A stretch of DNA of 33,415 nt from contig JAOZPE010000031.1 in NCBI GenBank assembly GCA_029932915.1, forward strand, positions 1 through 33,415, given 5' to 3'. The first letter of the stretch is position 1. Each line of letters opens with the position of its first letter. Shown here one piece after another: positions 1-33,415 of the stretch. The notes beneath the pieces were generated by a model, which did not search any database, was not told the DNA's origin, and was given only the letters and a program-made list of their open reading frames with translations. The position numbers and the translations under genes were made by a program. The DNA comes from Candidatus Krumholzibacteriia bacterium (GTDB taxonomy: Bacteria > Krumholzibacteriota > Krumholzibacteriia > JAJRXK01).

Positions 1-89
1 GCCGCAGCACTCAGCGGCGGCCGCGGCCGGGTTGGGTGAGGGGCCGCAGCGGCCGGTGGCCGCCACGGCTCCATTCATCGCGGCAGCTC
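1..89. other. Unassigned window edge
   Basis: This stretch lies downstream of the stop codon of the minus-strand phosphatase-like gene. It is G+C-rich with several GGCCGC-type repeats. I see no convincing gene, hairpin with a T-tract, or promoter in it. Confidence 0.4.
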
Positions 90-2423
90 TCAGGAACCGC
101 CGCCCTCCTGCAGTGCGCTGCCGTCGAAGTCGTCGGGCGGGGCGACTCCGAGGTAGTGCAGGACGGTGGGCCCGACGTCCATGATGTTCGGATGGATGTC
201 GCCCAGCTTGCGGCTGGCGAAGAAGATGCCCTGGGTGATCTTCGGATCGTAGCTGCAGTGATCACCACTCCAGTTGTCGATGTTGTCCTCGAAGACCTCC
301 GGTGGCAGACCGCCCAGGGAGGTCTGCCATGAGACCCGGTAGTTCTCGTTGAAGCACACCAGCAGGTCGGGTGCCTCCAGGAAGCGCGGGCCGTGGTAGA
401 CGTCGTCACGCTTGACCACGTCCAGGACCACCGGCTGGCCGGGGAAGCGCGGATCCTCCAGCTTCATCAGGGCGTCGACGATCTCCTGGCGCACCTTGTC
501 GTAGTCCGAAGGACTGACACATCCCTGCGGTTCGCGCAACTGCAGGTTGATGTAGATGCTGCCCAATCCCATGCAGTAGGCCTTGGTCTTCGACCAATTG
601 ACGTTCTTGAAGAAGCTGCCCTCCGGATCGAAGAGGTCTTCGAGACGCCGGTACTGGTCGGGTCCGCCCAGAGGGCCTTCCAGTTCCATGAAGCCGTTCT
701 TGGCGAGCCAGGTGTTCAGGTTGACCCCGTAGCGGTACGAGTGGAAACCGTGATCGCTGACGATCATCAGGACCGTGTCGTCGTCGAGGTAGCGATCCAT
801 CACCTCCCCGACGATCTCATCCATCTGCTGGTAGATGGCCAGGACCTGCCCGCCGTACTTGCGCGCCAGTTCGGCATCGTAGTTGGGATGCCCCGGATCG
901 ATGAAACGGTACATCATGTGCTGCATGCGGTCGGTGGACAGGAAGACGGCGATGAACAGATCCCAGTCCTCCTTGGCCAACTCGCCGAGGACGACCTTGC
1001 GGCGGTGCTCCAGCGTGAAATACAGGTCCTCCAGGAAGGTGTCGTAGTCGATGACCTCGTCGCGCAGGGGATTGGTGGCGATCGACCAGCCGACCGTCTC
1101 GCGCTCGCCGTACTCCTCGGCCAGCTTGCAGGCCCAGTTCCGCGGCGAGGAGATGTCGACCGTCGGAGGCAGGCTGCAGGCGTGGAAGTTCAGGGGTTCC
1201 TGGTAGAGACGCAGCTCGGGCTCGAGTTCCATCAGCTTGAAGCGCGTGGTGGCCATCATCTTCAGCAGGGGATTGGCCGGGAAGGTCAAGGTGGCGAAGT
1301 CGCTCCACTGCCCGACCTTCAACGGCAGGGTCAGGCCCGAGACCTTCAGGATGACGCCATCCTCGCCGTCGCGGGTGATGACCATGGGGAGGCGGATGTC
1401 TCCTTCGGCGGGCAACAGGGTCGGACCGAGGATCTCCGCCCGGGCGGTGTCGCCCTGCCACTTCACGGTGGTGAGCACGCCGCCGGTCTCGCTGGCGCGC
1501 GACTGGAACTCCTTGGTCGAGTAGAGCGCGAAGATGCCCCAGGTGGCCCGCGCGTCGGGCGTGCCCAGACCGGTGGTCAGGTGCACGTTGTCCACCTGCT
1601 CGGCGGGAAAGCTCACCGGGATGTCGATGGCCTTCACCCGCAGACCCTGCGCGGCCGCGTAGTCCCAGAAGGGAGTTCCCGTGCGCCGGGTCTCCGGCTT
1701 GGGCAGCTCGTAGGGGATCCAGCGGTAGAAGGCGGTGTAGCCGACCACCCAGGCCGGCAGGGCCACGATCACACCGAGGATCAGGGCCAGGCGGGGGGAT
1801 GCGCGCAGCAGGCGGGCCACGCCGAAGACGAAGAAGAGGGCGATCAGACCCATGGCCAGGGTCAGCAGGCCGCGGGAGACCTTCGACGGCATCAAGGGCT
1901 CGGTCACCCGATTGCTCAGGGCGATGTCCGGGGTGTAGGTGTAGGGCAGCCGGTAGAGGAAGTCGTAGATGCCGTGGATCCCCGGGTTGCTGCTGGTCAT
2001 GAACGACGCCCAGCTCACCGGCGATTCGGCCGGGTAGGTGATGTCCAGGTCGGCGAAGCTGCCCTGCTCGGCCAGACGCTGCAGGTTGGGGAGCTTGTGG
2101 GTGCGGAAGTACTCGCGACAGCGGTCCGGGTCGACGCCGTCGAAGCCCAGGACGATGACCCGCCGGGCCCGATCCGGCGCAACGGCGGTGTTCGGGTCCG
2201 CCGCGGAGGAGGGTGTCTCCTGCGCCCCGGCGGAGGTGGAAGCGAAGCCGAGGAGCACGAGCAAGAAGAGGAACAGGAAGAGAGCCGCTGGAGCGGATCC
2301 GGTGGTGGCGCGGCCCGGCGCGCGGGGGAAACGCATCGCTTGCATGGAACGACCTCGTGAGCGGACGGCAAGGCCGCCGCAGGTTGAAGTGTGCCGAAGA
2401 GGAGTCCTCCGGAGAAGACTCAT
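90..2423 (-). CDS. Alkaline phosphatase superfamily (type I phosphodiesterase-like) membrane protein
   Basis: Predicted 777-residue metal-dependent hydrolase of the alkaline phosphatase/nucleotide pyrophosphatase superfamily; substrate unknown. A hydrophobic segment at about residues 46-67 ending in SAGAQ looks like a signal peptide or anchor. The superfamily core follows: LGFDGVD (metal Asp about 95), SPVSWASFMTSSNPGIHG (likely nucleophile Ser about 134), then STDRMQH, SDHGF and GDH metal motifs toward the C-terminus. Two hydrophobic helices (about 184-203 and 213-233) are inserted just after the nucleophile region, which is unusual and suggests an additional membrane anchor. The chosen ATG overlaps the fbp stop codon (ATGA) and has GAAGGA 8 bases upstream, implying translational coupling. 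An internal ATG at 2345, preceded by GAGG, would place the signal peptide nearer the N-terminus and is a real alternative. Related proteins act on phosphodiesters or glycerophosphate head groups; a specific function is not inferable. Confidence 0.8.
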   Translation of the reverse strand: MSLLRRTPLRHTSTCGGLAVRSRGRSMQAMRFPRAPGRATTGSAPAALFLFLFLLVLLGFASTSAGAQETPSSAADPNTAVAPDRARRVIVLGFDGVDPDRCREYFRTHKLPNLQRLAEQGSFADLDITYPAESPVSWASFMTSSNPGIHGIYDFLYRLPYTYTPDIALSNRVTEPLMPSKVSRGLLTLAMGLIALFFVFGVARLLRASPRLALILGVIVALPAWVVGYTAFYRWIPYELPKPETRRTGTPFWDYAAAQGLRVKAIDIPVSFPAEQVDNVHLTTGLGTPDARATWGIFALYSTKEFQSRASETGGVLTTVKWQGDTARAEILGPTLLPAEGDIRLPMVITRDGEDGVILKVSGLTLPLKVGQWSDFATLTFPANPLLKMMATTRFKLMELEPELRLYQEPLNFHACSLPPTVDISSPRNWACKLAEEYGERETVGWSIATNPLRDEVIDYDTFLEDLYFTLEHRRKVVLGELAKEDWDLFIAVFLSTDRMQHMMYRFIDPGHPNYDAELARKYGGQVLAIYQQMDEIVGEVMDRYLDDDTVLMIVSDHGFHSYRYGVNLNTWLAKNGFMELEGPLGGPDQYRRLEDLFDPEGSFFKNVNWSKTKAYCMGLGSIYINLQLREPQGCVSPSDYDKVRQEIVDALMKLEDPRFPGQPVVLDVVKRDDVYHGPRFLEAPDLLVCFNENYRVSWQTSLGGLPPEVFEDNIDNWSGDHCSYDPKITQGIFFASRKLGDIHPNIMDVGPTVLHYLGVAPPDDFDGSALQEGGGS

Positions 2424-3448
2424 GGCGCTTTTCCTTCGCTGTGGCGCAGCGAATCTTCGATGAAACGCACGTCTTCCTCGCTTCCCAGGAAGAGAGGGAC
2501 GCGCTGGTGGAGACTGCGGGGCTGGAGATCGAGGATGGGACCGCGGCCGTCGCTGGCGTAACCGCCGGCCTGCTCGAGGACATAGGCCAGGGGGTTGGCC
2601 TCGTACATCAGGCGCAGTTTGGGCCGGGGCGTGTCGTCACCGTCGCGATAGAGCGAGGGATAGAGGAAGACCCCGCCCTTGAGCAGATTCCGGTGGAAGT
2701 CGGAGACCAGACTGCCGATGTAACGGGAGCTGAGCGGCGGTCGGCCATCGCGTCCGGACTTGAACTGCTCGACGAGCTCGCGCACGGCCGGGCTCCATGA
2801 TGCGGCGTGTCCTTCGTTGGTGCTGAAGATGGAGGCGCGCTTGGGGGTGACGATGTTCTCATGGGAGAGCAGGAACTCGCCGACCGTCGGGTCGAGGGTG
2901 AAGCCATGGACCCCGTGGCCCGCCGTGTACACGAACATCGTGCTGCTGCCGTAGATCACGTAGCCCGCCGCGTGCTGCGAGCGGCCGGGTTGCAGCAGGT
3001 CGGCCTCCTTCACCGGTCCGCGCGGGCTGACCCGCCGCAGGACGGAGAAGATCGTCCCGATCGACACGTTGACGTCGATGTTGCTCGAGCCGTCCAGGGG
3101 ATCGAAGAGCAGCACGTAGTCTCCGCTGAGCTCGGAGCCCTCCACCGGGATGGGATCTTCCTTCTCCTCGCTGGCCATCAGGCACACCTGACCACGGCGG
3201 CCGACCACCCGGGCCATGACCTCGTGGGCGTAGAGGTCGAGTTTCTGGACCGCCTCTCCCTGGACGTTCTGTTCGCCGGTGGCACCGAGGATGTCGATGA
3301 GACCGGCACGGTTCACGTGGTGGGAGATGATCTTCGCCGCGAACGCGATGTCCCGCAGGAGACCGGAGAATTCCCCGCGCGCCTCCGGGTGCTCCTGTTG
3401 CATCGCGTGGATGTGGCTCTCGATGGTGATGATGTTCGAATCGGACAC
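2420..3448 (-). CDS. fbp: Fructose-1,6-bisphosphatase class I
   Basis: Cytosolic gluconeogenic enzyme that hydrolyses fructose 1,6-bisphosphate to fructose 6-phosphate. The 342-residue product has the usual class I length. The metal-site motif FDPLDGSSN is at residues 115-123, preceded by the acidic SEEKE segment (93-97). The C-terminal substrate motif LRLMYEANPLAYVLEQAGG is present. The ATG at 3448 has GAGG 10 bases upstream and gives the normal family N-terminus. The stop codon overlaps the start of the downstream phosphatase-superfamily gene in an ATGA junction, so the two are probably an operon. A candidate minus-strand promoter lies about 110 bases upstream. No deletions or unusual residues were seen. 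Confidence 0.96.
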   Translation of the reverse strand: MSDSNIITIESHIHAMQQEHPEARGEFSGLLRDIAFAAKIISHHVNRAGLIDILGATGEQNVQGEAVQKLDLYAHEVMARVVGRRGQVCLMASEEKEDPIPVEGSELSGDYVLLFDPLDGSSNIDVNVSIGTIFSVLRRVSPRGPVKEADLLQPGRSQHAAGYVIYGSSTMFVYTAGHGVHGFTLDPTVGEFLLSHENIVTPKRASIFSTNEGHAASWSPAVRELVEQFKSGRDGRPPLSSRYIGSLVSDFHRNLLKGGVFLYPSLYRDGDDTPRPKLRLMYEANPLAYVLEQAGGYASDGRGPILDLQPRSLHQRVPLFLGSEEDVRFIEDSLRHSEGKAP

Positions 3449-3554
3449 GGAAACCTCGGCCTTGTCTTTCCCGACGGATGCGGACGATGCCCCCAGGGTG
3501 GAACGATCGGGCGGCTCGGCCGGGCGCGGGGGCTGCTCCGTCGAGCCGGGCGGC

Positions 3555-3584
3555 AGGATAGCAGAGAACGCCGCTCCTTGTCTT
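3555..3584 (-). promoter_or_regulatory. Candidate promoter of fbp
   Basis: On the minus strand AAGACA (3584-3579) is followed after 18 bases by TATCCT (3560-3555). Both hexamers match the sigma70 consensus at four of six positions. The predicted start of transcription is about 100 bases before the fbp ATG. Moderate evidence only. Confidence 0.4.
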
Positions 3585-3614
3585 GGCTCGATCCCCCCGG
3601 GGCTTCCACGAGGG

Positions 3615-3710
3615 GAAGGCCCTCAGGCGCAGGGCGGGGGCGCCGGGGAATGCCTCAGCGGCGCCGGACGGTGGCGCCCGGAACGCCTCAGCGCCAGACA
3701 GTGGCGCCCG
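3615..3710. repeat. Three degenerate tandem repeats of about 30-33 bp at a gene end
   Basis: Three adjacent related units are visible: about 3615-3647, 3648-3680 and 3681-3710. Units two and three share the pattern GCCTCAGCG...GGACGGTGGCGCCCG with few differences; unit one is more decayed (CCCTCAGGCGC...GGGCGCCGG). The last unit contains the final codons and the stop codon (3688-3690) of the minus-strand lipoprotein gene, so the repeats look like successive duplications of that gene's 3' end, each carrying a copy of the stop triplet. Confidence 0.7.
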
Positions 3711-4911
3711 GGGTGGAACGGTACTCGACGAGGAGCCGCCCCGGACGGGATCCGACACTCACCAGCACCCACACGCGCTGGGCGTCGACGGCCCGGCGCC
3801 CGTTGGCGTGGGGCCAGTCGGCGTGCCAGTCGACGAGGAGACGGCCGTGCCAACGCCGCGGCAGGGCCACGGCCGCGGTGGGCGCATCGCTGGAAGGGTC
3901 GAGGGTGGAGGGCCCGGGCTTCACCCGGACCTCCAGATGGGTGTCGTCGATCCATCGGGGACGCAGTTGCACCGCCCGGCGTTGGGCGGCCCAGCGGGTG
4001 GGATCCACCGGTGCCGCCGTCTTCTCGAAGGGCCGCGGCCAGACACGAGGCCAGGGGGTGGGGAAGGTGTCCGGATCGAGAAGGGCGTTGCGGATGGCAT
4101 CCCGCCATTGCGTTCGCTGTGCCTCGTCGATCCCATGCTCCTCGTCGAGGGTGAGCAGGAGCTGGGGCAGGGAGACGCTGTGGACGAGCCACCCGCCCTT
4201 GCCCACCGGTGACCACCACACCTCCGGGCGTCCGAAGGGGCTCGACCGCACCCGCAGGCCCGGATCACGCGGGCGGTGGATCCACACCTCGTGGCGCAGA
4301 TCGAGGGGAGTGGGGGTGGGGGTCACGAAGAGATCGACCTCGCCCTCGGTGCCCTGCCAGTCGGCGCGCAGGGGAAGCGAGGCGAAATCGCGAGGGCGCG
4401 GCCACGACACGTGCAGCTCGGTGCGGGTGGCGACGCGGCGCAATCCGGTCGGCATCGACCACTCCATGTCCGGGGTGTCGAGCAGGGCGACACCGCCGCG
4501 GTCGAGGAAGGGGCGGATCTTCGCGGCCGCCGTGGTGTCGATGGCGCCGAGGGCGCCGTGTCCGAAGACCACCAGCGAGCGGCCTTCGAGAAGCTGCTCG
4601 GCGGCGCCGGGGACGAATCTGCCCGCGTTGAGCACGTCGCAGCCCCCGAGGGTGGCGTCGAGGCTCTCGATCCATCGTTCGTCCTGCTGCGGGCTGGACG
4701 GTCCCCGGACGAAGAGGATGGCCTGGCCGCTCTGGCGGTGGAGGAGGGAATCGAGGGGCCGGCGGCCGCAGCCGGAGAGGGCCGCTGGCAGGAGGGCCGT
4801 CGCCAGGAAGACGAGCAGAAGGGTGCTTTGCGAAACGGTCCATCGCCCCAGGGGTGGGGTGATGGAGGGGGCGGGACGTCGTGTCGTCGAGGTCGAATGC
4901 TTGGGCATCAT
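3688..4911 (-). CDS. Putative lipoprotein of unknown function
   Basis: I do not recognise this 407-residue protein with certainty. It begins with a basic region followed by a hydrophobic stretch (about 30-46) ending in ALSGC, a good lipobox with Cys48, so it is probably a lipoprotein exported across the inner membrane. Residues about 65-130 read like an alpha/beta domain (AILFVRG, SLVVFGHGAL, RPFLDRGGVALLDTP), a pattern seen in glutamine-amidotransferase-like DUF4350-type domains that lack catalytic residues; this is only a suggestion. The C-terminal third is rich in tryptophan and arginine. The start is uncertain: two ATG codons stand at the 5' end and no clear Shine-Dalgarno precedes them. 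It is transcribed divergently from the small lipoprotein gene at 5067. Its 3' end lies in a tandem repeat. Confidence 0.7.
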   Translation of the reverse strand: MMPKHSTSTTRRPAPSITPPLGRWTVSQSTLLLVFLATALLPAALSGCGRRPLDSLLHRQSGQAILFVRGPSSPQQDERWIESLDATLGGCDVLNAGRFVPGAAEQLLEGRSLVVFGHGALGAIDTTAAAKIRPFLDRGGVALLDTPDMEWSMPTGLRRVATRTELHVSWPRPRDFASLPLRADWQGTEGEVDLFVTPTPTPLDLRHEVWIHRPRDPGLRVRSSPFGRPEVWWSPVGKGGWLVHSVSLPQLLLTLDEEHGIDEAQRTQWRDAIRNALLDPDTFPTPWPRVWPRPFEKTAAPVDPTRWAAQRRAVQLRPRWIDDTHLEVRVKPGPSTLDPSSDAPTAAVALPRRWHGRLLVDWHADWPHANGRRAVDAQRVWVLVSVGSRPGRLLVEYRSTPGATVWR

Positions 4912-5030
4912 GGAGATCGGTGATCGGAGGAGCGTCCAGAAGGGAAAGGCGTGGCGGCTTCGTCATCGGTGGAGGCGGCCGGAAGGCGGCGCGCCACCGA
5001 CAGGGCTTGCGAACGGGCCGGCCTGCGGGC

Positions 5031-5060
5031 TTGCCAGAAGCAGGCCGCCGGGCCTAGGCT
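5031..5060 (+). promoter_or_regulatory. Promoter producing a likely leaderless mRNA
   Basis: TTGCCA (5031-5036), an 18-base spacer and TAGGCT (5055-5060). The minus-10 hexamer ends only six bases before the ATG at 5067, so transcription should begin at or next to the start codon. No Shine-Dalgarno sequence precedes that ATG, consistent with leaderless translation. Confidence 0.65.
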
Positions 5061-5066
5061 CGACCG

Positions 5067-5450
5067 ATGGTCACTCTACATCAGCGGCGGCCACGCGCCC
5101 GTCTTTTTTTCTGCTTCCGTGCCGCGGCCCTGCTCGCCCTGGCGCTGGTCCTTGCCGCCTGCGGCAGGGAGACGGAGTCGGACACCGGACCGGCCGTGCT
5201 GCACTGGGCACCCATGGCCGGTGCGACGCAGTACACGGTACGGGCCTGGTCGGGTTACCACCTCCTCTTCGAGGAGACGGTGAGCGACACGAGCCTCGCC
5301 CTGACGGAGAACCTGCAACGGGTCCTCGCCGGGGCCGATTCGCTGGTGCTGGAGGTGAAGGGGCTGGGTGCGGACGAGGCATCCGCCGGCGACGGGGAGG
5401 AGGCGGTGGTCGGGCACTGGAAGCGGCCGCTCTCGATGCAGGCGCAGTAG
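5067..5450 (+). CDS. Small putative lipoprotein
   Basis: The 127-residue product starts with a basic N-terminus and a hydrophobic segment ending in LVLAAC, a canonical lipobox with the lipidated cysteine near residue 32. The remaining ~95 residues contain VLHWAPMAGATQYTVRAW, which resembles the strand pattern of fibronectin type III-like domains (W...A..Y.V.AW), followed by acidic, glycine-rich sequence. Function unknown; a periplasmic or outer-membrane-attached binding module is plausible. The ATG is directly preceded by a minus-10 element, so the mRNA seems leaderless. It is convergent with tRNA-Leu and divergent from the larger lipoprotein gene. Confidence 0.75.
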   Translation: MVTLHQRRPRARLFFCFRAAALLALALVLAACGRETESDTGPAVLHWAPMAGATQYTVRAWSGYHLLFEETVSDTSLALTENLQRVLAGADSLVLEVKGLGADEASAGDGEEAVVGHWKRPLSMQAQ

Positions 5451-5518
5451 GGAGGCCGAAGAGGGAGCGGTGGTCGAGGTGGGGAGGCGTCCTCGCCGGG
5501 CCCGGTGGAAGGAGGGGA

Positions 5519-5604
5519 TGGTGCCGGAGGTGGGACTCGAACCCACACGAACAAAGTCCACGGCATTTTGAGTGCCGCGCGTCTGCCAGTTCCGCCACTC
5601 CGGC
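5519..5604 (-). tRNA. tRNA-Leu (anticodon CAA)
   Basis: The minus strand folds as a class II tRNA: acceptor GCCGGAG/CTCCGGC, anticodon stem GGCA/TGCC with loop CTCAAAA giving anticodon CAA, a long variable arm (TGGACTTTGTTCGT), and the T arm GTGGG-TTCGAGT-CCCAC. The long variable arm and anticodon assign it to leucine (UUG codon). The 3' CCA is encoded (5521-5519). Confidence 0.96.
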
Positions 5605-5623
5605 ATCCCCACGTCGAAGGCCC

Positions 5624-5653
5624 AGCCTAGGAAGGCGGGCCGCCGATGTCAAC
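5624..5653 (-). promoter_or_regulatory. Promoter of tRNA-Leu
   Basis: On the minus strand a perfect TTGACA (5653-5648) is separated by 18 bases from TAGGCT (5629-5624). Predicted transcription would start about 13 bases before the mature tRNA-Leu 5' end, the spacing expected for a stable RNA gene. Confidence 0.8.
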
Positions 5654-5679
5654 CGGGGGGCATTTTGCCCCTGCTCTCT

Positions 5680-5706
5680 TGACAGATTTCGGTTAGGCTC
5701 TAGATT
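5680..5706 (+). promoter_or_regulatory. Candidate promoter of tRNA-Ala
   Basis: TTGACA (5680-5685) lies 38 bases upstream of tRNA-Ala. The best following hexamer is TAGATT (5701-5706) at a short 15-base spacing, so the minus-10 assignment is uncertain. Confidence 0.5.
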
Positions 5707-5722
5707 CACCGCTCAGCTTCGT

Positions 5723-5798
5723 GGGGCCATAGCTCAGCTGGGAGAGCGCATGACTGGCAGTCATGAGGTCAGGGGTTCGATCCCCCTTGGCTCCACCA
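5723..5798 (+). tRNA. tRNA-Ala (anticodon GGC)
   Basis: A 76-base cloverleaf: acceptor GGGGCCA/TGGCTCC (one G-U pair), D arm AGCTCAGCTGGGAGAGC, anticodon stem CATGA/TCATG with loop CTGGCAG giving anticodon GGC, T arm GGGG-TTCGATC-CCCC, and encoded CCA. The sequence closely follows the bacterial tRNA-Ala(GGC) pattern. It is transcribed away from tRNA-Leu and toward the GlmU-like gene 81 bases downstream. Confidence 0.97.
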
Positions 5799-5879
5799 GA
5801 CCACGACACAGAACTGGGTAGCGAGGGCGGCTTCGGCAGGAGGTCGCCCTTCGTTCGTACCTGGGGGGGGAGGAAAGAC

Positions 5880-7220
5880 GTGGGCGCCGATCTGGATCTT
5901 CTGCTCGTCGAGGACGAGGCGGCCGTGCGGCTGCGTCCGTTGTCCTGGACCCGCCCGGTCTTCGAGCTGCGGTGGGGGCTGTGGAATCTGCGTGAACGAG
6001 CCGAGATGGCCGCTCCGGGCCGGGTGCGGGCTCTCGTGCGGCCCCACCTGCGCGATCTCCTGGAGTGGAGCCTTCCCGATCTGGCCCGCCCGGCCCGCGG
6101 CCGCCGCACGCTGGCGGTCAATGCACGGGCCGCGGTGACCACCACCGAACTGGAGGAACTGTTGCGGGCGCCCTGGAGGGGCGAACGCGTCCTGTGGAGC
6201 GCATCGGAAGAAGAAGGGGGCGGCGCATGGGTGGCGGCCTGGCTGGAGGCGGAGACGGCCGAAGGTCTTCGCGCCGAAGGCGATTTCACCCTGGAGCTGC
6301 CGGTCGAGGATTCGAGCCTCGCTCTCTTCGATCACACCTGGGATCTGGTGGCGGCCAACCCGGCCGCGCTGGAAGCGGACGCTCACCTGGCGCGCGGCCG
6401 TGGGCTTCCCCCTCGCAGGATCTTCGGCGTGCGTCTGGAGGAGGGTGCGCCCGCGAGGGAATGGCTCGCCGACACCATGCTGGGGGACGTATCCCGCGCC
6501 GTGGTCTTCCCCGGCGTGCACATCCTCGAGGAGCAGGATGTGCTCTTCGGGGCCGCGGCCACGGTCAAGCCCGGAGTGGTGCTGGATGCCCAGGGCGGAC
6601 CGATCGTGCTGGGAGCCGGCTGCCGGATCGAATCGAACGTGACCATCGAAGGGCCGGCGTACGTGGGGCCCGGGACGGTGGTGCATCCGATGACCCGCCT
6701 GCGGGAGGGCACTTCGGTGGGCGCTCTGTGCAAGATGGGCGGCGAGGTCGAGGAGTCGATCGTGCTGGACCTGAGCAACAAGCAGCACGATGGCTTCCTC
6801 GGTCATGCCTACCTGGGCTCATGGGTGAACCTGGGGGCGGACACCAATGCCAGCGATCTGAAGAACAACTACTCGACGGTGCGGGTGGACCTCGGCGAAG
6901 GTCCCATCGACACCGGTCTGCGCTTCGTCGGTCCCACCCTCGGCGATCACGTGCGCACCGGCATCAACACCATGCTGACCACCGGAGCGGTGGCCGGCGT
7001 CTGCGCCAACATCTTCGGGGCCGACTTCCCTCCGCGCTGGATCGCCGACTTCAGTTGGGGGGGCAGCCCGCGGGTGCCCTACCGGCTGGAACAGGCGCTG
7101 GAGACCGCCCGGGTGGTCCACGGCCGCCGGCAGGTCCAGTGGAACCATCGCCACGAGGAGCTGCTGCGCTTCGTCCACGAGGCCACGGCCGGCGGGGGCG
7201 ACGCGAGTCGGCCGGACTGA
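5880..7220 (+). CDS. GlmU-like sugar-phosphate nucleotidyltransferase/acyltransferase
   Basis: Predicted 446-residue enzyme resembling the alternative bacterial GlmU type (UDP-N-acetylglucosamine diphosphorylase/glucosamine-1-phosphate N-acetyltransferase-like), which would feed cell-envelope sugar-nucleotide synthesis. The N-terminus has the characteristic PLSWTRPVFELRWG segment (about 20-33) instead of the LAAGxGTRM nucleotide loop of classical GlmU. From about residue 220 to 400 there is a left-handed beta-helix of hexapeptide repeats (VFPGV, VKPGVV, IVLGAG, RIESNV, YVGPGTVV), followed by SNKQHDGFLGHAYLG and NLGADTNASDLKNNY, strongly like GlmU-type acyltransferases. GTG at 5880 is chosen because GGAGGAAAGAC precedes it; the longer ATG-initiated frame would begin inside tRNA-Ala. 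Exact substrate is unknown. Confidence 0.85.
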   Translation: MGADLDLLLVEDEAAVRLRPLSWTRPVFELRWGLWNLRERAEMAAPGRVRALVRPHLRDLLEWSLPDLARPARGRRTLAVNARAAVTTTELEELLRAPWRGERVLWSASEEEGGGAWVAAWLEAETAEGLRAEGDFTLELPVEDSSLALFDHTWDLVAANPAALEADAHLARGRGLPPRRIFGVRLEEGAPAREWLADTMLGDVSRAVVFPGVHILEEQDVLFGAAATVKPGVVLDAQGGPIVLGAGCRIESNVTIEGPAYVGPGTVVHPMTRLREGTSVGALCKMGGEVEESIVLDLSNKQHDGFLGHAYLGSWVNLGADTNASDLKNNYSTVRVDLGEGPIDTGLRFVGPTLGDHVRTGINTMLTTGAVAGVCANIFGADFPPRWIADFSWGGSPRVPYRLEQALETARVVHGRRQVQWNHRHEELLRFVHEATAGGGDASRPD

Positions 7221-7618
7221 TCGCCGCCGGCCGGTGGCGGGGTGAAGGGGGCGGGATTCGCTCCGAAGGTGGGGGAAAGTGCCCGGCGGAGGCTTCCGGC
7301 GGGGCTCTCTTGCGGATCCGGCAATTGTTGATAACTTGGCCTGCGCCACAGACTTCCATGGGATGTCGAAGGGTTCGTGGAGGGCGGCACGCCTCTTGAT
7401 GGTCTTCATCGTTGCGCCGCCTGCCACGCGCGCGACTTGCCGGGCTGCTCATACCCTTCGCTGGTTTGTCTTCGTCAGTGCCGGCACGCGGCCCACGCGG
7501 GTGGCGCATAAGATCTTCCCCTTCACCGCCTCGCGGTGGAGTCGGCCCCCACCACGGTGGGGGCCGCTTTGCTTCTCCCCTCCCTTCCCCGCCTCCGCTT
7601 TCTTCCTTCCGGCTCGCG
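7221..7618. other. Long non-coding region upstream of the microcompartment operon
   Basis: About 400 bases without a credible gene on either strand; open frames here lack ribosome sites and family resemblance. Visible structure: CACCGC-CTC-GCGGTG hairpin at 7524-7538 immediately followed by the strong 10-bp hairpin at 7543-7566. An AT-richer patch around 7320-7336 (AATTGTTGATAAC) stands out. It does not match tmRNA, SRP RNA or a riboswitch that I can recognise. Confidence 0.5.
7543..7572 (+). terminator. Strong hairpin, possible terminator
   Basis: CGGCCCCCAC (7543-7552), loop CACG, GTGGGGGCCG (7557-7566) form a perfect 10-bp stem, followed by CTTTGCTTCTC, a broken T-tract. It could end transcription arriving from the GlmU-like gene or of an unannotated small RNA, and isolates the downstream promoter. 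Confidence 0.5.
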
Positions 7619-7647
7619 TTGACACCCCCCGGGCCCCCTGCTAGGGT
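7619..7647 (+). promoter_or_regulatory. Promoter of the microcompartment operon
   Basis: Perfect TTGACA (7619-7624), 17-base spacer, TAGGGT (7642-7647). Predicted transcription begins near 7654, leaving a leader of about 60 bases before the first shell-protein gene. Confidence 0.75.
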
Positions 7648-7714
7648 GCGGGGCGAGCGACCGTCCCTTGGGGGGGCGCGCTTGGATCTTCGCAAGCAAG
7701 GAGCGCGCGCTGCG

Positions 7715-8005
7715 ATGAAGGAAGCTCTGGGCATGATCGAAACCCGTGGCTTTGCCGCCATGGTCGAGGCGGCCGATGCCATGGTGAAGGCCGCCAACGT
7801 CACCCTCGTCCGGTACGAGAAGATCGGCGGGGGCTACTGCACCGCCGTGATCCGGGGAGACGTGGCCGCGGTCAAGGCCGCCACCGACGCGGGCTCGGCT
7901 GCCGCGTCCAAGATCGGTGAACTCGTGTGCGTCCATGTCATTCCGCGTCCTCACGTGAACGTACAGGAGACCTTGCCCATCGGCGGCGTGGCCGACGGCA
8001 AGTAG
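7715..8005 (+). CDS. BMC-H hexameric microcompartment shell protein
   Basis: A 96-residue single BMC-domain protein of the PduA/EutM/CcmK type, which forms hexameric tiles in the facets of a proteinaceous organelle. It has the classic opening [20 protein letters not shown], the pore-loop region [10 protein letters not shown] (residues 36-45), the [13 protein letters not shown] helix region, and IPRPH (76-80) near the end. The pore segment GGGY replaces the common GSG and predicts a somewhat different central pore. The ATG at 7715 gives the family N-terminus; AAGGAG lies 11 bases upstream. The longer open frame would start inside the upstream leader and is rejected. First gene of the operon; the next start is three bases after its stop codon. 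Confidence 0.95.
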
Positions 8006-8008
8006 CTC

Positions 8009-8296
8009 ATGCAGCTCGCTGAGGTCATCGGCACCGTGGTGGCCACCCGCAAGGAAGAGAGCCTGCGGGGGGTCAAACTGCTGGTGCTCAAGGTGGTCGA
8101 CATCGACCGTGAGCCCACCGGGAGCTACCTGGTGGCGGTCGATGCGGTGGGTGCGGGTACCGGAGAGATCGTTCTCTTCGCCTCCGGTTCATCCTCGAGA
8201 ATGACACCGCTTACCGAGGACCGTCCGGTCGATGCGGTGGTGATGGCCATCGTCGACTCGCTGGAGATCGACGGACGTTTCGTCTACGAGAAGTAG
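8009..8296 (+). CDS. BMC-P pentameric vertex protein (EutN/CcmL family), paralog 1
   Basis: A 95-residue EutN/CcmL-type protein whose pentamers cap the vertices of microcompartment shells. It starts MQLAEVIGTVVATRKEESL and keeps the core GAGTGEIVLFASGSSSR, the best match to the canonical family signature of the three BMC-P proteins in this operon. The C-terminus VVMAIVDSLEID is typical. There is no clear Shine-Dalgarno; the start lies three bases after the preceding stop, implying translational coupling with the BMC-H gene. Confidence 0.95.
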   Translation: MQLAEVIGTVVATRKEESLRGVKLLVLKVVDIDREPTGSYLVAVDAVGAGTGEIVLFASGSSSRMTPLTEDRPVDAVVMAIVDSLEIDGRFVYEK

Positions 8297-8315
8297 GGAT
8301 CCCCGCGGAGGCGCG

Positions 8316-9776
8316 ATGTCTCTCGATCCGGATCGTCTCACAGAAGTGGTGCAACAGGCGCGCCGGCGGGCCGGCCTGGACGCCGCTGTTTCCTCTGCTT
8401 CGCCGACGGGCTCCGTGCGGGCCTCCCATCCTTCCTCCACGTCCGATGCCTTCCACGGGGTGTACCCGACGATCTCCGAGGCCGTCGCCGCGGCCACCGA
8501 AGCCTTCCACCGCTTCGGCGAGTTTCCCCTGCGCAGCCGCAAGGAGATGATCGAGCGCATCCGCACACGTCTGCGCGAGAAGGTCGATGTGCTGTCGGAG
8601 CTGGCGGTGTCGGAGACCGGGATGGGGCGGGCCGAGGACAAGGTGGTGAAGAACCGCCTGGTCATCGACAAGACCACCGGACCGGAGGTGCTCCTGCCCG
8701 AGAGCCATACCGGCGACGACGGTCTGGTGCTGGAGGAGTGGGCCCCCTACGGGATCATCGGGGCGATCACCCCGAGCACCAATCCCAGCGAGACCATCAT
8801 CAACAACGGCATCGCCATGCTCGCCGCGGGCAACACCGTCGTGTTCAACGGGCATCCCTCGGCGAAGGAGGTCTCCCGGCTGACGGTGTCCATCATCAAC
8901 GCGGCCGCCCAGGAGCTGGGCGCGCCGGCCGACCTGATGACGACGGTGGCCGAGCCGACCATCGAGACCGCCCAGGAGCTGATGCGGCATCCGGGGATCC
9001 GCCTGCTGGTGGTCACCGGAGGGCCAGGGGTGGTGCGGGCCGCGCTCGATTCGGGGAAGAAGTGCATCACCGGCGGGCCGGGCAATCCGCCGGCCATCGT
9101 CGACGAGACCGCCGACATCGTCCAGGCGGCGCGGGACATCACCCTCGGCGGCAGCCTGGACAACGGCATCGTCTGCACCTGCGAGAAGGAGATCATCGTC
9201 GTCGAGGAGGTGCGCGAGCGCCTGCTGAGGGAACTGCAGGGGTTGGGCAACCGCATCCTCAACCCGGCGGAGATCGAACGGGTGACGGAGGTGATCTTCG
9301 AGGAGATCAAGGGGCCGCGGCAGAAGGGGGTCATCCGCCGCGAGCTGGTGGGCCGCAGCCCGCGCGTGATCCTCGGCCGGGCGGGTATCGACGTTCCCGA
9401 GTCGTGCCGTCTGGCCATCCTTCCCGTCGAGATCGATCACCCCCTGCTGTGGACCGAACAGCTCATGCCCATCATGCCCCTGTGCAGCGTGCCCGACGCG
9501 GAGGCGGCGATGGAGCTGGCGGTGGAGATGGAGGGCAACAACCGGCACACCTTCATCATGCACAGCCGCCGGGTCGATCGTCTGGGCAAGATGGCCCGCA
9601 TGTGCGATGCCTCGATCTTCGTCAAGAACGGACCGAACTACGCGGGCCTGGGCCAGGGGGGCGAAGGCCATTCCTCCTTCACCATCGCCACGCCCACCGG
9701 CGAGGGCCTGACCGACGCGCGCTCGTTCTCCCGCCGGCGCCGCTGCACCCTCGTCGGCGAATTCCGCATCGTCTAG
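8316..9776 (+). CDS. CoA-acylating aldehyde dehydrogenase, PduP/EutE type
   Basis: A 486-residue enzyme expected to oxidise an aldehyde to acyl-CoA with NAD+ inside the microcompartment. Residues 5-20 (PDRLTEVVQQARRRAG) form a short amphipathic helix followed by an Ala/Ser/Pro-rich linker (22-45), the arrangement of encapsulation peptides that bind shell proteins. The dehydrogenase fold begins near 50. Characteristic segments include WAPYGIIGAITPSTNPSET (142-160), GGPGNPPAIVDETADI (253-268) and IVCTCEK with catalytic Cys287 and a second Cys289. The late motif MCDASIFVKNGPNYAGLG also fits the PduP/EutE family. The GGAGG upstream of the ATG supports the start. It is the only enzyme in the operon; aldehyde source and identity are unknown. 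Confidence 0.93.
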   Translation: MSLDPDRLTEVVQQARRRAGLDAAVSSASPTGSVRASHPSSTSDAFHGVYPTISEAVAAATEAFHRFGEFPLRSRKEMIERIRTRLREKVDVLSELAVSETGMGRAEDKVVKNRLVIDKTTGPEVLLPESHTGDDGLVLEEWAPYGIIGAITPSTNPSETIINNGIAMLAAGNTVVFNGHPSAKEVSRLTVSIINAAAQELGAPADLMTTVAEPTIETAQELMRHPGIRLLVVTGGPGVVRAALDSGKKCITGGPGNPPAIVDETADIVQAARDITLGGSLDNGIVCTCEKEIIVVEEVRERLLRELQGLGNRILNPAEIERVTEVIFEEIKGPRQKGVIRRELVGRSPRVILGRAGIDVPESCRLAILPVEIDHPLLWTEQLMPIMPLCSVPDAEAAMELAVEMEGNNRHTFIMHSRRVDRLGKMARMCDASIFVKNGPNYAGLGQGGEGHSSFTIATPTGEGLTDARSFSRRRRCTLVGEFRIV

Positions 9777-9785
9777 GAGAACACC

Positions 9786-10400
9786 GTGGCCGCGAGCACC
9801 TCCCTGGGACTCATCGAATGCAGCAGTCTCGCCCGCGGGGCCGCCGTGGCCGACGCGATGCTCAAGACCGCCCGGGTGCGCCTGCTCATGGCCGCGGCGG
9901 TGTCGCCGGGGAAACTCCTGGTCGCCGTCGAGGGCGGGGTGGCCGAGATCGAGGCGGCCATGGAGCGCGGTCTCGACGCATGCGGCGATCGTCTGGAGGA
10001 CGCGCTGTTTTTGCCCCAGGTGCACGTGGAGGTGGCGCGCGCGCTGCACGAGAGCCTGCCGTCGGGGGGCGTGCAGGCCATGGGGGTGATGGAGACGGTG
10101 ACGGTGGCAGCGGCCATCCGTGCCGCCGACGCCGCGCTCAAGGCCGCGGCGGTACGGCTGCTCTCCCTGCGTCTGGGAGCGGGGATCGGGGGCAAGGCGG
10201 TCGTCCATCTCGAAGGTGAGGTGGCCGACGTCGAGGCCGCCGTGGCTGCCGGAGAGGCGGCCGTGGGCATCGCCTCTCTGGTGGTGGAGTCGGTGGTCCT
10301 CGCCCGGCCGCATGAGGACTACGCCCGCTACATGGACGGCGGCCGGGGACAGGCGCTTCCCCTGGGACAGGCGCTTCCCCCCGAAGGGGAGGCCGATTGA
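9786..10400 (+). CDS. BMC-T tandem-domain shell protein, PduT-like
   Basis: A 204-residue protein with two BMC domains (about 5-93 and 97-178), forming pseudohexameric trimers in the shell. Both domain openings are clear: LGLIECSSLARGAAVADAML and AMGVMETVTVAAAIRAADAA, and the second domain has GIGGKAVVHLEGEV and ends ARPHEDYARYM. The layout parallels PduT, but the PduT iron-sulfur loop cysteine (CPGK) is replaced by serine here (SPGK, Ser40), so a cluster of the PduT type is unlikely at the three-fold axis. The C-terminus carries a duplicated six-residue unit, GQALPL/GQALPP. The GTG start follows AGGAGAACACC directly after the dehydrogenase stop. Its stop overlaps a possible TTG of the next gene. 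Confidence 0.92.
   Translation: MAASTSLGLIECSSLARGAAVADAMLKTARVRLLMAAAVSPGKLLVAVEGGVAEIEAAMERGLDACGDRLEDALFLPQVHVEVARALHESLPSGGVQAMGVMETVTVAAAIRAADAALKAAAVRLLSLRLGAGIGGKAVVHLEGEVADVEAAVAAGEAAVGIASLVVESVVLARPHEDYARYMDGGRGQALPLGQALPPEGEAD
10346..10381 (+). repeat. Two 18-bp in-frame tandem repeats in the BMC-T tail
   Basis: GGGACAGGCGCTTCCCC occurs at 10346-10362 and again at 10364-10380, an 18-base period with one difference at the end. It encodes GQALPL then GQALPP at the C-terminus of the tandem-domain shell protein, outside the BMC fold. It looks like a recent slippage duplication. Confidence 0.9.
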
Positions 10401-10402
10401 GC

Positions 10403-10681
10403 ATGCAGCTGGCGCGGGTCATCGGCACCTGTGTGGCCACGGCGAAGACCGCGGGCCTGAAGGGCGAGCGCCTGCTCGTCATCCAGCCGCTCGACTTCGA
10501 ACTGCACGAGAAGGGACGACCCCTCATCGCCGCCGACGTGGTGCGGGCCGACCGGGGTCAGGTGGTGTGGTTCGTCCGCAGCCGCGAGGCGGCCAACAGC
10601 CTGGCCGATCCCTTCAACCCCATCGATTGCGCGGTGGTCGGACTGCTCGACGAGCTCCAGATGGGTGAGGTGGACCAATGA
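10403..10681 (+). CDS. BMC-P pentameric vertex protein, paralog 2
   Basis: A 92-residue EutN/CcmL-type protein beginning MQLARVIGTCVATAKTAGLKG, like paralog 1. The central signature is diverged (VVRADRGQVVWFVRSREAAN rather than GAGxGExVL...GSSAR), but the C-terminal CAVVGLLDELQ matches the family. I chose ATG 10403, with GGGGAGG ten bases upstream and the family-like first residues; a TTG at 10397 overlapping the previous stop codon would add two residues. The stop overlaps the next gene's start (ATGA), so the two vertex proteins are probably made in a coupled manner. Confidence 0.9.
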   Translation: MQLARVIGTCVATAKTAGLKGERLLVIQPLDFELHEKGRPLIAADVVRADRGQVVWFVRSREAANSLADPFNPIDCAVVGLLDELQMGEVDQ

Positions 10682-10944
10682 AGGTGGCCCGGGTGGTCGG
10701 CCAGGTCGTGGGCAGCGTCAAGCACCCCCAGATGGAGGGCTGGCGGCTGCTGGTGGTCCGTCCGGAGGAACTCGGCGGTCTGTCCGGGGGCGAGGAGACG
10801 ATCGCCATCGACCGGATCGGGGCCCGCCAGGGCGAGCGGGTGCTGGTGGTGGACGACGGGGCGGCGGCGCGGTTGCTCTTCGGCTCGGCCGGACCCATTC
10901 GCACGGTGATCGTCGGGGTGGTGGACGCGGCCGAGCTCGGCTGA
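10678..10944 (+). CDS. BMC-P pentameric vertex protein, paralog 3
   Basis: An 88-residue EutN/CcmL-type protein starting MKVARVVGQVVGSVKHPQMEG. The core IGARQGERVLVVDDGAAAR and the end RTVIVGVVDAAEL fit the family, with substitutions relative to paralog 1. It starts in an ATGA overlap with paralog 2 and is the last gene of the microcompartment operon. I see no clear intrinsic terminator after it; the following ~100 bases are purine-rich. Confidence 0.9.
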   Translation: MKVARVVGQVVGSVKHPQMEGWRLLVVRPEELGGLSGGEETIAIDRIGARQGERVLVVDDGAAARLLFGSAGPIRTVIVGVVDAAELG

Positions 10945-11046
10945 GGCCTGCGGGCGCGGTGGCAGCCCGGGCGGGATGTGGGGGTGAGGAGGAGTGGGGG
11001 GAGCTGTGGATCGAGGGGGAGAAATCGGCCAACTGGCATTTTTTCA

Positions 11047-11075
11047 TTGACTTGGCTCGATCCGACTGGTATGGG
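11047..11075 (+). promoter_or_regulatory. Promoter of the HU-like gene
   Basis: TTGACT (11047-11052), 17-base spacer, TATGGG (11070-11075). A run of six T with neighbouring AT bases (11039-11047) sits just upstream, like an UP element. It separates HU expression from the microcompartment operon and leaves a leader of about 98 bases. Confidence 0.7.
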
Positions 11076-11179
11076 ATAGGACAGATCACAGGCGCGCGCA
11101 GCATGTGCTTCACATCGTTCTTCAGCCAGGCGGGCCCGAGGAGATCCACCGGGGCCGAACCATCAGGGAGTGGGAAGCG

Positions 11180-11491
11180 ATGACCAAAGCCGAGCTGGTC
11201 GAACTGATTGCCCAGGGATCGGGGCTCTCGAAGAAGGATACCGGGGTCGTGGTGGACCTGATCCTGGAGAACATCTCCCGCGCGTTGTGTGAGGGTGACA
11301 AGGTGGAATTGAGGGGATTCGGCTCTTTCAAGGTGAAGGAGCGGCGTTCGAGGAAGGCTCGCAACCCGCGCACAGGGGCCTCGGTCGACGTTCCCTCCAA
11401 ACTGGTGCCCTATTTCAAGGCTTCCAACGAGCTCAAGGCGCTCGTGGACGGCCCCAGCTCGAGAGGAACGTCGGCCCCGGCCGCCCAGTGA
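11180..11491 (+). CDS. HU/IHF-family DNA-binding protein
   Basis: A 103-residue nucleoid-associated protein that bends DNA as a dimer. It begins MTKAELVELIAQGSGLSKKD and contains GFGSFKVKERRSRKARNPRTG (46-66), including the conserved RNP (61-63) with the proline that intercalates into DNA at the tip of the beta arm. The C-terminal FKASNELKALVD is followed by a short Ser/Ala-rich tail beyond the usual ~90-residue family length. ATG 11180 fits the family N-terminus and has GGGAG upstream; the longer frame from 11105 would use leader sequence. It has its own promoter and a strong terminator, so it is a single-gene unit. Confidence 0.95.
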   Translation: MTKAELVELIAQGSGLSKKDTGVVVDLILENISRALCEGDKVELRGFGSFKVKERRSRKARNPRTGASVDVPSKLVPYFKASNELKALVDGPSSRGTSAPAAQ

Positions 11492-11538
11492 GGACGCCGG
11501 ATCGGCCGCCGGCCGCCCGACGAGCAAGCCAGAAGGAG

Positions 11539-11577
11539 CCGCCCGCCTTGCGGCGGGCGGTGTTTTGTCCTTTTTTT
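11539..11577 (+). terminator. Intrinsic terminator after the HU-like gene
   Basis: A perfect 9-bp stem CCGCCCGCC (11539-11547), TTGC tetraloop, GGCGGGCGG (11552-11560), then TGTTTTGTCCTTTTTTT. Classic Rho-independent terminator about 50 bases after the HU stop codon. Confidence 0.95.
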
Positions 11578-11619
11578 GCCTGCTCGCAGCGGAGGACGCG
11601 AATTCGGAGGTAAGGCTCG

Positions 11620-11715
11620 ATGCCCAGCGGGAAGAAGCGCAAGCGCAAGAAGATCGCCACCCACAAGCGCAAGAAGCGTCTGCGGAAGAATCGGCACAAG
11701 AAGAAGAACAAGTAG
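11620..11715 (+). CDS. 31-residue basic ribosomal-type protein (AURKAIP1/COX24-like, bS22-like)
   Basis: A short gene encoding only 31 residues, beginning MPSGKKRKRKKIATHKRKK and ending RLRKNRHKKKNK; more than half are Lys, Arg or His. This matches the tiny AURKAIP1/COX24-domain proteins found in Bacteroidetes and relatives, which are related to mitochondrial mS38 and to actinobacterial bS22 of the small ribosomal subunit. Role as a ribosomal component is inferred from that family. GGAGG lies nine bases before the ATG, a strong ribosome site. It precedes rnr by 26 bases and is probably co-transcribed with it, which fits an RNA/ribosome context. Confidence 0.88.
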   Translation: MPSGKKRKRKKIATHKRKKRLRKNRHKKKNK

Positions 11716-11741
11716 CGCCGGTGCGCTGAAGGGGAGAAGAC

Positions 11742-13931
11742 GTGGCCGACTGGAAGGATGAGGTCGTCCGCTTTCTGGAGAAGCATCCCCGAGACAGCTA
11801 CAAGCTGAAGGCCCTTTCCCGGGAGCTGGGTGTCCGCCACCGTGACTACGGGGCGTTCCGCCAGCAGGTCCTTCAGCTCGCGCGCGAAGGAAGAATCGCG
11901 ATGTTGCCCCGCCGGAGAGTGCAGGCGCTCTCCGGCGCCGTCGTATCCCGCGGTGTCGTCCGCGGGATCGCCTCGGGAGCCACCCATGTGGAGACAGCCG
12001 ACGGCAAGCGCTTGCCGCTGGCCGAGGGCGAGGCGCGGGGCGTGGTGCCCGGCGACCAGGTCGAGTTCCGCCGCCTGAGGGAGGGCCGTCAGGAGCTGGC
12101 GGTGGTGCGCCGCATCCTGCGGGCGGCGCCGCGCCGGGTGTTCGGACGGCTGATGCCCGTCTCCGGCCGCTGGGTCCTCATTCCGGACACCCCCATTCCC
12201 GGCATCTCCGGAGCCTTCTTCGTCGAGGGCAGTTTCGAGCTTCCCCCGGACGAGGAGGAGATCCTGGCCCGGGGATACCTGGAGGCCTTCGATCCGCAGA
12301 GCGAGCGGCCGACCCTGCGCGAAGTGGAAGTGATCGGGCCGGCCGACCACCCCTGGGCGGCCATGGAGCGGCGCATCGAGGCGTCGGGCTGGCCTCGCGC
12401 CTTCAGCGAGGCGGCCGAGGAGGAGGCGGCGGGCGAAGGACGGCCCCTGGCGAACCGTCTCGACCTCACAGAGGCGTTCATCTTCACCATCGATCCGTAC
12501 GATGCCAAGGACCACGACGATGCGGTGTCGATCGAGCGCGGGGCCGACGGTGGCTTCCGGCTGGGTGTGCACATCGCCGACGTGGGGTGGAGGGTCCGCG
12601 CGGGAGGGGCCCTGGACCGCGAGGCCCGCGCTCGTGCCACCAGCGTGTATCCGCCGGGACGGGTGCTGCCGATGCTGCCCGAGCGGCTCTCGGCCGGGGC
12701 GTGCAGCCTGCACCACGGGGTTCGCCGGGACGCCTTCAGCGTCTTTCTCCAGTACGACGGCGAGGCCCACCTGCAGCAGATCTCCATGGGCCCGAGCGTG
12801 GTCCGCAGCCAGGCCTCGCTGTCCTACCATCAGGCCGAGGCCCTGCTGGACGAGGAAGGGGATGCGGTGGAGGGTCTCGATGCGGTCACCGTCGAGGGAA
12901 TCGACGTCGGCCGGCTGCGCGAGTCGCTGAGGACGATGCTCGAGCTGGCGGGCCACTTGCGGCAGCAGCGACGGGAGAAGGGCTCGCTGTTCATCGAGCG
13001 GCCCGAGCGCGAATTCATCTTCGACGAGGACGGCCACGTCCGCGAGTTGCGCCACCGCGAACAGTTGCGGACGCATTGGATCATCGAGGAGTTCATGCTC
13101 GAGGCCAACCGCGCGGTGGCGCGCACCCTGCACGCGGCGCGTCTGCCCCTGTTGTGGCGGGTGCACGAGAATCCCGACGAGGAGAGGGTGGATCGCCTGG
13201 TGGAGACCCTCCGCGAGCTCGGGGTGAACTGGTTTCCGTCCGAACCGGTCGGCGGCAAGGACTACCAGGAGCTCTTCGACCGGGTGAAGGGGGCGAGGAT
13301 CGAGTCGACCGTCTCGCTCCTGGCCCTGCGTTCGCTGATGCGCGCCAGCTACCGCCGCGGCCGGGCCGGGCACTTCGGCCTGGCCTTCCAGGACTACACC
13401 CATTTCACCTCGCCCATCCGCCGCTACCCCGATCTGCACAACCAGCGCTGGCTGCATGCGCTGGTGGAGGCCCGGGGGGGGTGGCTGGACGACGCGCTGG
13501 CCGAGGCCCGCCAGTTGCGCCACCGGCGCCTGGCCGAGGCCGCGGACTGGGAAGAGGTGCTCGAGCTGGCCGACCACTGCAGCGAGCGCGAACGGGCCGC
13601 AGCGGCCCTGGAATACGAGTGCCAGGACATCTGCGCGGCCGATTGGCTGGTCGAGCGCGTTGGGGAGCGTCTGGACGGGGTGATCACCGGGGTGGTGCGC
13701 AGCGGGCTCTTCGTGGAGGTGGAGGAAACGGGCCTGGACGGCTTCGTCGGCCTTGATGAGTTGCGGGGCGACTGGTATACCTTCGACCAGCAACGGAGCC
13801 GTTTCCTGGGGGAACGCACCGGGAAACGCTTCGGTCTGGGCCAGCCGGTGCAGGTCTTGCTACTCCATGTCGATGTGGCCCAGGGCCGCATCTGGCTGGG
13901 GGACCTCCAGCCGCGGCCCTCTACCCGATGA
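11742..13931 (+). CDS. rnr: Ribonuclease R family 3'-5' exoribonuclease
   Basis: A 729-residue hydrolytic exoribonuclease that degrades structured RNA from the 3' end. It has an N-terminal winged-helix-like segment (about 1-55), cold-shock-type OB folds (about 60-215), the RNB catalytic domain with IDPYDAKDHDDAV (metal-binding Asp251, 257, 259 and 260), HFTSPIRRYPDLHNQR in the C-terminal half, and an S1 domain (about 640-725, GVITGVVRSGLFVEVEETG). The GTG start at 11742 is preceded by GGGGAG seven bases upstream, and gives the expected length. The small basic ribosomal-type gene lies just upstream and a PilZ gene 22 bases downstream. Confidence 0.95.
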   Translation: MADWKDEVVRFLEKHPRDSYKLKALSRELGVRHRDYGAFRQQVLQLAREGRIAMLPRRRVQALSGAVVSRGVVRGIASGATHVETADGKRLPLAEGEARGVVPGDQVEFRRLREGRQELAVVRRILRAAPRRVFGRLMPVSGRWVLIPDTPIPGISGAFFVEGSFELPPDEEEILARGYLEAFDPQSERPTLREVEVIGPADHPWAAMERRIEASGWPRAFSEAAEEEAAGEGRPLANRLDLTEAFIFTIDPYDAKDHDDAVSIERGADGGFRLGVHIADVGWRVRAGGALDREARARATSVYPPGRVLPMLPERLSAGACSLHHGVRRDAFSVFLQYDGEAHLQQISMGPSVVRSQASLSYHQAEALLDEEGDAVEGLDAVTVEGIDVGRLRESLRTMLELAGHLRQQRREKGSLFIERPEREFIFDEDGHVRELRHREQLRTHWIIEEFMLEANRAVARTLHAARLPLLWRVHENPDEERVDRLVETLRELGVNWFPSEPVGGKDYQELFDRVKGARIESTVSLLALRSLMRASYRRGRAGHFGLAFQDYTHFTSPIRRYPDLHNQRWLHALVEARGGWLDDALAEARQLRHRRLAEAADWEEVLELADHCSERERAAAALEYECQDICAADWLVERVGERLDGVITGVVRSGLFVEVEETGLDGFVGLDELRGDWYTFDQQRSRFLGERTGKRFGLGQPVQVLLLHVDVAQGRIWLGDLQPRPSTR

Positions 13932-13953
13932 ACCCAATTTCAAGGGGTTCCCC

Positions 13954-14340
13954 ATGAACGACGTGACCCGGGTCGAACGCCGCAAGGCGGCCCGCCATCG
14001 AGCGCAACTCGACCTGAAAGTATTCATCTCGCCGGAGAACGAGGGCGAAGTCCTCGATGGCGTACCCACCATCAATGTCTCGGCGTCGGGTCTGTACTTC
14101 GAGAGCCACAAGTGGATCGAGCCGATGACCAAGCTCGCCTTGAGCTTCGATGTTCCCACCGATCCGGAGGATTCCGAACGGGTCGCGCGGGTGGATTGCG
14201 AGGGTCTGGTGGTCCGCGTCGTTCCCGAAGAGCCCGAGGAAGGGATCGGGAGCTACGAGATCGCCGTGTTCTTCACCACGATCGACGCCGAGAGCCTCCA
14301 TCACCTGGAGAGCTTCGTCGAGCAGCGCGTGAAGGCCTGA
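13954..14340 (+). CDS. PilZ-domain protein, probable c-di-GMP receptor
   Basis: A 128-residue single-domain PilZ protein. The c-di-GMP-binding signature is complete: RRKAARHR (RxxxR, Arg10 and Arg14) near the N-terminus and NVSASG (41-46, the [D/N]xSxxG motif), followed by strand patterns LALSFDVP, VDCEGLVVRVV and YEIAVFFTTI. ATG 13954 is supported by AAGGGG seven bases upstream and leaves the RxxxR motif close to the N-terminus. It may be co-transcribed with rnr. A diguanylate cyclase is encoded about 9 kb downstream, but a direct link is not shown. Confidence 0.9.
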   Translation: MNDVTRVERRKAARHRAQLDLKVFISPENEGEVLDGVPTINVSASGLYFESHKWIEPMTKLALSFDVPTDPEDSERVARVDCEGLVVRVVPEEPEEGIGSYEIAVFFTTIDAESLHHLESFVEQRVKA

Positions 14341-14442
14341 GGGGCACCGGGAACGGCCCGCAAGCCGCCCTTGCACGGTTGCGGGCGGCGGCCGGCGGGT
14401 GACCGGTTTCCGCCTGGCGGGAAATCGACTGGACCGCTTTTC

Positions 14443-14482
14443 TATCACGTGGTAAGAAACGATCCAGACCGCACGAGCGGTC
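14443..14482. promoter_or_regulatory. Inverted repeats upstream of the kinase operon
   Basis: TATCACGTGGTA (14443-14454) is a 12-bp palindrome with one mismatched pair around a CACGTG core. It is followed by a hairpin-forming GACCGC-ACGA-GCGGTC (14467-14482). Both sit 40-75 bases before the histidine-kinase start and could be an operator and a leader stem; no clear sigma70 promoter was found there. Confidence 0.35.
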
Positions 14483-14519
14483 GTTGCCCGCGTTCGCCCC
14501 ACCGGGAGGATCGCCCAAG

Positions 14520-16211
14520 GTGTCCATGGAGACGTCGGCTGAGAATCTGGCCGCGCTGGGCGCCGAACTGAAGTCCGCCCGCCGCCAACTGGCCCAGGCG
14601 CACCGCGAACTGCAGGCTCGCGTGGCCCAGTTGGTGATGCTCTATCGCATCGGCCGCGACCTTTCCAACCACAGCAACTGGGACGAGGCGCTGGGGCGTC
14701 TGCTGGCCTCCCTGCGCGACTTCCTCAAGGCCGATGGCGCGGCTCTGCTGCTGCGCAGCGAGGGCGATGGCACGGTTCGGGCGCGCCGGGTGGACGGCCT
14801 CGACGAGGCCACCATCGAGCGGGCCTGCACGATCCTGCAGAACAGCCAGGCGGTGACTGCGGCCGAGCCCTATCTGCTGCCGCTGGAGGCGGTCGAGAGC
14901 ATCGACCCGCTTCCCTGCGTCGATCAGAAGAAGCCGTGGAAGGAGACGGTGGTGCCGCTGCGGCACCGCGAGCGCGACCTGGGCTACCTGATCCTGCAGA
15001 AGCCCTATGCCAACGGCGAGGCCATCGCCCAGGACATCTACTTCCTCATCACCGTCCAGACCATCCTCACCGAGGAGGTGGCGGCGGCGCAGGCGGTGAC
15101 CGAGTTGCGCAAGCTCCAGCGCTTCCAGGAGCGCACGCTCGACGAGGTGGCCAGCGGCATCCTCACCTTCGACGAGGCTGGACGCCGGCTGTACGCCAAC
15201 CGCAAGGGGCGCGAGCTGCTCGGGGAGTCGGATGCGGTCGACAGGGTGACGGTGCGCATGGGTGGAGAGGTGGTCGATCTGCTGAGCTGGGCCCAGCAGG
15301 CCCAGCCCGGCCAACCGGTGGTGGGCGAGGGCTGGGTCCAGGTGGGCGACGGCGAGGCCACCCCGGTGTCGATCCGGGCGACCCGCATGGCGGCCGAGAT
15401 TCCCGGCCAGACCAATCTGGTCCTCATCCTCGACGACCAGAGGGCGACCCGCGCGCTGGAGGTCGAGCGCCGGAGGGTGGCCCGGCAACAGGAGAACCTC
15501 ATCATGGCCGCCGAGTGGGCGCACGACGTGCGCACGCCCCTGACCGGCATCCTCCACAGCGCCGAGCTGCTGAGTGAGGCCTTGCCGCCGCGCTCGAACA
15601 AGCGGCGCCACTTCGATGTCGTCCGTCGCGAGGTCGAACGCATCGACGGGCTGGTGTCGAACTTCCTGGACTTCGCCCGGCCGGTGCAGTTGAAGCTGAG
15701 CGCGGTCGACCTGCCCGCGCTGTGCGCGTCGGTGGTGGAGCTGATGCAAGCGGCGGCCGGGGAGAAGGACTGCCGTCTGCGGGTCGAGCGCAGCGCCGAG
15801 CGGGCCGAAGTGTGGGCCGACGCCAACCAGTTGAAGCAGATCCTGCTGAACCTGGTCTCCAACGCCGTCGACGCCTCGCCCCGCGGGGGCGAGATCGTCG
15901 TGCGCGTGAGCGAGGACGCCGCGCCGGCGGAGATCGCGGCCCAGCGTCCGGTGCGGCGGGTGGCGGTGCTGGAGGTCGAGGACGAGGGCGAAGGCGTTGC
16001 TCCCGACCAGATCGAGAGGCTCTTCGTTCCCTTCTTCACCACCAAGAGCGAGGGGACGGGTCTGGGTCTGGCGATCGCCGAGAAGATCATTCGTGCCCAC
16101 CACGGGCATCTGCGCTACCTGCGAAGGAACGGGAGAACCGTTCTGCGGGCAGTGATTCCCTTGACCGCCGCCGCCGGCGACGGTTCCTCACCCCTTCAAG
16201 CGAGAGGCTGA
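14520..16211 (+). CDS. Soluble sensor histidine kinase (GAF-PAS-HisKA-HATPase)
   Basis: A ~563-residue cytoplasmic kinase without transmembrane segments. An N-terminal coiled coil (about 8-40) leads to a GAF-like domain (about 45-200), then a PAS-like domain (about 215-310, ASGILTFDEAGRRLYANRKG). The H box is AAEWAHDVRTPLTGILHSAE with His335, followed by the ATPase N box LKQILLNLVSNAVDAS, G1 box VEDEGEGV, F box LFVPFFTTK and G2 box GTGLGLAIAEKI. GTG 14520 has GGGAGGA nine bases upstream; ATG 14526 is an alternative. It sits directly before an NtrC-type regulator, its likely partner. The signal is unknown and presumably intracellular. Confidence 0.9.
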   Translation: MSMETSAENLAALGAELKSARRQLAQAHRELQARVAQLVMLYRIGRDLSNHSNWDEALGRLLASLRDFLKADGAALLLRSEGDGTVRARRVDGLDEATIERACTILQNSQAVTAAEPYLLPLEAVESIDPLPCVDQKKPWKETVVPLRHRERDLGYLILQKPYANGEAIAQDIYFLITVQTILTEEVAAAQAVTELRKLQRFQERTLDEVASGILTFDEAGRRLYANRKGRELLGESDAVDRVTVRMGGEVVDLLSWAQQAQPGQPVVGEGWVQVGDGEATPVSIRATRMAAEIPGQTNLVLILDDQRATRALEVERRRVARQQENLIMAAEWAHDVRTPLTGILHSAELLSEALPPRSNKRRHFDVVRREVERIDGLVSNFLDFARPVQLKLSAVDLPALCASVVELMQAAAGEKDCRLRVERSAERAEVWADANQLKQILLNLVSNAVDASPRGGEIVVRVSEDAAPAEIAAQRPVRRVAVLEVEDEGEGVAPDQIERLFVPFFTTKSEGTGLGLAIAEKIIRAHHGHLRYLRRNGRTVLRAVIPLTAAAGDGSSPLQARG

Positions 16212-16215
16212 GCTG

Positions 16216-17643
<1,428 letters not shown>

Positions 17644-17719
17644 TGCTCCGGCGCCCGACGGAGATGCCGTCTGGGGGACGGTGTCTCCGTCGGGCGATCC
17701 CTCGTCCCCGGGAGGCGAT

Positions 17720-19210
17720 GTGGCTCAGATGGTCATCCTGCTCACCGACGATCCCCAACTGAGGAGCTGGGCTCTGCAGTGGGATCTGGGGGAGTTCGAG
17801 CTGGCGGTCTTCGACGAGCTGCCCGCCGGACTGGCCGCCGCGCGCGACAACGAGGTGGCCCTGTTCGTGTGGGACGCGCGCTCCTACGCCGGGACGGCCG
17901 AAGGGGTGATGCGGCGGATCCGCGAGCTGCCCTCGGCTCCGGAGATCCTGGTGCTGGCCCGCGGCGATGTCTCCGACCTGGGCCTTCCGCGTGAGAACGT
18001 CCATCAGGGCGAAGTCCGGCCGAAGGTGCTGGCCGAGCAGGTGGAGAGGCTTTTGAGGCTGCACCGGATCCGCCTGAACTCGGGCATCGTGGGCCAGAGC
18101 CCGGCGATCCACGAGCTGATCTCCACCATCGCCCAGGTCGCGCCGCTGGACGTGCCGGTGCTGGTGCAGGGGGAGAGCGGGACAGGCAAGGAGCTGGTGG
18201 CCCGCGCGCTGCACGCGCATTCCAGGCGGGCCGATCGTCCCTTCGTGTCGGTCAACGTGGGCTCGCTCACGGAATCGCTGCTGGCGAGCGAACTCTTCGG
18301 ACACGAGAAGGGTGCCTTCACCGGAGCGGTGGAACAGCACGCCGGGGTCTTCGAACGGGCCAAGGGCGGCACCCTCTTCCTCGACGAGATCGGGGAGATG
18401 CCCCTGAGCATGCAGGTGAACCTGCTGCGGGTGCTGGAGACCGGCGAGTTCACCCGGGTGGGAGGTCGCACGACCCTGACCACCGACATCCGCCTGATCA
18501 CCGCGACGCATCGGCATCTGGAGGAGGAGATCCGCCGCGGCGCGTTCCGGGGCGATCTGTACTATCGGCTCAAGGTGGTGAAGATCGAGCTGCCGCCGCT
18601 GCGCAAGCGGGTCGAGGACATCCTCCTGCTCGCCCAGTACTTCCTGGCCCAGGCGAACCGCAAGCACGGTCTCGACCGCAAGGGTTTCACCCGCGAGGCG
18701 AGCGAGAGGATGCTGCGCTATCCCTGGCCGGGGAACGTGCGCGAGCTGCGCAACGTGGTGCAGTCGATGGCGGTGCTGGGCAGCGGTCCGTACCTCGACG
18801 TGGAGGACCTTCCCCCGGAGGTGCGGGGAGAGGGCGAGACCCAGCGTCCCCTGCCCATGCCCTTCGCCGCGGATCTCGGCGCAGGTGGAGGCGCCGGTGA
18901 CCCGCTCCTGGCCCATACCCTGCTCAGCCTGGCCTCGGACGTGCGCGAGATCCTCCGCCGCCTGGAACGTCTGGAATCGAGGCTGGGCACCGCGGAGGCG
19001 GCGCACGACGCCCCCTGGCCGGAGGAGACCCCGGTGGCCGAGGTGACCCCGGTGGGCGGCGAGGGCGGGGGAGAGCTGGAGAACGCGGAGAAGGCCATGA
19101 TCCAGTCGTGCCTGCGGCAGAACGGTGGCAACCGGCGCCGTACCGCCCAGCAACTGGGCATCAGTGAGCGCACCCTCTACCGCAAGCTCAAGCGCTATGG
19201 GATGCACTGA
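17720..19210 (+). CDS. Sigma54-dependent Fis-family regulator with atypical receiver
   Basis: About 496 residues. The N-terminal ~115 residues (VILLTDDPQLR...ALFVWDARS...LVLARGD) have a receiver-like pattern with the acidic pair and a possible phospho-acceptor Asp, but the conserved Lys and Thr/Ser positions are not recognisable. The AAA+ domain is canonical: GESGTGKE (151-158), GAFTGA (198-203), FLDEIGEM, and GAFRGDLYYRL. A Gly/Pro-rich linker precedes a C-terminal Fis helix-turn-helix (NRRRTAQQLGISERTLYRKL). Start is uncertain: GTG 17720 has GGGAGG only four bases upstream, ATG 17729 has it 13 bases upstream. It follows the first regulator by 76 bases and probably belongs to the same operon. 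Expected to activate sigma54 promoters. Confidence 0.9.
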   Translation: MAQMVILLTDDPQLRSWALQWDLGEFELAVFDELPAGLAAARDNEVALFVWDARSYAGTAEGVMRRIRELPSAPEILVLARGDVSDLGLPRENVHQGEVRPKVLAEQVERLLRLHRIRLNSGIVGQSPAIHELISTIAQVAPLDVPVLVQGESGTGKELVARALHAHSRRADRPFVSVNVGSLTESLLASELFGHEKGAFTGAVEQHAGVFERAKGGTLFLDEIGEMPLSMQVNLLRVLETGEFTRVGGRTTLTTDIRLITATHRHLEEEIRRGAFRGDLYYRLKVVKIELPPLRKRVEDILLLAQYFLAQANRKHGLDRKGFTREASERMLRYPWPGNVRELRNVVQSMAVLGSGPYLDVEDLPPEVRGEGETQRPLPMPFAADLGAGGGAGDPLLAHTLLSLASDVREILRRLERLESRLGTAEAAHDAPWPEETPVAEVTPVGGEGGGELENAEKAMIQSCLRQNGGNRRRTAQQLGISERTLYRKLKRYGMH

Positions 19211-19336
19211 GCCCGGGATGCGCGGGCCGAGGAGGAGAGGGGTGGCCGGGGCCCGGTTCGTTTCGCACACGGACGGAAGCGGGGGCAGTGGCGGATGGGG
19301 GCCGATCGGGACTGGCGCCGGCGCCGCCGGTCGGGG

Positions 19337-19342
19337 TATACT
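19337..19342 (+). promoter_or_regulatory. Possible minus-10 element for the PorV-like gene
   Basis: TATACT matches the minus-10 consensus at five of six positions, 70 bases upstream of the GTG start. No good minus-35 hexamer lies at 16-18 bases upstream, so the promoter may need an activator or may be spurious. Confidence 0.35.
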
Positions 19343-19412
19343 CACGACAGCTGCCAACCTTGCGATCGAAGCCAAACCCCCTGTGAACTTGAAGTCTTCC
19401 GAAGGAGGAAGC

Positions 19413-20540
19413 GTGCGTAGATTCGCCGATCTGCGCCCCGGCGCGATCCTGCTGGTGGCAGCAACCGTCCTCTCGCTCATCCTGGCGGCGCAACCCTCCC
19501 GGGCCACGAAGTATGCCGGCGCGTTCATGGCCGACGGGGGCGGTGCGCGCGCCCTGGGCATGGGCAGCGCCTTCACTGCCGTCGCCGACGACGCGAGCGC
19601 GACCTTCTGGAATCCGGCCGGCCTGGCCGTCCAGGGACACAAGCAGCTTCTGATCATGCACAGCGAGCGCTTCGGCGATCTCATCGATCGCGATTTCGTC
19701 TCCTACGTGCACCCGCTGAAGGGCGATGCCCACCACACCCTGGGCATCACCATCATCCGTCTGGGCCTGGACGACATCCCCTTCACCGATGGGCTGGCCC
19801 GGAAGCTGGACGATCCGGCCTACGGAGGCAATGGCGACGGCGTACTCGACGACGACGAGGCGGCGCGCATCTTCCAGTTCAGCGACGAGATCGAGTACAA
19901 GAGCGATTCGGAGCTGGCGATCATGGGCAGTTACGCGCGTGCGGCCGGAGCGTGGCGGGTCGGAGGGAACGTGAAGTTCATCCATCAGAGCCTGGCCGAC
20001 TACAGCTCCTTCGGTATCGGCATCGACCTCGGTGTGTTGCGGAAGAACTGGTGGAGGAATCTCGATTTCGGACTGAAACTGCAGGACATCACCAGTACCT
20101 ATCTGTCGTGGAGCACCGGCCGCAACGAGACCATCGCCCCTGTCGTCATCCCCGGCGTGGCCTACGACTGGATGGTGCCGTCGTGGAAGCTGAGGATCCT
20201 CGCCAGCGCCGCCCTGGAGACCCACTTCGACAACCGCAACGGGGAGATCCCCGAGGGGGTCGATGACGGCGGCCTCGACGGAGCGGACCAGTTCTCCTGG
20301 GGTGGCGTGGGACTGTCGTCGGTGAGTTCGAATCTCTTCCTGGGCCTCGAACTGAGGCTGAGCGAACGGGTCGATCTGCGGGTGGGCAGTCACGGCGGTT
20401 TCGACAGCGAGGACTGGACCTTCGGGGCGGGTCTGGATCTGCACCCCCTGCGGGTGGACTACGCCTTCGCCGGTGACACCCTGGGGCTGGACAGCTCGTC
20501 CAACTACACCCATCGGGTCAGCCTGGGCGTGAGCTTCTGA
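19413..20540 (+). CDS. PorV/PorQ-family outer-membrane beta-barrel protein
   Basis: A 375-residue exported protein. The basic start and hydrophobic segment (about 9-27) ending near PSRA are a signal peptide. The mature N-terminus contains GGGARALGMGSAFTAVADDASATFWNPAGLA, the hallmark of the PorV/PorQ (UPF0164, FadL-like) family. The rest alternates strand-like segments, ending VSLGVSF with a terminal aromatic, as in outer-membrane barrels. An acidic GNGDGVLDDDEA segment (about 144-155) could bind calcium. GTG 19413 is preceded by GAAGGAGGAA, a very strong ribosome site. In Bacteroidetes such proteins take part in type IX secretion or transport, but the role here is open. The ThiE/TenI-like gene follows 15 bases later. 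Confidence 0.85.
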   Translation: MRRFADLRPGAILLVAATVLSLILAAQPSRATKYAGAFMADGGGARALGMGSAFTAVADDASATFWNPAGLAVQGHKQLLIMHSERFGDLIDRDFVSYVHPLKGDAHHTLGITIIRLGLDDIPFTDGLARKLDDPAYGGNGDGVLDDDEAARIFQFSDEIEYKSDSELAIMGSYARAAGAWRVGGNVKFIHQSLADYSSFGIGIDLGVLRKNWWRNLDFGLKLQDITSTYLSWSTGRNETIAPVVIPGVAYDWMVPSWKLRILASAALETHFDNRNGEIPEGVDDGGLDGADQFSWGGVGLSSVSSNLFLGLELRLSERVDLRVGSHGGFDSEDWTFGAGLDLHPLRVDYAFAGDTLGLDSSSNYTHRVSLGVSF

Positions 20541-20555
20541 GCGGGGTTGGCTTTG

Positions 20556-21176
20556 ATGCCCACGCCGGCCCCCCGCCTGCTCGCCATCACTCCGGTCGAC
20601 CTGGAGATGGACGCGCTGGCCGGCTGGCTGCCGGCCTTGGCCGAGGCGGTCGACGCCGTCCAGCTGCGGTGGCCGGGTCTGAGTGCCCGCATCTGCCATG
20701 AGCGCGCCCAGCACCTGGCGATGGTGCATCCCCGACCTCTGCTGTTGATGAACGGCCGCCTGGACATCGCCCTGGCGGCAGGACTGGAGGGCGTACACCT
20801 GCACGACGGGGGCATTCCCCCCGCCGAGGTGCCGTCCCACCTGCGCCCCCACCTGCTGGGGGTCAGCCGTCACGACGTGCAGGGACTGGCCCGCTCCCGG
20901 GGTGCCGACTACTGCACCTTCTCACCGGTGCGGCCGACCGCTTCCAAACCCGGCAGCAAGGTGCTCGGCGAGAGGGGATTGGCCGAGGGCTGCGCGGTGG
21001 CTCCCGTGCCGGTGCTGGCGCTGGGCGGGATCGAGCCGGACGACGTGGCCTGGGTGGTGCGGGCCGGGGCCCACGGGGTGGCGGTCCTCAGCGGGATCCT
21101 CGGTGCGGACGATCCCCTGCGCCGGGCCTGGGAGTACCGGCTGGCCCTGGAGGAAGCCCTTCCCCGCCTGGAATAG
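20556..21176 (+). CDS. ThiE/TenI-family (beta/alpha)8 protein
   Basis: A ~206-residue protein of the thiamine phosphate synthase/TenI superfamily. Supporting segments: AVDAVQLRW (33-39; ThiE QLRxK), NGRLDIALAAGLEGVHLHDG, LLGVSRH, ADYCTFSPVRPTASKPGS, PVLALGGI and GVAVLSGI, covering the barrel in order. Several residues of true ThiE differ: the lysine of QLRxK is proline, the ND pair is NG, and the LGQxD metal-site motif is LHDGG. This favours a TenI-like thiazole tautomerase or diverged paralog over a full thiamine phosphate synthase. ATG 20556 is used; a TTG at 20547 is possible and the ribosome site is weak. It is convergent with the mltD-like gene, with six bases between stops. Confidence 0.8.
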   Translation: MPTPAPRLLAITPVDLEMDALAGWLPALAEAVDAVQLRWPGLSARICHERAQHLAMVHPRPLLLMNGRLDIALAAGLEGVHLHDGGIPPAEVPSHLRPHLLGVSRHDVQGLARSRGADYCTFSPVRPTASKPGSKVLGERGLAEGCAVAPVPVLALGGIEPDDVAWVVRAGAHGVAVLSGILGADDPLRRAWEYRLALEEALPRLE

Positions 21177-21182
21177 CCTGTC

Positions 21183-23129
21183 TCAGTCGGCGCTGGAGCG
21201 GAGGATCTGCAGGCGGTCGCCGGGGTAGATCCTCGACTTGCTGGTGAGGTGGTTCCACCGCATCAGATCGGCCAGGCGGACGGTGAAGCGCCGGCTGATG
21301 CCACTGAGGGTGTCCCCCCGCCGTACGGTGTAGATCGTCTTGTCCGCCTCGGGCAGATCGAGCTTGCGGGCGCCGGCCAGCTCGCGGTCCTGGTCGACGT
21401 GCAACAGCAGCTCCTGACCGGGATAGATGCGGTCGCGCCGGATGTGGTTGAGATGGCGGATCTCCGTGACCGAGCTTCCACTGTGGCGGGCGATCCCGGC
21501 CAGCGTGTCGCCCTTGCGCACCGTGTACACCCAGGCCCGCTTGCCCGGCGGCGGTGGGGTGTAGCTGGGCGAGCTCTTCGTGGAGGCGGTGCGGGGAATG
21601 GACGCTCCCCTCGGGTAGGGAATGGTCAGAACGCGGCCGGCGCGGACGCGGCGGGCGTTGCTGATGCCGTTGATCTGCATGATCGCCGAGACGGAGGTGT
21701 GATAACGGCGGGCGAGGCTGCCGAGGGTCTCACCCCGGCGCAGCTTGTGTTTGCGCCAGGTGATCCGCTCGTTCTCGGGAATGGTGGACAGCGCGGCGAG
21801 CGCGCCCTCGCTCTTGCCCACCGGAACACGCAGCGCGTAGTTCTTGCGCCCGGGCGGCGTCACCCCGGCCAACAGTTGGGGATTGTAGGCCCGCAGGGTC
21901 GACACCCCGATGCCGGTGACCTTGGCGATCTGGGTGAGACTGTAGGCGTCATCGAGTTCGATGCGCTCGAAGCGGAAGGGCTCGGCGTGGATCCGGCCGA
22001 AGCCGAAGGAGTCGGGGTGGGCCACGATGCGCGCGGCGGCGATGAACTTCGGCACGTAGTTGCGGGTCTCCCGCGGCAGGCGCATCGTCCAGTAGTCGAT
22101 GTCGCCAGAGAGCCCGATGGCCCGCTGGATGCGGTACTCGCCGGAGTTGTACGCGGCGAGGGCCAGGGCCCAATCCTGGAACATGCGGTGCAGGAGCTGG
22201 AAGTGACGCGCCGCCGCGTGGGTGGACATCTCGATGTCCCGGCGTTCGTCGATCCACTCGTCCACCTGCAGTCCACGGTGGCGCGCCGTGCTGCGCATGA
22301 ACTGCCACCAGCCGACCGCACCGGCGCGGCTGCGGATGTCCGCCTGCAGTCCGCTCTCGATCATCGCCGCGCAGATCAGCTCCTCGGGAATGCCCTCGTC
22401 GGCGAGGATGGCCTTCATCGTCGGCCCGTAGCGCTCGTAGCGTTCCAGCCAGCGGGCGAACTGGCCGCGGCCCCGTCCCTGGTAGTACTTCAACCAGCGG
22501 CGGACCATCTCGTTGTCGGTGGCCAGCAGTTCCTCCAGCGATCCGGCCTCGGCCGGGGGGCGCTGGGGAAGGAGGAACTGGGGGATGCCGTAGTGCGCCT
22601 GCAGGCTGTCGTAGGCGTCCTCCAGCGAGAGGCTGATGGGCGCGTAGCTGTCCGAGAAGAAACGCTCCTCGGCGAGGATCTCGGCAAAATAGTCGACCTT
22701 GCGCTGCAGGGACGAGAGGTAGAGCAGGGCGAGGCTGTCCTGCGGCGCGTCCTGTACCTGCTGGAGTTTCTGCTTGAGCAGGAGGAAGTGTTCCTCGGCC
22801 AGGTCCCAGTCCCTCTGGTTGTAGGCCTCACCGCCGTGCACATAGAGCTCCTCGAGCGGTTGCAGGGAGGGATGCGAACGGAGGATCTTGGCCAGCAGGC
22901 TCTCGTCGGTGGGGACGATGGGGGTCGCGCTGGTGGTGTCGGCGGGGGCGAGGGCCTCGGGCTCGTCGAGCGCGAACTCGTCGTACGATCCGGGTGCCGG
23001 AGCGGGTACGGTGGACGCCGGAGGACGGGAGGAGGAGCACCCACCGGCCGAGATCGACAGGAAAAGGACCAGGGCGGCGAGCGTCCAGCCGCGAGCCGGC
23101 AGTCGGTAGGCTTTCCAGTTCTTTCTCAT
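21183..23129 (-). CDS. mltD: MltD-like membrane-bound lytic murein transglycosylase with LysM repeats
   Basis: A 648-residue peptidoglycan-cleaving lipoprotein. The N-terminus has a hydrophobic segment ending ISAGGC (Cys31), a slightly non-standard lipobox. A helical region (about 75-235) precedes the SLT catalytic domain: CAAMIESGLQADIRSRAGAV with catalytic Glu258, GWWQFM, and ALAAYNSGEYRI. Three LysM modules end the protein (about residues 455-500, 527-570 and 592-640), two with the (Y)TVRxGDTLxGI pattern, for binding glycan strands. Length and layout fit the MltD family. ATG 23129 has GGAG four bases upstream. A strong minus-strand promoter lies 45 bases upstream. It acts in the periplasm in wall remodelling. 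Confidence 0.93.
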   Translation of the reverse strand: MRKNWKAYRLPARGWTLAALVLFLSISAGGCSSSRPPASTVPAPAPGSYDEFALDEPEALAPADTTSATPIVPTDESLLAKILRSHPSLQPLEELYVHGGEAYNQRDWDLAEEHFLLLKQKLQQVQDAPQDSLALLYLSSLQRKVDYFAEILAEERFFSDSYAPISLSLEDAYDSLQAHYGIPQFLLPQRPPAEAGSLEELLATDNEMVRRWLKYYQGRGRGQFARWLERYERYGPTMKAILADEGIPEELICAAMIESGLQADIRSRAGAVGWWQFMRSTARHRGLQVDEWIDERRDIEMSTHAAARHFQLLHRMFQDWALALAAYNSGEYRIQRAIGLSGDIDYWTMRLPRETRNYVPKFIAAARIVAHPDSFGFGRIHAEPFRFERIELDDAYSLTQIAKVTGIGVSTLRAYNPQLLAGVTPPGRKNYALRVPVGKSEGALAALSTIPENERITWRKHKLRRGETLGSLARRYHTSVSAIMQINGISNARRVRAGRVLTIPYPRGASIPRTASTKSSPSYTPPPPGKRAWVYTVRKGDTLAGIARHSGSSVTEIRHLNHIRRDRIYPGQELLLHVDQDRELAGARKLDLPEADKTIYTVRRGDTLSGISRRFTVRLADLMRWNHLTSKSRIYPGDRLQILRSSAD

Positions 23130-23174
23130 CGTTCTCCACCAGGGGGGATCGGGGTTTCCAGCACATTCGGCGAC

Positions 23175-23204
23175 ACCCTACTTCGTCCTCGCCCAGGCGG
23201 GCAA
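23175..23204 (-). promoter_or_regulatory. Promoter of the mltD-like gene
   Basis: On the minus strand TTGCCC (23204-23199), an 18-base spacer and TAGGGT (23180-23175). Predicted transcription starts about 40 bases before the ATG. The same minus-10 hexamer occurs at the microcompartment promoter. Confidence 0.7.
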
Positions 23205-23237
23205 GGAAGCTTTGTGCCGAAGTGCGGCCGCGTCTTG

Positions 23238-23246
23238 TGTTAGAAT
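23238..23246 (+). promoter_or_regulatory. Possible extended minus-10 promoter of the diguanylate cyclase gene
   Basis: TGTTAGAAT is an extended minus-10 (TGn plus TAGAAT) 45 bases before the ATG at 23291. No good minus-35 is seen, which extended promoters can tolerate. It is divergent from the mltD promoter about 35 bases away. Confidence 0.45.
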
Positions 23247-23290
23247 GGAGCCGATGGGGGAGGAAGGCCCGACGACGCCGGAACGACAAC

Positions 23291-24739
23291 ATGAGCCTGC
23301 AGCGTCAACGCGTTGATCTGAAAAGCTTTCTCGAGTCGGAGATCCCCCGGGAGCATCTGTCTGCGCCTCTGCGCGCCCGTCTGGAGTCGGCTCTCGCCTC
23401 GGGGCATTCCCTGCACGAGATCGCCGGAGAGGTCGTCCGGGAACTGTTGCAGCATGGGATCCTTCGCGAGGTGGGGCGCCTGCGCCGACCGGAGGGATCG
23501 ATCCGTCTGTGGGCGGTGGAGGGTTCGCCCCGTGCCTTCGATCTGCAGCAGTTGATCGGGACGCCTCCGCCGGTGTCTCCCCCGCAGCCCCCTTCGCCGG
23601 GCGAGTCCCCGGCTCCGCCCGCTTCGTCCCGGATCCCCGCACCCCCCGCTTCGGTCCGGCCGCCTTCGGCGACGGCCGCTCCCGAGGCACGGCCGCCGGG
23701 CCCGGTGGCCGGCTCGACCGGCGGCGGCCCCTCCACTCCCGCGGCGGAGCAGGAGACGGCCCCGGGTGGCGGCGCTGCGCCCGGCTCCGGCCAGGGACTG
23801 CCGCCGCGGCTGTCGGAGGGAGCGCGGCGGACGCTGGAGGCGATCCGCAGCACCTTCCAGCGCGACTGGGTGAGTTTCGGACTGGATGCGAGCCTGGAGA
23901 ACCTGATGATCGCCCTGCGCGAGTCCCTGGGCGATGGGACGCTGCATCTGGTGCTTTGGGGGGAACGCCTGCCCCTGCAGAGCAGTGGAGGAGGGGGATG
24001 GGAGCTCGTCGATCGCAGTCATCCTCTGACCAGCGCCCTCATGCGTACGCCCGGAGCGGTGTTGCCCGCGCACGGCATGGTGGTCGAGGGAAGGCGCTGG
24101 TGGCCGGTGTGGATGGGTGACCAGCAGGTCGGAGCGCTGGGGGGCGCCTTGACGATGGAGAGCCGGCTGGGCGACGAAGCGGCCGGTGCGGTGCGCGATC
24201 TCATCGCGGCGGCGGCGCGGAGCCAACAGCGCGTGTCCACCGATCCGCTGACCGGTGTCTACAACCGCGGCTACTTCGACACGCAGCTCGCGGTGGAGAT
24301 CGAACGCAGCCGGCGCACCGGTGCGCCGCTGGCCCTGCTCTTCGCCGACATCGACCACTTCAAGCAGACCAACGACGATTGGGGGCACGACGTGGGGGAC
24401 ACCGTGCTGCGCCACCTCTCGTCGCTGCTGGTGGCGCATCTGCGGCGGATCGATTACGTCTTTCGCTACGGCGGAGAGGAGTTCGCCCTGCTCCTTCCCG
24501 GAACCGATGTCTCCGAGGCCGAACATACCGCCGAGCGTCTGCGCAGCGAGATCGCGGCGACGCCGCTGCGCCTGCCCGACGGACGGGAACTCGGCGTCAC
24601 CCTGAGCATCGGCGTCGCGGTCTTCCCCGATCACGGCGAGGACGAGCGCGTCCTCCTACGGCGCGCCGACCTGGCGATGTACCAGGCCAAGAAGGCCGGG
24701 CGCAACCGCGTGGTGGTGTGGGGAAGGAACGGTTCCTGA
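23291..24739 (+). CDS. Diguanylate cyclase (GGDEF domain)
   Basis: A 482-residue cytoplasmic protein predicted to make c-di-GMP from two GTP. Residues 1-85 are helical and of unknown fold; 90-175 is a Pro/Ala/Gly-rich linker; 180-310 looks like a GAF-type sensor; the GGDEF domain spans about 318-480. It contains DPLTGVYNRGYFD, FADIDHFKQTNDDWGHDVGD, and the active-site RYGGEEFALLLP (GGEEF at 394-398). An inhibitory-site RxxD (RRID, 385-388) sits five residues before GGEEF, so product inhibition is expected. The ATG at 23291 lacks a close ribosome site: GGGGAGGAAGG lies 24 bases upstream, with no other in-frame start between. No transmembrane segment was seen. Confidence 0.92.
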   Translation: MSLQRQRVDLKSFLESEIPREHLSAPLRARLESALASGHSLHEIAGEVVRELLQHGILREVGRLRRPEGSIRLWAVEGSPRAFDLQQLIGTPPPVSPPQPPSPGESPAPPASSRIPAPPASVRPPSATAAPEARPPGPVAGSTGGGPSTPAAEQETAPGGGAAPGSGQGLPPRLSEGARRTLEAIRSTFQRDWVSFGLDASLENLMIALRESLGDGTLHLVLWGERLPLQSSGGGGWELVDRSHPLTSALMRTPGAVLPAHGMVVEGRRWWPVWMGDQQVGALGGALTMESRLGDEAAGAVRDLIAAAARSQQRVSTDPLTGVYNRGYFDTQLAVEIERSRRTGAPLALLFADIDHFKQTNDDWGHDVGDTVLRHLSSLLVAHLRRIDYVFRYGGEEFALLLPGTDVSEAEHTAERLRSEIAATPLRLPDGRELGVTLSIGVAVFPDHGEDERVLLRRADLAMYQAKKAGRNRVVVWGRNGS

Positions 24740-24898
24740 AGCGCGCACCTCCGCCGGAACGTAGCCGTCTCCAGCTTCCCCTTCACGAGCCCGCTTCCCA
24801 TCGCTTCCCCTTCGGCGAATGATTCCTCCGGTGGGAGTTCCATCCTTCCGGAGGCTCCTCTCCCGCGGGTCCACGTCCTCCCCGATGGAGATCGGCCG

Positions 24899-27124
24899 GT
24901 GCATCCGCTGTGGATCGTCCTGCTGGGACTGCTGCTGGGTCAGTGCATCCTCTCTCCCCAGATCGAAGCCATCGCCCGAGGCGTGGCCCTGGCGGCCGCG
25001 CTCGTGCTGGTCGCACGCGAGCGCCGAAGGAGGGGATGGGTGCTGGGCGCCCTGATCCTGGGCGGACTCATGGGCCTGCGGCTGCAGGGCCGACTGGACG
25101 AGGCCCGAAGCTGGGATGGCTGGGAGGGCGACGCCGTGTGCGTCCTGCAGGAGGACGCGCGGGACGGTCTGGCCATGGCCTGGGTGCGCGCCGAGGGTCT
25201 GCCGCCCCAGCGGGTGCGGCTCTCGCGTTGCGGCGAGGCGGTGGCCGGCAGCATCGGTTGGATGCACATTCGCGTGTGGCTGCCACCGGGACGGCGCAAT
25301 CCCGATGACATCGATCGCCTGCGCTCCTCGCTCGCTCGCGGGCCGTTGCTGCGGGCACGGGTGATGGACGGGGCGCAGTGGGTGGAGGTGAGGAGGACCG
25401 CAGCCGTCCCCCTGCGCGATCGCATGCGGCGGGCGCTTGGACGGTCGCTCAGGGGAGGACTGGGAGCGTCGGCCGCACTGTGGTCGGCCCTGCTGGTGGG
25501 CGACCGCAGCGATCTGTCGAGGGCCTGCCGCCGGCGCTTCCAGCGCCTGGGACTGGCCCACCTGCTCGCGCTCAGTGGACTGCACGTGGGGCTGGTGGCC
25601 GCTCTTCTGCTGCGTCTGGTGGCGGGGCGGCTGGCGCCCACCTGGATCCTCGCTCCGCTGGCGGCATGGGCGTGGCTGGCCGGACTGTCGCCCTCGCTCG
25701 TGCGCGCGGTGGTGATGGCGGCGTGGTACCTCCTGGGCCGCCGGCTGCACCGTCCCCTGCGGGGGGTCGACGCGCTGGCGGCGGCCGGGGTGCTCGAGTT
25801 GTTGCTGCGGCCCTCCAGTGTGGTGTCGCTGGGATGGTGGCTGAGCTACGTGGCTACGCTCTCGCTGCTGCGGGTGGCGTCCCATCTGCCGCGCCGGCGC
25901 GTGGTCGCGGCGGCGGTGGTGGTGACGGTGGCCCCGGCGGCGACCCTGCCGTGGGTGCTGTCCGCCTTCGGGCGCCTGCCCCTGGCCGCCCCCCTGTGGA
26001 ACCTGATGGTGGCGCCTCTCTTCTCCGGGCTGATGGCCTTGGGGCTGGTCCTGGTGACCCTTGCCTTGATCGTGTCCCCGCTGGCGCGGGCAGGTCTTTT
26101 CATCGTCGCTGTTTCGAGCCATGTCTTCGGGTGGATTCTTCGGTGGATCGAGCGCTTCGATCCCGGGGCGATGGGCCATCCGGGTCTGGGAGGTGGGGCC
26201 TGGGCGATCGCCCTGGTGGCCTGGGCTCTCGTGCTGCTCCCCGATCTGCCGGGAAGGGGACGGCATCGGACGGCGCTTGCGGTGTTGCTGGTGCTGGCCG
26301 CCCACGCCCCGCTGCTGCGCCCGCCCCAGGCGCGGTGGTGGAGCCTGGACGTCGGCCAGGGAGACGCGGGCGTCCTGCGGGTGCAGGGGGGAGGGGTCCT
26401 GGTGGTGGACACCGGAGTGGGTCCACACGGGCGGAACGAGGAGCGGGTCGTCGTGCCCTACCTGGGGCGGCGCAACCTCTCCGGCGTGCGCCTGCTCGTC
26501 ACCCATGGGCATCGCGACCACTACGGTGGCGCCGTCGCCGTGTTGCACTCCGGAAGGGTGGGGGAGCTCGAGCTGGCCGCGTGCGACCGGGGGCGCCGCT
26601 GGACCCTTCCTCTCGTGGAGGAGGCCGAGCGCCAAGGGGTGCGTGTGCGATGGCTGCAACAGGGCGACACGCTGTCGATGGGGCCGTGGCAGTTGCGCTG
26701 CCTCTGGCCGCCGGCGGACGCGGGCGGGGCGTCGACGAACGATCGCAGCCTGGTCGTGCGGGGAGGACCGCCGGAGCGGGAGATCCTGCTGACGGGCGAC
26801 CAGGAGAGGCCGGCGGAGAAGCGGATGCTCGAAGGCGGGATGGAGGTGGCGGCGGCGGTGCTGAAGGTAGCACACCACGGCTCGCGAACCGGAACCGGAG
26901 AGGAGCTCCTGGAGCGGATGTCCGGCGGTGTGGCGCTGATCTCCTGCGGTGCGGGCAATCGCTACGGGCATCCGCACGCCTCGACCCTGGAGGCCTTGCG
27001 CCGCCACGGATGGTCGCTCCTGCGGACCGACCGGTGCGGAGCGGTGGGGGTGGTGTGGACCGGAGAGGGAGTGCGCGTGCGGACGGTCCGAGGCAAGGCG
27101 AGGGAGGGCGCGGCCCCGCCTTGA
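24899..27124 (+). CDS. comEC: ComEC/Rec2-type DNA uptake channel protein
   Basis: A 741-residue polytopic membrane protein, the predicted channel for single-stranded DNA import in natural transformation. The N-terminus has membrane helices and a DUF4131-like soluble segment; the competence domain (about 190-470) contains LAHLLALSGLHVGLVAALLL and many hydrophobic helices. The C-terminal metallo-beta-lactamase-like domain (about 480-720) has LDVGQGDAGVLRV, THGHRDHYGG (535-544, HxHxDH intact), STNDRSLVV, ILLTGD and VLKVAHHGS, so the putative nuclease metal site appears complete. The GTG start is preceded by GGAG eight bases upstream. It follows the diguanylate cyclase by 159 bases; an inverted repeat (CCTCCGG...CCGGAGG, 24825-24854) lies between them. 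Its stop codon lies inside the purC promoter. Confidence 0.93.
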   Translation: MHPLWIVLLGLLLGQCILSPQIEAIARGVALAAALVLVARERRRRGWVLGALILGGLMGLRLQGRLDEARSWDGWEGDAVCVLQEDARDGLAMAWVRAEGLPPQRVRLSRCGEAVAGSIGWMHIRVWLPPGRRNPDDIDRLRSSLARGPLLRARVMDGAQWVEVRRTAAVPLRDRMRRALGRSLRGGLGASAALWSALLVGDRSDLSRACRRRFQRLGLAHLLALSGLHVGLVAALLLRLVAGRLAPTWILAPLAAWAWLAGLSPSLVRAVVMAAWYLLGRRLHRPLRGVDALAAAGVLELLLRPSSVVSLGWWLSYVATLSLLRVASHLPRRRVVAAAVVVTVAPAATLPWVLSAFGRLPLAAPLWNLMVAPLFSGLMALGLVLVTLALIVSPLARAGLFIVAVSSHVFGWILRWIERFDPGAMGHPGLGGGAWAIALVAWALVLLPDLPGRGRHRTALAVLLVLAAHAPLLRPPQARWWSLDVGQGDAGVLRVQGGGVLVVDTGVGPHGRNEERVVVPYLGRRNLSGVRLLVTHGHRDHYGGAVAVLHSGRVGELELAACDRGRRWTLPLVEEAERQGVRVRWLQQGDTLSMGPWQLRCLWPPADAGGASTNDRSLVVRGGPPEREILLTGDQERPAEKRMLEGGMEVAAAVLKVAHHGSRTGTGEELLERMSGGVALISCGAGNRYGHPHASTLEALRRHGWSLLRTDRCGAVGVVWTGEGVRVRTVRGKAREGAAPP

Positions 27125-27149
27125 CGCAGACGAAGGGGCGGCCTATGCT
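27121..27149 (+). promoter_or_regulatory. Promoter of the purC-purH-guaA operon
   Basis: TTGACG (27121-27126), exact 17-base spacer, TATGCT (27144-27149). The minus-35 element contains the comEC stop codon. Predicted transcription starts near 27156, about 40 bases before purC. Confidence 0.75.
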
Positions 27150-27194
27150 GCGCCGCGACCCGACGCCGACCCCTGCCGCCGGAGAGCGATTCCC

Positions 27195-28106
27195 ATGGAA
27201 AATCCCTTTCCCACCCTGGTCCGCTGCGAAGAGCTCGGCCTCACGCCGGATACCACGGGCAAGGTCCGTGAGATCTTCGATCTGGGCGACGAACTCCTGC
27301 TCGTGACCACCGATCGTATCAGCGCGTACGACGTCATCATGGATCAGCCGGTCCCCGGCCGCGGGGCGCTGCTCACCCAGATGACCCTGGCCTGGTACGA
27401 GCACTTCGGCGATTCCCTGCGCCATCACCTCGTCCACGCCGATGCGGAAGGTCTGCCCGAACCCTTCCGCTCCCACGCCGATCGCCTGCGGGGGAGGGTG
27501 ATGCTCGTCCGCAAGGCCCGCCGCTACGACATCGAGGCGGTGGTGCGGGGCTATCTGGCGGGCAGCGGGTATCTCGACTACCAGCGCAGCGGGGAGTTGT
27601 GCGGACACCGGCTTCCCCAGGGGCTCCAGCTTTGCGCGAAACTTCCCCGGCCCATCTTCACCCCGGCCACCAAGGCCGAGGAGGGACACGACGAGAACAT
27701 CGACGCCGAAGCGGCGCGTCGCATCGTCGGGGACGAGGCCTTCGAGGCGATCGAATCGCTGAGTCTGAAGCTGTACGAGGATGCCGTGGAGTATGCGCGG
27801 GGTCGCGGCATCATCATCGCCGACACGAAATTCGAGTTCGGGGTCATCGACGGTCGACTCACCTTGATCGACGAGATGCTCACCCCCGATTCCTCACGCT
27901 ACTGGGACGCCGAACGCTACGAGCCCGGGCGCGAGCAGGACAGCATGGACAAGCAACTGCTGCGCAATCACCTCTCCTCGCTCGACTGGGACAAGACGCC
28001 GCCTCCCCCGAGGCTGGACGAGGAGATCCTCGAGCGGACGGCGCAGGCCTACGTGGCCATCTTCCGCCGGCTCTTCCCCGAACGTGCACGGGAGTGTGGA
28101 TATTGA
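27195..28106 (+). CDS. purC: Phosphoribosylaminoimidazole-succinocarboxamide synthase
   Basis: A 303-residue SAICAR synthetase that joins CAIR and aspartate with ATP in purine synthesis. It has KVREIFDLGDELLLVTTDR (23-41), DRISAYDVIM (40-49), VRGYLAGSGYLDY, the substrate-site TKAEEGHDENI, and LIDEMLTPDSSRYW. The length fits the longer (~300-residue) PurC class rather than the ~240-residue one. ATG 27195 has GGAGAG eight bases upstream; the longer frame upstream runs through comEC sequence and is rejected. Its stop overlaps the TTG start of purH. Confidence 0.96.
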   Translation: MENPFPTLVRCEELGLTPDTTGKVREIFDLGDELLLVTTDRISAYDVIMDQPVPGRGALLTQMTLAWYEHFGDSLRHHLVHADAEGLPEPFRSHADRLRGRVMLVRKARRYDIEAVVRGYLAGSGYLDYQRSGELCGHRLPQGLQLCAKLPRPIFTPATKAEEGHDENIDAEAARRIVGDEAFEAIESLSLKLYEDAVEYARGRGIIIADTKFEFGVIDGRLTLIDEMLTPDSSRYWDAERYEPGREQDSMDKQLLRNHLSSLDWDKTPPPPRLDEEILERTAQAYVAIFRRLFPERARECGY

Positions 28107-29611
28107 CGGCCACAGGGCGGGCGATCCTCAGTGTCACCGACAAGACCGGTCTCATCGAAGTGGCGCGCGCGTTGTTGCGCCACGGACGCGAACTGCTGGC
28201 CAGCGGGGGAACCGCGGCCGCCCTGCGGGAAGCGGGCATCGAGGTCACCGAGGTGGCCGAGGTCACCGGGCAGGAGGAGATCCTCCACGGCCGGGTGAAG
28301 ACCCTGCACCCGGCCATCGCGGCGGGGATCCTGGCTCCCACCGAAGAGGACCTGAAGGGCACCGGCTTTCTGCCCATCGACACGGTGGTGGTGAACCTCT
28401 ACGACTTCTCCGGCGCACTCGAGAGCGGGGCCGACGAAGCCGGCCTGGTCGAATCGGTGGACATCGGCGGGCCGACCCTCCTGCGGGCGGCGGCGAAGAA
28501 CTTCCAGCGGGTCACCGTGCTGAGCGACCCGCGTTTCTACGAGGCCTTCATCGAGGAACTCGACGCCAACGGCGGCGCAACCACGCGCAGCTTCCGCCGC
28601 ACGATGGCGGCTGAGACGATCCAGCGCTGTTCGGACTACGACCGTCTCATCGCCTCACGTCTCTTCGAGGAAGAGGGGGTGCCCCTGGCCGCCCACGGTC
28701 TGCGCTACGGGGAGAATCCCCATCAGAGGGCCTGGTGGCGGGTGGACGGTGGTGGAGACCTCGACGCTCTCGGTCTGCAGCTGCACGGGGGCAAGGCCCT
28801 CAGCTACAACAACCTGGTCGATCTGGTGGCGGCCCTGAAGCTGGCGATGGATCTGCCCGGGAACGGCTGCGCGGTGCTCAAGCACACCAACCCCTGCGGC
28901 GTCGGCGTGGGAGCGTCGTCGGCCGAGGCCCTGCAGCGTGCGCTGAAAGGCGATCCGGTCTCGGCCTTCGGCGGGATCGTGGCCCTGCGCCAGCCGGTCG
29001 ATGCCGAGGCGGCGGAGATCCTGGCCGGGATGTTCCTTGAGGTGGTGGCCGCGCCCTCCTTCGACGAGGCGGCGGCCGGGCGGCTGTCGCGGAAGAAGAA
29101 GCTGCGCTGGCTCAGCTACGATGGGGCGGCCTTCGTGGAGGCCACCCGCGGCGGCGAGCGGCGCTGGGGACGGCTCGTGCTCTCCCAGGACGAGGACGAG
29201 GGCTTCCCCGAACTGGAGGCCTTCCAGTTGATGGCCGGACCGACGCCCGACGAGAAGCAGCTCGAGGCGGCCCGGCTGGCGTGGATCGTGGCCAAGCACG
29301 TCAAGAGCAACGCGGTGGTGCTGGGCGATGCCGAGGGCAGCCTCGGGATCGGCGCCGGCCAGATGAGCCGGGTCGACTCGTGCCACCTGGCGGTGCGCAA
29401 GGCCCACGACGCCGGCCTCTCGCTGGAGGGTTCCGTCGCCGCCAGTGACGGCTTCTTCCCCTTCGCCGATGGGCTGGAGGTCCTGGCCGAGGCCGGCGCG
29501 CGCCTGGTCATCCAGCCGGGAGGCTCCATCCGCGACGGCGAGGTGATCGAAGCGGCCGAGCGCCTGGGCGTGAGTCTCTTGCACACGGGCACCCGCCACT
29601 TCCGGCACTGA
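28103..29611 (+). CDS. purH: Bifunctional AICAR transformylase/IMP cyclohydrolase
   Basis: A 502-residue enzyme for the last two steps of IMP synthesis. The N-terminal IMP cyclohydrolase (MGS-like) domain starts AILSVTDKTGLIEVARAL and includes LASGGTAAALREAGI and ILHGRVKTLHPAI. The C-terminal transformylase domain contains HGGKALSYNNLVDL, the catalytic KHTNPCG (260-266), DPVSAFGGIVAL and IGAGQMSRVDS, ending GTRHFRH. The TTG at 28103 is chosen because it overlaps the purC stop (TTGA), has GGGAG eight bases upstream, and yields the expected N-terminus. Coupled with purC and followed by guaA. Confidence 0.96.
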   Translation: MTATGRAILSVTDKTGLIEVARALLRHGRELLASGGTAAALREAGIEVTEVAEVTGQEEILHGRVKTLHPAIAAGILAPTEEDLKGTGFLPIDTVVVNLYDFSGALESGADEAGLVESVDIGGPTLLRAAAKNFQRVTVLSDPRFYEAFIEELDANGGATTRSFRRTMAAETIQRCSDYDRLIASRLFEEEGVPLAAHGLRYGENPHQRAWWRVDGGGDLDALGLQLHGGKALSYNNLVDLVAALKLAMDLPGNGCAVLKHTNPCGVGVGASSAEALQRALKGDPVSAFGGIVALRQPVDAEAAEILAGMFLEVVAAPSFDEAAAGRLSRKKKLRWLSYDGAAFVEATRGGERRWGRLVLSQDEDEGFPELEAFQLMAGPTPDEKQLEAARLAWIVAKHVKSNAVVLGDAEGSLGIGAGQMSRVDSCHLAVRKAHDAGLSLEGSVAASDGFFPFADGLEVLAEAGARLVIQPGGSIRDGEVIEAAERLGVSLLHTGTRHFRH

Positions 29612-29628
29612 AGGCAGAAAGGGAATCC

Positions 29629-31170
29629 ATGGGCAAGCGCCCGACCATCGTGGTCATCGACTTCGGTTCACAGTACAGCCAGCTCATCACGCGCCGCCTG
29701 CGGGAACTCGGCGCGTTCAGTGAGATGGTTCCCCCGAAGATGGCCGGTGAGGCCGCCGGGCGGGAGGAGGTCGCCGGTCTGATCCTCTCGGGCGGGCCGT
29801 CGAGCGTGCGCGAAGCGGAGGCGCCGGGCCTGGCAGCCGGTCTGCTCGAATTGGGCAAGCCCATCCTGGGCATCTGTTACGGCATGCAGTTGCTGGCGCG
29901 CGAACTCGGAGGGGAGATCTCCGGGGGAAGCGGACGCGAGTACGGGGATACCGCGGTCGAGGTGGAGGTGGACAGCGAGTTGTTCCGGTCGACCCCGGCC
30001 CGTCAGAACGTGTGGATGAGCCACGGCGATCACGTCACCACCCCGCCGGAGGGCTTCGAGGCGGTGGCGCGTTCGGAGGGCGGCACGCTGGCTGCGGTCG
30101 CCGACGACCGGCGCCGGATCTACGGTCTGCAGTTCCATCCCGAGGTGAGTCACACCGAGTACGGCATGCACATCCTCGAGAACTTCGTGCGCAACATCTG
30201 CGGACTGGAGGAGGCCTGGGACCGCGGCTCCTTCGTCGACGAACAGATCGAGGAGATCCGCCACAGGGTCGCCGACGAGAGGGTCCTGTGCGCGGTCTCC
30301 GGGGGCGTCGACTCGACGGTGATGGCGGTCCTGATCGACCGCGCGATCGGTCCGCAGCTGACCCCGGTCTTCGTCAACAACGGCCTCTTGCGGCAGGACG
30401 AGGCATCGCGGGTGGTCTCGCGCCTGAACGCGCTGCTGCACCACCGTCTGGTCGAGATCGATGCCAGCTCGATCTTCCTGGAGAAGCTCACCGGAGTGAC
30501 CGATCCGGAGGAGAAGCGCAGGATCATCGGCCACACCTTCATCGAGGTCTTCGAGAGCGCGGCCGCCGAGCACGGTCCCTTCAAGTTCCTCGCCCAGGGC
30601 ACGCTCTATCCCGACCGCATCGAGAGCCTGTCCGTCCGCGGTCCCAGCCACGTCATCAAGACCCATCACAACGTCGGGGGCCTTCCCGAACGTCTGGGTT
30701 TCGAGTTGATCGAGCCGCTGAAGGAGCTGTTCAAGGACGAGGTGCGGGCGATCGGCGCGCGCTTGAACATCCCCACCGAACTGTTGACCCGTCATCCCTT
30801 CCCCGGACCGGGCCTGGCAGTGCGCTGTCTGGGCGAGGTGACCGAGGAGCGCCTGGTCCTGTTGCGCAAGGCCGACGCCATCTTCATCGAGGAGTTGCGC
30901 CGCTCGGGCCAGTACGACCGCATCTGGCAGGCGGGCGCGGTCCTCTTGCCGCTGCGCAGCGTCGGGGTGATGGGTGACGGACGCAGCTACGAGAGCGTGG
31001 TCGCCCTGAGGGCGGTCACCAGCGTGGACGCGATGACCGCCGACTGGGCGCGCATCCCCGACACGGTGCTGGCGCGGGTCAGCAACCGCATCGTACGCGA
31101 GGTGGAGGGGATCAACCGGGTGGTCTACGACATCTCATCGAAACCGCCCTCGACCATCGAGTGGGAATAG
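29629..31170 (+). CDS. guaA: GMP synthase (glutamine-hydrolysing)
   Basis: A 513-residue enzyme converting XMP to GMP with glutamine and ATP. The N-terminal class I amidotransferase has the nucleophile in GICYGMQ (Cys83) and the dyad in FHPEVSHTEYG (His170, Glu172). The ATP pyrophosphatase domain starts with the P-loop SGGVDSTV (224-231); the C-terminal dimerisation domain includes HPFPGPGLAVRCLGEVT and ends SKPPSTIEWE as in the family. The ATG lies 17 bases after purH, so it completes a purine operon leading through IMP to GMP (guaB not in the window). No clear intrinsic terminator follows. Confidence 0.98.
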   Translation: MGKRPTIVVIDFGSQYSQLITRRLRELGAFSEMVPPKMAGEAAGREEVAGLILSGGPSSVREAEAPGLAAGLLELGKPILGICYGMQLLARELGGEISGGSGREYGDTAVEVEVDSELFRSTPARQNVWMSHGDHVTTPPEGFEAVARSEGGTLAAVADDRRRIYGLQFHPEVSHTEYGMHILENFVRNICGLEEAWDRGSFVDEQIEEIRHRVADERVLCAVSGGVDSTVMAVLIDRAIGPQLTPVFVNNGLLRQDEASRVVSRLNALLHHRLVEIDASSIFLEKLTGVTDPEEKRRIIGHTFIEVFESAAAEHGPFKFLAQGTLYPDRIESLSVRGPSHVIKTHHNVGGLPERLGFELIEPLKELFKDEVRAIGARLNIPTELLTRHPFPGPGLAVRCLGEVTEERLVLLRKADAIFIEELRRSGQYDRIWQAGAVLLPLRSVGVMGDGRSYESVVALRAVTSVDAMTADWARIPDTVLARVSNRIVREVEGINRVVYDISSKPPSTIEWE

Positions 31171-31271
31171 GGGGCGGCAGCCCCACCCGGGGGGACGGCT
31201 TGAGGCGTGGTGGCTCGGGGGCACCGAACGGATCCGGGAGGAAGAGGGGACGCTCAAGTGCCGATGGGAGA

Positions 31272-31299
31272 TTGCGCCCGCAGGTGGGGGCAGTTTAAG
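31272..31299 (+). promoter_or_regulatory. Weak candidate promoter for the metalloprotease gene
   Basis: TTGCGC (31272-31277), 16-base spacer, TTTAAG (31294-31299), 40 bases upstream of the ATG at 31339. Both hexamers are imperfect. Confidence 0.3.
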
Positions 31300-31338
31300 T
31301 TGACTGGAAGATTCTCCCTGCCTGCCTCCGCGGAGATC

Positions 31339-33415
31339 ATGCGCCAAGCCCAGCTCATCATCCTCTTGCTCCTACTTCTGCCGTGGTGGGCGACGACTGC
31401 GCCGGTGCGGGCCAATACCCTCGACCCATCGCATCCCATCTGGAAGGATCCGCGCATCGATCACGCCCGTCTGGCCGCGGCCCTCTCGGAGCTGCGCGAA
31501 CGGCAACGCAAGCAGCCGGGACAGTGGGCGCCAGCCAGGCTCCGTGCGGACAAGACGGCGGCCGTGCGCAACTTCCTCGTCATCCCCGTGCTGTATGCCG
31601 ACGGGCCCGATCGCGGTCCACTTGGGCAGGAGGAATTGCAGGCGCGCTTCTTCGACTCCTCCCGGCCGCATTCCTTCACCCGCTACTGGGAGACGGCCAG
31701 CGGCGGACGCCTGATTCCCCGGGGGAGGGTGCTGCCCTGGGTCCGCCTTCCCCGTCCGCGTTCGCAGTACGAGAACGTCTTCGACGGGCAGCCCCGTCTG
31801 GGGGCCACACGGTTGCTGGCGCAGGACGCGGTGTGTGCGGCGGCGCCCGCCCTGGGGCCGTGGTGGGACTTCGACGACGACGGACCCGATGGGGTGCCGG
31901 GCAGCGGGGACGACGACGGTCTCATCGACTTCCTCATCATCCTGCATCCGTACGAGGGCATCGAGATCGAGGTGGAGAGCCACGGGATCATGGCCCTGCA
32001 GGACCGCCTCGACAGCCAGACCGTGTGGGACAGCTGCCGGGTCGGGGCCGATCCCTTCGTGGTGGCCTCGGCACTGGATCCCATCGGGGTTTGGGTGCAC
32101 GAGGCCGGGCATCTGCTGGGCCTGGTCGATCTGTACGACCTGCAGTGGGACAGCGGGATGGATGCGGAGGGACGGGCGAGCGGCGGTCTCGGACTGTGGT
32201 CGTTGATGGCGGCGGGAACCTGGGGGGGCGACGGCAAGCGGCCCACCGGTCTGGACGCCTGGTCGCGCTCGCTGCTGGGCTGGGGACACGAGACGGTGGT
32301 GAGCACCGAGGCGGTCGTCGAGCTGGAGTGTTCGCCGCATGCGGAGGACTGGGTGTGCCTGCGTCCGGCGATGGACTGGGGCAGGGAGCGCTTCCTGGTG
32401 GAGCTGCGCTCGCCCACCCGCGGCTCGCCGCTGGACAGCGCGCTGCCCGCCGAAGGCGTCCTGATCTACCGGGTGGACGAGGACGCACGCACGTGCACCG
32501 GGGTGGACACCCTGGTGGCCGCGCTCATGCAGGCCGATGGACGTTTCGATCTGGAGAACCACCGCAACCAGGGAGACGAGGGCGATCCCTACACCGGCCG
32601 CAGCGGCGCCGACGAACTCGGGCCGGGGACGGTGCCGTCGAGCTTCTCCCATCACCCCGGGATGGACACCCTGCCCCCGCGGATCCGCGTCCACGATCTG
32701 GGAAGTGGACGCTACCGCGTGGAGCTGGAGGCGACGGCGCGCCCGCGGCTGCTGCTCAGCCAGGCGCTCCTGGACGACGGGGGGATCCATCTGGAGGTGG
32801 GGGAGACGCGGAGCTGGGATCTGCGTTTCCAGAAGGTGGGCGATACGGTGGGCACGGCGCGCCTGCGGGTGGAGAGCCTGTGCGATGAACTCGAGATCAC
32901 CCCGTCCTCGAGCGAGTGGATCGATCTGCAGCGCGAGCAGGATGGGAGCTACCGTTGCAGTGTCGTGCCGACGGTCCATCTTGCGGCCGGCTTCGAAGGA
33001 TTCGACGCGCCGGTGGTCTTGCACTTCGATCTGGACGGAGCGTTGAGCAGCATGGAGCTGGCCCTTCCGGTCGGCACAAGGGCGGGGCTCTCGGCGGAAG
33101 CGTTTCCGCGCTGGACGCCTCGGGTGATCGAGGCCGGCCAGTACGACACTGCTTTCTGGCCGATCGTCCTGACGACCGGAGATGCAGGCTGGACGGTGAG
33201 CACCTCGTGGTGCATGGCCTACGGCGATTGCAGCGAACTGGAGTTGCGCTCGCCATGGATCGCACCGGAGCCCGGGCGTGAACTGCCGATCCATCTGCTG
33301 GTGCGCTGTCATAGCGAAGCGGCCAACCCGGGCCAGGCCTTCGACGGCGGCGTGCTGGAGTGGCAGGTGCCTGGACGCGGATGGCTTCCCCTGGTACCGC
33401 AGGGCGACGGGAAGG
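31339..33415 (+). CDS. Secreted M6-type (immune inhibitor A-like) metalloprotease, 3' partial
   Basis: The frame is open from the ATG at 31339 to the window end (at least 692 residues). It opens with a signal peptide (MRQAQLIILLLLLLPWWA, cleaved near VRA-N). A protease-like domain follows: FLVIPVLYADG (about 78-88), FTRYWETASGGRL, an acidic calcium-binding-like WWDFDDDGPDGVPGSGDDDG, and the zinc motif VHEAGHLLGLVDLYD with HEAGH at residues 254-258. GGLGLWSLMAAGTW is the downstream Met-turn-like region typical of M6 proteases. Beyond ~420 come beta-sandwich-like segments. A TTG at 31300 in frame is an alternative start; the ATG has GGAG only three bases upstream. Probably an extracellular protease; the C-terminus, which might hold a sorting signal, is outside the window. 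Confidence 0.85.
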   Translation, partial: MRQAQLIILLLLLLPWWATTAPVRANTLDPSHPIWKDPRIDHARLAAALSELRERQRKQPGQWAPARLRADKTAAVRNFLVIPVLYADGPDRGPLGQEELQARFFDSSRPHSFTRYWETASGGRLIPRGRVLPWVRLPRPRSQYENVFDGQPRLGATRLLAQDAVCAAAPALGPWWDFDDDGPDGVPGSGDDDGLIDFLIILHPYEGIEIEVESHGIMALQDRLDSQTVWDSCRVGADPFVVASALDPIGVWVHEAGHLLGLVDLYDLQWDSGMDAEGRASGGLGLWSLMAAGTWGGDGKRPTGLDAWSRSLLGWGHETVVSTEAVVELECSPHAEDWVCLRPAMDWGRERFLVELRSPTRGSPLDSALPAEGVLIYRVDEDARTCTGVDTLVAALMQADGRFDLENHRNQGDEGDPYTGRSGADELGPGTVPSSFSHHPGMDTLPPRIRVHDLGSGRYRVELEATARPRLLLSQALLDDGGIHLEVGETRSWDLRFQKVGDTVGTARLRVESLCDELEITPSSSEWIDLQREQDGSYRCSVVPTVHLAAGFEGFDAPVVLHFDLDGALSSMELALPVGTRAGLSAEAFPRWTPRVIEAGQYDTAFWPIVLTTGDAGWTVSTSWCMAYGDCSELELRSPWIAPEPGRELPIHLLVRCHSEAANPGQAFDGGVLEWQVPGRGWLPLVPQGDGK

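What the first reader, a model, noticed from the sequence alone, without database searches (positions are those of the whole stretch)
9786..10400. PduT-like shell protein with the iron-sulfur cysteine replaced by serine
The tandem-domain protein parallels PduT in both domain openings and its C-terminal RPHE segment, but the loop corresponding to PduT CPGK reads SPGK (Ser40). In PduT that cysteine from each of three chains holds a 4Fe-4S cluster at the trimer centre. Loss suggests an open pore for a metabolite instead of an electron conduit, or a different ligand.
Basis: partly seen in the sequence, partly recalled or inferred. Interest (0 to 1): 0.55.

Follow-up and report, generated by a model that had tools for sequence, protein, structure and literature searches.

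The report
Ordinary serine-pore microcompartment shell trimer
This gene makes one tile of a bacterial organelle's protein shell whose central pore carries a serine instead of the iron-sulfur-binding cysteine of its relative PduT; that state is already known from another solved shell protein, so it is ordinary.

Summary
The ORF at 9786-10400 is a tandem BMC-domain (BMC-T) protein, and its Ser40 aligns without gaps with Cys38 of PduT, the three-fold pore cysteine. The reading "iron-sulfur cysteine replaced" is only partly supported. In the sampled tree the protein lies in a group without cysteine at this place that includes Haliangium ochraceum BMC-T1, whose native pore serine was engineered to cysteine to install a 4Fe-4S cluster. 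In 31 readable relatives from the same phylum the residue is His 25, Gln 2, Thr 2, Pro 2, never Cys. Cys-bearing loci usually encode PduS nearby (24 of 28), the others never (0 of 39), but this is close to a single phylogenetic split. No PduS or RnfC_N was found in the window's genome. The gene belongs to a metabolosome with one BMC-H, three BMC-P, an AldDH, a remote double-layer BMC-T, and remote DeoC and RpiB with targeting-peptide-like N-termini: most likely a scattered sugar-phosphate (SPU/HO-like) organelle. Most likely role: a cluster-free, small polar pore. New member of a known kind; low interest.

The parts
7703..8005 (+). BMC-H hexamer shell protein (EutM-like)
   Evidence: PF00936 E 4.8e-32; NCBIfam EutM model 134.4 bits against cut-off 133
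8009..8296 (+). BMC-P pentamer 1 (EutN/CcmL)
   Evidence: PF03319 E 2.8e-30
8316..9776 (+). Acylating-type aldehyde dehydrogenase (EutE/PduP-like) with an N-terminal extension resembling an encapsulation peptide
   Evidence: PF00171 E 6.8e-33; NF011927 E 2.5e-178; the extension read by eye
9786..10400 (+). BMC-T, single-layer tandem shell protein; Ser40 at the three-fold pore position
9903..9905 (+). Codon of Ser40 (tcg), aligned with PduT Cys38
   Evidence: position counted from the printed sequence
10397..10681 (+). BMC-P pentamer 2
   Evidence: PF03319 E 4.3e-22
10678..10944 (+). BMC-P pentamer 3
   Evidence: PF03319 E 1.4e-21

Best explanation
The gene encodes an ordinary single-layer tandem BMC-domain shell trimer of the H. 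ochraceum BMC-T1 kind. Shown by homology: Ser40 of each chain sits at the three-fold pore, where PduT has its cluster cysteine. Inferred: the pore holds no iron-sulfur cluster and is a small, uncharged polar opening that lets small polar or anionic solutes or water through, or contributes little transport, while larger phosphorylated substrates use the separate gated double-layer BMC-T encoded elsewhere in the genome. The organelle is most likely a scattered SPU/HO-like metabolosome: DeoC splits deoxyribose-5-phosphate inside the shell and the aldehyde dehydrogenase oxidises the acetaldehyde. The pore residue varies (S, P, H, Q, T) in lineages without a local PduS.
For: Alignment of S40 with PduT C38. 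Nearest folds are 3nwg, PduT, and native and engineered H. ochraceum BMC-T1 (Z 27.0 to 23.4). Native BMC-T1 5dih reads RPVSSGK at this place, and a review states that a BMC-T was made to bind 4Fe-4S by changing a pore serine to cysteine (PMC6325248, passages). Pore residue in 31 readable phylum loci of 34: H 25, Q 2, T 2, P 2, C 0. Tree: the window groups with the two Pro relatives (100/99) inside a Cys-free side (93/89) that holds HO BMC-T1. PduS near 24 of 28 Cys loci and 0 of 39 others; no PduS or RnfC_N in the own genome. Double-layer BMC-T in the own genome, best PDB hit H. ochraceum protein 6n07, E 6.9e-75. DeoC with a roughly 70-residue N-terminal extension in a cytidine deaminase-deoC-pyrimidine phosphorylase cluster. 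In relatives, DeoC lies within 3 kb of the shell locus in 29 of 36 listed shell-bearing genomes with a DeoC hit; a RpiB-DeoC fusion is confirmed by Pfam in the one checked.
Against: No trimer was modelled, so pore size and charge are not measured. Tree support for the Cys-free side is 93/89, below the tool's star, and the root is unknown, so an older loss of Cys is not excluded. The Cys-PduS association is nearly one split: only 2 independent pairs on starred branches. A Ser-pore genome (that of L058) has a full-length PduS-like match away from the locus, as has an Ala-pore genome (that of L063). DeoC is not linked to the shell genes in the window's genome, and no PTAC (PduL) was found.
Confidence: 0.78

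Rival explanations
1. One reading: a PduT that lost its cluster cysteine and became a new kind of pore.
For: Ser aligned with PduT Cys; a Thr pair and an Ala pair nest on the Cys side of the tree, so such changes do seem to happen.
Against: The window's own side of the tree has no Cys and includes native-Ser BMC-T1; 0 of 31 readable phylum loci have Cys.
Confidence: 0.1
2. The pore is closed or used as a structural tile only, with no transport role; the residue drifts.
For: S, P, H, Q and T all occur in relatives; a double-layer BMC-T is available for large substrates.
Against: His is kept in 25 of 31 phylum loci, which looks constrained in that lineage.
Confidence: 0.25
3. Ser40, or the ring of three with other residues, binds another ligand or metal.
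For: The position is a ligand site in PduT and in the engineered BMC-T1.
Against: The nearest relatives have Pro, whose side chain cannot ligate; no partner oxidoreductase was found.
Confidence: 0.05

Closest known systems
Haliangium ochraceum BMC-T1 (HO-5812; PDB 5dih, engineered form 5dii)
   Same: Single-layer BMC-T, native serine at the pore place (RPVSSGK); its organism has one BMC-H, three BMC-P and three BMC-T (PMC4207490 passage), among them double-layer ones like that of the window's genome
   Different: 41% identity in the structural alignment; PGK instead of SGK after the serine; the window's genome shows one BMC-T of each sort
PduT (PDB 3pac; C38S mutant 3n79)
   Same: Same fold and length, 39% identity in the structural alignment, same loop, RPHE end
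   Different: No cluster cysteine, no PduS partner found, 111 bits against the PduT model's cut-off of 250.3
SPU and HO metabolosomes (Axen 2014 PMC4207490; Sutter 2021 PMC8217296)
   Same: AldDH, BMC-P triplet, DeoC and RpiB
   Different: In the window's genome the enzymes are unlinked to the shell genes; no PduL found

Membership tests
BMC-T, single-layer tandem shell proteins | Two tandem PF00936 domains | tested here: met
   Two stretches, 120.1 bits against cut-off 24.5
BMC-T, single-layer tandem shell proteins | Fold of single-layer trimers | tested here: met
   Z 27.0 to 23.4, 180-184 residues aligned, to 3nwg, PduT and HO BMC-T1
PduT (4Fe-4S shell protein) | Pore cysteine in C-(P/S/A)-G-(K/R/S)-(Y/F) | tested here: not met
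   SPGK-L; motif as given in PMC6325248
PduT (4Fe-4S shell protein) | PduS partner nearby | tested here: not met
   No match in window or own genome
PduT (4Fe-4S shell protein) | Score above NCBIfam TIGR02526 cut-off | tested here: not met
   111 bits, cut-off 250.3
PduT (4Fe-4S shell protein) | Bound 4Fe-4S cluster | not testable with these tools
   needs purified protein
H. ochraceum BMC-T1-like, native Ser pore | Ser at the pore place | tested here: met
H. ochraceum BMC-T1-like, native Ser pore | Same clade in a tree | tested here: inconclusive
   Same side of the split, 93/89, not starred; the Ser rows are not one clade
SPU/HO-like metabolosome | AldDH plus BMC-P triplet | tested here: met
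SPU/HO-like metabolosome | DeoC-type aldolase and RpiB-type isomerase | tested here: met
   DeoC and two RpiB in the own genome, unlinked to the shell genes
SPU/HO-like metabolosome | Enzymes encoded with the shell genes (SPU) | tested here: not met
   DeoC on another contig in the own genome; linked in 29 of 36 relatives counted
SPU/HO-like metabolosome | Enzymes inside the shell | not testable with these tools
   N-terminal helices look like encapsulation peptides, by eye only

The most novel reading that the evidence does not exclude
The three-fold residue of this BMC-T kind is an evolvable ligand or selectivity site set by the organelle's chemistry: Cys with PduS for a cluster, and in this phylum mostly a ring of three histidines in a kept C-G-(T/S)-V-H-P-G-R loop that could bind a metal or an anion, which the window's own lineage lacks and fills with Ser or Pro.
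Probability: 0.12. Interest if true: 0.5.

Novelty: new member of a known kind. Interest (0 to 1): 0.2.

Why it matters
It shows that a cysteine-free BMC-T pore is normal for a whole group of shell proteins and should not be read as a lost electron conduit. It also ties this shell locus to DNA-sugar breakdown through a remote DeoC. The kept histidine in the sister lineages is the one lead worth an experiment.

Tried and rejected
Rejected: recent loss of Cys (tree and relatives). Rejected: Cys12 or Cys66 as pore ligands. A tree-based test of Cys with PduS had too few independent pairs to say anything (2 on starred branches). Literature searches for a histidine-lined BMC-T pore listed no paper whose title or abstract start describes one; this does not show that none exists. 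The Aussignargues 2016 paper is not held: I saw it only through passages of PMC6325248 and PMC6962350. From PMC8217296 I read the outline, passages and sections 8 and 11; from PMC4207490 passages only. Rows left out: 22 of the 57 loci (L071-L092, weaker and mostly single-domain matches) were not given; 3 of 34 phylum loci lack the first domain at contig ends and were not counted; 3 of 74 rows were dropped before the tree because they looked like other BMC proteins (GGG loop). One Dehalococcoidia locus counted as 'G' (L069) is probably another BMC-T kind. In one search I listed 39 shell-bearing genomes by hand; two more with only BMC-T fragments (G059, G070) were not on the list and have no DeoC match; two on the list (G066, G073) were not among the 78 genomes.

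Full report
Observation. The ORF at 9786-10400 (+), 204 aa from a GTG start with AGGAG six bases upstream, carries two PF00936 domains (E 3.9e-35). It aligns with PduT over its whole length; Ser40 stands opposite Cys38 (3pac 'ICPGK', 3n79 'ISPGK'). PDB titles confirm 3n79 as the PduT C38S mutant and 3pac as PduT with a 4Fe-4S site. The model (mean pLDDT 89.9, pTM 0.85) puts Ser40 at the end of strand 32-40, Cys12 at the end of strand 5-12 and Cys66 in helix 52-69. The monomer alone was modelled; that residue 40 is on the axis follows from homology.

Precedent. The nearest solved structures are 3nwg, PduT, and native and engineered H. ochraceum BMC-T1. Native BMC-T1 reads RPVSSGK at this place (Ser55 by my count, and the name S55C is recalled). 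A review says that a BMC-T was engineered to bind 4Fe-4S by changing a pore serine to cysteine (PMC6325248, passages). PDB titles also name S40 as a mutated pore residue of the BMC-H PduA (4qif, 4qig). A serine here is therefore known.

Relatives. The window's phylum sample held 80 genomes. I fetched 34 loci. All six genes in the order BMC-H, BMC-P, AldDH, BMC-T, BMC-P, BMC-P were detected in 29 of 34; the other five are cut by contig ends. The pore residue was readable in 31 of 34: His 25, Gln 2, Thr 2, Pro 2, Cys 0, Ser 0. Among 35 of the 57 loci plus the 34 and the window (70 examined, 67 readable) the counts are Cys 28, His 26, Ser 5, Pro 2, Thr 2, Gln 2, Ala 1, Gly 1; one BMC-T, the best, was counted per locus.

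PduS. A PduS-like protein (P0003; Pfam Complex1_51K, Fer4_17 and RnfC_N) is encoded on the fetched stretch of 24 of 28 Cys loci and 0 of 39 others. The stretches differ in length. Against a strict rule: four Cys loci lack it; in whole genomes two of these four have a partial match and two none, while one Ser genome and one Ala genome have a full-length match away from the counted locus. On the tree the association is nearly one split (2 independent pairs on starred branches). In the own genome no match was found with P0003 (0 at E 1e-10) or RnfC_N.

Tree. With the pore columns left out, 71 rows split into a side with all 31 Cys rows plus 2 Thr and 2 Ala, and a side with 26 His, 6 Ser, 2 Pro, 2 Gln (93/89, not starred). 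The window joins the two Pro relatives (100/99, starred); H. ochraceum BMC-T1 is on the same side. The root is unknown, so I claim only that the sampled relatives give no sign of a recent Cys loss.

Organelle. The own genome also has a double-layer BMC-T (L005:6079-6774, minus; best hit H. ochraceum 6n07, E 6.9e-75; NCBIfam CcmP 256.4 bits, below that model's cut-off of 340). It has a deoxyribose-phosphate aldolase (TIGR00126, 287.9 bits) with about 70 extra N-terminal residues, between genes for cytidine deaminase and pyrimidine/thymidine phosphorylase, and two RpiB homologues, one with an N-terminal helix-like extension (read by eye). In the phylum, 68 of 78 genomes searched have a DeoC match; of 39 genomes that I listed as shell-bearing, 36 have one, in 29 of these within 3 kb of the shell genes. 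One such reading frame was checked and is a RpiB-DeoC fusion; the sequence just before DeoC in several other loci suggests the same by eye. The median open frame at DeoC is 452.5 aa in shell-bearing and 245 aa in other genomes; one genome without a shell hit (G075) also has a long frame. This fits the SPU and HO types proposed by Axen 2014 and Sutter 2021. No PTAC was found in the own genome.

Verdict. The protein works like other cluster-free single-layer BMC-T trimers and is not a PduT by three tests (pore Cys, PduS, model cut-off). What passes the pore is inference.

Noticed in passing
L125, L128-L137, L139-L150, L152, L153 (BMC-T genes): His at the three-fold pore place in 25 of 31 readable phylum loci, in a C-G-(T/S)-V-H-P-G-(R/H) loop with a cysteine four residues before the His.
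   Followed up: partly
L161:1279-2151 (+): DeoC with a long N-terminal extension that looks like an encapsulation peptide, in a cytidine deaminase-deoC-pyrimidine phosphorylase cluster.
   Followed up: partly
L128:11784-13103 (-): RpiB-linker-DeoC fusion gene next to the shell locus in a relative.
   Followed up: partly
L194: One of two RpiB copies of the own genome has an N-terminal extension resembling an encapsulation peptide.
   Followed up: no
L005:6079-6774 (-): Double-layer BMC-T of the H. ochraceum/CcmP kind, away from the main shell locus.
   Followed up: yes
window 11105-11491 (+): HU/IHF-family DNA-binding protein gene just after the shell locus, also found there in G001, G002, G004 and G008.
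   Followed up: no
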